46,158 nt of DNA from Kiritimatiellia bacterium (GTDB lineage Bacteria > Verrucomicrobiota > Kiritimatiellia > RFP12 > UBA1067): NCBI GenBank assembly GCA_017395505.1, contig JAFPUH010000036.1, forward strand, positions 1-46,158, in the 5' to 3' direction. Positions 1 to 46,158 of the stretch are shown in pieces (position 1 is the stretch's first letter; each line of letters opens with the position of its first letter). The notes beneath the pieces were generated by a model. That model did not search any database and was not told the origin of the DNA. It saw nothing but the letters and a program-made list of their open reading frames with translations. Both the position numbers and the translations under genes were made by a program.

Positions 1-56
1 GAGCAATTCGACCTGGACCTCTCACACAAACATCCATTGTTCTCTCAAGCGATCCG

Positions 57-69
57 TTTTCAAAGAGCT
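57..69 (-). promoter_or_regulatory. boxA-like antitermination motif
   Basis: On the minus strand this reads AGCTCTTTGAAAA, close to the rRNA boxA consensus (TGCTCTTTGA-A) that loads the NusB/NusE antitermination complex. It lies about 35 bases downstream of the leftward promoter at 102-131 and no protein gene begins between them and the window edge. This is what one expects in the leader of an rRNA operon whose 16S gene would start left of base 1. The rRNA itself is not visible, so this is inference. Confidence 0.5.
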
Positions 70-101
70 TTGCCCGCCCTGTCCGGGGCGAACGAGTGCG
101 T

Positions 102-131
102 AGTATATCATTTATCGCGCAGGCAGCGCAA
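102..131 (-). promoter_or_regulatory. leftward sigma70-type promoter, probably rRNA operon
   Basis: Minus-strand -35 TTGCGC (131-126), 18-base spacer, -10 TATACT (107-102) preceded by TGA, giving an extended -10. Transcription runs left out of the window. The 18-base spacer matches the other promoters seen here at mreB, hom and abiEi. The boxA-like motif at 57-69 follows, suggesting a stable-RNA operon. Bases 132-206 between murJ and this promoter show nothing else I can name. Confidence 0.5.
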
Positions 132-206
132 GGGGGTAAATACACTTTTCCGCAACTTTCGCACTTAACCGCATGTATTCGACGATATAGAACGGAAAAT
201 AGGCGC

Positions 207-1802
207 TTACTTGGATGGTATTCTACGCCGTCTAAGGAGCATTTTAACCTGTCCGCGCAGTAGCACCAGCGAAACCGCCGCATATACGAACATTCCGACA
301 GCAATCAAGGCGCCCAATGCGACTATGCGGTTCAAGCCCGCAAAAAACGGGCGGACGGCAAACAGCACAACGGCCATTATGACTGCCGCGGAGAGCATCG
401 CACCCAAAGGGCGAAGGCATTGCGCAAGGCCGAGGCGTCCGTTCTTGCGCTTCGCCAGCGCGAGCAGCAGCGCACAGCCTATTGCGGCGCAGATCACGGT
501 TGAAGCGGCAAGACCGACATGGCGCCACTCGACAGGCAACAACACGACGGCAAGTATGTTGAGCGTGGCGTTTACCGCAACCATTGACACAGATACGCGA
601 AGAGGCGTCTTCATGTCGTTTTGGGCCTGGAACCACGGCACCATGGACTTAGTAAGCCCAAAGAAGCCAAGCCCTATGGCATATACGGCAAGAGCACGGG
701 AAACGCGCATCGTCGCCTCAGCGCCGAAAGCTCCACCTTCATATATGACGCTGGTAACCTCGGGGGCAAGCACGAAAAGCCCTGCAGCCGCCGGAAGCAT
801 CACAAACATGAGGGACTGCACGCTTGAGGCCAACGCATGACGCGCCCCTTCTTCGTCACCCTTCGAGAAGAGTCCTGCGAACGTCGGAAGGAGTACCGTA
901 CCAAAAGCGACGCCGATGACGCCAAGTGGCAGATCCATCAGACGCTCGGCGTAGCCGATGACGCCTGCGGCCCAAGGGCTCGCGTAATAGGCGAGAAGCT
1001 GGTCCAGAAGGTAGTTCAGCTGCACTGCACCGGCACCAAGGGCGGCGATACCGAGGTTGCGCCACACCTGAAGCACACTCTCGTTCGCCCAATCTGAGAA
1101 GGAAAGCCTCGGCGTTATGCCGGCGATATGCATTCGCCAGAACAGAAAGCACATCTGTACTACGCCAGCGAACAGTATTGCGAAGCAGACCCAATGGATT
1201 CGCTGGCTCAGGCTAAGCTTGGGAAAGAACAGCATGCCGGCTAGAACGCCGATCCAGCAAAGGTTCAGCAGGCAAGGCATGAAGCTTGAGGCCTTGAAGC
1301 GTCCAAGCGAGTTCAGAACGCCCATTCCGAATGCCGCGCCGCATATGAATATCATGTAGGGCAGCAGGGTCTTGACAAGACTGGCGGTCAGGTTGAAGCG
1401 CTCGATGTCCTGTATTCCGAGTTCCTCACGAAAGTTCGCTACTACGTCCAACACGCCGAATGCGAGTAGCACTATTGCCGCGAGCATCAGCAGAACCATA
1501 GTCATCACTGAGCGGGCGAGCCTCTCTGCGACCGCGAGATTCGCCGCCCGGTCGCCTTCATCGCCATCTCCATTCAAAGTTTTTGTGAAGATTGGCACGA
1601 ATGCGGCGGTGAGGGCACCTTCTCCGAAGAGCTTTCTCGCCATGTTTGGTATCGCAAACGCTAGAGTGAAAGCGCTCTGCTCCATTCCTGCGCCGATCAG
1701 ACGCGACTGAAGCATCTCGCGAACAAGCCCAAGCACACGGGAAAGCGCCGTGAATGCGCCTACCGTGAACGTATTCTTGAGTATTCCCCCAGCCTTGGCC
1801 AT
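207..1802 (-). CDS. murJ: MurJ lipid II flippase
   Basis: Inner-membrane MOP-superfamily flippase that moves lipid II from the cytoplasmic to the periplasmic face for peptidoglycan synthesis. The 531-residue protein opens with the family signature (KNTFTVGAFTALSRVLGLVRE) and continues as about 14 hydrophobic segments, the usual length and architecture of MurJ/MviN. The ATG at 1802 is preferred over a TTG one codon upstream; its first base is the last base of the lpxK stop codon (TGATG), implying translational coupling. It is the last gene of the operon that starts at mreB, and I see no clear terminator behind it before the rRNA-like leader at 1-131. Assignment is secure by sequence pattern. 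Confidence 0.95.
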   Translation of the reverse strand: MAKAGGILKNTFTVGAFTALSRVLGLVREMLQSRLIGAGMEQSAFTLAFAIPNMARKLFGEGALTAAFVPIFTKTLNGDGDEGDRAANLAVAERLARSVMTMVLLMLAAIVLLAFGVLDVVANFREELGIQDIERFNLTASLVKTLLPYMIFICGAAFGMGVLNSLGRFKASSFMPCLLNLCWIGVLAGMLFFPKLSLSQRIHWVCFAILFAGVVQMCFLFWRMHIAGITPRLSFSDWANESVLQVWRNLGIAALGAGAVQLNYLLDQLLAYYASPWAAGVIGYAERLMDLPLGVIGVAFGTVLLPTFAGLFSKGDEEGARHALASSVQSLMFVMLPAAAGLFVLAPEVTSVIYEGGAFGAEATMRVSRALAVYAIGLGFFGLTKSMVPWFQAQNDMKTPLRVSVSMVAVNATLNILAVVLLPVEWRHVGLAASTVICAAIGCALLLALAKRKNGRLGLAQCLRPLGAMLSAAVIMAVVLFAVRPFFAGLNRIVALGALIAVGMFVYAAVSLVLLRGQVKMLLRRRRIPSK

Positions 1803-2980
1803 CAACTAGCGGTGCTCCTGAAGCATATCCTGTCTATGATCTGGGTAAAGTTCTCGCCGCCAGCCAGTATTTCGATTGCGATTCGGAGATACAGGCACTT
1901 GATTGGAGAGGTCTCGAAGCGGGGAAAGCGCACGGCATCCTTTTCGGTGGTGACAAGCGCGTCCGCCCCCATGTCGGCAGACCTGTTCAATGCGTAAAGG
2001 ACCTCGCTAGAATCGTATCTGTGGTGATCGGCGTAGCGCTCGCACCAGACGACCTTTGCGCCAAGATGGCGCAGAGAATTCTCGAAACCCTTGGGCGAGG
2101 CTATGCCGGAAAGAGTACATAGCGTCTTGCCCTCGAGCCAGGAGAGCGGATATTCCTCGCGGCTCCAGACATCCTTCAGCACGCGCGGCGTATGGTTGCA
2201 CTCAACTATGTCGGCGCTCTTGTTGTAGCATCGTATCTCCTCCTTCACGGCAGAGACATCGCCTCTGCACTTCGTCAGGAAGATTATGTCGGCGCGCCTG
2301 AGATTCCAGGCAGGCTCGCGCAGTATTCCGCGTGGCAGCATATTGCCATTGCCGAAAGGATTCGTGGAGTCCACAAGCACGACCTCTATGGAATGCTTGA
2401 GCTTCTGGTACTGGAATCCGTCATCCAGTATTATGGTGTCGCAGCCAAGACGGTTTACGGCATAGCGGCCGGCCTTGACGCGGTTGCGGTCCACAACGAC
2501 GGCGACGCCTGGCAGGTTCGACGCAAGCATGTAGGGCTCGTCGCCGCCAGTCGCGGCGTCAAGCAATACGTGCTTGCCGTCCGAAACCACGAGCGGAGGG
2601 TCTATGACCTGCGTGAACATTCGCTGCCACCACGGAGCCTCCTTGCGGCGGTAGCCGCGCGAGAGTATGGCGACCTTGCGCCCCTCGGCAGCGAGAGTTC
2701 TGGCGAATATCTCGGTTACAGGCGTCTTGCCGGTTCCTCCGGCAGTCACGTTGCCGATCGAAATCACCTGTACGCCCAGAGGGAATCGGCGAATGAACCC
2801 AAACCCATACAGCGCATATCGGACATGCACAACCAGCGCAAATACGAAGCTTATGCACTTCAGAAGGACAAGAAGCGCCCTTATTCCGCCAGGCTGATCC
2901 TGGTCGGCACCCTTCTCCTGGATCATCTTTACAAGATAGCTCTCAAGCCGCTCTATACCGCTCGGACGCGCCTTGCGCAT
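1802..2980 (-). CDS. lpxK: Tetraacyldisaccharide 4'-kinase LpxK
   Basis: Phosphorylates the 4' position of the lipid A disaccharide precursor at the inner membrane, giving lipid IVA. The 392-residue protein has an N-terminal membrane helix around residues 36-60, then the LpxK P-loop GGTGKTP (81-87) within the family motif ISIGNVTAGGTGKTP. Later family signatures include LSRGY (about 105) and ILDDGFQ. It is longer than the usual 320-340 residues, partly from a charged N-terminal extension of about 30 residues before the membrane helix. The gene sits 3 bases after lptD and overlaps murJ by one base. It shows that the organism makes lipid A, so the envelope is that of an LPS-bearing Gram-negative. 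Confidence 0.95.
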   Translation of the reverse strand: MRKARPSGIERLESYLVKMIQEKGADQDQPGGIRALLVLLKCISFVFALVVHVRYALYGFGFIRRFPLGVQVISIGNVTAGGTGKTPVTEIFARTLAAEGRKVAILSRGYRRKEAPWWQRMFTQVIDPPLVVSDGKHVLLDAATGGDEPYMLASNLPGVAVVVDRNRVKAGRYAVNRLGCDTIILDDGFQYQKLKHSIEVVLVDSTNPFGNGNMLPRGILREPAWNLRRADIIFLTKCRGDVSAVKEEIRCYNKSADIVECNHTPRVLKDVWSREEYPLSWLEGKTLCTLSGIASPKGFENSLRHLGAKVVWCERYADHHRYDSSEVLYALNRSADMGADALVTTEKDAVRFPRFETSPIKCLYLRIAIEILAGGENFTQIIDRICFRSTAS

Positions 2981-2983
2981 GAA

Positions 2984-5200
2984 TCAGTCTCCTATCAGGC
3001 TGCCCATGCCAGGGCCAAACGCCCTTAGGTACATGAAGAAGCCGAAGCGCCAGTCGTCTTCGTATTTCGAGCTGTCGATCTGGATGTAGTCGTTCTCGTA
3101 CGAAACCTGGAACCTGAAGCCGAGGCAGTCCGTGCGATAGTCGATCCAAGTGCCGATCTCCTGAATCTCATGATAACGAAGATTCCACCTAAGATACGGC
3201 CCAATCGCTATTGCGTCGCAAAGCTCGTATTCGAAGCCAAGATCGACATAGGAGAAGTGGACCATATTGAAGTCGTCGCAACGCATCGTGGCTGGATTGA
3301 ACATTGATGACGAGAAGTCCCACCAGCGGTAGTTGCGGTGAATCAGTCCCATATTGTACTTCAGGCGTCGGGTAAGCGAATGCCGCCACTCAATGTTCGC
3401 GTAGGCGAGTGTGTTGTTCTGGCTGTCGTACTCGGCTCTGGTCGATAGCGATATGTTGTCGTCCGGGAACCATCTCAACCTCGCGCCAGGCACGACGTCG
3501 GGAGTGTTCTTGCCGTAGTTGGGATCGCCAACAGGCGCCAGGCGGTGATACTTGTCGCCAGCCGTATAGTCTGTGTCGTTGAACTGGACTGCTGCATAGA
3601 AATCAAAGTCGAATATGGTGCGAAGGTGTCCGCGGTCATCAGTCTTCCTTAGGGCATTACGCACGCCGGGCGTCACGCCATACCAAGAATATGGCAGGTT
3701 GCGCGAGCGGCCCGCAAACTGGTCCTGCCAGTCCATTGAGGCGTCAAGGGCATCAAATATGTAAGGACGCTTGCGGCGACCATTCTTGTCGCCGTCGCCG
3801 CTGTATTCTGCCTCCTGCACGAGCACATCGGCATAAGGCTCGATCATGTGCTGCCACCTGTCGTCGATCCATGCCGTTCCTCGCGCTGCGAACGTTATGC
3901 CGCCCTCGATTATGAAGCGCGACATGTCGTCACCGCTAACGCCAGCACGATCCATCCCAGTAATGCTCTGATAGCCGCTGTCGCCCCAGTAGGTTCCGCG
4001 GAATCCCGCGCGAGGCACGACGGAAAGCACATCCGCAAACTTCATAGGCGCCGTGAGGCGGTGGTATGTGTCGAGACGGAACGTGTTGTACTCCGCCCAT
4101 GGACCAGGCACGTGTGAGAATGCGGTCACATTTCCGCCGGAGCCCAGCCTGCCGACGCGGCGATCAAGGTATCCAACTCGCGACTGCGACTCGTAGTTCA
4201 CAGGCAGCGAGAACACGGGCTGCGGTATCACATCGAAGTAGAATTCAGGCAACCTGGCCGTGCCGCCGTAGAAGTCGTTGAGCGACCCGGTTACGCTTAC
4301 GCCTAAACCGAAAAGCGACTCGTTGTGCTCCCACGCCGCCTCGTTGCCCGCGCCGCTTATGTATGACTCCTTTAGCGAAAAGAGGTGGTTGCGAAGAAAG
4401 TCGTGCCAGAAGTAGGAATCGCTGTACACAGCAGCCCGAACCCTGACGACATCACGTTCGGTCGGCTCCCAGCGATGTCCAAAATCGAATGCATACCTGT
4501 TGCGCGAGACTTCGCTGCCCCAGTTCTGGTAGTTCCACTTGCTCGTATCGGCCCAATGGCGCCTATAACGGTCGAAGTCCTCGTCCGACGCATAGTAGCC
4601 CTTGATGTAGCCCTCTCCAAAATCACCCAAGTGCCACCTGAACGACTGGCCGAACGCAACGCCGTTCTTAGTTCTTAGGTCAAGCTTCGTCGCAGCGCGA
4701 AGGCCATACGTGCCCTCCTCTCCGCTACGATCGCCCGCCACATGGTAGACGTACTTGGTCAACAGGTATCCGCCCCACCTGCTGGAATAGCCAGGCATGA
4801 CGCGAAGGCCATAGTCGGTATCGAAAGGATAGTACCAGTAGGGTAGCCACATGACAGGAACGCCCCAGAGACGCACCCACATGTCACGGAACATGACGTA
4901 TCGGCCGGCTTGATACTCGGCGTCACCGCCGACGCTCCAGTGCAGATGGTCGATGTCGTTGGTGCATGTCGTGAGCGTCGAGGGCGACGAGAGCGTCACA
5001 CGGTTCTCTGCATCGCGCGTCAGCTTCTCGGTGAGAAGATGGAACGGACTTACCACCGCATCGACACGCCCTGACGCGACAAGTGAACCAGTCCGCTGGT
5101 CGGCGGCGATCATATCCGCTGTGACCTTCATCTCTTCAACGGCCATGGCAGCCGAAGAGATGCAAATGACGGCAAGAGCTGCGAGAGTTGTCTTGTTCAT
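2984..5200 (-). CDS. lptD: LptD-like LPS assembly outer-membrane protein
   Basis: Predicted outer-membrane beta-barrel that inserts lipopolysaccharide into the outer leaflet. The 738 residues start with a signal peptide (cleavage likely after AMA, about residue 20), then a short OstA/LptA-like jelly-roll region (about 20-125) and a barrel rich in aromatic alternating strands to the C-terminus. The junction motif PVMWLPYWYYP (about 114-124) matches the LptD family PVFYLPY-type motif. Compared with Enterobacteria the periplasmic domain is short. Cysteines are sparse and not placed as in the E. coli disulphide pairs. The start ATG overlaps the rng stop codon as ATGA. The neighbour lpxK, also an LPS gene, supports the call. 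Confidence 0.85.
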   Translation of the reverse strand: MNKTTLAALAVICISSAAMAVEEMKVTADMIAADQRTGSLVASGRVDAVVSPFHLLTEKLTRDAENRVTLSSPSTLTTCTNDIDHLHWSVGGDAEYQAGRYVMFRDMWVRLWGVPVMWLPYWYYPFDTDYGLRVMPGYSSRWGGYLLTKYVYHVAGDRSGEEGTYGLRAATKLDLRTKNGVAFGQSFRWHLGDFGEGYIKGYYASDEDFDRYRRHWADTSKWNYQNWGSEVSRNRYAFDFGHRWEPTERDVVRVRAAVYSDSYFWHDFLRNHLFSLKESYISGAGNEAAWEHNESLFGLGVSVTGSLNDFYGGTARLPEFYFDVIPQPVFSLPVNYESQSRVGYLDRRVGRLGSGGNVTAFSHVPGPWAEYNTFRLDTYHRLTAPMKFADVLSVVPRAGFRGTYWGDSGYQSITGMDRAGVSGDDMSRFIIEGGITFAARGTAWIDDRWQHMIEPYADVLVQEAEYSGDGDKNGRRKRPYIFDALDASMDWQDQFAGRSRNLPYSWYGVTPGVRNALRKTDDRGHLRTIFDFDFYAAVQFNDTDYTAGDKYHRLAPVGDPNYGKNTPDVVPGARLRWFPDDNISLSTRAEYDSQNNTLAYANIEWRHSLTRRLKYNMGLIHRNYRWWDFSSSMFNPATMRCDDFNMVHFSYVDLGFEYELCDAIAIGPYLRWNLRYHEIQEIGTWIDYRTDCLGFRFQVSYENDYIQIDSSKYEDDWRFGFFMYLRAFGPGMGSLIGD

Positions 5201-6801
5201 GACTGAGAGTATAGCACTTGTGAGGTGGCTGCGTCTAGTATGGAAAATGCTTCGGGATGCCTGTGCAACTCCGAGACAAAGGTGAGCCTGGTGTTGTAAA
5301 CCTTCTGCAAATCAGCCAAAATTGCGGCATCTTCTGTCCTGAGGCGTTGCATAACCTGCGGAGCGATGACGATTTTAGGCTCGAACGGACGTTTCTCTGC
5401 TTCAGCTCTCTTGAGCAGTCCCGACAGCCTGCGCTGTATCTCGATCGAAATCGCCATAGGAGACTTGACCACGCCATGGCCCTGGCAATACGGACACCTT
5501 GAGGTCAGCATCGAGAGAATCGACTCCTCCTGGCGCTGCCGCGACATCTCAAGAAGACCAAGCTCGGATATCTCAAGCACATTCGTCCTCGCGCGATCCC
5601 TCTTAAGAGCATCCTTGAGCGCCCGCCACACCTGCTTCTGGTGCTTGCGGCTCTTCATGTCGATGAGGTCGAGTACGACGAGACCACCGATGTTTCTAAG
5701 CCTCAGCTGACGAGCAACCTCTTCAACTGCCTCAAGGTTCACCTCAAGTATGGCCTCTTCCTGTGAACCTTTGCCCTTGTGGTGGCCGGTGTTTACATCG
5801 ACCGCGATCAGAGCCTCAGTTTCGTCTATGACTAGGTATCCGCCCGATTTCAAAGGCACCTGGCGCGAGAACGCCTCATGCAGCTGGCGCTCGATTCCGA
5901 AATGCTCGAAGATTCCCGTCGCGCCGTCAAACCGGCGGATCTTGGACTTGGCCCTGCGGGATATGCGTCCCGTTACCTCGCGCATGGCCTCGTAGCTCTT
6001 CACATCATCTATGACTATGGCGTCGACATCCTCGGTCAGCCAGTCACGTACGACGCGCTCGCACAGGTCTGGCTCCTGGAAGATACAACATGGGGTGCGC
6101 AGATTCTTCGTGTTTGCCTGCATCTCGTTCCACACGGATACGAGATTCCTCAGGTCGCGGGCGAACGCGCGGGCACTCGCTCCCTGACCAACCGTGCGCA
6201 CTACGAGGCCGACGTTGTCGGGCAGAGGAAGCCTGTCGAGAATCTTCTTGAGGCGCTTGCGCTCTTGTGCGTCGCCGATCTTCTTAGACACTCCGCGAAT
6301 ACGAGTTCCGGGCATCATCACGAGATAGCGGCCAGGTATCGACAGGTTTGCGGTCACCCTCGGGCCCTTGGTAGAGATCGGTCCCTTGGTCACCTGAACT
6401 ATGATCTCGGAGCCCGGAGGGAATCGCTTGGCGATCTCCTCGTTGGAAAGTCGCGCTGACTTGCGCTGATTCTTCACGCCCTTCTGGGGCGAACCGCCCT
6501 TTGGCTGATTTTCGTCGACATCGTCAAGGAGCGCGTCGGCATCAGGCGTCATGTCCCAATAGTGCAGAAACGCGTTCTTCTTCAGCCCGATGTCGACGAA
6601 CGCCGCCTGGAGATCGTTCTCGAGGTTCTGCACGCGCCCCTTGAATACGCTTCCTACAAGGCGCTCCTCTTCGGTATGCTCGACCATGAACTCCTCGAGC
6701 CTTCCGTTTTCGGTGACGGCAACCCGAGTCTCGAGCTTCTCCACATTTACGATTATTTCGCGCTTCATTTTCGAGCGCTTGAGCCATCCGAACAGATTCA
6801 T
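5197..6801 (-). CDS. rng: Ribonuclease E/G family endoribonuclease
   Basis: Single-strand-specific endoribonuclease for rRNA and mRNA processing, 534 residues, the catalytic size of RNase G with no long RNase E-type C-terminal scaffold. An S1-like domain lies at about 44-155, carrying a basic insertion near 95-120. Catalytic Mg-binding aspartates are seen as DVNTG (D335) and DLIDM (D378), followed by the zinc-link CPYCQGHG near 436. The start used is the ATG at 6801, overlapping the rodA stop as ATGA with GGGA upstream; an earlier in-frame start would run into rodA. Its position between cell-wall and LPS genes repeats the known mre-cafA (rng) linkage of many Gram-negatives. Confidence 0.93.
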   Translation of the reverse strand: MNLFGWLKRSKMKREIIVNVEKLETRVAVTENGRLEEFMVEHTEEERLVGSVFKGRVQNLENDLQAAFVDIGLKKNAFLHYWDMTPDADALLDDVDENQPKGGSPQKGVKNQRKSARLSNEEIAKRFPPGSEIIVQVTKGPISTKGPRVTANLSIPGRYLVMMPGTRIRGVSKKIGDAQERKRLKKILDRLPLPDNVGLVVRTVGQGASARAFARDLRNLVSVWNEMQANTKNLRTPCCIFQEPDLCERVVRDWLTEDVDAIVIDDVKSYEAMREVTGRISRRAKSKIRRFDGATGIFEHFGIERQLHEAFSRQVPLKSGGYLVIDETEALIAVDVNTGHHKGKGSQEEAILEVNLEAVEEVARQLRLRNIGGLVVLDLIDMKSRKHQKQVWRALKDALKRDRARTNVLEISELGLLEMSRQRQEESILSMLTSRCPYCQGHGVVKSPMAISIEIQRRLSGLLKRAEAEKRPFEPKIVIAPQVMQRLRTEDAAILADLQKVYNTRLTFVSELHRHPEAFSILDAATSQVLYSQS

Positions 6802-7952
6802 GTTGTTTTGTCCCTTCCGTGTATTGACACACTTTGTATTAATCCCAATCCGGCCATCACCACCACAAGGAAGGTGCGCCCGGAAGAAATGAAAGGCAGA
6901 GGAAGCCCTGTGATGGGCACAAGCCCTATCGACATGGCGATGTTTATCCACACATGGGCGAATATCAACGTAGATACGCCCAGCGCAATCAGGCGTCCGC
7001 TTCCATCGACGGCCATGACCGCAATCCATGCTCCGGGAAGCAGCAGCGCCCCGAAAAGCCCCAGCAGCAGAAGCGAGCCGATAAAGCCGGTCTCCTCCGC
7101 ATACACGCAGAATATGAAATCGTTCATCGAGATTGCCGGCGGCAGGTACTTGAGATGGTTCGACTGTCCCTTGCCGATGCCAGTCCCGGAAAGTCCGCCT
7201 GATCCGATCGATATCTTAGCCTGCCTCAGGTTGTAGCCTGCGCCGGTCAGATCTTCGTCGGGGAAGATGAACACCCTAACCCTCTTGACCTGATGCGGCT
7301 TGAGAGGCACCCACTTTAATATGGCCGTGCGTCTGGCCTCCGTGACACCTGGCTTTTCGGCTTCATATACCGCACCAAGCACAGCGAACGCAAGTATTCC
7401 GCCAGCCGCAAGCAGCGTGACGAGTCCACGGCGCCATACCCTGGCGACAAACAACATTAGCAGTGTCGCCGGTATCAGGGTCAGCGCAGTACCAAGATCC
7501 GGTTCAAGCAGTATCAAGCCAACAGGCACGGCTATGAGCGCGCAACCGACCATGAACCAGCGGAATGTCCGCCTGGGTTCGCCACCGAACAGCTTGGCCA
7601 GCAGGCAGATCACTCCAAGCTTGGCTATCTCGCTCGGCTGGAAGAACCAAAGCCAGCGGCGTCCGCCATAGACTTTCGCACCGAATATCAGCACGGCCAC
7701 GAGCAACACAAGCGATACGGCATAGGCGGGCGTAGCCGTCCATGCGATGAGTTTACGGTAGTCGGTGAACGCAAACATGAAATATATGACGAGCCCCGCA
7801 ATCGCAGTCCAAAGGTTAGCAAGCCACATGCCGTGGAATATTGCCTCCGCACGGGCATTGCCCGCAGACCATATGGCAACCGTGCCCGTCACAATGAGCG
7901 CAATCATCGCGGCGAACATTATCCAGTTGAATCTGCGGAGCTTATCTAGCAT
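6798..7952 (-). CDS. rodA: RodA, SEDS-family peptidoglycan polymerase
   Basis: Glycosyltransferase of the elongasome that polymerises lipid II with its partner PBP2. The 384-residue protein has about ten membrane helices and SEDS signatures such as LLEPDLGTALTLIP and the C-terminal GLPLPFISSGRT. The ATG at 7952 is chosen because the protein then begins MLDKLRRFNW, the normal short cytoplasmic tail before helix 1, and overlaps mrdA by 11 bases. Directly downstream of the gene for its cognate transpeptidase, as usual for mrdA-rodA. Confidence 0.95.
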   Translation of the reverse strand: MLDKLRRFNWIMFAAMIALIVTGTVAIWSAGNARAEAIFHGMWLANLWTAIAGLVIYFMFAFTDYRKLIAWTATPAYAVSLVLLVAVLIFGAKVYGGRRWLWFFQPSEIAKLGVICLLAKLFGGEPRRTFRWFMVGCALIAVPVGLILLEPDLGTALTLIPATLLMLFVARVWRRGLVTLLAAGGILAFAVLGAVYEAEKPGVTEARRTAILKWVPLKPHQVKRVRVFIFPDEDLTGAGYNLRQAKISIGSGGLSGTGIGKGQSNHLKYLPPAISMNDFIFCVYAEETGFIGSLLLLGLFGALLLPGAWIAVMAVDGSGRLIALGVSTLIFAHVWINIAMSIGLVPITGLPLPFISSGRTFLVVVMAGLGLIQSVSIHGRDKTT

Positions 7953-9696
7953 TGAACATCCTCTTGAGAATCTCGGCGACTCGAGGCGCCGCAGTTCCAC
8001 CGCCGGATTCGCCATCTTCCACGATCAGCGCAACGGCAGCCCTTGGCCTGTCCGCCGGGGCGTATGCTATGAACCATGTATTCTTGCGCCGGTTCGACAT
8101 CGGCCCGAACTCGGCTGTTCCCGTCTTGCCGGCGACCGAAACCTCCACTCCGTCGCCACCACGCTCACCGCTGCCTCCTTCCACCACCTGACGCATGCCT
8201 TCCCTCACGACAGCAAGGCTATGCTCATCGAACGGCAGCGGACGCCTCACAACCTCGGCACCTGCCTTGAGATGCGGAGTCACCACATACCCAGTTCCTA
8301 TTGCGCCAGCCACAACGGCCATCTGAAGCGGACTCGCGAGCAACATGCCTTGGCCGATGGACATCTGGGCTAGATCGCCGGGATACCACCTTTCGCCGTA
8401 AGTCTTGCGCTTCCACTCGTCATCCGGCACGATTCCGGCACGATCGTCGGTAAAGTCTATGCCCGTCTTGGAGCCCAGCCCGAACGCCTTGGCCGCGGAG
8501 ATCACGGCATTCGTGCCGACATCGCATCCAAGGTTGCAGAAGAACGTGTTGCAGCTGACCTTAAGGGCAGTCCTTACCGATATCGGACCGTGTCCCCACC
8601 TTCTTGCGCAGTGCAGCTTCATGTTGCCAAGCTCAAAGGCTCCAGTGCAGTCGTACTGCTCATTGTCCGGATATCCCATCGAAAGCCCAGCGAGCGCCGT
8701 GATCGGCTTGAATGTCGAGCCAGGCGCATAGGTGCCTCCCGACGCCCTGTTGAGCAGAGGCTTCGCCGGATCGTTCAAGTATCTGTCGTAGACCTCCTGT
8801 GAGAGGGTCGGCACGAAGTCGTTTAGGTTGTAGCTGGGAGAACTGGCGAAGGCTAGCACAGAGCCGTCGCGCGGATCCATAACCACACACGCACCTCGCA
8901 CACCCTTCAGCTGTGCCTCCGCGACACGCTGTATGTCGGCATCGACGGAAAGCATCAGATCTGGTCCGCGACGAGGTTCAGACACCACCCACTCGCGTTC
9001 AGTGAAGCCACGCGCGTCGACAAGCAGTTTCCTCTCGCCAGGCACCCCACGCAGGAAACCGTTGTAGTAAAGCTCAAGTCCGCTCCGCCCGTACAGTTCG
9101 AAATCCCTGAAGTTGAACTTCTCGTCTCCGGCGTCACCCGACCCGCGATCGCGTCCGACGTATCCAATCAGATGCGAAGCGAGCGATCCGAACGGATAGT
9201 GCCGCTCTTCGCTCTCGACAATCGAGAAGCCCGGGTAAAGCCTCTCCCTTTCCGCAAACCTCGCCAGTTCCTCATCGGTCAGATCTCGCCAGGCCACAAG
9301 TGGTATCGCCAGCGACTGGTTCACATGACGACGTATGGATCGCTCGGTCAGGTGCGTATCCCGGCCGATAACACGTCCGATCTGCCGTATCGCCTCGGTT
9401 ATCGCTTCCGTTGTGGCGTCCCACGAACGCTTCTGGTAGGCGGCTGCGTTGCACACTATGGACACACACCGTCTGTTGTCCGCCAGAACCCTGCCGCGTC
9501 TGTCGAGGATGCGTCCGCGCATACCAGCAGTCTGCACACGCCTCACGGACTGCCTCGCCTTCTCGTAGTTGTAGTCTGGCGAAGCTACTACCTGAACCTC
9601 CTTTAGGTGTACCGCGAGAACGATAAGCCCGATCGCGAAGACAGCCATCGTCGCCCAGCAAGAAAGGTCGCTGACTATCGAAGCCTCACGATCCAT
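7942..9696 (-). CDS. mrdA: Penicillin-binding protein 2 (MrdA)
   Basis: Class B PBP, the DD-transpeptidase of the rod elongation complex. The 584-residue protein has one N-terminal membrane helix (about 12-32), a PBP dimerisation domain (about 55-230) and a transpeptidase domain with all three active-site motifs: STFK (nucleophile S327), SCN (381-383) and KTGT (523-526). The ATG at 9696 is preceded by AGGAGGG at good distance and overlaps the mreD stop by 11 bases; upstream in-frame starts lack this. Length and motifs are normal for PBP2. Confidence 0.96.
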   Translation of the reverse strand: MDREASIVSDLSCWATMAVFAIGLIVLAVHLKEVQVVASPDYNYEKARQSVRRVQTAGMRGRILDRRGRVLADNRRCVSIVCNAAAYQKRSWDATTEAITEAIRQIGRVIGRDTHLTERSIRRHVNQSLAIPLVAWRDLTDEELARFAERERLYPGFSIVESEERHYPFGSLASHLIGYVGRDRGSGDAGDEKFNFRDFELYGRSGLELYYNGFLRGVPGERKLLVDARGFTEREWVVSEPRRGPDLMLSVDADIQRVAEAQLKGVRGACVVMDPRDGSVLAFASSPSYNLNDFVPTLSQEVYDRYLNDPAKPLLNRASGGTYAPGSTFKPITALAGLSMGYPDNEQYDCTGAFELGNMKLHCARRWGHGPISVRTALKVSCNTFFCNLGCDVGTNAVISAAKAFGLGSKTGIDFTDDRAGIVPDDEWKRKTYGERWYPGDLAQMSIGQGMLLASPLQMAVVAGAIGTGYVVTPHLKAGAEVVRRPLPFDEHSLAVVREGMRQVVEGGSGERGGDGVEVSVAGKTGTAEFGPMSNRRKNTWFIAYAPADRPRAAVALIVEDGESGGGTAAPRVAEILKRMFNAR

Positions 9697-10141
9697 CGAC
9701 AGCAGCCCTCCTTTCCGCCCATACAAGTATTGCCCATGTCGCAAGGGCCGTAACCATGCCGACCGGCACCGCCACCAAGGCGCGGTAGAACACGCTGCCG
9801 TATTCAGCCTCGGACCAGAGCCTAAGCCACCCTTGGTACAGCGGATAGGCCATCACAAGCGCACCATGCGGAAACTCGCTCCACCTAGCGAGAGCCGCGA
9901 CGACCAGGAAGAAGCTAACGCCAGTCGCTGGCGGAAGTCCGGAGAGCGACTCTTCAACAGCACCGGCTGCTACAGAAAAGCATATGGCAAGGGAGATGCG
10001 CCGCCGGGAAGCAATGAATACAGTCGCGGACATCAGAACAGGAAATCCGACTCCGGCGATCTTGGGCAGAAGATCTTCCGCCGAACCGCCTATGACCAGC
10101 ACCAGCAGGGCCAGCACAATCTGGACGATGTCACTCTTCAC
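9686..10141 (-). CDS. mreD: MreD rod-shape membrane protein
   Basis: Small integral membrane protein of the elongasome, 151 residues with about five hydrophobic segments. MreD is poorly conserved, so the call rests on size, hydrophobicity, motifs such as FPHGALVMAY and above all the order mreB-mreC-mreD-mrdA-rodA. The ATG overlaps the mreC stop by 11 bases, and its own end overlaps mrdA by 11 bases, a repeated overlap length in this operon. Confidence 0.85.
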   Translation of the reverse strand: MKSDIVQIVLALLVLVIGGSAEDLLPKIAGVGFPVLMSATVFIASRRRISLAICFSVAAGAVEESLSGLPPATGVSFFLVVAALARWSEFPHGALVMAYPLYQGWLRLWSEAEYGSVFYRALVAVPVGMVTALATWAILVWAERRAAVDGS

Positions 10142-10922
10142 GGCGGATGAATACGTCCTCCAGAGATGAACAATCTACTGACGGCTGCACTTCACCCTCA
10201 CGCGCGAGACCCCTTTCGTCCGTCCGGACGTCCAGCAAAGTGCCTATCTCCAGCCCTTTGGGGAACACCCCTCCAAGCCCCGATGTCACGACCCTCGCAC
10301 GCGGAGCGATCCTGTCCGCGTTCGTCAAATACCTAAGAATCAAAATGTCGTCAGTGCCGCCAGCTATTATCCCTCGCGGCCGTTCACCCGCCGCAGTCTC
10401 TATTTCGCAGGCAACCTTTATCCTGCCGTCCGTGACGAGCGTTACGACGGAAGTATGAGGGGTCACACTTGTGACAAGCCCAACAAGTCCATCCGGAACC
10501 ACAGCCACTGCACCCTCAACCACACCGGCGAAAGAACCCTTTGCGACGCGTATGGTCTTGCCGGAACCAGACGCCCCCCCGCCAGACGAGAGAACCTCTG
10601 CGGGTATCCAGCGCCCCTTCATTCGCTCTGAATAGTCCAGCACCTTGCGCAAACGAGCATTCTCAGCCTCAAGACCGTCCAAATCGCTCCTCAGAACCGC
10701 TAGCGACGCGACCTCACGCCGTAGTCTAGCGGCCTCCGCCGAAGCCCGCGCCCCATGCATCGCGCCCGAAACGCGGGTCATTACGCGCCTTAGGAAGCCT
10801 ACCTTTGCCTTTTCGACAGGATATGCCGCCTCGACCGCGGCGGGTCGGCACGATACGAATACGAGCGCAATCGCCGTCGCCAAAGCGACGGTCAGCCACG
10901 CACCGTATGTCTTTGCCTTCAC
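10131..10922 (-). CDS. mreC: MreC rod-shape-determining protein
   Basis: Periplasmic scaffold anchored in the inner membrane that links MreB filaments to PBP2. About 263 residues: short cytoplasmic tail, a membrane anchor in the first 30 residues, a coiled coil rich in Ala/Leu/Arg/Glu (roughly 55-95), then the two beta-barrel MreC domain containing GLVGLVTSVTPHTSVVTLVTD. The GTG at 10922 is preferred because GAGGGG lies about 10 bases before it; a TTG at 10940 would add six residues and cannot be excluded. It follows mreB by a short gap and overlaps mreD. Confidence 0.88.
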   Translation of the reverse strand: MKAKTYGAWLTVALATAIALVFVSCRPAAVEAAYPVEKAKVGFLRRVMTRVSGAMHGARASAEAARLRREVASLAVLRSDLDGLEAENARLRKVLDYSERMKGRWIPAEVLSSGGGASGSGKTIRVAKGSFAGVVEGAVAVVPDGLVGLVTSVTPHTSVVTLVTDGRIKVACEIETAAGERPRGIIAGGTDDILILRYLTNADRIAPRARVVTSGLGGVFPKGLEIGTLLDVRTDERGLAREGEVQPSVDCSSLEDVFIRREE

Positions 10923-10965
10923 TCTTGGCGAACCCCTCAAATGTCAGCGGATCCGCCGAAGATCT

Positions 10966-12003
10966 TTACGATGATCTCTTGTTCTTCGCGAGGAAGTCAA
11001 GCTCGTTCATCACGACGCCCGTGCCTTCTGCCACCGCGGAAAGCGGATCGTCCGCCACCGTCACGGGAAGGCCCGTCTGCGACGCCAAAAGCTTGTCGAG
11101 ACCCCTAAGCTGCGAGCTGCCGCCCGAAAGCACAAGGCCCCTGTCGACCAGATCCGCCGCAAGTTCCGGTTCGCACTTGTCCAGCGTGGCCCTTACGGCA
11201 TCCACGATCTGAGCGACCGGCTCCTTTAGCGCATCCCTTATTTCCTCGGAGGTTATCGTCAAAGTCTTCGGCAACCCCGCCACTATATCCCTGCCCTTGA
11301 TTTCAAGCGTCTTCTCCTCACCCGTCGGATAGGCGCTGCCAATGCTGATCTTTATCATCTCGGCCGTCCTCTCGCCGATAGCGAGGTTGTAGACGCGCTT
11401 GATGTAGTTAATGATGCAGTCATCCATCGCATCGCCGCCAGCCTGCCTGGCCGAGTAGCTGTGCACTATGCCGGCGAGCGAAATGATGGCCACCTCGCAA
11501 GTACCGCCGCCGATATCGACAATCATCGAACCCGCCGGCTCGCTGACCGGCAACCCGACGCCGATTGCGGCAGCCATAGGCTCCTCGATGAGAAACACAT
11601 CGCCCGCACCGGCCGCATGGGCGGCGTCCTCGACAGCGCGCTTCTCGACCTCGGTGATGCCGCTCGGAACAGCAATCACCATACGAGGCTTGTTGTACTT
11701 CGAATAGAAGCGCTTCGGGCAGACCTTCTTGATGAAATACGCTATCATCGCCTCGGTTATGTCAAAGTCGGCTATGACACCGCTCTTCATCGGACGTATC
11801 GCTACGATGTTGCCAGGTGTGCGGCCAAGCATGCGCTTCGCCTCTTCGCCGACGGCCAGCACGCGCTTCGATCCCGCCTGTATGGCGACGACCGAGGGCT
11901 CGCGCAGCACGATGCCGCGATCCTTGGCGTACACAAGCGAGTTCGCCGTACCCAGGTCGATACCTATGTCTGTAGAAAAAAGCGCTTTCAGTTTCCCGAA
12001 CAT
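10966..12003 (-). CDS. mreB: MreB actin-like rod-shape protein
   Basis: Bacterial actin that directs the elongation machinery under the inner membrane. The 345 residues carry the full actin-fold nucleotide signatures: phosphate 1 DIGIDLGTANSLVY (about 12-25), phosphate 2 VDIGGGTCEVAIISL, and adenosine motif LSGGSSQLRGLDKLL. Length and motifs are canonical. It is the first gene of a nine-gene run extending to murJ. A good promoter (12037-12066) lies just upstream and the leader is only about 27 bases. Confidence 0.97.
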   Translation of the reverse strand: MFGKLKALFSTDIGIDLGTANSLVYAKDRGIVLREPSVVAIQAGSKRVLAVGEEAKRMLGRTPGNIVAIRPMKSGVIADFDITEAMIAYFIKKVCPKRFYSKYNKPRMVIAVPSGITEVEKRAVEDAAHAAGAGDVFLIEEPMAAAIGVGLPVSEPAGSMIVDIGGGTCEVAIISLAGIVHSYSARQAGGDAMDDCIINYIKRVYNLAIGERTAEMIKISIGSAYPTGEEKTLEIKGRDIVAGLPKTLTITSEEIRDALKEPVAQIVDAVRATLDKCEPELAADLVDRGLVLSGGSSQLRGLDKLLASQTGLPVTVADDPLSAVAEGTGVVMNELDFLAKNKRSS

Positions 12004-12036
12004 TGCAATCTCTTTCGTTTTTCGATGGTTGAGGGT

Positions 12037-12066
12037 ATTTTACCTTAAATGTGCCCTTGTTGTCAA
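12037..12066 (-). promoter_or_regulatory. mreB operon promoter
   Basis: Minus-strand -35 TTGACA (12066-12061), 18-base spacer, -10 TAAAAT (12042-12037). The -35 includes the TGA stop codon of the aspartate kinase gene (12065-12063), so promoter and upstream coding sequence share bases. It should start transcription near 12030, giving a leader of about 27 bases before mreB. It is the only convincing promoter found for the nine-gene operon. Confidence 0.7.
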
Positions 12067-13427
12067 CCGAAGAAGGCTTTGTACAACGCCCGAACCGCCT
12101 GGTCGCGGTCGGCGTGGCGGATGGCGATCATGAAAGAAACCTCGCTTGAGCCTTGGTTGACCATGCTCATCGAGATGCCTGCCGACGCCAGCGCAAGGCA
12201 CGCCTTGGCGAACATTCCCGCCGTGTAGCACATGCCTTCGCCGACGACCATGAGTATTGTGATATCCCTCTCAACTGCGACAAAGTCGGGATCCAGCTCC
12301 TTCTTTAGAAGCTGAACGACGCGGCGCTCGCGCTCCTTGGGCAGGTGCTGCCCCTTAAGCACCACGCACAGTGAATCCACCCCGGACGGCATGTGCTCAA
12401 ATGGAATCTTCTCGTTCTCAAGCACCTGCAGCAACCTGCGACCGAAGCCGATCTGGCGGTTGAGCAGATACTTCTCGACGACGATGTTGCAGAATCCATC
12501 CATCGAGGCTATGCCGACGACCGTGCCTGGTATTACGCGGCGCGACTGCTGTATCATCGTGCCGGGCTCGGAGGGATGGTTAGTATTGCGGATGTTTATC
12601 GGTATCCTCGCTCGGACGGCCGGTATGACGGCATCGTCGTTGAACACCCCGAATCCGGCATACGCCAGCTCGCGCATCTCGCGATAGGTCATCGTGGGGA
12701 TGCCCTCGCCATCCTTCACCTCGGGCACTATCCGGGGATCGACCGGATACACCGAGTCGACGTCCGTGAAGTTCTCGTACACGTCCGCACAGACCGCAGC
12801 AGCGAGAATCGAGCCTGTTATGTCGCTGCCTCCGCGCGGGAACGTGGCCACCTTGCCTTCCTTAGTGTAGCCAAAGAATCCGGGATACACCACAATCCCC
12901 TCGAAATTCGAGAAAGCGCGAGAAAGCGTCGCATAGCTCGAAGGATCCAGTGTGGCGTCACCGAATTCCCCCTGAAGGACCATTCCCGTATCCTTCGGGC
13001 TGGCATAGCGAGCCTTCTTGCCCCTGGCCCTGAACGCTTCGGCGACCAGCTTTGCGTTGTTGTCTTCTCCTGCCGCCTTTATGAGATCCATGAACTCCGC
13101 GTTGTCTAGGGTGGCGACCTGGGCAAGACGGTCCATAATGTCCATCTCTATCTCGCGGACGATCTCCTCGCCAAGCCTCAACTCGCCGGCCATCTCAGCA
13201 TAACGCTCGACGACGGCGCCATACTGCCGGTCGGTGTTCTCACCCTTTATCGCAGTCTCAGCCAGATCAATCAGCAGATCGGTGACCTTTGTATCGCCCG
13301 AATGACGCTTGCCTGGAGCCGAAACGACGACAATGCGGCGCGCGGGATCCGACAGCACTATGTCAATCACCTTGTTGAGCTGCGTCGCGTTCGCAAGAGA
13401 GCTTCCGCCGAATTTGCATACCTTCAT
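12063..13427 (-). CDS. Aspartate kinase
   Basis: Phosphorylates L-aspartate, the first step towards lysine, threonine and methionine. The 454-residue monofunctional enzyme begins with the family motif KFGGSS (5-10), has the amino-acid kinase core with FPRGGSDITGS, and ends in two ACT domains (about 300-454) that normally bind lysine or threonine for feedback control. It is 25 bases downstream of homoserine dehydrogenase, so the two first-branch enzymes are co-transcribed. Whether it is lysine- or threonine-sensitive cannot be read from sequence alone; pairing with hom suggests threonine supply. No attenuator or riboswitch is visible. Confidence 0.93.
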   Translation of the reverse strand: MKVCKFGGSSLANATQLNKVIDIVLSDPARRIVVVSAPGKRHSGDTKVTDLLIDLAETAIKGENTDRQYGAVVERYAEMAGELRLGEEIVREIEMDIMDRLAQVATLDNAEFMDLIKAAGEDNNAKLVAEAFRARGKKARYASPKDTGMVLQGEFGDATLDPSSYATLSRAFSNFEGIVVYPGFFGYTKEGKVATFPRGGSDITGSILAAAVCADVYENFTDVDSVYPVDPRIVPEVKDGEGIPTMTYREMRELAYAGFGVFNDDAVIPAVRARIPINIRNTNHPSEPGTMIQQSRRVIPGTVVGIASMDGFCNIVVEKYLLNRQIGFGRRLLQVLENEKIPFEHMPSGVDSLCVVLKGQHLPKERERRVVQLLKKELDPDFVAVERDITILMVVGEGMCYTAGMFAKACLALASAGISMSMVNQGSSEVSFMIAIRHADRDQAVRALYKAFFG

Positions 13428-13452
13428 ACTACGCCCCCCTTATGATTGACCT

Positions 13453-14754
13453 CTATATCATGCGAAGCTTGACTGGCTTCGCGCCCACAACCCCGCTGGC
13501 CTCGATCTCTGCGAGCGCCTTTTCCAGGTCGGATACCTTAGCCTCGTGCGTCAGCACGACTACCGGAATGAACCCGGATGCCGCATCGCCGCCAACCTTC
13601 TGAGAATTCGCTGCCGAGATGCTCACGTTGTTCCGGCCGAGAATAGCCGCAAAAGTACCGAACGTACCTGGCCTGTCGGCGACCATGAAGCGTATGTAGA
13701 AGCGTGACGCAACCTCACCCGCCGCCTTGAGGCGCACGTTGCCGTCGCCGTAGTTGGGCATTCCGCGAGAGTAGCGCGTTTCGCCAGCCGCCAGGTTGCG
13801 GGCGATGTCGCCTATATCGCCGACTACGGTGGATGCTGTCGGCGCCCTGCCCGCTCCACGACCGTAGTACATCGTATAGTCGCTCATGTCGCCCTTGACC
13901 CACGCCGCATTGAAGGCGTCGTTGACGCTTGCGAGCATATGCGACATCGGAACGAGCGTCGGCGCTACCGACACCTCTATCTCGTCGCCGTCCTTCGCCA
14001 CTCGGGCGAGCAGCTTTATCCTGTATCCGGAATCCGCTGCGTACCTCACGTCTACCTCGGCGAGATTGCGTATGCCCTCCACATTCACGTCGGAGAGCTT
14101 CGGCTGGAAGCCGTATGCGAGCGCCGCAAGTATGCATGCCTTGTGAGCCGTGTCGAAGCCGTCTATGTCGAGAGATGGATCCGCCTCGGCATAGCCTAGG
14201 CGCTGGGCATCCTTGAGAACCTCGCCGAAAGGCAGACCCTCGTTCTCCATCCTCGTGAGGATGTAGTTGCAGGTGCCGTTGAGTATGCCGTCGATGGACT
14301 CTATGCAATTGCCGGCCATACCTTCGCGGAGCACACGGATTATCGGTATTCCTCCGCCTACCGAAGCGCCGAAGTATATGTCGACGTTGTTCCTGGCCGC
14401 CGCATCGAATATCTCGCCGCCATGCTCGGCAAGAAGCTTCTTGTTCGCGGTAACTACGCACTTTCCGTTCGCCAGGGCCTCAAGCACGAACGCCTTCGCG
14501 ACGCCGGTGCCGCCGATCGTCTCGACGACGATTTGCACCTCAGGATCCGACAGCACGCCCTTGGCATCAGTCGTCAGGACACCATCCGGAATCGACACGC
14601 CACGGTCGGTCGTTATGTCCAGATCGGCGACGCGCTTGAGCACGATATCCACGCCAAGACGCTTCGCCATGACGTCGCGATGCCTTAAGAGGCCATCTGC
14701 GACGCCTGCGCCGACGGTTCCGAAACCGAGAATGCCTACTCCGATTTGCTTCAT
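13453..14754 (-). CDS. hom: Homoserine dehydrogenase
   Basis: NAD(P)H-dependent reduction of aspartate semialdehyde to homoserine. The 433-residue protein has an N-terminal Rossmann fold (GFGTVGAG, 10-17), the catalytic domain with GILNGTCNYILT and YAEADPSLDIDG, and a C-terminal ACT domain (VADRPGTFGTFAAILG, from about 343), as in monofunctional Hom. The ATG at 14754 is used: an upstream TTG at 14772 would place the AAGGA ribosome site inside the gene. It heads a two-gene operon with aspartate kinase and is divergent from ddl. Confidence 0.95.
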   Translation of the reverse strand: MKQIGVGILGFGTVGAGVADGLLRHRDVMAKRLGVDIVLKRVADLDITTDRGVSIPDGVLTTDAKGVLSDPEVQIVVETIGGTGVAKAFVLEALANGKCVVTANKKLLAEHGGEIFDAAARNNVDIYFGASVGGGIPIIRVLREGMAGNCIESIDGILNGTCNYILTRMENEGLPFGEVLKDAQRLGYAEADPSLDIDGFDTAHKACILAALAYGFQPKLSDVNVEGIRNLAEVDVRYAADSGYRIKLLARVAKDGDEIEVSVAPTLVPMSHMLASVNDAFNAAWVKGDMSDYTMYYGRGAGRAPTASTVVGDIGDIARNLAAGETRYSRGMPNYGDGNVRLKAAGEVASRFYIRFMVADRPGTFGTFAAILGRNNVSISAANSQKVGGDAASGFIPVVVLTHEAKVSDLEKALAEIEASGVVGAKPVKLRMI

Positions 14755-14783
14755 TATAGAATCTTCCTTCAAGTAAAGTGTGT

Positions 14784-14813
14784 ATTTTACTATATATGAC
14801 CTCCCCCCGTCAA
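14784..14813 (-). promoter_or_regulatory. hom-aspartate kinase promoter
   Basis: Minus-strand -35 TTGACG (14813-14808), 18-base spacer, -10 TAAAAT (14789-14784). The same -10 and same spacer length occur at mreB. Expected leader before hom is about 22-25 bases and includes AAGGA. It is back to back with the ddl promoter in the 117-base divergent intergenic region. Confidence 0.65.
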
Positions 14814-14854
14814 TGGGCGCCGCAAAACGCGACTTTCCGTCGTGAAGCGAAATT

Positions 14855-14863
14855 TGGTATAAT
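14855..14863 (+). promoter_or_regulatory. Extended -10 promoter of ddl operon, leaderless start
   Basis: TGGTATAAT, an extended -10 element (TGN plus perfect TATAAT at 14858-14863). Only 8 bases separate it from the ddl ATG at 14872, so transcription should begin within 0-2 bases of the start codon. The -35 region is poor (TTTCCG with an 18-base spacer), typical of extended -10 promoters. No Shine-Dalgarno sequence precedes ddl. Confidence 0.65.
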
Positions 14864-14871
14864 ATCCGTCA

Positions 14872-15786
14872 ATGGAAAAGATAGCTGTTTTGATGGGTGG
14901 AACGTCAAGCGAACGTGAAGTGTCGCTTGTCAGCGGAAGGAATGTCTCGGAAGCGCTCGCCTCCCTCGGCAAATACGAAGTCGTGCCTGTGGATCTGAAG
15001 TCCGACAGCCTGGATGGGTTGCCCGAGGGCATATCGCGCGCGTACATAGCGCTGCACGGCGGATGGGGCGAAAACGGCGGCGTTCAGGCCGCGTTGGATG
15101 CCAAAGGCATACCCTACACCGGGCCGGGGGCGATGTCGTCGAAGATCGCGATGGACAAGATAAAGACCAAGATGGTGCTTGAGATGAAGGGCGTGCCTAC
15201 GGCCGCGTGGTCGCTTGCGTCGCCTGGAACCGAGGCCTCGCCTCTGCCTCTGCCAGTAGTCGTCAAACCGCCGTGCGACGGATCGTCTGTCGGCATATCC
15301 AAGGTATCGACCGCCGGGGAGTGGACGCCCGCTCTGGCCGCTGCGCTCGCAGCGCAGGGTGGCGCGGGGGAGGTTCTCGTCGAGGAGTTCATCCCCGGCC
15401 GCGAAATGACGGTCGGCGTAATCGACGGCGAGGCTCTGCCTGTGCTGGAGATCGTCGCGAAGAACGGGTGGTACGGCTACGACGAAAAGTACAAATCCGA
15501 TGAGACGAGATATCCCTTCTACGGCGAGGAAGGCAGCGCCGTAATACCGGGCTGTCCGCCGGAAAAGCTGCAGCAGGTCGCGCTTGAGGCATACAATGCC
15601 ATCGGATGCCGTGGCGTGACGCGAGTGGACTTCAGGGTGTCGCCGCTCGGCAGGTGCTACGTGCTCGAGCTGAACACGTCGCCCGGCTTCACATCGCACT
15701 CCCTGGTGCCCAAGGCCGGCATGAAGACCGGGCTCTCCTTCGCGGGGGTCTGCGACAAGATACTCGGCTGCGCGAGGTTCGGCTGA
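14872..15786 (+). CDS. ddl: D-alanine--D-alanine ligase
   Basis: Cytoplasmic ATP-grasp enzyme that makes D-Ala-D-Ala for peptidoglycan stem peptides. 304 residues, normal for Ddl. Visible motifs: MGGTSSEREVSLVSG (8-22), the ATP-grasp PPCDGSSVGISKV, EEFIPGREMTVGV, and the C-terminal LELNTSPGFTSHSLVPKA. The start is fixed by the conserved N-terminus beginning right after the ATG. It leads the division cluster, one base before ftsQ, and appears to be translated from a leaderless transcript. Confidence 0.96.
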   Translation: MEKIAVLMGGTSSEREVSLVSGRNVSEALASLGKYEVVPVDLKSDSLDGLPEGISRAYIALHGGWGENGGVQAALDAKGIPYTGPGAMSSKIAMDKIKTKMVLEMKGVPTAAWSLASPGTEASPLPLPVVVKPPCDGSSVGISKVSTAGEWTPALAAALAAQGGAGEVLVEEFIPGREMTVGVIDGEALPVLEIVAKNGWYGYDEKYKSDETRYPFYGEEGSAVIPGCPPEKLQQVALEAYNAIGCRGVTRVDFRVSPLGRCYVLELNTSPGFTSHSLVPKAGMKTGLSFAGVCDKILGCARFG

Positions 15787-15787
15787 C

Positions 15788-16609
15788 ATGAAGCGCAACA
15801 AGATAGAGAGCCGAAACGGGCTCAAGGGCTTCGTGGCCATACTCTCCGTTCTGATCGTAGCAGCCATTGCCATCGGCCTTTTCATGGCCTACACCACCCT
15901 TCGCGACATGTGGCTTGAGCAGTGTGTCGTTACCGACGCCGCCGGGCAGATACAGGTTACGTCAGGCAAGCTGGTAAAGGCGGACGTGATCGCCGATGCG
16001 TTCGACCTGAAGAACGGCGCCAATCTGGCGACGATCGACTTCGCCGAAAAGCGCCGCGAGGTTATAGAGAAGTATCCGGCGATACGCGACATCATGGTAG
16101 AGCGCCGTCTGCCGAACAAGGTCTGCATATCGGTGGTCGAGCGCGAACCCGTTGTCAGGATGAACCTTCGCGGGCAGAAAGGCGAGACCGGGCGTGTCGC
16201 CGACACCGAGGGTGTGGTGTTCCAGTGCCGCCGCGGAACAAGCCTTCTCCCCATAGTGCGCGAGGCCCAGGCGCCAGGAACATCCGTCGGCAAGCGGCTC
16301 ACCGGCCGAGCGCTCGCCGCGCTCAGGCTCGTCGAGATATGCCGCATGCCGGAGCTTCAGGATCTTGGCGTGCTCGAGGTCGACATCTCCAAGCCGGACT
16401 TCCTGTGCACGACGCTGGGCGACTATTCCACCGCCAAGATCGCATGGGGCGGAATGGATGATCCAGACTCGACATCGCGCGCAGACCTTATCGAGACTCT
16501 GCGCAACCTGAGAAACGCAATAAAGAGCAACGTCGGGCAGGGCGTAAAGACTTGGAACGCCACCTCGCCCGAATTCATCTACGCCGACACCAAGGAGAAG
16601 ATACAATGA
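15788..16609 (+). CDS. ftsQ: FtsQ-like cell-division protein
   Basis: Bitopic inner-membrane divisome protein. 273 residues: basic N-terminal tail, one membrane helix (about 15-38), a POTRA-type domain (about 40-125, ending PNKVCISVVEREPVVRM) and a beta domain. FtsQ is weakly conserved, but the topology, size and position between ddl and ftsA are diagnostic. It begins one base after ddl and its stop overlaps the ftsA start as ATGA. Confidence 0.85.
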   Translation: MKRNKIESRNGLKGFVAILSVLIVAAIAIGLFMAYTTLRDMWLEQCVVTDAAGQIQVTSGKLVKADVIADAFDLKNGANLATIDFAEKRREVIEKYPAIRDIMVERRLPNKVCISVVEREPVVRMNLRGQKGETGRVADTEGVVFQCRRGTSLLPIVREAQAPGTSVGKRLTGRALAALRLVEICRMPELQDLGVLEVDISKPDFLCTTLGDYSTAKIAWGGMDDPDSTSRADLIETLRNLRNAIKSNVGQGVKTWNATSPEFIYADTKEKIQ

Positions 16610-17811
16610 GCGACATATATGCGGCGCTTGAGATTGGCACGACCAGGACGCTGCTCGCCATCGGCGAAGCCGGAACGTCCGGCCGCATCAAGCTTACGTG
16701 TCATGCGTCGATTCCGTCGACTGGCGTGCGCAAGAGCAAGATCCTCGACATCAAGCAGGCCACACAGGCGATAAAGGGGGTTCTCTACGCGATCGAGAAG
16801 AAGCAGTCTGAAGCCGGTAGCGACATAACGATCGGCAACGCCTATCTTGTCGTCTCGGGCCAGCACATAAAGGCCGACCCGTTCACCGGCTCCATCCAGA
16901 TCGACGGGCGCGTCACCGACAACGACATCAACGATCTCTCCGAGCAGGCCCACAACATGACTCTTCCCAAGGACAGGGAGCTGCTCGACATAATAGATCA
17001 GGACTACAACCTCGACAACTTCGGCGGAATATCCACGCCCAAGGGCATGGCTGGGCGCGTGCTTAAGCTCAACACTCTGCACATACACGCCGAGCGCAAC
17101 AGGATAGAGGACGCGCGGACGGCAGCGAACGGCGCAAGGCTGGAGATACGCGAGCCGCTCTTCGCGGCGACATGCGCCGCCGAAGCCGTAATCGAGGAGT
17201 ACGAGCGCAAGAATGGCGCCCTTGTGATTGACCTTGGCGGCGGTTCGACAGGCTACGCCGCATACATAGACGGCTACCTGGTGTCGTCCGGAGTGATCGG
17301 AGTCGGCGGCGACCATGTGACAAATGACATCGCGCACGCCTTCCAGACGAACCAGTCGCAGGCCGAAGCCCTCAAGACCGAGGAGGCGTCGGCCACTATA
17401 AGCCAGGAGAGGGGCGAGGCTTCGCGCGTAAAGCTGCAGAGTTCGTCACCCCTTCTCGACTATCGCACGATATCGCGCCACGCTCTCGACACGGTTGTGA
17501 ACGCAAGGCTTCGCGAGCTGTTCGCGGTGATACGCGACACGCTCGAGTCGCAGGATCTCCTTCACAGGCTTCATTCCGGCGTGGTGCTTACGGGTGGCGG
17601 CGCGGCTATGCGAAACATAGATGCGCTGGCGCAGAGGGAGCTGGGCATGAACGTGCGCAGGGGGCGTCCGCTGGGCGTGGACGGTCTCGAGGACGAGCCG
17701 CATCCTGAATCGTTCGCATCCATATGCGGCGCGCTGCAGTACGCCCACCACGCCAACGCAACGAAACCGCTTTTCGGACTCAACAAGCTTTTCGGAGGTC
17801 TCTTCAAATGA
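16606..17811 (+). CDS. ftsA: FtsA, actin-like division protein
   Basis: Actin-family ATPase that tethers FtsZ to the membrane and recruits the divisome. 401 residues from the ATG at 16606, which has AAGGAGAAG upstream and overlaps ftsQ by 4 bases. Motifs: ALEIGTTRTLLAIGE (phosphate 1), VIDLGGGSTGYAAY (phosphate 2), VLTGGGAAMRNIDAL (adenosine). The last residues, GLNKLFGGLFK, look like the amphipathic membrane-targeting helix of FtsA. Directly upstream of, and overlapping, ftsZ. Confidence 0.94.
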   Translation: MSDIYAALEIGTTRTLLAIGEAGTSGRIKLTCHASIPSTGVRKSKILDIKQATQAIKGVLYAIEKKQSEAGSDITIGNAYLVVSGQHIKADPFTGSIQIDGRVTDNDINDLSEQAHNMTLPKDRELLDIIDQDYNLDNFGGISTPKGMAGRVLKLNTLHIHAERNRIEDARTAANGARLEIREPLFAATCAAEAVIEEYERKNGALVIDLGGGSTGYAAYIDGYLVSSGVIGVGGDHVTNDIAHAFQTNQSQAEALKTEEASATISQERGEASRVKLQSSSPLLDYRTISRHALDTVVNARLRELFAVIRDTLESQDLLHRLHSGVVLTGGGAAMRNIDALAQRELGMNVRRGRPLGVDGLEDEPHPESFASICGALQYAHHANATKPLFGLNKLFGGLFK

Positions 17812-18923
17812 ACGAATCCGCTTCCAGCATGCTGCTGATCGGCATAGGAACTTCCGGCTGCTCGATAGCGCGCAGCGTGGCCGACTCGTTCGGCGAGAGT
17901 CTCAGGTACATCTTGGCCGACACCGACGCGAAGAGCGGCGATCTTGGAGGTCCCTTCACCCTGATAGGCAGCAACCGTCTGTCTGGTCGCGGCGCCGGCG
18001 GTGATGTGGTCGCCGCGAGGCTCGCCGCCGAAGATTCCCTCGGCTCGTTCGACACGTTGATCGAGGGCGTTCGGCTGGCGATAGTCGTGACTGCCCTGGG
18101 CGGCGGCACGGGCAGCGGCGCAACTCTCGAGGTGGTGAAGCATCTCAGCGACCGCGGCATACCGAGCTGCGTCTTCGCCACGACTCCGTTCGCCTTCGAG
18201 GGTGCGGATCGACAGCGCAACGCCCGCGGCGTGATGAACATGATCGAGGAGGCAGCCAACGCATGCTTCTTCCTGCCGCTCGACAAGCTGGTCGAAAGCG
18301 ACGACCAGACGATGGGCGACGCAATGAACAAGGCCATAAGCATAATGGCGCGCGGAATGACGCTTTTCTGGCGTCTCGCGACAAAGCCGGGCTACATAAG
18401 GCTTGATGCGGAGCGCATGCGGCACCTGATCGCCGGCTCTGGCAAGGGCCGCTTCGCCTCTGTGCTCGTACAGGGCGAAAACCGAGCCGAAAAGGCCGTC
18501 GAGGAGCTGCGCAACTCGAAGCTCCTCCTGGACAGCTCCGGTCCGGTGCGTGCGATGCTGTGCGGAGTGCTTGCCGGCGACGATCTGAGGCTTTCGGAGA
18601 TCGGCGTGATATCCGAGGGGCTAAGGCTGTCTTTCGGCGAACGCGCCGGATTCGAGCTGGCGACCGTCAACGACGAGGAAACCTTCTCGGGGCGGCTCGC
18701 AGTCGTGCTGATGCTTTTCGAATCCAACGGACGCACCGACGCCGAAGAGGAGGAGGCCGCCAAAACCAACGAGGCCGTGCGCAGGCGCCGCAAGCAAAAG
18801 GCGGTGCTCGGCACCGGGCCTACGGGACGTGGACGCTTCAACAACGCCGAGCCGACCATATGGAACGGCGAGGATCTCGATGTGCCTACCTTCATAAGGA
18901 GAAACATCAGCCTTGACTACTGA
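17808..18923 (+). CDS. ftsZ: Divergent FtsZ
   Basis: Tubulin-family protein expected to form the division ring. 371 residues. Family features seen: tubulin signature GGGTGSG (98-104), GRGAGGD (T3 loop, 60-66), TTPFAFEGADRQRNA (T5), PLDKL (T6) and a typical FtsZ C-terminal tail DLDVPTFIRR (356-365) for FtsA binding. Unusual: the N-terminal glycine loop is IGIGTSGCS instead of the GGGGGN type, T6 has Leu for the usual Asn (PNDKL), and the T7 loop reads RLDAERM where E. coli has NVDFADV, so the Asn and the second, catalytic Asp (D212 in E. coli) are replaced by Arg198 and Arg203. GGAGG precedes the ATG, which overlaps ftsA. Identity as FtsZ is firm; GTPase competence is doubtful. Confidence 0.9.
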   Translation: MNESASSMLLIGIGTSGCSIARSVADSFGESLRYILADTDAKSGDLGGPFTLIGSNRLSGRGAGGDVVAARLAAEDSLGSFDTLIEGVRLAIVVTALGGGTGSGATLEVVKHLSDRGIPSCVFATTPFAFEGADRQRNARGVMNMIEEAANACFFLPLDKLVESDDQTMGDAMNKAISIMARGMTLFWRLATKPGYIRLDAERMRHLIAGSGKGRFASVLVQGENRAEKAVEELRNSKLLLDSSGPVRAMLCGVLAGDDLRLSEIGVISEGLRLSFGERAGFELATVNDEETFSGRLAVVLMLFESNGRTDAEEEEAAKTNEAVRRRRKQKAVLGTGPTGRGRFNNAEPTIWNGEDLDVPTFIRRNISLDY

Positions 18924-20619
18924 CCGCGACGGACACATCAGGGTTCTTCCGCTTCATGTGGCGAACAAGATCGCCGCAGGCGAGGTGGTGGAGCGCCCTG
19001 CGTCCGTCGTAAAGGAGCTTGTCGAAAACGCGCTCGACGCCGGCTCGAAAAAGATCGCCATATCGGTAGTCCAGGGCGGCCGCAAGCTTGTCGCGGTTCA
19101 AGACGACGGCTGCGGAATGTGCCGCGAGGATGCCGTGCTCTCGCTCGAAAGGCAGGCGACGTCGAAGATACGCGACGTCTGCGACATAGAGAGGATAGAC
19201 ACTCTCGGATTCCGGGGCGAGGCGATTCCGTCAATCGCGTCCGTATCGCGCTTCACGCTCACGACAAGGCGGCATGACTCCGATGAAGGTACGCGCATAC
19301 AGGTGAATGCCGGCACGCTGGCTGAAGTCTGCGCGGCAGGCTGCCCGCCCGGCACCCTCGTCGAGGTTCGCGACCTCTTCTGCAACGTTCCTGCCAGGCG
19401 AAAGTTCCTTCGCGCTTACGCAACCGAGGAGAGTCACGTAAAGCAGGTGTTCACCGTGCATGCGCTGGCGCATCCGTCGGTGGCGTTCTCGCTGAATGTC
19501 GACGGACGAGAGCTATACAGGTTGGCTCCGGCAGCGAATGCCGGCGAGAGGGTCAGGGAACTCTTCGGCTCTGAGACGGCCGACAGCATGCTGCCGCTAT
19601 CGTTCGACGGATCCGTCAAGGTCGATGGCTTCATAGAGCGGCCCAACCTGTCCACCCCGACCCGCCGCGAACAGTATGTATTTGTGAACGGACGTCCAGC
19701 AACGGCTCCTTCTATCGCCTATGCGATTCGCGAGGCGTATCCGAAACGCCAGGGCGACTCGCGCCCTGCTGCGGTGATGTTCATCTCCCTTCCGCCGGAC
19801 CAGGTGGATGTCAACGTTCACCCCACAAAACGCGAGGTGAGGTTCAGGGACGGCAGCGCAGTAAAGACCGCCATAATGTCTGCGATCGAGTATGCGCTCC
19901 ACGTCCGCACAGAACCGGTTCACGTATTCACGGCGCCTACGCCTCCTCCCAAGCCGGACCCTGCGCCGTTGCCGTCTCCCGTCCCTGCTCCGGCTCCAGT
20001 AGCGGTCGAGCTGCCCTTGGCCGCAGCGGAATGCGGCGACGCCAAAGCCAAACCCTGGGCATGGTTCCGCTACCTGGCGACTACGGCTTCAGGCTATCTG
20101 CTGATCGAGACGGACGCGGGCGTCGTTACCATAAACCCACATGCCGCTCGCGAACGAATAGCGTTCGAACGCCTGAGGGACAGTGGCGTTTCCCAGTCTC
20201 TTCTGATTCCCGAGACCATCCAGCTCTCCCCGCCGGACTTCGCCCGGCTCAACTCGTGTCTTGCCGCGATAGAGTCGATGGGCTTCAAGCTGGAGCCTTT
20301 CGGACGCGACACCTTCAAGGTGGATGCCATACCGCAGATTATAGATGGCCTTTCCCCTTCTGTGGTCCTTGCGACCATAGCGAGGGATCTTGCGGACGGC
20401 TCGGGCAGGCGAATCGGAGATCGCTGGCGTGAGGACATCATCGCGAGGTCTGTGGCGAAATCTTTCGCCGGCATGTCGCTCGCTCTTACCGAGGAAGGTG
20501 CGACGAAGCTGATAGAGGAGCTCGCCGCCTGCAGAATGCCATATGTGTGCCCCCGCGGCAAGCCGACAATGATCTTCACCTCGACGCGCGAACTTAACCG
20601 CAAGTTCGCAAAAGACTGA
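18913..20619 (+). CDS. mutL: DNA mismatch repair protein MutL
   Basis: GHKL ATPase that couples mismatch recognition to strand incision. 568 residues starting at a TTG (18913) with AAGGAG 11 bases before it and an 11-base overlap with ftsZ. N-terminal ATPase motifs: KELVENALDAG (34-44), DDGCGM (64-69), GFRGEA (99-104). A Pro-rich linker (about 341-366) leads to the C-terminal dimerisation domain. The endonuclease motifs of EcoRI-type MutLs without MutH are altered: DQHAxxExxxxE is NPHAARERIAFE (408-419), ACR is intact (539-541), and CPHGRP is CPRGKP (546-551). It may therefore be a poor or inactive nickase. Confidence 0.95.
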   Translation: MTTDRDGHIRVLPLHVANKIAAGEVVERPASVVKELVENALDAGSKKIAISVVQGGRKLVAVQDDGCGMCREDAVLSLERQATSKIRDVCDIERIDTLGFRGEAIPSIASVSRFTLTTRRHDSDEGTRIQVNAGTLAEVCAAGCPPGTLVEVRDLFCNVPARRKFLRAYATEESHVKQVFTVHALAHPSVAFSLNVDGRELYRLAPAANAGERVRELFGSETADSMLPLSFDGSVKVDGFIERPNLSTPTRREQYVFVNGRPATAPSIAYAIREAYPKRQGDSRPAAVMFISLPPDQVDVNVHPTKREVRFRDGSAVKTAIMSAIEYALHVRTEPVHVFTAPTPPPKPDPAPLPSPVPAPAPVAVELPLAAAECGDAKAKPWAWFRYLATTASGYLLIETDAGVVTINPHAARERIAFERLRDSGVSQSLLIPETIQLSPPDFARLNSCLAAIESMGFKLEPFGRDTFKVDAIPQIIDGLSPSVVLATIARDLADGSGRRIGDRWREDIIARSVAKSFAGMSLALTEEGATKLIEELAACRMPYVCPRGKPTMIFTSTRELNRKFAKD

Positions 20620-20637
20620 CCGTCCGGAGCAGCACGC

Positions 20638-21249
20638 ATGGAGGTCTATTTTCTCAGACACGGCGAGACGGCCTGGAACAAGGAGCTGCGCATACAGGGT
20701 TCAACCGCCTGGACAGACCTTACGGAAGATGGCGTACGCCTGGCGGAGTCGACAATGCGCGGTTTGGCTGCGCGCGGCCTCAAGTTCGACCGCCTGTTCA
20801 CCAGCCCGTACCGACGCGCGCTGCATACCGCCAGGATAATCGGCGGTGGACTGGGCCTCGAACCGGTCGCAGACGACAGGCTGTGCGAAATATCCTTCGG
20901 TCCGTACGAGGGCACCCGATACAGCGACGGACTCTTCGCCGACGACAACATACGGGCCTGCTTCAGGAATCCTCCGGCGTATGTGGCGAGGGATGGAGCG
21001 GAATCGTTCGAGACCGTCGCCAATCGTGTGAAGGATTTCATCTACAGCGAGCTAAAGCCCCTCGCCGCGACGTGCGATCGCGTGCTCGTGGTGGCACATG
21101 GCGGAATACTTCGCACGGTCGTGGGGCTCGCCACGGGGCGCCCTCTAGCCGACTTCTGGAAAGGCCACCAGCCCAACTGCTGTGCGCACATTGCGACGCT
21201 CGACGACGAAGGTTTCTCCCTCGTCGCGCAGTCCGTCGTTTTTTCGTGA
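20638..21249 (+). CDS. Histidine phosphatase (phosphoglycerate mutase-like)
   Basis: 203-residue branch-1 histidine phosphatase. The phosphohistidine motif RHGETAWN is at 7-14 (H8 as nucleophile) and the second histidine lies in VVAHGGILR near residue 157. A YRRALHTA motif (about 60-67) is typical of the CobC/GpmB-like phosphatases. The substrate cannot be read from sequence; candidates include alpha-ribazole phosphate, 3-phosphoglycerate and other small phosphoesters. It follows mutL by 18 bases and closes the division cluster. Confidence 0.88.
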   Translation: MEVYFLRHGETAWNKELRIQGSTAWTDLTEDGVRLAESTMRGLAARGLKFDRLFTSPYRRALHTARIIGGGLGLEPVADDRLCEISFGPYEGTRYSDGLFADDNIRACFRNPPAYVARDGAESFETVANRVKDFIYSELKPLAATCDRVLVVAHGGILRTVVGLATGRPLADFWKGHQPNCCAHIATLDDEGFSLVAQSVVFS

Positions 21250-21278
21250 TTGAAACGGACGCCGCAATTTGATACACT
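21250..21278 (+). promoter_or_regulatory. Promoter of the IscU-like/GGGtGRT operon
   Basis: -35 TTGAAA (21250-21255) directly after the stop codon of the preceding gene, 17-base spacer, -10 TACACT (21273-21278) with an upstream TGA. The surrounding AATTTGATA is shared with the ddl and coaB promoters. Unlike those, a leader of about 50 bases follows before the ATG at 21334. Confidence 0.6.
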
Positions 21279-21298
21279 ATTCATCAATCTCCATTTTA

Positions 21299-21330
21299 CA
21301 ACTAAACGGAGTCACAACCAAACGGAGTCA
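21299..21330 (+). repeat. Tandem 16-base repeat in the operon leader
   Basis: Two adjacent copies, CAACTAAACGGAGTCA (21299-21314) and CAACCAAACGGAGTCA (21315-21330), differing at one base. The second copy supplies the GGAG ribosome site a few bases before the ATG at 21334; the first duplicates it upstream. Could give two ribosome docking sites or a binding site for a leader-binding protein. Confidence 0.6.
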
Positions 21331-21333
21331 ACA

Positions 21334-22026
21334 ATGGTCTATTCGACTGAGGTAGAGCACCAGTGCCCCCTTATGAAGGGGTGCAATCATGGTCCCGCCC
21401 CCATCCCGGAAGAGGGCAAGTGGGTGCAGGCAAAGCAAATCAAGGATATCAGCGGCTACACGCACGGTGTGGGCTGGTGCGCGCCCCAGCAGGGCGCGTG
21501 CAAGCTTTCGCTCAACGTGAAGAACGGTGTCATCGAGGAGGCGCTCGTCGAGACGATCGGCTGCTCGGGCATGACCCACTCCGCTGCCATGGCGAGCGAG
21601 ATACTCGTCGGCAAGACGATTCTCGAAGCCCTCAACACAGACCTCGTCTGCGACGCGATCAACACCGCGATGCGCGAGCTCTTCCTGCAGATCGTCTACG
21701 GCCGCACCCAGAGCGCGTTCTCCGACGGCGGTCTCGTGATCGGCGCCGGCCTTGAGGACCTCGGCAAGGGTCTCCGCTCGATGGTGGGCACGATGTACGC
21801 CACTAAGGCGAAAGGCCCCCGCTACCTCGAGATGACCGAAGGCTACTGCACGCGCATGGCCCTCAACAAGGACGACGAGGTCGTCGGCTACGAGTTCGTC
21901 TCGCTCGGCAAGATGACGGACTTCATAAAGAAGGGTCTCTCGCCCAACGAGGCGTGGGAGAAGGCCAAGGGTCACTACGGCCAGTTCGAAGGCGCCGCCA
22001 AGTACATCGACCCCCGCAAGGACTAA
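21334..22026 (+). CDS. IscU/NifU-like iron-sulfur scaffold family protein
   Basis: 230 residues resembling the C-rich scaffold family that is found next to GGGtGRT genes. Cysteines at 11, 17, 49, 56, 77, 106 and 172. The segment around C77 (TIGCSGMTHSAAMASEI) parallels the IscU/SufU/NifU scaffold loop where the second cluster ligand sits. A short N-terminal region (CPLMKGC, 11-17) offers an additional Cys pair. Start chosen at 21334: GGAG upstream, and the longer in-frame extension lacks coding character. Neither isc, suf nor a cysteine desulfurase is nearby, so a role in general cluster assembly is not shown. Codon use is strongly biased to C-ending codons, suggesting high expression. Confidence 0.75.
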   Translation: MVYSTEVEHQCPLMKGCNHGPAPIPEEGKWVQAKQIKDISGYTHGVGWCAPQQGACKLSLNVKNGVIEEALVETIGCSGMTHSAAMASEILVGKTILEALNTDLVCDAINTAMRELFLQIVYGRTQSAFSDGGLVIGAGLEDLGKGLRSMVGTMYATKAKGPRYLEMTEGYCTRMALNKDDEVVGYEFVSLGKMTDFIKKGLSPNEAWEKAKGHYGQFEGAAKYIDPRKD

Positions 22027-22041
22027 AAGGAGGACTTTCAA

Positions 22042-23103
22042 ATGGCAACCAAGAAGACAACCGCTCCCAAGGCCGCGCCCAAGAAGGCAGCCGCCGAGAA
22101 GCTGTTCGAAGGCTACGAGCGCCGCGAGGCCAAGATTCTCGCCGCCCTCAAGCCCTACGGAATCAAGACGATCGAGGAGTGCCGCGACATCTGCCTAAAG
22201 GCCGGTTTCGATCCCTACAAGATCGTCGAGGAAACCCAGCCCATCTGCTTCGAGAACGCAAAGTGGGCATACACCGTCGGCGCTGCGATGGCGATCAAGA
22301 AAGGCTGCGTGAAGGCCAAGGACGCCGCCGCCGAAATCGGCGTCGGTCTCCAGGCGTTCTGCATTCCAGGATCCGTCGCAGAGAACCGTCAGGTCGGCCG
22401 TGGCCACGGCAACCTCGGCGCCATGCTGCTCGACGACGCGACCGAGTGCTTCGCGTTCCTCGCGGGCCACGAATCGTTCGCGGCGGCTGAAGGCGCGATC
22501 AAGATCGCCCTCAACGCCAACAAGGTCCGCAAAACGAACCTTCGCGTGATCCTCAACGGCCTCGGCAAGGACGCCGCCTACATCATCAGCCGCATCAACG
22601 GCTTCACCTATGTGAAGACCGCGTTCAACAACAAGACCGAGAAGGTGCGCGTCGTCGAGAAGAAGCCCTTCTCGAAGGGGCCTCGCGCCGCCGTCAACTG
22701 CTACGGCGCCGACAACGTGCCGGAAGGCGTTGCGATCATGCAGCTCGAGAACGTAGGCGTCTCCATCACGGGCAACTCCACGAACCCGACGCGCTTCCAG
22801 CATCCCGTCGCGGGCACCTACAAGAAGTGGTGCATAGAGAACGGCAAGAAGTACTTCTCCGTCGCTTCGGGCGGCGGCACCGGCCGTACGCTTCACCCCG
22901 ACAACATGGCGGCCGGTCCTTCCAGCTACGGCATGACGGATACCATGGGTCGCATGCACTCCGACGCCCAGTTCGCCGGCTCCAGCTCGGTGCCTGCGCA
23001 CGTCGAGATGATGGGTCTCATCGGTATGGGCAACAACCCGATGGTCGGCGCGACCGTCGCCGTTGCTGTTGCCGTCGAGGAGAGCTTCAAGGCCAAGAAG
23101 TAA
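22042..23103 (+). CDS. GGGtGRT family protein, function unknown
   Basis: 353 residues of the family named after its motif, seen here as GGGTGRT at 277-283. A Lys/Ala-rich tail (about 2-20) precedes the conserved part. Glycine-rich stretches (GRGHGNLGAMLLDD; GLIGMGNNPMVGATVAVAVAVEE at the C-terminus) suggest nucleotide or anion binding, but no known enzyme motif is recognised. Conserved-looking cysteines include 47, 51, 69, 89, 107, 136, 220 and 264. AAGGAGG lies before the ATG, 15 bases after the IscU-like gene, and both genes share a highly biased codon use. The function should not be guessed beyond an association with an Fe-S scaffold-like partner. Confidence 0.8.
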   Translation: MATKKTTAPKAAPKKAAAEKLFEGYERREAKILAALKPYGIKTIEECRDICLKAGFDPYKIVEETQPICFENAKWAYTVGAAMAIKKGCVKAKDAAAEIGVGLQAFCIPGSVAENRQVGRGHGNLGAMLLDDATECFAFLAGHESFAAAEGAIKIALNANKVRKTNLRVILNGLGKDAAYIISRINGFTYVKTAFNNKTEKVRVVEKKPFSKGPRAAVNCYGADNVPEGVAIMQLENVGVSITGNSTNPTRFQHPVAGTYKKWCIENGKKYFSVASGGGTGRTLHPDNMAAGPSSYGMTDTMGRMHSDAQFAGSSSVPAHVEMMGLIGMGNNPMVGATVAVAVAVEESFKAKK

Positions 23104-23128
23104 GCGGTATCTCCGCCTGATGAAAAAG

Positions 23129-23160
23129 GCCGGCCCTTCCAAGGGTCGGCTCTTTTTTTG
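23129..23160. terminator. Strong bidirectional terminator
   Basis: A 9-10 base-pair GC-rich stem (GCCGGCCCTT / AAGGGTCGGC) followed on the plus strand by TCTTTTTTT and on the minus strand by CTTTTT. It separates the GGGtGRT gene from the convergent GH20-like gene, whose stop codon is 6 bases away, and should end transcripts from both sides. Confidence 0.9.
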
Positions 23161-23165
23161 TCCGC

Positions 23166-24494
23166 TCAGAAGCGAGGCAGCTTGGCGAGGGAATCGATGC
23201 GCCCGCCCTCACGCGACCTCAGGCGCCATATCCTGCCGTGCTCGTCGCGCAGCGCCCTGAGCCGCCCTTCGTCGCGGCGATGGCATGCGCAGTCTATCAG
23301 ATCGGCCATGTAGACGATCTCTTTCGCCCAGTCGTTGTGGTCGGCATACCGTTCGGCCGCGATGCGACAGCCGTGGGCGACGCCGCTTATGTCGTCCAGC
23401 ACAGCCTGCGTAAGGCCCGGGTGCCGCGAATAGCCGTGTCCGTTGGCCAGTATGTTGAAGAGCTCGGAGCCGTTCGCCTTCAGCGCACCGCCACGAAGGT
23501 ACAGCGTGCCGAGGCGCAGAAGAATCCCGCCGAGCGGAACATCCATTACGCGGTTCAGCTCGAGCTCAAGATCCATCTTGGCGGCCTTGGAGCCCGACGC
23601 AGCGAATGCACCGCCCATGATCAGCCCCGGTAGTGAAGCGGCAAGCGGCTGCCAATGTCCGTGGTCGCCCCAATCCGTCACCATATAGCCCTTCGCGCCG
23701 TTCAGCCTGCCGGCTCGTTCCGCCGCCTCCAGGTTTTCGCGCATGTTCTCGACGCGGCCTCCCAGCGAACGCCAGGCCGAAGTGCCGGGGCAGACGTAGA
23801 AGTCGAGTCCGGCGGCTCGGAACGCCGCGCAATCCCTATCGAACGGATGGTTGCCTTCGTAGCCCCAGTCGAGCGCAATCAGGTCCTTCGGCAGACGCGA
23901 TATCACCTCGGGATGCTTCAGCACGATGTCTCCCCAGAACATCGGACGCTTGCCATGCTTCCGGGCCAGGTCGCAGACCTTCAGCAGAAAGCCCAGATAC
24001 TCATCGACATCGGATATCTCGAACGTCTCGTCGCAGCCGATGTTCACGAGCGGAGAGCTGAAGTTCGGCAGCAGCTCGTCGAAGAGCGATTCCACCAGCG
24101 CGATTGACTCGGGCTTCGCCGGATCGAGCGTCGTCGGGAACTTCTTGACCGCTCCCCAGGGTGTGACGGCGCCGCCTTTAGGGAATTTGGCCAGCGGATT
24201 GTAGCGCGGCAGTGTCAGCCAGCGCTCCATATGCCCGAAGGTGTTCTGGTTCGCGACCAGCTCGATGCCCTGCATCTGGCAATAGGCGTCGAGCTTTCGT
24301 ATCTCCACCGGAGTTAGCGGATCCGCCTCCTCCCAAACCTCGGGATGGGCGGCATAGGCGAATGTGTGTTCGGTATAGAGCTGGAACTGGTTGTAACGAC
24401 ACCGCGCGAGAAGGTCGACGATCTCGCGCAGCGTCTTGAGCGTGGGCACGCGGTCGCGGCTCACGTCCAGCATGTAGCTGCGAACCTCAAACAT
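23166..24494 (-). CDS. GH20-like glycoside hydrolase, cytoplasmic
   Basis: 442-residue TIM-barrel protein related to beta-N-acetylhexosaminidases of family 20. The likely catalytic Asp-Glu pair is in LVNIGCDETFE (D155, E156), corresponding to the family motif HxGGDE, but with Asn for the His. Other family-like segments are TFGHMERW (85-92), MFWGDIV and the tryptophan-rich VTDWGDHGHWQP. There is no signal peptide and no N-terminal GH20b domain, so the enzyme should act in the cytoplasm, for instance on imported amino-sugar oligosaccharides. ATG at 24494 overlaps the nucleosidase gene by 8 bases; a TTG at 24500 is an alternative. Last gene of its operon. Substrate is unknown. Confidence 0.75.
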   Translation of the reverse strand: MFEVRSYMLDVSRDRVPTLKTLREIVDLLARCRYNQFQLYTEHTFAYAAHPEVWEEADPLTPVEIRKLDAYCQMQGIELVANQNTFGHMERWLTLPRYNPLAKFPKGGAVTPWGAVKKFPTTLDPAKPESIALVESLFDELLPNFSSPLVNIGCDETFEISDVDEYLGFLLKVCDLARKHGKRPMFWGDIVLKHPEVISRLPKDLIALDWGYEGNHPFDRDCAAFRAAGLDFYVCPGTSAWRSLGGRVENMRENLEAAERAGRLNGAKGYMVTDWGDHGHWQPLAASLPGLIMGGAFAASGSKAAKMDLELELNRVMDVPLGGILLRLGTLYLRGGALKANGSELFNILANGHGYSRHPGLTQAVLDDISGVAHGCRIAAERYADHNDWAKEIVYMADLIDCACHRRDEGRLRALRDEHGRIWRLRSREGGRIDSLAKLPRF

Positions 24495-25137
24495 GCGCAA
24501 ACAGCGCAGGCACTTCGGCGGTCAGCTTCTTGAGGCAGCGGTTGAGGTTGTCGACGTACTGTCCCGTCATCGCGCCCTTTCCGCGAACGTCGGTGACGCA
24601 CTTGAAGGCCACGCAGCGCACTCCTGCCGTCTCGCAGACATGGGCGATTGCGGCGCACTCCATATCGCGCAGCGAGCACGTGAGCACGTTGAGCAGGATA
24701 TCGTTGTCGTCGTCGCTGTCGTTGAACCGGTCGCCCGTTCCTATCGACTTGGCCGTAAGCTTGCCGGTCGTGGAGAGCGGAATGTAAGGTGTCGAACGCT
24801 CGTCGAGGGTTCCGACCATCGTGCCGTTGACGGCCGAAAGGTCGAAGTCGTACTGCACAGCGCTGTCGACCTCGTAGATGTCGGCGACCTCGATCGCAGG
24901 ATCAAGCCCTCCGGCGACGCCGATGTTGATTATCGTGTCAGCGCCGGACTGAATCGCGAACTGCGTTGCAGCCGCGGCGTTGGACTTTCCGATGCCAGAG
25001 ACCACCACGAACGTAGGCTCGCCGTTCAGCTTGCCGCGGATCACGCGACGGCCGTACTCGCGTCGCTCGAACGACTCAACCATGTTGTCGATGACGCACT
25101 GCGCCTCGTTGTCCATTGATATTACGAATGCTTTCAT
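24487..25137 (-). CDS. mtnN: 5'-methylthioadenosine/S-adenosylhomocysteine nucleosidase-like
   Basis: Nucleoside phosphorylase-fold hydrolase that removes adenine from MTA or SAH. 216 residues. Seen: NEAQ near residue 11 (catalytic Glu region), VVVSGIGKSNAAAAT, INIGVAGGLDP, RDMECAAIAHV (the MEGAAVA-type ribose-binding motif, with Cys for Gly) and the catalytic Asp in KCVTDVRGKG. AAGGAG lies ahead of the ATG. Related enzymes include futalosine hydrolase (MqnB); with the amidohydrolase upstream, a role in menaquinone synthesis cannot be excluded. Confidence 0.85.
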   Translation of the reverse strand: MKAFVISMDNEAQCVIDNMVESFERREYGRRVIRGKLNGEPTFVVVSGIGKSNAAAATQFAIQSGADTIINIGVAGGLDPAIEVADIYEVDSAVQYDFDLSAVNGTMVGTLDERSTPYIPLSTTGKLTAKSIGTGDRFNDSDDDNDILLNVLTCSLRDMECAAIAHVCETAGVRCVAFKCVTDVRGKGAMTGQYVDNLNRCLKKLTAEVPALFAHV

Positions 25138-25146
25138 CTTTACTCC

Positions 25147-26928
25147 TTATGGGGTGAAATTTTCCGGTGTGATGCAGAAGAAACGGCTGTTGGCAAGCGG
25201 ATCTATCGGCAGACAGACCGAACCTTCGCCTGTCACAGAAACCTGTATGTTGGTGTAGACATTCCAGCTTGGCGGCAAAAGCTCACTGTACCATACCGTG
25301 TACCAAGCTCCGCTCGGACCATTGAAGGTAAGCGAGAAGCCATCATCTGCAGCTGTTTCGCCTGTGGCAGGAGAAAAGTCCAATTCACTAGCCGCAACAA
25401 CATTGGTCTGCACAAGCACGAGATCATTACCCCAACTGTTGCCTATCGAAATCTCGTTATGGCGATATCCACCAGTTTCGAAGTTAAAGTCATAGGGCGA
25501 GGCACTGGCTGTGGTAGCAACGGACAGAGTATTCGTCGATGCCCACGACTCCAACCCATCCACCGCCACAATCCTGCTTGTGCACGCTTCCGAAGGGACT
25601 ATCAGCGAATAGACTCCTGTTGCAGAAGTTGTCGTATTGGTAACGTATGAATTCGACCCGTATTCAACAGTTGCAGTAACCAATGCATTCGTCGCCGGAT
25701 TGCCGAATGGATCCACAATGCGTCCCGATACTATCTGGCCCTCTGCTTCTGGGAATATGTTGTATACCAAGCTATTTACAACATCAAATGTGCCATGCGT
25801 TGAGTCTGTATCGATTTTAGGTATAGCGTACCAGTAATCTGAATTGCTTCCCCAACCCATATTAAGATGGCAAAACAACACTCCACCGTTAAAGCCGTAT
25901 CCATCGGCGATAATAGCATGCCCGCCGCTCTTATTACCTATTCCCAGCAGAACGGGACATCCTGCGTCAAGATTTGCGAGTATGCCGTTATATATACTGG
26001 TTTCCTGTATGTTGTCGTATGGGTTGGACTCCCAATATGCTTCGGCGTTACTGTAGCCGAACACATTCTTGAGCGGATCTGGTTCAAAGCCGCCGTAGGC
26101 TGCAGATACTGCCGAGCCATACTGCATGCGCATTGCCACACCTGCATCATAGCATATTCTGCCTATCATCTCCCGCTCGGAATCCGTTATTGACTCTGTT
26201 GGAGTTAGCGGCATGGTCTCCCAATCGTAAACGCCTCCTTTCATAGTCAAATTGGTGTCGCTACCCCCGACTTTGCAACTCATGATTTCTTGGGCAACCT
26301 CTCCACTGGGATACTTATGATACCGCATCAACTGCGCCATTGCAGTGGCAACACAACCACAAGGATACCCGTTTGGCGTATAATAATTGTACACATTCTT
26401 CCCGCCGACTGATTGCTGGTTCCATGTGGACTTTACGAGCGGCGCTACCCGCAAGTCATCTATGCCATCAACGGACGTGATGTGGCTATCGCCGCTCGCA
26501 CCCAACAATTGCCGCGAAGTTGCAGCGGCAGAAGATTTGCGCCGTAGCTTTACCAGGCGTTTCTCCATACGCGGCTTTGAGCGCCGCCTGTCCTTTTTTC
26601 CGGTCAGCAGCGTCCAAAGAGGATTGTTCTCATCATACTCCGGAATCTCGCCGCTCGCGGAAAAACCCCTGATCGCAGGCGTGGAATCGTCAGCGGAAAC
26701 GGTGACGAAGCCACCTCCCTCAAGCGCAACCAGATGAAACAGGTTTGTGCCGTCTACGGAGACCGTCCTCACATCGCCGGACGGCGGGCGCAAATGCCGC
26801 CTAGCCTTGGGACGCGAAATCCAGTCCTCGGCGCCACGCATCGCACCCTCGTGCGATACTGGTCTTGCGGCAGCATCGAAAGCCACCGCCATGCAAAGCG
26901 CAAGGATGATGGAACGCCGCAACCTCAT
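25147..26928 (-). CDS. Secreted C10 (streptopain-type) cysteine peptidase
   Basis: 593-residue exported protease. A signal peptide (about 1-21, ending DAAA) is followed by a propeptide domain (about 22-160) and the peptidase domain. The catalytic Cys is C192 in GCVATAMAQLMRYHKYP and the catalytic His is H337 in SGGHAIIADGYG; the HLNMGWG segment (354-360) matches the streptopain HVNWGWG oxyanion region. After about residue 400 comes a carboxypeptidase-regulatory-like beta domain (IVDPFGNPATNALVTATV) and a C-terminal domain ending SRFFCITP. The start overlaps the deaminase stop as ATGA, so an exported protease is embedded in an operon of cytoplasmic enzymes. AT-richer than its neighbours, which may indicate insertion by transfer. 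Confidence 0.9.
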   Translation of the reverse strand: MRLRRSIILALCMAVAFDAAARPVSHEGAMRGAEDWISRPKARRHLRPPSGDVRTVSVDGTNLFHLVALEGGGFVTVSADDSTPAIRGFSASGEIPEYDENNPLWTLLTGKKDRRRSKPRMEKRLVKLRRKSSAAATSRQLLGASGDSHITSVDGIDDLRVAPLVKSTWNQQSVGGKNVYNYYTPNGYPCGCVATAMAQLMRYHKYPSGEVAQEIMSCKVGGSDTNLTMKGGVYDWETMPLTPTESITDSEREMIGRICYDAGVAMRMQYGSAVSAAYGGFEPDPLKNVFGYSNAEAYWESNPYDNIQETSIYNGILANLDAGCPVLLGIGNKSGGHAIIADGYGFNGGVLFCHLNMGWGSNSDYWYAIPKIDTDSTHGTFDVVNSLVYNIFPEAEGQIVSGRIVDPFGNPATNALVTATVEYGSNSYVTNTTTSATGVYSLIVPSEACTSRIVAVDGLESWASTNTLSVATTASASPYDFNFETGGYRHNEISIGNSWGNDLVLVQTNVVAASELDFSPATGETAADDGFSLTFNGPSGAWYTVWYSELLPPSWNVYTNIQVSVTGEGSVCLPIDPLANSRFFCITPENFTP

Positions 26929-28190
26929 TTGATAAGCCCTAGCCTCTTGACTGCGGCGAGGAGCTTGGCCTTGGCCTCGGCCTTGTTCTTAAGGTCGATG
27001 CGCCTGCCGCCGACGAAAGTCATCACCACATCGCTCGAATGCATCGAATGCACGACCAGGTTGGCGATGTCCAGCGCCGGCGCAAGGTGAAGCCTATCGA
27101 GATCGACCACGCAAAGATCCGCCTTCTTGCCGACGGCTATTTCGCCGATATCGTCACGTCCAAGCGCCTTTGCTCCGTTTACCGTCGCCATCTCTACCAC
27201 ATCCCACGGTGAAAGCACCGTAGGATCGTTCGCCAACCCCTTGTGTATCAGCGAGGCGAGGTGCATCTCCTCGAACATGTCGAGGTTGTCGTTTGATGCC
27301 GTGCCGTCAGTGCCGAGCGCAACGTTTACGCCCAGCTCCCTTGCCCGGACGATCCTCGCAAAGCCGCTGCCCAGCTTCATGTTGCTCGTCGGATTGTGCA
27401 CAAGCGCAACATCGCGCTCCGCCATGATCCTGAAGTCGTCGTCGGTACACCATACGCAATGCGCCGCGTATCCGCCGTTGTCGAGAATCCCCGTGTCGGC
27501 GAGATACGCAATAGGCGTCTTGCCGTGCCGCGCGATGCATTCCTCGTGCTCGCGCCTCGTCTCGCTGCAGTGGAAGTGAAGCCTGCGCTTGAGCTCCTTG
27601 TTGGCCTCGGCGAGCCCTCTACAGAAATTCTCGTCCGTCAGATACTCGGAGTGGATGCAGACATCCATATAGACGTCGCCCTTCACATCGTCGTGCATCC
27701 ATCTGTTCCAATCGCGAGTTGCGGTGATGCACTGCTCCAGCCGTCCCGGAACGATGGAAAGCCCCGGCACGCAGAACCTGGCGCGCAGGCCGGTGTCGAC
27801 GAACACCTGTCCATAGTCGTGGTCGTACATATCGGCGACACACGTCGTGCCGCCGGACAGCATCTCCATCGCCCCCCAGGCCGCGCCAGCCCTGACATCC
27901 TCGTCGGACATTCTGGCCTCGACCGGAAATATAGCCTCCTCGAGCCACCGCTGAAGCGGCAGCCCACCGCCAAGTCCGCGGACAAGCGTCATCGGCGCAT
28001 GGCAGTGGCAGTTTATGAGCCCTGGCATAACGAGATGTCCGCTCAGGTCGATCTCGCTCTCTCCCCTGCCGCCGAAGCCGCCGGACGCGACCTCTTTGAT
28101 AGTTCCCGACACGGTATCGACGACGATATCGCCGCTGCACACCTTGCGTCCCGGCAGGAGCATACGGCAGTTCCTGAGCACCTGGATCAT
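26925..28190 (-). CDS. mtaD: MTA/SAH deaminase-type amidohydrolase
   Basis: Zinc-dependent amidohydrolase, 421 residues, most like 5-methylthioadenosine/S-adenosylhomocysteine deaminase. Metal and substrate motifs: CHCHAPM (H62, H64), HFHCSETRREHEEC, the HCVWCTDDD segment and LGTDGTASNDNLDMFEEM with the catalytic Asp. The ATG at 28190 overlaps the esterase stop (ATGA); upstream in-frame sequence is the shadow of that gene. The downstream nucleosidase acts on the same two metabolites, so a purine/methionine salvage role is plausible. Aminodeoxyfutalosine deaminase is a close relative and an alternative. Confidence 0.85.
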   Translation of the reverse strand: MIQVLRNCRMLLPGRKVCSGDIVVDTVSGTIKEVASGGFGGRGESEIDLSGHLVMPGLINCHCHAPMTLVRGLGGGLPLQRWLEEAIFPVEARMSDEDVRAGAAWGAMEMLSGGTTCVADMYDHDYGQVFVDTGLRARFCVPGLSIVPGRLEQCITATRDWNRWMHDDVKGDVYMDVCIHSEYLTDENFCRGLAEANKELKRRLHFHCSETRREHEECIARHGKTPIAYLADTGILDNGGYAAHCVWCTDDDFRIMAERDVALVHNPTSNMKLGSGFARIVRARELGVNVALGTDGTASNDNLDMFEEMHLASLIHKGLANDPTVLSPWDVVEMATVNGAKALGRDDIGEIAVGKKADLCVVDLDRLHLAPALDIANLVVHSMHSSDVVMTFVGGRRIDLKNKAEAKAKLLAAVKRLGLIK

Positions 28191-28840
28191 ACGCTTACCT
28201 CCTCTACCGCGCTGTCGATCATCTCCGGAATGAATATCGGCAGGGCATGCTCCACGCCGGGTATCATCCGCAGCTTCGCGCCCCTGAACACCTCCTCGAG
28301 GAATGTCGCGTTCTCGGGGCGGACGATTCCGTCGTGCTCGCTCTGAAAGAGCCTCACCCTCTCGCCCTTCGTCCGCAGCGCCTCGCACTCCAGAAGCGAA
28401 CTGCGCAGATCTGTCGCAACCAGATACCCGAGCCCCCTGTCGAGGTTGGCCTCATCGTCGACTATGTATGGATTCGGCAGTCCGGCGGGCGGACCGAAAA
28501 AGCCGCCGCCCCCAGTCATCAGCAGCCCCTTCTTGAGCGCCGCGAGCCGCCTTTCGCTCATGCCCCGCCAACCTGCCGGCTTATCCTCCATCATCCTCGG
28601 AGTCGCCGCAACGAGCACAAGCCCGCGAATCTTCTCCGGCCACCTGAGCGCAAGCCGCATTGCGGAGCTGCCGCCCATCGACCAGCCGACAAGCACTACG
28701 TCGTCTTCAGCGGCGATCACCTTCTCAGGTTCGCCGTCCAGCTGCTCGACATACGAGAAAACCCTCTCGCGCCGAAACCTGCAGAGGCTCCACGCCTCTT
28801 CGCTGGCCGCCCAGCCGTTGAGCACAAACACCTTGCTCAT
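28187..28840 (-). CDS. BioH/BioG-like alpha/beta hydrolase
   Basis: 217-residue alpha/beta-hydrolase of the size and pattern of pimeloyl-ACP methyl ester esterases. Nucleophile elbow GWSMGG (S54), acid in SEHDGIV and histidine in GVEHALP form a complete Ser-Asp-His triad. Start MSKVFVLNGWAAS resembles the oxyanion region of BioH-type proteins. It overlaps both neighbours by 4 bases. No other biotin genes are in the window, so the physiological substrate is an inference. Confidence 0.75.
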   Translation of the reverse strand: MSKVFVLNGWAASEEAWSLCRFRRERVFSYVEQLDGEPEKVIAAEDDVVLVGWSMGGSSAMRLALRWPEKIRGLVLVAATPRMMEDKPAGWRGMSERRLAALKKGLLMTGGGGFFGPPAGLPNPYIVDDEANLDRGLGYLVATDLRSSLLECEALRTKGERVRLFQSEHDGIVRPENATFLEEVFRGAKLRMIPGVEHALPIFIPEMIDSAVEEVSV

Positions 28841-29460
28841 GCCAGCCCCTCCGCAAAACGGACGATTCGCCTGGCTACGGCGAGCTTGGACATCAACGGC
28901 AGACGCTCGACGGATCCGTCGGCCTTGAGGAAAGTCACGCGGTTTGTGTCCGTTCCGAATCCTGCGCCCTTTTCCGTGACGTCATTCGCGACTATCATCG
29001 CAAGCCCCTTCTCGCGGCACTTGCGGGCGGCCTCGGACATGACATCGTTGGTTTCGGCGGCGAAGCCTATCTTGTGCCGGCACTTGACGCCCTTCAGAAT
29101 GTCGGGATTTCTCACAAGCTTGATCGTGTCGGACATCAGGCCCTTCTTGAGCTTCCTGTCCGCACACGACGCGGGACGCCAATCCGCAACAGCCGCAGTC
29201 GCAACAAATACGCAGTCTCCGTCGCCTATCGCATCCTCTACCGCCGCAAGCATGTCGCGGGCGCTTGTGACATCGATGCGCCTGACACCCTTCGGCGTCT
29301 TGAGCGCGACAGGTCCGGCGATGAGCGCGACATCGTGTCCCCGCTCTGCGGCGGCACGGGCGACGGCGAAACCCATCTTGCCAGTTGATGGATTCGTCAA
29401 GAACCTCACCGGATCAAGATGCTCTCTGGTCGGCCCAGCCGTTATCACATACCTGCCCAT
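28837..29460 (-). CDS. coaB: Phosphopantothenate--cysteine ligase (CoaB) domain protein
   Basis: Rossmann-like enzyme that joins phosphopantothenate and cysteine in coenzyme A synthesis. 207 residues, i.e. only the CoaB half; in most bacteria this is fused to the decarboxylase CoaC. Seen: ITAGPTREHLDPVRFLTNPSTGKMG at the N-terminus, VATAAVADWRP (about 88-98), KLKKG, the KIGFAAET substrate loop and IVANDV. First gene of the six-gene operon; the ATG follows a TATAAT box by 7 bases with no ribosome site, predicting a leaderless mRNA. No coaC is in the window. Confidence 0.9.
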   Translation of the reverse strand: MGRYVITAGPTREHLDPVRFLTNPSTGKMGFAVARAAAERGHDVALIAGPVALKTPKGVRRIDVTSARDMLAAVEDAIGDGDCVFVATAAVADWRPASCADRKLKKGLMSDTIKLVRNPDILKGVKCRHKIGFAAETNDVMSEAARKCREKGLAMIVANDVTEKGAGFGTDTNRVTFLKADGSVERLPLMSKLAVARRIVRFAEGLA

Positions 29461-29467
29461 TGGTGGT

Positions 29468-29476
29468 ATTATATCA
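29468..29476 (-). promoter_or_regulatory. Extended -10 promoter of coaB operon, leaderless start
   Basis: Minus-strand TGATATAAT (TGN plus TATAAT at 29473-29468), with only ACCACCA between it and the ATG at 29460. The context AATTTGATATAATA is nearly identical to AATTTGGTATAATA upstream of ddl. The -35 is weak. Confidence 0.65.
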
Positions 29477-29519
29477 AATTATGGTGCATCGCGTTTACAC
29501 TTCCGCCGCAAAGAGCGGA

Positions 29520-29541
29520 GGCAAGGCCGACAGACCTTGCC
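29520..29541 (-). terminator. Possible terminator after the exported-protein operon
   Basis: A 7-base-pair stem GGCAAGG / CCTTGCC around an 8-base loop, 30 bases after the stop codon of the 29572-30288 gene and before the coaB promoter. A second small hairpin (CCGC/GCGG) follows. The T-rich tail is short (CTCTTT), so efficiency is uncertain. Confidence 0.45.
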
Positions 29542-29571
29542 CCCAACTTCAACAGGCTGTATCAAGCCCGA

Positions 29572-30288
29572 TTACTTCTTCTGGTTGACCTTGAAGAACG
29601 CGCCGCCATCCTTGACGTCGGTGACGATCGTGACTTCCTCTTCGCCGGTAGCGGACGCCTTGGCATCGGCGACATCGTCCGTCACAGTATCGGGCGTAGC
29701 ACCCTCGACGAGTCCGTAGCCGAGATAGGGGGCGCCCTTCACCGTGACATACACCTTGCCGCCGTCAATCTTGATGCCGGTGATGGTCGGCGCAGCCACT
29801 TCGCCAGTGACGGAGCTCGCAGAACCGGCAGTACCGGCGAGGAAGCCGCCGGCAGAACCAGTCGAAACGGAGACCGAGTTGCCGACGAGGCCGAAGGTGT
29901 TCACGCTCGTGGCCGAACCGACGCTGGCGACGCCAGTAGCGGAGAACTTGCGGGTATCGAGCAGATAAACCGCCCATTCGCCGCCCTTGAAGTTCTGGGC
30001 GACATAGTCGGCGTTGATCTCGAACACCGTGGTCGGGCAGCATCCGCCCTTCGCAACCGGCGCCTTGAGCACGACAACACCACCCTCGCCAGTTCCGTCG
30101 GGCTTGATCGAGAACTGCGAGAAGTCCTTAGACCAGCAAAGCGCATAGCGCTCGCCGTCAAGAACCGTGGTTCCGTCGGCGTAGGTGTCGGGACCGGGGG
30201 TCGAGAAAGTGATCAGCAAGTCGTTAGCGGCGGCGAACGTCGCACCGGCGGCAAGAGCCGCAAAGCCGAGAGTAATGAGTTTCTTCAT
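29572..30288 (-). CDS. Small exported protein, unknown
   Basis: 238 residues, not recognised. A clean signal peptide (1-20, LAAGATFAAA) precedes a mature part rich in Gly, Ala, Thr, Ser and Val, with a Cys-Cys pair in KGGCCPTT (about 80-87). The last residues, GGAFFKVNQKK, resemble the short FF-x-V ending often seen in exported proteins of this kind of genome; the C10 peptidase ends similarly (RFFCIT). AGGAGG lies 8 bases ahead of the ATG. Third gene of the operon with the giant protein and the PEP-CTERM protein, so it probably works at the cell surface. Confidence 0.75.
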   Translation of the reverse strand: MKKLITLGFAALAAGATFAAANDLLITFSTPGPDTYADGTTVLDGERYALCWSKDFSQFSIKPDGTGEGGVVVLKAPVAKGGCCPTTVFEINADYVAQNFKGGEWAVYLLDTRKFSATGVASVGSATSVNTFGLVGNSVSVSTGSAGGFLAGTAGSASSVTGEVAAPTITGIKIDGGKVYVTVKGAPYLGYGLVEGATPDTVTDDVADAKASATGEEEVTIVTDVKDGGAFFKVNQKK

Positions 30289-30317
30289 GATATACCTCCT
30301 TTACTTCTTAAAGGCTT

Positions 30318-30848
30318 TTATGCCATCTTCCTGCGGCGGAGTGCAAGCCCGGCAAGGCCGAACAGCATCAGCAGTCCACTCGTCGGCTCAGGCACAACAC
30401 CGGTAAGGAGATATGTCCCGGCTTCGGAAGGCACTCCTGTCTGGTTGCTGTCGATTGCGTAGGACACCCAGCTGTACTGCTGATTGAGGAAGCCAGCGAT
30501 ATCACCATCGCTGTTAAGCAACTCAAATATAAAGTTATACCCTAAGCTGCCGTCGAAAGCACCCCATGCCACAGGACCATTGACCGCAACACTGCGCGTC
30601 ACATAATCGACGCCGCCAATGGTTTCGCCGTTGAAGTACGGATTGAGCCATGTTCCACCAACAATAGAGTTGCCTTCAATGGATCCTCCGTAGTTAACCC
30701 TGGCCTTAGACCAGTCGGTTGTTTCGCCAGAGATCAAGTTGTTAATCTCTTCACTGGCCATCCAGTACAAGTAGCTGTCCGCTGCATTCGCAGCAATTGC
30801 CGCGAATGCTATTGTGAGAGCCACTACCATCTTGTTGAGTGATTTCAT
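30318..30848 (-). CDS. PEP-CTERM sorting-signal protein
   Basis: 176-residue exported protein with a signal peptide (about 1-22, AIAANA) and a C-terminal tripartite PEP-CTERM signal: VPEPTSG (152-158), a hydrophobic helix LLMLFGLAGLAL and the basic tail RRRK. Such proteins are handled by exosortase (EpsH/XrtA type), usually for extracellular polysaccharide-linked surface display. No exosortase gene is present here, so it must be elsewhere. The middle region is aromatic and Asn/Gly rich with no recognised domain. Lies 21 bases downstream of the giant gene and 29 bases upstream of the small exported gene. Confidence 0.88.
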   Translation of the reverse strand: MKSLNKMVVALTIAFAAIAANAADSYLYWMASEEINNLISGETTDWSKARVNYGGSIEGNSIVGGTWLNPYFNGETIGGVDYVTRSVAVNGPVAWGAFDGSLGYNFIFELLNSDGDIAGFLNQQYSWVSYAIDSNQTGVPSEAGTYLLTGVVPEPTSGLLMLFGLAGLALRRRKMA

Positions 30849-30869
30849 TTTGTTTGTCTTTCTTTTAGA

Positions 30870-33800
30870 TTACTTCTGAATCGACTTAGTGTTGCCCTTG
30901 TTGATGTACCAGAATCCGGTACCTGCAGGAATCGTCGCATCGACCCAAGCGGACTGCATTTCGCCGTTCTCGTCAATCCAGACCTTGTAGGTCTTCCAAC
31001 CGCCCTCTCTGACCTCGACACGGGTAGGTGCCGCAGCAGTCGGGACGACAATGATGTCTTTATCTGCAGCTGGAGTTTCGGCTTCATACTCAGGAACCTT
31101 GACAACATCGGTAATTACAACCTCAGCCTCGACTGCCTTAGGAACAGGCGCGACCATGTTGTAGCCGTGATCAACCGTATCCAGAGCCGAGGTCTCCTCC
31201 TCTTCGGTGTAAGCACCAGAGAGGATGAGTTCAACAGTCGGATCGTAGGTCACCCACACACCCTGTCCAGCCGTAAGCTGATAGATTGCCGCCTCAGGAA
31301 CAGTGGTATTGACCTGGTTGCCGTTAGCATCGAGCACTGCCGTTGCTGCAGCAATCCAACCATCAGTCGTCGCATCAAACGCCCAGCTGTAGAACCTGGA
31401 GGTGTTCTTGTCAAAAGCCTTGAGGACCAGACTTTCGGTCGTAGGACGACCCTCCGTGACGATAAGTGCAGAAGCTTTCATCGCACCAGGAACGGTCACG
31501 ATTGTCGTAACTTCTGTTGCGGCAGGAGGAAGCGTAGGCGTGACAACCGCGACACCATCATTATAGGAGTAGAACGCCTTGTACGTTACATCATTAGTGA
31601 CGACCTCGATGGCAGGAGTCCACTTCTGGAATGTCCAGCCATCTCTACCGGGAGCAACGCGGGAAGGAGTGGTACCCTTCGTCAGACGCTCGGTCGCGAG
31701 GACTGTGCCATCCGCAGCCTGCCAGGTGACCGTCGCACCCTCAACCACCTTCATCCAGCCTTCTTCATCAGCCGGCTGTCCGATGTATCCATTAGGCGTG
31801 AAGTCGGTCGTTGCATCGGTGCTCTCCGCAGTGTTCGCCTGCGGATCCCAATTGTGGAACACACCGCCAGTAATCTTGGCGCTCGCCGTTCCGCTACGGT
31901 ATGCCGAATCGAGCATATTAATGAGGAACGCATAGCCCTTGGTATTATCGGTCTGATAGAGATCGAAGCTACCACCCTGGACATTGACCGAACCTTCATA
32001 CACATACACGGCGGAGATGTTGCCGATGAATGTACCGTTGACTATGGTCAGGCTACCTCCATCACGCACGTCAAGCGCGTAGCAGTCGTATTGCTTAGGG
32101 TCGAACTTACCATTTCCAGTGATCGTGAGATTACCGCCTTGGACACTCACGAGCGACCAGGAGCTGCTTGCTGTATCCCAGATGTCATCAACGTTCTTGA
32201 TGGTATTTCCACCCATATCGAGCGTCAAGGTCTTAGTGACAGCAATCTGAGCATCAAGTGTCACATTAGCGAGTAGCTGGATCGTGTCGCCGTCGTCAGC
32301 AGCTTCAACCGCCTCTGCGAGGGTTTCGTATCCCTCTTCGCCGATCAAGGCAACATAGGAACTAACCTTTACAGTGTAGGTGCCATCACCATTATCATGG
32401 CAAATGTAGCCCGTCGCGCAGAACTCCTCGGCAACCGCCGTGGAGAACGTGCCGCCCGACACTGCAAGACGCTGGTTCGTGTCGCTGGCCGCGTTCACAA
32501 ACTGAACCGCATCAACTCCTGCCGCGGAGGTGAACGTGCCGCCAGCAACGGAAACCTGAGATTCATCCGTCTTGCCAGAATATCCAGCCCTGCTGTCGTA
32601 GACGATCGCCGCGCACGGAACCACAACGTTGGAGTCGCCGACCTTACCGATCGCGCTGCCCGTCGTGGTGATCGTGACGCCCTCCTTCACCGTCACGACG
32701 CCCGCGCGGGCCAGGATGCCCACGCCGCCAGTGATGTTGAACGTGCCGCCGTTGACCGTCCACGTGTCGTTGTTCGGGGCATAGATGCCGCACGCGACGT
32801 AGCCCGCGGAAGTGATGCCGCCGTTGAACGTGCCGCCGTTGATCGTCCAGACGTTGTTGCCGGAGTTAGCCGAGCCGTTGCCCGAGAGGACCGAGTTGTC
32901 AACCGTGGTGAACGTGCCGCCATCGATGTTGATCGTGGCGCCGGTGCAATCCTTGAAGGTCGCGACCGCGCACTCCTGGGCGTTGAACGTGCCGCTCTTG
33001 ATCGTCGTCGTGGAGCCGCTCATGGCCCTGACGCCATACGTGCCGGAAACCGTGCCGCTGCCGGTGACGGTCAGAGTACCGTTGTTGACGATTCCGTAGT
33101 AGCCGCCGGAGATGGTCTTGCCGTTGAGGTCAAGCGTGATCTCCTTGCCGGCCGGGATCGTCGCGGGTCCGGTCACGCCCGCCAGCAGGGTGACCGTGTC
33201 GCCGGCTTCCGCCGCGCCGATCGCCTCCGCGAGCGCCTCGTAGCCCTGGCCGTTGACCTCAGCCACATAGACCTTCTCGACCAGCGAGTAGCCGGTCTCG
33301 GTCTCGACCCACTTGTAGTCCGCAGGGACAACGATCGAGTCAGAGGTGGCCGTTACCGTCACCGCGTCGCCCTCGTCCTTCACGACCTGGACGGGCGTGA
33401 CCTCGGAACTGAGCGTGACGTTATCGAGCGAGATGCCCGTCGTCGCCTCGTCGTAGCCGGGATAGTTCGCCGCGGAGTCGTACACGATCGCAGCGCACGG
33501 GACAACAACGCGGCTGTCGCCGACCTTGCCGGTCACGCTGCCTGTCGTCGTGAACGTGCCGCCAGTCACGTTCACCACGCCCGCACGGGCGAGGATGCCG
33601 CAGCCGCCGGTTATGTTGAACTCGCCGCCGCTCACGTTGACCGTGTCGTTGTTCGCCACGTAGATGCCGCACGCGACGTAGCCAGCCGAGGTGATGCCGC
33701 CGTTGAACGTGCCGTCAGTGATGTTGAACGTGTTGCCGCTGTACCCGCTCGTGCCGTTGTCGCCGATCACCGCGTTGTCGATCGAGGTGAACTCGCCGCC

Positions 33801-36800
33801 GTTGATCGTGATCGTGTTGTTCGACGAGTAGCCCGTCAGCACGCAGAACTCCTGCGCCTGGACAGTCGCGTCGTTGACCGTGAGCGTGCCGCCGGTAGAA
33901 TTGTTGTTGAACGCGAACGCGCTGTTGCCGGTCGAGGTGTAGGTGCCGCCTTCAACCGTCACCGTGCCGCCGCTCACGAGTATCGGGGAGTACGTCGCAG
34001 TGATCGTGCCGCCGTCGACCGTCAGCTCGCCCCAGACCACGATGCCGTAGCTGGGCGAGGTGATCGTCTTGCCGTTCAGGTCGAGCGAAACCGTCTTGCC
34101 GGAGCCGACGTACATGTAGGTCGTGCTGGCGATGTCCGCGAGCAGCGTCACTTCGCCGCCAACGTCAAGCGCCTCCTGAAGCGTCTCGTACTTGGTAGAG
34201 CCGATCTGCGCGACATAGTTCGTCACTGTTTCCGTCGGGGTGTAGGTCGCCGTGTAGGTCACATCTTCCGTAGCAGCCGCAACCGTCCAGCCGTCGAACG
34301 CATAGCTCGTGACCGTCGTGCTCGTCGCCGCCTCGACAACATCGTCCGCACGCGTCGGAGCCGCCGTCGGAGCGGGTGTATCACCCTTCTTGACGCGCAG
34401 GGTTTCGAGGACCGTGCCGTCGTAGTCCGCGAAGGTGATCACATAGCCTTCCTCGACTGTGAACGTGCCATTGCCATCGTCAACTGCGATGTAGCCGGGA
34501 GCCGTGTAGTCCGTGCCCGCACCCTCGGACTTGTTGTCCTGCGGGTCAAAGCCGACGAATGTGCCGCCCTCGATCGAGAAGCCGGCATTGCCAGCCTGAT
34601 AGGCCGCATCGACGCAGTTGAACGCGAAGTCGCTGCCGTACGGGGCGGAGTACGGCGTCAGCGTGAACGTGCCGCCGGTGACCACGACGCTGCCGAGCTG
34701 CGCCTGGACAATCGTGCCGCCGCCGTGGTAGTGGCCGCCCGCAATCGTCAGCGTCGCGCCGTTGCGTACGTTGAACGCATACACGCCCGTCACCGCGCCG
34801 TCGGCGTCGGCGACCGCCTTGTCAAGGCAGTCAACGCCGCCGGTCGTGCCGGTCACCGTCGTGTCGGCATCGATGTAGATTGCGCACCAGTTCGCCGTCG
34901 GCTCAAGTGAGCCAGGCACCGAATAGGTGTACGCGCCGAAGTCAATCGTGATCGCCTTCGTCACAACAAGCCTGTCGTCCGTGCTCGTCTTGTTCGCATC
35001 AGCCGTCTCGTTCGCGACCAGCGTCACCGTGTCGCCGGCCTGGGCAGCGTCGATCGCGGCCGCGAGCGTCTCGTACGGGGTGCTGCCGATCTTCGCGACT
35101 GCAACGACGGGGGCGGAAGCCGGGGCCGTAGGAGCTGCTGCGGCAGCAGCTGTCCAGTTCACCGTTGTCGTGGTGGCGCCACCCGCGAACACATAGCCGT
35201 CATTCGCCGTGTAGGTGACTGTAACCGCATCACCAATCGTGGCGGTGTATTCGTTCGCGTTGCCGGTCGGTGTCGCGCCAGTCACAGCTGTAACCGTTGC
35301 ATTCGCCAACGCAGGAACCGTGAACGTCACCACATCCAGCTCGGTTGTGACCGTGATGGTCGTGTTACCAGTGACGGTAGCGTTATATTCGCCAGCCGTG
35401 GTGCCGACTTCCGTACCGTTCACCTGAACCGACGTAACCTTGTAGGTCTCAGCAGCCGCAACCGTAAAGGTAATCGCAGGTGAAGCCTCGCTGACAGGGC
35501 TCGTGAAGCCCGTCACTGTCGCATTCTCAGCCACAACCGTCACCGTCCAGCTGTACCAATCGCGGGCGGTGTAGGTGGTGACACCTTCCTCGGTTGTGGT
35601 CGAGGTCTTGATGCCTTCCGCGAAGTAAACATTGTCACTAAGGTCAACCGCACCAGCAATGACCTTGAGCGTCTGGTCTACGGCAACAGTCACGGAATCA
35701 TTAGGATCAGAAAGCACCGTAATCGTTGCCGTGTCGGTACCATTTCCAGCCGCCGCCCAAGCGTCAGCAAGGTTGAGATAGCCGGCAGTTCCGATCTTCG
35801 TCACAACCTTGGCATAATGCGCACCAGCCGCATCGCAGCCAATCTTGTAATCGGCATAGGCGTTGCCATTGTCGGAACCGTCAATGACATCAACATAAGC
35901 TCCATCATTAGAGAGCTGGTTGAACTGCACATACAAGTAGCCAAGAGCACTGTTGAAGCTAGAATAGTACGCTCCATTGTTATCACGCGCCACAGCCGCC
36001 GTAGTGGAGCCAGTGTCCTGAGCTGTTACTTCAATATTAGCAGTAACCGTGCCGAGATCGACGACCTTGGAGGTATCGTTGCCGAAGAAGTAGCCTTCGC
36101 CTGCCGTGTAGGTCACTATTACCGCCGTGCCCTGATCAACCGTGTAAGTGTCGGCCGCCGTACCGGTCTGCGAAACGCCACCTGTTGTATAGGCAACACT
36201 GACAGTAGCGTTGTCAACCGTCGGAACCGTCACCGTCACCGTGTTGCGGGTGACTGTCGGGGCAACTGCCTCGTCATTGCCCGTGAGAGTGAAGTTCTGA
36301 GTACCGTTGGCTGTGACACTGTAGTAGGTATCAGCCGTGTAGGTGACAACCGCCGCCGTGCCGTAGTCGAAGGTGTAAACCCTCTCACCCTCACCCGCGA
36401 CGCCTGTCTGCTCAGCGTCACCAACAGTCACCGTCGCCGTCGCATTCTCAACCTCCGGCACCGTCAGCGTGTACTGGTTGACGGTCGAGGAGAACTGCGC
36501 CGTGTAGGTGGTCGCCTCGGTGACAGCGTCGAAAGCAGGAGTCCAGCCAGTAAATGCATAGGTGTACTGCGCAGTAGCCGTCCTGGTCGGAGTTTCGCTA
36601 GTACTAGTATAGGAAGGCGTCTCGCCGTAATCGACATAGGTTACGGACTGAACACCGTCAACATCCCAAGTGATCGGCACCTGAATCTTGGTGAGACGAG
36701 TATCGTTAGAGGTAAGCTCCCAGCCAGTCGGAACATTGCCAGCCGTCGCATCGGAAACGACGATTGTGTCGCCAGCCGTGTAGTCCGCTACTGCTGCATC

Positions 36801-39800
36801 GTATGTAGCGTAGTACTTATCGCCAATGTTCGCAACTGCGTAGTAGAGGCCCGAGACATTGTTGATTGTCGCAAAAACAGCCTTGCCGGAGAACTCGTAT
36901 GTCTGGTTGCCAAATTCGACCGAGGCTGTCACGTCAACTGGATATACGGAAGCATCATTTCCATCACTATTCAGAATCTCGCCAGTGGTCTTAGTGCAAG
37001 CAACAATCACGGTATTCGCAGCAGGCATGCCAACCGTCTTCACCGCACCTATCGTCACATGGTCATTTGCACGAACGGAAAGAGTGCCATCAAAACCGTT
37101 AAGTTCCGTGAATGTGTAGTAGCTGTCGCGTCCAGATGTATTATTTCCTCGCGTAGAGAACGTCTTGTTTGCCGCCATGCCGACCTTGGCAAAGGTAGTC
37201 GCGCCGCTAGAACCGCCAAAGCCATCGTTAATCGTCACATCCTTGTCGAAATACAGCGCTGGTGCAATTGACGGAGCTGCAAGACCGGAGGAGTCAGTAT
37301 TGAAGTAACCAGATGTAACTTCGGTAGACACTTCCACCGTCGAGCCAGTTATACCATACTTGTCAGGCATCATCTTCCCACTCATATCCCAGCCGACCAC
37401 GAACGTACCGGTCCAGCCGTTGGCAACGAAGCGGGCGGCAGCCCAAGTTGTGGCGGAAGGAGCCGTCTCGACAATGATCGTGCCAGCGCCTGTCAGTGTG
37501 CCGGAGAATGCGAATCCATTCTCTACGAACACGATAGTCTTGTCGAGTGTCACAGCCTCGCTGCAATCAGTGAGGAGCGTCACAGTCGAGGGATTCTCCG
37601 CGTCGGAGCTGGCGGCAGCAATCGCACCCGCGAGCGTCGTAAACGAGGTCGGCACATCGTTGACCGGTACGCTGGCCACATACTGCGTCGCAACGGTAGA
37701 TTCATCGAGAGTGAAGGTCGTCTCGTTGTTCGCGACATTGATCGTGTACTCAGCTTGGCCGACAAGTTCCCAACCCGCAGCAGCGACATATGTCACTGTG
37801 ACGACGGTCGCATCTTCACGGACAGAACCCTCTCCGTTGACAATTTCAACGGGCGTTTCGCCGACAACAGCCGTCGCAACCGCACCAGTGACCTCGGGGA
37901 TCGTAATGGTCACATATGTGACTACGTAGATACCGTCATCCTTCGTGATAAGTCCGACATCGCTAGATTCTCCGCCGATCGTAAGCGCAGAAGCCTCGAC
38001 ATCGCCATCGCCTGTCACAGAAAGCAACTTGGCTCCCTGGGCGGTAGACGTCCCCGCCTCGCGGGCAAGCGTACCGATGGTAAGGGTGGTGTTGATATCT
38101 GAATAAATCGAGCCAGAGAAGCCCTCGGCAACCTTCGTGATGCTGGCAGCATATGGGTGGTTGTCGTACGGGTCGAGCGAGAACGTTCCCGAACCAGTGA
38201 TCTCGGCGAACGTGTAGGTCCACAAGGTCGAGAAGCCGGTGATGGTCACATTGCCATCAAGCTGGAGCGCGGGCAGAACATCCATCCTGTGATTGGTGGT
38301 ATCGGTTTCGCCGAGCCAGCCGCTAGTGATGCCCTTCAGGACAACCGTGGAGCCAGTCACACCATACTTGTTGAGGATCGTTCCATCAGCAGCAAACGAA
38401 GGCAGAACAACCGTACCGGTCCAGTCAGTGAACGTGATGGACGGGTTGTTGCGGAACGTCTTGAAGGTCAGTGTGCCGTTGCCGGTAAGCGTACCGGAGA
38501 AGATACCTGTTTCGGAGAGGGTAATAGCCTTGTTGAGGGTGATCGTCTCGCTGGAGTTGCGAAGCAATTCAACATCATATTCACCAGTAGCAGCCGCTAT
38601 TGCAGCCGCGAGAGTTCCATAAGTTGTAGTACCAATCTTGGCGACAGCCTTAGTCACCGTATTGCCACTGACATAATAATTCATGCCCTGCAACGTTGTT
38701 GCGGTTTCTGCATCTACATCGCCAGCGAGGAGCGTGAACACAACCGCTTCATCCGTGGATGCCATCAATGCGGAAAACGCCGACTCAACACTGGAGTAGT
38801 ACAGCGTCACGCCGTTCTGCGTGACACTGGCTTTGGCGGAAGCATACGGGATAAGCTTTACGCCCGTGTCCGTATACGCGGAATCAACCACCGTGCCTTG
38901 AGCGCAGGTGTAGCTGCCGAGCGGGGTCACTATCACAGACCCGCTCGCAACGCCAACCGTAGAACCGCTGGAAATCTTCAGCGCACCAGAGCCATCATTA
39001 GTGAACCCAGCGAACGAAATCTTCCCATTGAGGGTGGTTTCCTGAGTCAGCGTCATGGTGCCAGTCAGTTCAAGAGTTCCACCAGTAACGTCAACCGGCT
39101 CGGTAACCGTGATTGAGCCAGGGCCAGTCAGAGTCAGCGTCGAATCAGTCGCCAAGGGGAGCTGAAGCTGATTAGCGGTAATCGTCTCGGGCAGAGAAAT
39201 CCTCGCATCGCCTTCAGTCGTAAGAATGACCTTGGACTGGTCATTGCCGCCAGTCCAAGCTGGGCTCCAATCAAGAGTTCCGCCTGTCCAAGTCGTATCC
39301 GTATCTGCCGCCGCCGTCGCACGATAGACCACGATCGCAGGGAACTCAACGGAAAGCGCCGCAATCTGCGCTGCTGAGAGCGAATAGTCGTAAAGACGGA
39401 CGCAGTCGATACGCGCTTCCTTAAGATCATCCTCGGTCAGTCCTTCATAGGTATTACCCTTCCAGACAGCGGTAATACCCGTAGCGTTTATGCCACCATG
39501 CACGGAACCTACCTGAATGCCCCCGCCAAGCGTAAAGGCAGAATATGTCTCGTTGAGAACTTCAGAACCATCGCAATAGACCTTGACGGTAGAGTTATTT
39601 TCAACAACAAAAACATAGACATGTTGAGCAGATGTGCCATTGACGATGTCCATGTCCGCTAGCTTCGTATACGCCGAATTACCAGTTGTCTTTACGAGCT
39701 GCATCTGCGTTTCTGGATTATCTCCAGCGAGGAGGCCGATAAGGCCACCCGAACACGTTCCAAACGTGATAACCGCACCATTGGGAACATTCGGAACAGT

Positions 39801-41438
39801 GCAACGAACAACGGCCGTCCAAGTTGACGGATAGGAGATATCGCGCCAGGGATGCGTGTAGGTATAAAGCATTGAGGAGTTATAAAACGAGTTGTTTTCG
39901 TCACTTCCATTGTAATTAAGCCCAACGCTATCCACACCTGTATTATTCAAGTCGCCATTCATCTCGTAGTCACACCAGCAAGCCTTGCCGGAAACGAGAA
40001 CGGTTCCTCTATTATATGTGGCAGCGCCATTTTCAGGAGTTAGCGTAGTCACTACCGTGGTGCCGTCGGGAGCGAATACGGTGATGGACGAAATCCCGCT
40101 TGCGCCAGTAACATTGAGCAACCCCTTGCCATATTCCTCTGTGGTCATGGTAATCTTGACCGGAACAGAAGAGTTGACCGAGAAACCGGTGAAATCACGC
40201 ACAGAACCAAGGGAAGCGAGTGTCGCACCTGCGTTCACCGTCACGGTACCTGAACCACTGTTGGCAATGCTTCCCGTAACCGTACCATTGACTGTAAGCG
40301 TGCCGGAGTTGATGACATCGCCAGAAAAAGTGCCATCAACACTTACCGTACCCTTGTTAATAAGCGTTGGCGCGGTCCAAGTCTTGCCTGTCGGAATCGT
40401 AATGGCATTGCTGTTTTGGGTAACGTAAATGCAGCCCTTATAGTTCTCATAGCACTCGTTGTAGAAAACTCTATTTCCAAGCTGATCCGTGGACGAGCAG
40501 AATATTGCAAATAGTTTTGTGCTACCTGCACATGTATTAATAGCACCGGTAAAGTCGTCAGCATTGTATATCTTGAGCGCAGGCGTCCAATTATAAGTAG
40601 TTTGATTAGACACATCCAAAGTGCCATCACCGGACATTTTATGCCAGGTACTAAAGCGATTTGGATTGTTGCTACTCATAGAATTTGCGTTGACGATCCG
40701 GAAAGCATAATTGTAAGGCCCATTTACAAGCACAATTTCAGAGGTGCTTTCATTATCTGTAGACATCCAGCGACCCGCTCCTGACAAATAATACTTGCCG
40801 GCAGTGGTGACATAAAACTCGGCGCTTTGGGAATTATTGACAATACCGTTGACAATCTCGCCCTTGACCTCGAGAAGTATTGCCGTTGCTCCTGAATCAT
40901 ATCTGACATTTGAATGCCCCAAATACACACTGGTATCCATGTCAGTTGCGAATCTGAACGCAATATTGCCGGATGTCATGAAATCGCCATTTGCATCGCA
41001 CCACTTGATTGCGCTGCCCGAACCTACGACCATGAGACAATTCGAACTGGAGAAATCATACTTGTATTTGGTCGCTCCTCCATTCGTAAACGTCTCGGTT
41101 GTATCGGCAGCAGCGGAAACGCAACCAGAGAGCATCAACTTTCCCGGCATCGCATTGGCATTGGTCGCTTTACCGATGGCGACTGACGTAATTCGCAGAA
41201 CATTACCAGAGGTCAAGCCCCCGGTAGCTGGAATTGTCAGCGTTCCATTCTGATAACCGCTAGCGGCTAGAGAGCCCATGTTAGCAAAATCGCTAGCGTT
41301 GTCGTTACTGATTGTGAATTGGCTACCGGTCACCGTTACGCTCGGCACCGTCGCTGCCCACGCGCCGCCGGCGAGGCTGATAGCGATTGCCAGCGCAGCA
41401 AACCGCGCCAGTTTCAATCTTTCAATTATTGTTTTCAT
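30870..41438 (-). CDS. Giant modular surface protein
   Basis: 3522 residues. Starts at the ATG at 41438, preceded by AAGGGA, giving a standard signal peptide ending GGAWA (about residue 28). A lectin/LamG-like region lies at about 485-695. Eight copies of a short module of type IGxxxYxTLAxAIxAAxxGDTVTLL occur near residues 940, 1265, 1540, 1885, 2120, 2410, 2730 and 3030. An InlB B-repeat-like unit (FTGWTPAFDAVTEATTYTAQF) is near 1625, with others later. Two consecutive right-handed beta-helix-like blocks (about 2430-2950) are tandem duplicates. A distinct C-terminal domain (about 3315-3522) ends IPAGTGFWYINKGN. No LPXTG, autotransporter barrel or PEP-CTERM anchor is seen, so attachment is unexplained. 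Likely adhesin or surface-layer role. Heads the exported-protein operon. Confidence 0.85.
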   Translation of the reverse strand: MKTIIERLKLARFAALAIAISLAGGAWAATVPSVTVTGSQFTISNDNASDFANMGSLAASGYQNGTLTIPATGGLTSGNVLRITSVAIGKATNANAMPGKLMLSGCVSAAADTTETFTNGGATKYKYDFSSSNCLMVVGSGSAIKWCDANGDFMTSGNIAFRFATDMDTSVYLGHSNVRYDSGATAILLEVKGEIVNGIVNNSQSAEFYVTTAGKYYLSGAGRWMSTDNESTSEIVLVNGPYNYAFRIVNANSMSSNNPNRFSTWHKMSGDGTLDVSNQTTYNWTPALKIYNADDFTGAINTCAGSTKLFAIFCSSTDQLGNRVFYNECYENYKGCIYVTQNSNAITIPTGKTWTAPTLINKGTVSVDGTFSGDVINSGTLTVNGTVTGSIANSGSGTVTVNAGATLASLGSVRDFTGFSVNSSVPVKITMTTEEYGKGLLNVTGASGISSITVFAPDGTTVVTTLTPENGAATYNRGTVLVSGKACWCDYEMNGDLNNTGVDSVGLNYNGSDENNSFYNSSMLYTYTHPWRDISYPSTWTAVVRCTVPNVPNGAVITFGTCSGGLIGLLAGDNPETQMQLVKTTGNSAYTKLADMDIVNGTSAQHVYVFVVENNSTVKVYCDGSEVLNETYSAFTLGGGIQVGSVHGGINATGITAVWKGNTYEGLTEDDLKEARIDCVRLYDYSLSAAQIAALSVEFPAIVVYRATAAADTDTTWTGGTLDWSPAWTGGNDQSKVILTTEGDARISLPETITANQLQLPLATDSTLTLTGPGSITVTEPVDVTGGTLELTGTMTLTQETTLNGKISFAGFTNDGSGALKISSGSTVGVASGSVIVTPLGSYTCAQGTVVDSAYTDTGVKLIPYASAKASVTQNGVTLYYSSVESAFSALMASTDEAVVFTLLAGDVDAETATTLQGMNYYVSGNTVTKAVAKIGTTTYGTLAAAIAAATGEYDVELLRNSSETITLNKAITLSETGIFSGTLTGNGTLTFKTFRNNPSITFTDWTGTVVLPSFAADGTILNKYGVTGSTVVLKGITSGWLGETDTTNHRMDVLPALQLDGNVTITGFSTLWTYTFAEITGSGTFSLDPYDNHPYAASITKVAEGFSGSIYSDINTTLTIGTLAREAGTSTAQGAKLLSVTGDGDVEASALTIGGESSDVGLITKDDGIYVVTYVTITIPEVTGAVATAVVGETPVEIVNGEGSVREDATVVTVTYVAAAGWELVGQAEYTINVANNETTFTLDESTVATQYVASVPVNDVPTSFTTLAGAIAAASSDAENPSTVTLLTDCSEAVTLDKTIVFVENGFAFSGTLTGAGTIIVETAPSATTWAAARFVANGWTGTFVVGWDMSGKMMPDKYGITGSTVEVSTEVTSGYFNTDSSGLAAPSIAPALYFDKDVTINDGFGGSSGATTFAKVGMAANKTFSTRGNNTSGRDSYYTFTELNGFDGTLSVRANDHVTIGAVKTVGMPAANTVIVACTKTTGEILNSDGNDASVYPVDVTASVEFGNQTYEFSGKAVFATINNVSGLYYAVANIGDKYYATYDAAVADYTAGDTIVVSDATAGNVPTGWELTSNDTRLTKIQVPITWDVDGVQSVTYVDYGETPSYTSTSETPTRTATAQYTYAFTGWTPAFDAVTEATTYTAQFSSTVNQYTLTVPEVENATATVTVGDAEQTGVAGEGERVYTFDYGTAAVVTYTADTYYSVTANGTQNFTLTGNDEAVAPTVTRNTVTVTVPTVDNATVSVAYTTGGVSQTGTAADTYTVDQGTAVIVTYTAGEGYFFGNDTSKVVDLGTVTANIEVTAQDTGSTTAAVARDNNGAYYSSFNSALGYLYVQFNQLSNDGAYVDVIDGSDNGNAYADYKIGCDAAGAHYAKVVTKIGTAGYLNLADAWAAAGNGTDTATITVLSDPNDSVTVAVDQTLKVIAGAVDLSDNVYFAEGIKTSTTTEEGVTTYTARDWYSWTVTVVAENATVTGFTSPVSEASPAITFTVAAAETYKVTSVQVNGTEVGTTAGEYNATVTGNTTITVTTELDVVTFTVPALANATVTAVTGATPTGNANEYTATIGDAVTVTYTANDGYVFAGGATTTTVNWTAAAAAAPTAPASAPVVAVAKIGSTPYETLAAAIDAAQAGDTVTLVANETADANKTSTDDRLVVTKAITIDFGAYTYSVPGSLEPTANWCAIYIDADTTVTGTTGGVDCLDKAVADADGAVTGVYAFNVRNGATLTIAGGHYHGGGTIVQAQLGSVVVTGGTFTLTPYSAPYGSDFAFNCVDAAYQAGNAGFSIEGGTFVGFDPQDNKSEGAGTDYTAPGYIAVDDGNGTFTVEEGYVITFADYDGTVLETLRVKKGDTPAPTAAPTRADDVVEAATSTTVTSYAFDGWTVAAATEDVTYTATYTPTETVTNYVAQIGSTKYETLQEALDVGGEVTLLADIASTTYMYVGSGKTVSLDLNGKTITSPSYGIVVWGELTVDGGTITATYSPILVSGGTVTVEGGTYTSTGNSAFAFNNNSTGGTLTVNDATVQAQEFCVLTGYSSNNTITINGGEFTSIDNAVIGDNGTSGYSGNTFNITDGTFNGGITSAGYVACGIYVANNDTVNVSGGEFNITGGCGILARAGVVNVTGGTFTTTGSVTGKVGDSRVVVPCAAIVYDSAANYPGYDEATTGISLDNVTLSSEVTPVQVVKDEGDAVTVTATSDSIVVPADYKWVETETGYSLVEKVYVAEVNGQGYEALAEAIGAAEAGDTVTLLAGVTGPATIPAGKEITLDLNGKTISGGYYGIVNNGTLTVTGSGTVSGTYGVRAMSGSTTTIKSGTFNAQECAVATFKDCTGATINIDGGTFTTVDNSVLSGNGSANSGNNVWTINGGTFNGGITSAGYVACGIYAPNNDTWTVNGGTFNITGGVGILARAGVVTVKEGVTITTTGSAIGKVGDSNVVVPCAAIVYDSRAGYSGKTDESQVSVAGGTFTSAAGVDAVQFVNAASDTNQRLAVSGGTFSTAVAEEFCATGYICHDNGDGTYTVKVSSYVALIGEEGYETLAEAVEAADDGDTIQLLANVTLDAQIAVTKTLTLDMGGNTIKNVDDIWDTASSSWSLVSVQGGNLTITGNGKFDPKQYDCYALDVRDGGSLTIVNGTFIGNISAVYVYEGSVNVQGGSFDLYQTDNTKGYAFLINMLDSAYRSGTASAKITGGVFHNWDPQANTAESTDATTDFTPNGYIGQPADEEGWMKVVEGATVTWQAADGTVLATERLTKGTTPSRVAPGRDGWTFQKWTPAIEVVTNDVTYKAFYSYNDGVAVVTPTLPPAATEVTTIVTVPGAMKASALIVTEGRPTTESLVLKAFDKNTSRFYSWAFDATTDGWIAAATAVLDANGNQVNTTVPEAAIYQLTAGQGVWVTYDPTVELILSGAYTEEEETSALDTVDHGYNMVAPVPKAVEAEVVITDVVKVPEYEAETPAADKDIIVVPTAAAPTRVEVREGGWKTYKVWIDENGEMQSAWVDATIPAGTGFWYINKGNTKSIQK

Positions 41439-41662
41439 GTCATTTTCCCTTCTCTTGTTAATTTTAAATGGTGGTATGAACACTTGAGACTCCTTTATCA
41501 GCTAAATGATTGTGAAGACGTTACCCACATCTTCTAAGGTACATGCAAGGATTATGCCCATCACAGCCCTCCCTTAAAAAGAGAATAGCCACACGCCCCC
41601 GCAAGGCGAAGCCTAGGGGGTGGAGTGGCGCGGACTAGACGAGTCACGCGGCTAAAGTATGT

Positions 41663-41672
41663 GGGGGGGGGG
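41663..41672. repeat. G10 homopolymer tract
   Basis: Ten consecutive G on the plus strand (C10 on the coding strand of the giant gene), 225 bases upstream of the giant-gene ATG. Tracts of this length are prone to slippage. Whether it lies within a promoter is not known. Confidence 0.9.
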
Positions 41673-41911
41673 TAAAGAAAATTCCGTTCATTTACTCAGC
41701 CCTCCTTCCTTCCGCGCGGCGGGTTGCGAGGGTGTGCGAGGAGATACGCCATGCCATGCATAGCGAACCAATGACGCTAGAACGCCTGATTTTATTGGCT
41801 TTCGTCATAGTTGTCTTATGCCCGGGAACTACTCCTCACCCAAGCTTCGAGACCATAATAGCAAAAAGGTTAGAGTAGCGCAAGAGGGTACGAGAAAAAA
41901 AATTCGGCGGT

Positions 41912-41950
41912 GCGTCAAGGGGCTCGTCGGTGGCCAAGCTGCTGCGCTCG
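41912..41950 (+). repeat. 39-base repeat, copy 1
   Basis: Identical to 45788-45826 over 39 bases, beginning GCGTCAAGGGGCTCG and ending CTGCTGCGCTCG. The two copies bracket the accessory island in the same orientation. Confidence 0.9.
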
Positions 41951-42112
41951 GTCTCGGCTGACGAAACTCTGCGGCGGCTATATCTTTAGACAAGAAGCCT
42001 TGTTGAGGTCGGTCAACCTAGACAAAGTCATTGGTTGCAGAGAAGCTCACTCATACGCTTGCAGATTTCGTCAGACCTCACTCGCGCCCACTTGGCCAAC
42101 CTCCTCACTAGT

Positions 42113-42130
42113 GCTCGGCCTACGGCCTCG
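42113..42130 (+). repeat. 18-base direct repeat, copy 1
   Basis: GCTCGGCCTACGGCCTCG, repeated exactly at 42163-42180. The core GGCCTACGGCC can form a small hairpin. Confidence 0.85.
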
Positions 42131-42162
42131 AAATGCGACGAAATGCCGCCCCGCCTCTTAAG

Positions 42163-42180
42163 GCTCGGCCTACGGCCTCG
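42163..42180 (+). repeat. 18-base direct repeat, copy 2
   Basis: Exact copy of 42113-42130, start to start 50 bases. Confidence 0.85.
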
Positions 42181-42240
42181 GGAAACACACTTGTTGGCAT
42201 CTCGCTCGGAAACGTCTTATGTTATGAGCCACGCAAAACG

Positions 42241-42274
42241 GTTGAGCTACTTAACCCATAATCGAAAATCAGCG
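42241..42274 (+). repeat. 34-base repeat, copy 1
   Basis: Identical to 43903-43936 over 34 bases, starting GTTGAGCTACTTAACCC. It lies on the 3' side of the ORF6N gene; the second copy lies on the 3' side of the abiE genes. Confidence 0.9.
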
Positions 42275-42305
42275 GAGGGCGCTAGATCGCGACTGTAGTG
42301 AAAAT

Positions 42306-42342
42306 GGGCATCAATGGGGTCGTACCCCATGGACGACCCCAT
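42306..42342 (+). repeat. Nested palindrome, copy 1
   Basis: ATGGGGT-cgt-ACCCCAT (42314-42330) overlapped by a 10-base inverted repeat ATGGGGTCGT / ACGACCCCAT (42314-42323 and 42333-42342). Starts with GGGCATCA, also present at 44190. It lies 17 bases after the ORF6N stop codon and could act as a 3' hairpin for that mRNA although no T-run follows. Confidence 0.8.
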
Positions 42343-42358
42343 GGCAAACTGCAACAAA

Positions 42359-43264
42359 TCACATCCTTTGCAAGATCGATGGAATGAATGCCGCATCCAT
42401 TTTCGACACGGCGCAGTAGTGGCGTCCAAGATCCTTCAGCGATGCGCCGAAATGGTAAAGCTCCTTGCCGTCTATGACAAGGAAGCGGTCGTGGAATCTG
42501 CCGGTATGCCTCACCTCAAGCGTCGGATTCTGCTTGTTGAACTTCGCTATGGCCGTTTCTGAAATGGGAGTCTTATCGACAGTCGCAACAGTGACCTTCA
42601 CACCGCAGCGCTTTGCAGACAGGATGTCGAGCGTAACATCGTCGCAATAGCCATCGACGAGCAATATGCTCTTTGTCGCCTTGCCGACAAGCTTCTTCGC
42701 AAACGAATACGCCTCGTAGTGCCGTCCGTCGAAAAACACCTTCTGCGGCGGAAACTCCCCGCCGTCCATCGCCTTGAATATCGTATCAAACCGCTCCTCG
42801 TTGCGTTGCTGATCAGCGATTTGACGGCATTCTACCATATCAATACGATTAATGAGCGGTGAAATTGACGATAAAGCCCTACGCATCGCAACAAATGCAT
42901 GCGTGATGCGAATGCTTGCTTGAACAGCCACTTCACTTTTCAAAATACTTGCAAGCATGATTATACCATATCCTGTAAAAACATACGGAATATATCTTGT
43001 GCCTCCGCGACCTGCGTTTGAGGTCGCAAATTGCGACCTCAAACTGGAAAGTTCGCCCGCTGTCGGTTGAAACATAAAGTCCGAGGGGAATCTCTCTAGA
43101 TTACGTTTTACCTGCTCGTTCAGGCGTTTCGTTGGTACTCCGTATAGAACGGCCAGATCACTATCCAGCATTACCTGAACGCCACGGATTGTGAATATCC
43201 GCGACTTTATTGCGGCATCGGCGTCAAGTGGGTCCACCAGGGCACTAGTGCTTTGTCCGTTCAT
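42359..43264 (-). CDS. ORF6N domain protein with PLD-like C-terminus
   Basis: 301 residues. The N-terminal part (about 18-110) is an ORF6N/KilA-N-related DNA-binding-type domain as in phage and mobile-element proteins: FTIRGVQVMLDSDLAVLYGVPTKRLNEQ. The C-terminal half resembles a single phospholipase-D-like half site: FHDRFLVIDGKELYHFGASLKDLG, with H258 and D265 spaced as in HxK(x4)D but Arg for Lys. A short helical link with AFVAMRRALSS joins them. GGAGAT lies ahead of the ATG at 43264. Likely accessory DNA-binding or defence protein; function unproven. Isolated gene inside a repeat-rich island. Confidence 0.8.
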   Translation of the reverse strand: MNGQSTSALVDPLDADAAIKSRIFTIRGVQVMLDSDLAVLYGVPTKRLNEQVKRNLERFPSDFMFQPTAGELSSLRSQFATSNAGRGGTRYIPYVFTGYGIIMLASILKSEVAVQASIRITHAFVAMRRALSSISPLINRIDMVECRQIADQQRNEERFDTIFKAMDGGEFPPQKVFFDGRHYEAYSFAKKLVGKATKSILLVDGYCDDVTLDILSAKRCGVKVTVATVDKTPISETAIAKFNKQNPTLEVRHTGRFHDRFLVIDGKELYHFGASLKDLGRHYCAVSKMDAAFIPSILQRM

Positions 43265-43293
43265 AACATATCTCCTTTCGTGTTGACGAGGAT

Positions 43294-43302
43294 ATTATCC
43301 CA
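43294..43302 (-). promoter_or_regulatory. Probable ORF6N promoter (extended -10)
   Basis: Minus-strand TGGGATAAT (TGN plus GATAAT at 43299-43294), about 30 bases before the ATG at 43264, with GGAGAT between. The -35 is not consensus; CTTAAG boxes lie just upstream and may compensate through an activator. Confidence 0.45.
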
Positions 43303-43320
43303 TATTACTCGAAAAAGTAC

Positions 43321-43358
43321 CTTAAGCGAACCTTAAGCGAACCTTAAGATTTCTTAAG
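43321..43358. promoter_or_regulatory. Four helically phased CTTAAG boxes
   Basis: CTTAAG at 43321, 43332, 43343 and 43353, i.e. spacings 11, 11 and 10 bases; the first three are joined by CGAAC and the last two form an inverted repeat AACCTTAAG-attt-CTTAAGGTT. Located immediately upstream of the ORF6N promoter, so a likely cooperative operator. Confidence 0.6.
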
Positions 43359-43371
43359 GTTCAGACAACTT

Positions 43372-43406
43372 AAATGATAAAATGGGTCAGACCTGTTTTA
43401 TCATTT
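43372..43406. repeat. 35-base palindrome
   Basis: Arms AAATGATAAAA (43372-43382) and TTTTATCATTT (43396-43406) are perfect, and the inner GGTC-a-GACC continues the pairing. The core GGGTCAGACC is shared with the palindrome at 43640-43660. Confidence 0.85.
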
Positions 43407-43639
43407 TGATAAGGTCCAGGGGCGGTGTCCGGCAAGGCGTCAGGCCAAGAGCAAAAACAACTTCACATGGCGTGTGTGATTGTTTGTGTGATTGTTTTGG
43501 GGAAAATGGACACGGTAAGTAGAGAAATATAGTATATATAAGGTATATATATTTAATTATATTTTACCCTAAAATCCAGTTTCGCCAACGCGCAGGGGGT
43601 ACCCTTACAACAAGTCCAGCCCTTGTGATGTTGGGCCTT

Positions 43640-43660
43640 CCATGGGGTCAGACCCCATGG
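43640..43660. repeat. 21-base perfect palindrome
   Basis: CCATGGGGTC-a-GACCCCATGG, 10-base arms round a single base. Same family as the palindromes at 42314 and 44197, with AGA replacing CGT at the centre. Confidence 0.85.
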
Positions 43661-43672
43661 ACGCACTGGAGG

Positions 43673-43688
43673 TTTTTAACCACGAAAA
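43673..43688 (+). repeat. 16-base repeat TTTTTAACCACGAAAA, copy 1
   Basis: Exact copy at 45973-45988. It ends in CACGAAAA and abuts the hairpin element at 43689-43810. Confidence 0.8.
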
Positions 43689-43810
43689 CTGGGCGGGGAG
43701 GCAATCGCTGACGCGATTTGAAGCAAGCGGGCTCGTCGAGCGGACTGCAAACAAGTTTGCGTCGCTCGCGACCCGCCAGCTTCAGCCTCACGGCTGGCCT
43801 CCCCGCCCAG
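43689..43810. repeat. 122-base inverted-repeat element with nested stems
   Basis: Perfect 14-base terminal inverted repeats (CTGGGCGGGGAGGC at 43689-43702, complement at 43797-43810). Inside are small hairpins AATCG/CGATT and CAGCC/GGCTG flanking a central long stem built from GAAGC/GCTTC, GGG/CCC, CGAGCG/CGCTCG and GCAAAC/GTTTGC. CACGAAAA occurs directly on the left (43681-43688) and one base off on the right (43812-43819), resembling a target duplication. No gene inside. Confidence 0.75.
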
Positions 43811-43902
43811 ACACGAAAACCCGCCTAAAGCGGGACACGAAATCACACGAAAGCTTCGCCCGAACCAGTGACGATGCATTAAGACATTAGCTACACAAAA
43901 CA

Positions 43903-43936
43903 GTTGAGCTACTTAACCCATAATCGAAAATCAGCG
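43903..43936 (+). repeat. 34-base repeat, copy 2
   Basis: Exact copy of 42241-42274. It sits between the two halves of the hairpin array. Confidence 0.9.
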
Positions 43937-44189
43937 AAGATCCGCTAGTTGGCAATGATGAGTAAAGTTAAACCACTGCTTTTCGTGGCCTGCGCAGCAG
44001 GCGTTTCGTGTCGGCCGAAGGGCCGCTTTCGTGTCCGGCGAGGCGATGATGACCCGCAAGGGTGAATACGGCGGTTTGACGTTGGCGAAAGCGCAGCTTT
44101 CACGCCAACCGGCAAAACGACGGCTTCAAATCGGCGCAAGCCGATTCATCGCCAGCCGGTTTTCGTGGTCGCGCGAAGCGCCATACGGG

Positions 44190-44213
44190 GGCATCAATGG
44201 GGTCGTACCCCAT
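44190..44213 (+). repeat. Palindrome, copy 3
   Basis: GGGCATCA followed by ATGGGGT-cgt-ACCCCAT (44197-44213), identical in sequence to the copy after ORF6N, here 58 bases after the abiEii stop codon. Confidence 0.85.
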
Positions 44214-44270
44214 GGGCGACTTCAAGGTTGCCATGCAGATCAGATGTGGCCATTATCCGCATTGCAGTTT

Positions 44271-45089
44271 CTACGCCTTGTTGATTGACTCTATCAGGTC
44301 GTTCGCCCATGCAACCGCCTCGTCGCAGGTCGGAAGGACGTCAAGCCCATTCCCCGCATCTTCGTAAAGGGAATCCCATGCCGAACCTTTCGCCACGGTC
44401 GGCGGCCAGGGCTGCCTACGCCGATAGTCAAAAAGCCTAATGCAGATCTCCCTTGCTTCGGCAAGGTCAATCTGCGAATGCCCGCACATGAGCTGAAGGT
44501 CGACAAGGTCGTGCGGACGATCCGCACCCGCCGTTGTGACAGCGTGCAGTTTCTGTGCAATCTGGTACGACAGCTTCATTACTGGGATCGGATTCGGACG
44601 AGGAAATCCAAGTTGCTCAAGCACATCGGCGATGTCGGACGGATATTCAAGCTCTGCTTCGTCGGCGTCGCCAATCTCGTTGTGGCCGATTTCAATTCTG
44701 ACGGTCTGCCACGATCTGTCGTTGTATGCGAGTCTTACGTCGTAAGGTATCATGACATAACCCTGCGGAACGCCTGCCGGATGAGGCGGCTCGACGCGCT
44801 GCAACCTTCCTGTAAAACCGTTCCATCCAGCCTTGAGACTCGATTCAAGCTTGTCTAGATATGCGTCCAACTCCATGACGCGGGCCGTGTCCATGTCACG
44901 GGTGTAGCGCGTCATGTTGCCGCCGTAGCGGAACATCAGTGAACTGCCGCCCTTGACGACGCCGTCGGGGAGCATCTGCGCGATGATCACGTTGGCAAGT
45001 GCGCGGCCGAGCCGCAATGCGTCGCGTTCCTGTCCTGCGATCCTGTTTATCGCCTTGATGAGATTTGTGCACGTATTTGGACGGTTCAT
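44271..45089 (-). CDS. abiEii: AbiEii/AbiGii-family nucleotidyltransferase toxin
   Basis: 272-residue toxin component of a type IV toxin-antitoxin/abortive-infection system. The nucleotidyltransferase signature is VVKGGSSLMFRY (K46, G47, G48) followed by RYTRDMD with the metal-binding D65 and D67. Further family motifs are KLSYQIAQKLHAV (the basic helix) and HDLVDLQLM. The ATG overlaps the antitoxin stop codon as ATGA. Known relatives act on tRNA 3' ends or similar acceptors with nucleoside triphosphates; the target here is not known. No membrane or secretion signal. Confidence 0.9.
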   Translation of the reverse strand: MNRPNTCTNLIKAINRIAGQERDALRLGRALANVIIAQMLPDGVVKGGSSLMFRYGGNMTRYTRDMDTARVMELDAYLDKLESSLKAGWNGFTGRLQRVEPPHPAGVPQGYVMIPYDVRLAYNDRSWQTVRIEIGHNEIGDADEAELEYPSDIADVLEQLGFPRPNPIPVMKLSYQIAQKLHAVTTAGADRPHDLVDLQLMCGHSQIDLAEAREICIRLFDYRRRQPWPPTVAKGSAWDSLYEDAGNGLDVLPTCDEAVAWANDLIESINKA

Positions 45090-45616
45090 TGGGCAAACTC
45101 CCTCTTGAGTTCATGGTATTCCTGCCGGCCGACAAGACCCTGTCGCTCGGCCTCGTCGATGGCATCGACAAGACGCTCCCTTATGACGGTTCCCCTGCAT
45201 GCACGAATCGCGTCGGCCACCGACTGGCAGGCAATCCCCTCGAACATCTCCTCCTTTACGCCTTCGGACTTTTTGACAAGGCGTATCCACTCGGGAAGGT
45301 TTCGACGGACGCGCTTCTCGACCGCCACTTGAATTTGCTTTGGATTCACAAGGGCGAGGTTGTGCATGGCCAGCACACCGTCGCCATAGATGATGGCGTC
45401 CCGCCCGACGAGGGCAATTGCCTCTGCGTAGTGGTCGTATGGCGTCGGGACATGATACTTGATTCTGTACACGCCGCGTCCGCATCTCTCCAGTCGACCA
45501 TTCGCCTCCCAGAAAAGCAACTGCTTGCGGTGAATACCTAGTTCAGCGGCATCCTCCACGGTTATGAGTCCATACCGTTCTGCGGCAGCCTCATAAACTT
45601 TATCAAAGTTTTTCAT
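45086..45616 (-). CDS. abiEi: AbiEi-family antitoxin/transcriptional regulator
   Basis: 176-residue antitoxin with an N-terminal winged-helix DNA-binding domain (about 1-55: YGLITVEDAAELGIHRKQLLFWEANGRLERCGRGVYRI) and the AbiEi C-terminal domain (GDGVLAMHNLAL onwards). AbiEi proteins both neutralise the toxin and repress their own operon. The ATG at 45616 follows the -10 by 6 bases, predicting a leaderless mRNA; a longer frame upstream lacks support. Directly coupled to abiEii by a 4-base overlap. Confidence 0.9.
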   Translation of the reverse strand: MKNFDKVYEAAAERYGLITVEDAAELGIHRKQLLFWEANGRLERCGRGVYRIKYHVPTPYDHYAEAIALVGRDAIIYGDGVLAMHNLALVNPKQIQVAVEKRVRRNLPEWIRLVKKSEGVKEEMFEGIACQSVADAIRACRGTVIRERLVDAIDEAERQGLVGRQEYHELKREFAQ

Positions 45617-45637
45617 GTCAATATGATACCATAATCG
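45616..45637. promoter_or_regulatory. abiE operator-like direct repeat, proximal copy
   Basis: A 22-base unit beginning TGTCAA and containing TGATACCATAATCG (45624-45637), matching 45670-45691 at 20 of 22 positions, 54 bases apart (about five helical turns). This copy covers the -10 box and the start codon, a position suited to autorepression by AbiEi. Confidence 0.65.
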
Positions 45638-45652
45638 AGAACATTTTGTCAA
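45623..45652 (-). promoter_or_regulatory. abiEi promoter, leaderless
   Basis: Minus-strand -35 TTGACA (45652-45647), 18-base spacer, -10 TATCAT (45628-45623), then six bases and the ATG at 45616. The -10 lies inside the proximal operator repeat. Confidence 0.7.
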
Positions 45653-45669
45653 TGGCCAAAAGGTGAAAT

Positions 45670-45691
45670 TGTCAAATTGATACCATAATCG
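45670..45691. promoter_or_regulatory. abiE operator-like direct repeat, distal copy
   Basis: Second 22-base copy with TGATACCATAATCG at 45678-45691, upstream of the -35. See 45616-45637. Confidence 0.65.
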
Positions 45692-45787
45692 CCAACAAAG
45701 TGACAAAGCAAAATGCAATATAGACCTATTTGCCGGAACATAACCCATTTACCACACGGTCATCAACTCGTCCCAGCGGGTGGTGGG

Positions 45788-45826
45788 GCGTCAAGGGGCT
45801 CGTCGGTGGCCAAGCTGCTGCGCTCG
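45788..45826 (+). repeat. 39-base repeat, copy 2
   Basis: Identical to 41912-41950, same orientation, 3876 bases away. Lies just beyond the abiE promoter. Confidence 0.9.
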
Positions 45827-45972
45827 ACCTCGCATAGCTCGGTGTGTTCGCGCCGCCTCTTGCGACCGCTTCGCGGCTCGGGCATAGCCCTCGGGCAACC
45901 CGACGCCTTCGGCGCAGGGGCATCACCCCCAAGGGGCGCGAACCCCCTCAAGGGGCGGTTACCGACCTCGTT

Positions 45973-45988
45973 TTTTTAACCACGAAAA
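45973..45988 (+). repeat. 16-base repeat TTTTTAACCACGAAAA, copy 2
   Basis: Exact copy of 43673-43688, followed again by a G-rich segment (TGGGAGAGGC). Confidence 0.8.
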
Positions 45989-46033
45989 TGGGAGAGGCGG
46001 TGTGTCGTTTACGCGCTAGTGATTCGCTGCTTC

Positions 46034-46148
46034 GGAGAAAACAGATGATGCGACATCGATTTTGCGACCTTTTACATTTTGCCAATGCCGGCTGTACTAT
46101 CGGCAAAATGGCGGTGCGTCAAAATCGGGTCGCTCACCAGTTTTCTCC
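46034..46148. repeat. Large imperfect inverted repeat
   Basis: The left arm GGAGAAAACAGATGATGCGAC then CGATTTTG and ATTTTGCC pairs with a right arm that reads, as its complement, GGAGAAAACTGGTGAGCGAC then CGATTTTG and ATTTTGCC. Arms are about 50 bases with small gaps around a loop near 46085-46100. Truncated context at the window edge prevents classification. Confidence 0.65.
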
Positions 46149-46158
46149 GCGCTCATCA

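Follow-up and report, generated by a model that had tools for sequence, protein, structure and literature searches.

IVSs of 23S rRNA are small (~430 nt) selfish elements bounded by terminal inverted repeats, with either one ORF, for the S23/IVP protein, or none; their origin and mobility are unexplained (PMC4990558). REP sequences and their transposases have also been described, including the "TIRYT" transposases that are flanked by GGGGWSAS repeats (PMC3733652). The TAACTGA heptamer arrays of Beggiatoaceae are predominantly direct repeats found upstream of start codons (PMC4679880). We examined a stretch of 46,158 nucleotides (the window) that is contig JAFPUH010000036.1 of the rumen Kiritimatiellia bacterium assembly GCA_017395505.1 (1.82 Mb in 56 contigs). 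At 43681-44167 it holds four copies of the heptamer CACGAAA followed by four copies of its reverse complement TTTCGTG.

The unit containing this array shares features with each of several known systems. It is small with inverted termini, like the 23S IVS, and the IVP genes of the genus likewise lie within inverted arrays of short words (17/20); however, the window element stands between protein genes rather than in 23S rRNA, lacks an IVP ORF, and bears hairpin modules within each arm. It resembles MITEs in being short, multicopy, bounded by inverted termini and without a transposase gene, and in that internally deleted relatives of gene-bearing copies exist; it differs in that no known transposase family is involved, no target duplication is seen, and the arms are modular hairpins rather than a single homologous TIR. 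Copies with the same arms around a gene for GxxExxY, a putative nuclease, are its possible autonomous relatives, and two internally deleted copies also occur.

Hairpins beside a constant word, inverted pairing and intergenic location recall REP/REPIN, RAYT and TIRYT systems, yet the word differs from both GTAG and CGTC, the stems are unconserved, and Y1 genes are unassociated with heptamer arrays. The Beggiatoaceae arrays also consist of an intergenic repeated heptamer, whereas here there are inverted pairs, hairpins and central cargo. A constant short repeat with variable intervening sequence suggests CRISPR, but the modules are self-complementary, the orientation flips midway, and the repeat is 7 nt (vs. 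~23-50 nt); CRISPR was rejected on repeat length and the self-complementarity of the modules. An earlier note had read the locus from its letters as a repeat-insertion or RNA-processing array and not CRISPR, and the repeat-insertion reading holds, in that the array belongs to an inverted-repeat element whose family is present or absent at orthologous sites. The heptamer-armed family is apparently undescribed.

Anatomy of the element and its surroundings

All eight heptamers were found where the earlier note had placed them, with CACGAAA starting at 43681, 43812, 43836 and 43846, and TTTCGTG at 43981, 44004, 44027 and 44161. The window contains 13 heptamers in total, and from the 5 in the remaining 45.7 kb about 0.05 would be expected in the 487 bp of the array, in agreement with the earlier chance estimate of 0.06. 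The array coordinates stand, but the whole unit is slightly longer, an inverted-repeat element of ~509 bp at 43673-44181 that runs from TTTTTAAC at 43673 through GTCGCGCGAAGCGC, ending at 44181. From outside to inside, the four heptamers of each arm are separated first by a large hairpin, then by a small hairpin, and last by either a three-base spacer or a second small hairpin. The arms are reverse complementary to each other essentially at the heptamers.

The left arm is described on the forward strand. Its terminus, TTTTTAAC (43673-43680), also precedes the repeats of two plain GxxExxY elements, L336 (TTTTTAACCACGAAACACACGAAATACACGAAA) and L193 (TTTTTTAACCACGAAATACACGAAA). Heptamer 1 (43681-43687; pairs with heptamer 8) is followed by the left large hairpin module (43688-43811), in which an outer stem and three internal hairpins fold as a cloverleaf whose shape recurs in many diverged copies. 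Between heptamer 2 (43812-43818; pairs with 7) and heptamer 3 (43836-43842; pairs with 6) lies the small hairpin module ACCCGCCTAAAGCGGGA (43819-43835), a type represented in our collection of 69 modules and in the covariation of 20 modules of 17 nt. The three-base spacer TCA (43843-43845), which is the "plain" spacing of hairpin-less relatives, leads to heptamer 4 (43846-43852; pairs with 5).

The centre (43853-43980) is 128 nt long and gene-less. It holds at 43903-43936 one copy of the 34-base repeat that had been pointed out earlier, GTTGAGCTACTTAACCCATAATCGAAAATCAGCG, the other copy being at 42241-42274; in sister copies on contigs C6 and C27 the centre is swapped for unrelated sequence. 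A tRNA-derived centre was considered and rejected, as ARAGORN finds none.

The right arm, on the reverse strand, comprises heptamer 5 (43981-43987), the small hairpin module GCCTGCGCAGCAGGCG (43988-44003), heptamer 6 (44004-44010), a second small hairpin module TCGGCCGAAGGGCCGC (44011-44026) that is near-identical to a left-arm module of the C16 sister copy, heptamer 7 (44027-44033), the large hairpin module (44034-44160), again of cloverleaf shape and with a conserved 2-nt bulge in its central arm, and heptamer 8 (44161-44167). The right terminus GTCGCGCGAAGCGC (44168-44181) is found, inverted, as the left terminus in relatives. Perfect hairpins between all heptamers had been claimed; the small hairpins are indeed perfect or nearly so, but the large ones at 43688-43811 and 44034-44160 are imperfect and multi-branched, and the TCA spacer forms no hairpin.

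The element's neighbours are protein genes. GGGGTC..ACCCC palindromes at 42316, 43644 and 44199 bracket the heptamer element and neighbouring genes (those for an ORF6N protein and an AbiEii/AbiEi pair); similar palindromes lie beside other gene cassettes on C17 and C35, and resemble the GGGGWSAS repeats of TIRYTs. The right flank toward AbiEii/AbiEi (44222-44382) is, from just past the palindrome, 95% identical in three other species (G012, G033 and G036), and the pair therefore looks, from sequence, horizontally mobile. The left flank (43456-43634) is a repeat with more copies on C5, C18, C20 and C34, and ends beside the palindrome GGGGTCAGACCCC. At 43320-43360, upstream of the ORF6N gene, CCTTAAGCGAA units are repeated in tandem and a short inverted repeat comes after them. 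Farther off, a minus-strand ORF (30870-41483) encodes 3537 aa with repeated surface-protein-like segments.

Folding and variation of the modules

When the element is folded as single-stranded DNA, its heptamers pair in register (1:8, 2:7, 3:6 and 4:5) and the modules protrude as side hairpins. The predicted result is a ladder of four-way junctions with dG of -156.1, compared to -97.1 +/- 4.7 for shuffles (z -12.6; for the other strand z -10.4). Pairing in register is also found in the complete relatives L043, L124 and L170, while elements with unequal arms pair partly.

Among relatives the constant word is CACGAA, with A, C or T as the next base. For CACGAA words on the same strand and at most 260 nt from each other, the 289 distinct stretches that they delimit have lengths clustering at 3-4, 16-18, 20-21 and 120-190 nt. 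Small hairpins were collected as 69 modules with 37 different stems, and 342 of their 364 stem cells are Watson-Crick. For the modules of 17 nt (n=20), 93% of cells pair, and sliding the partner by one base reduces pairing to <40%; cells changed on both sides number 23 vs. 6.6 in shuffles, with covariation scores of 0.625 and 0.144, respectively. These 20 were picked from 26 by excluding geometry misfits, and for all 26 stem pairing is 78% vs. 55% for swapped partners. Most loops, read on the CACGAA strand, are C(CTTC)G, C(TTC)G, C(TGC)G or C(CTAC)G.

A recurrent fold of the large modules has an outer stem enclosing one short hairpin, a long central arm bulged by two bases, and another short hairpin; among 148 examined stretches of 90-230 nt, 74 showed end-to-end closure. 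Under RNA parameters the more stable fold is that of the TTCGTG strand in 58 of 74 large hairpins, and under DNA parameters their G-T pairs number 105 on the TTCGTG strand vs. 78, both differences being modest. Modules conserve shape while their sequence changes, and copies differ by the exchange or lack of whole modules.

Related copies, empty sites and GxxExxY genes

The genome-wide search for CACGAAA pairs that the earlier note had proposed gave 14 pairs 2-30 nt apart (vs. 1 for the reversed pattern), on the four contigs C6, C16, C27 and C32. Most enclose a short hairpin, the exceptions being the three-base-spaced pairs (e.g., CACGAAATCACACGAAA) and a C16 pair at 62478. Lack of enrichment near hairpins elsewhere, which had been named as the result that would count against the reading, is itself refuted by these counts and by those from relatives.

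Whole or partial copies of the element were found on contigs C6, C16, C17, C27, C55 and C32 of the window genome; this genome and its relatives are draft assemblies, with several copies near contig ends. Element DNA was matched in 25 of the 96 genomes searched among relatives (including the window's own), and the conserved right end in 24 of 115 family genomes, where the reversed control had one match in all. Among GTDB genomes the right end occurs in 99 stretches, nearly all from rumen or gut MAGs of Kiritimatiellae type; unrelated bacteria gave a few matches, each single and possibly due to chance. Left and right ends could be paired in thirty cases, over distances of 94 to 3886 bp, some being the same place counted twice. 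Neither the right-end pattern nor the GxxExxY protein was matched in viral contigs, leaving phage carriage unsupported.

Several sites are occupied in one genome and vacant in another. Between the two genes that flank the hairpin-armed L124 element (G035, L359), G046 (L358) cleanly lacks the element, with homology on both sides; this is the one clean empty site for the hairpin-armed type. L282 and L284 lack L260, a related plain IVP element whose spacer is filled by a different short sequence in L283, L285 and L287. This filler, GGCTTAGCCGCAAAG, found where G046 has the IVP element, resembles a lone end of GCAAAG type. L286 has the genes that flank the GxxExxY element L202 but lacks the element itself, and some bases at its ends are rearranged. 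The clean empty sites L358 and L282, whose ends have drifted, show no evident target-site duplication, and no transposase for the element was found. Presence and absence is the mark of insertion or loss; it does not tell gain from loss, nor which enzyme is responsible.

Copies also differ by internal rearrangement. L196 (G035) and L197 (G030) are same-site insertions with the same outer arms, but with the centre in opposite orientation; the inverted centre, which includes the GxxExxY gene, is 97% identical over 431 bp, and its breakpoints are at CACGAA between the small hairpins. In the C16 copy the left small hairpin is almost identical to one in the window copy's right arm, while the modules next to it remain similar. 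The second unit on C6 goes from TTTTTAAC and CACGAAA straight into the centre, and on C17 the centre runs straight into the right terminus.

GxxExxY genes (TIGR04256, PF13366, PD-(D/E)XK superfamily) were found between CACGAA arms in at least 9 copies (L071, L084, L115, L126/L196, L197, L193, L195, L203 and L205), the heptamers of L203 and L205 having drifted. Deleted remnants occur in L040, which keeps residues 2-31 (96.7%) and the 3' end, and in L124, which keeps only the 3' end; many complete elements have no trace of the gene. Plain, hairpin-less CACGAA arrays flank GxxExxY in L336 (CACGAAA x3) and L193. CTACACGCTCTACACG words surround the CACGAA element in the flanks of L071 and L084, in inverted orientation on the far side, so that one word array may lie inside another.

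The two GxxExxY genes of the window genome itself lack CACGAA arms, one being between CACAAAG/CGCAAAG arrays and the other having only a 15-bp inverted match. Elsewhere in the genus, GxxExxY genes without CACGAA are flanked by inverted arrays of other words, among them GCAGAG, GCGGAG, GCAAAG, AGGATT and CACGGA. A strict array detector scored 12 of 30 GxxExxY loci, and many 23S-IVP loci as well, vs. 0 of 3000 random positions and 0 of 29 Y1 loci. A terminal-inverted-repeat score was passed by GxxExxY at 20 of 27 loci in the genus and 20 of 28 phylum-wide, and by IVP at 17 of 20, vs. 0 of 16 Y1-transposase genes and 2 of 299 random positions; the scored loci are best-scoring members, mostly one per genome, and these ratios are not population frequencies. 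The window array has the arrangement sought (a word two to four times, inverted at the other end), with four words on each side, around a centre with neither a GxxExxY nor an IVP gene. Outside the phylum a clear array was found only at Bernardetia, among five plasmid-borne GxxExxY loci. In the open-licence literature we found no description of inverted word arrays around GxxExxY genes or of such short words, and no established role outside rRNA for the GxxExxY or 23S-IVP families.

GxxExxY has invariant residues D71, E81 and K83, which fit a PD-(D/E)XK active site. No homologue of solved structure is significant by sequence (the best nuclease match is T7 endonuclease I, E 0.59) and structure prediction gave a low-quality model (pLDDT 51.5); the putative nuclease activity is therefore assigned from the Pfam superfamily and the conserved D...ExK.

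Origin and possible movement

The array very probably forms the terminal arms of an inverted-repeat insertion element. Given the arrays around GxxExxY and IVP genes, the plain arrays of L336 and L193, and the TTTTTAAC terminus that these two share with the window, we read the window array as a class member with hairpin-enlarged spacers that has lost its gene, and such membership is probable. With its gene-less centre, the window copy could belong to the GxxExxY/IVP class only as a derivative without cargo. The whole reading, of arms of an inverted-repeat insertion element with a gene-less centre, belonging to this class and proposed to be mobilised in trans, we consider reasonably likely.

Three other origins were weighed against it. 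Were the locus a REP/BIME-type array, its hairpins would be REP elements moved by a RAYT (Y1 HUH) transposase with CACGAAA as tag, and a constant unpaired word at one end of a hairpin does recall the GTAG/CGTC-tagged REPs (PMC3733652). The Y1 transposase that the earlier note suggested seeking is present, with two genes in the window genome and Y1 in 40 of 60 of the genus, but heptamer arrays flank none of the Y1 genes examined (0/29 by the array detector, 0/16 by the terminal-repeat score), and a REP/RAYT origin was rejected on this ground. The 12-mers common to Y1 flanks include instead the palindromes GGGACTGTCCCC/GGGGACAGACCC, which resemble the GGGGWSAS repeats of TIRYTs (PMC3733652); the Y1 genes here, sharing GGGGACAG-like palindromes, appear to fit the TIRYT/REP pattern and not the heptamer element. 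REP families keep their stem sequence, which the heptamer modules do not, and several heptamer elements carry GxxExxY instead, leaving this origin highly improbable. One terminus-like match near a Y1 gene (L033 2435) was discarded, being apparently within coding sequence and not an element.

Covarying stems and a fold that is extremely stable in either strand would also suit an array that acts as RNA, namely a bidirectional terminator, RNase III substrate or small-RNA source kept for regulation, with mobility incidental; 23S IVSs, whose protein family is similarly arranged here, are known RNase III substrates (PMC4990558). However, the arms are mirror images at the heptamers and would present opposite loop types in the two arms of a transcript, as expected of DNA ends and not of RNA; Rfam has no family at E<=1 in 41500-46158; and copies are sporadic, with a relative present or absent at an orthologous site. 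We regard an RNA role as unlikely. Somewhat less likely still is a host-made recombination relic, in which no dedicated enzyme took part and slippage during replication or template switching at inverted words gave rise to the array and its modules. Template switching at palindromes could produce the module losses, swaps between arms and inversion of the centre, and the arms within one element are not homogenised, but termini common to dozens of genomes, the clean empty site L358 and the repeated association with one gene family all speak against such a relic.

Returning to the insertion element, we propose one class of small selfish element in which heptamers would serve as both recognition and crossover points. 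In a single DNA strand or extruded cruciform, the heptamers would pair in register with the modules sticking out, and cargo-less copies such as the window's may be mobilised in trans. The likeliest mobilising enzyme would be the putative nuclease GxxExxY, acting on the cruciform or its junctions; we guess this from its association with the arms, the deleted derivatives and its superfamily. The PD-(D/E)XK superfamily includes junction-resolving enzymes, and such an activity would suit a ladder of four-way junctions. That GxxExxY itself catalyses mobility is nonetheless rather doubtful. We put forward tentatively, as a possibility of slightly better standing, a distinct and undescribed class of selfish element, with inverted short-word ends and as sole gene either a GxxExxY nuclease or an IVP four-helix-bundle protein, whose arms have here grown into a four-way-junction ladder and which may insert and invert by junction cutting at the heptamers.

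If so, GxxExxY and 23S-IVP would be candidates for the genes of a compact selfish-element class, three elements of which are present or absent between species, and the question of IVS origin and movement (PMC4990558) could be put to comparative tests in this system. What makes the hairpin-armed form unusual is that it conserves shape but not sequence and that one element could extrude a ladder of Holliday-like junctions; it would offer a natural substrate for studying junction-cutting enzymes.
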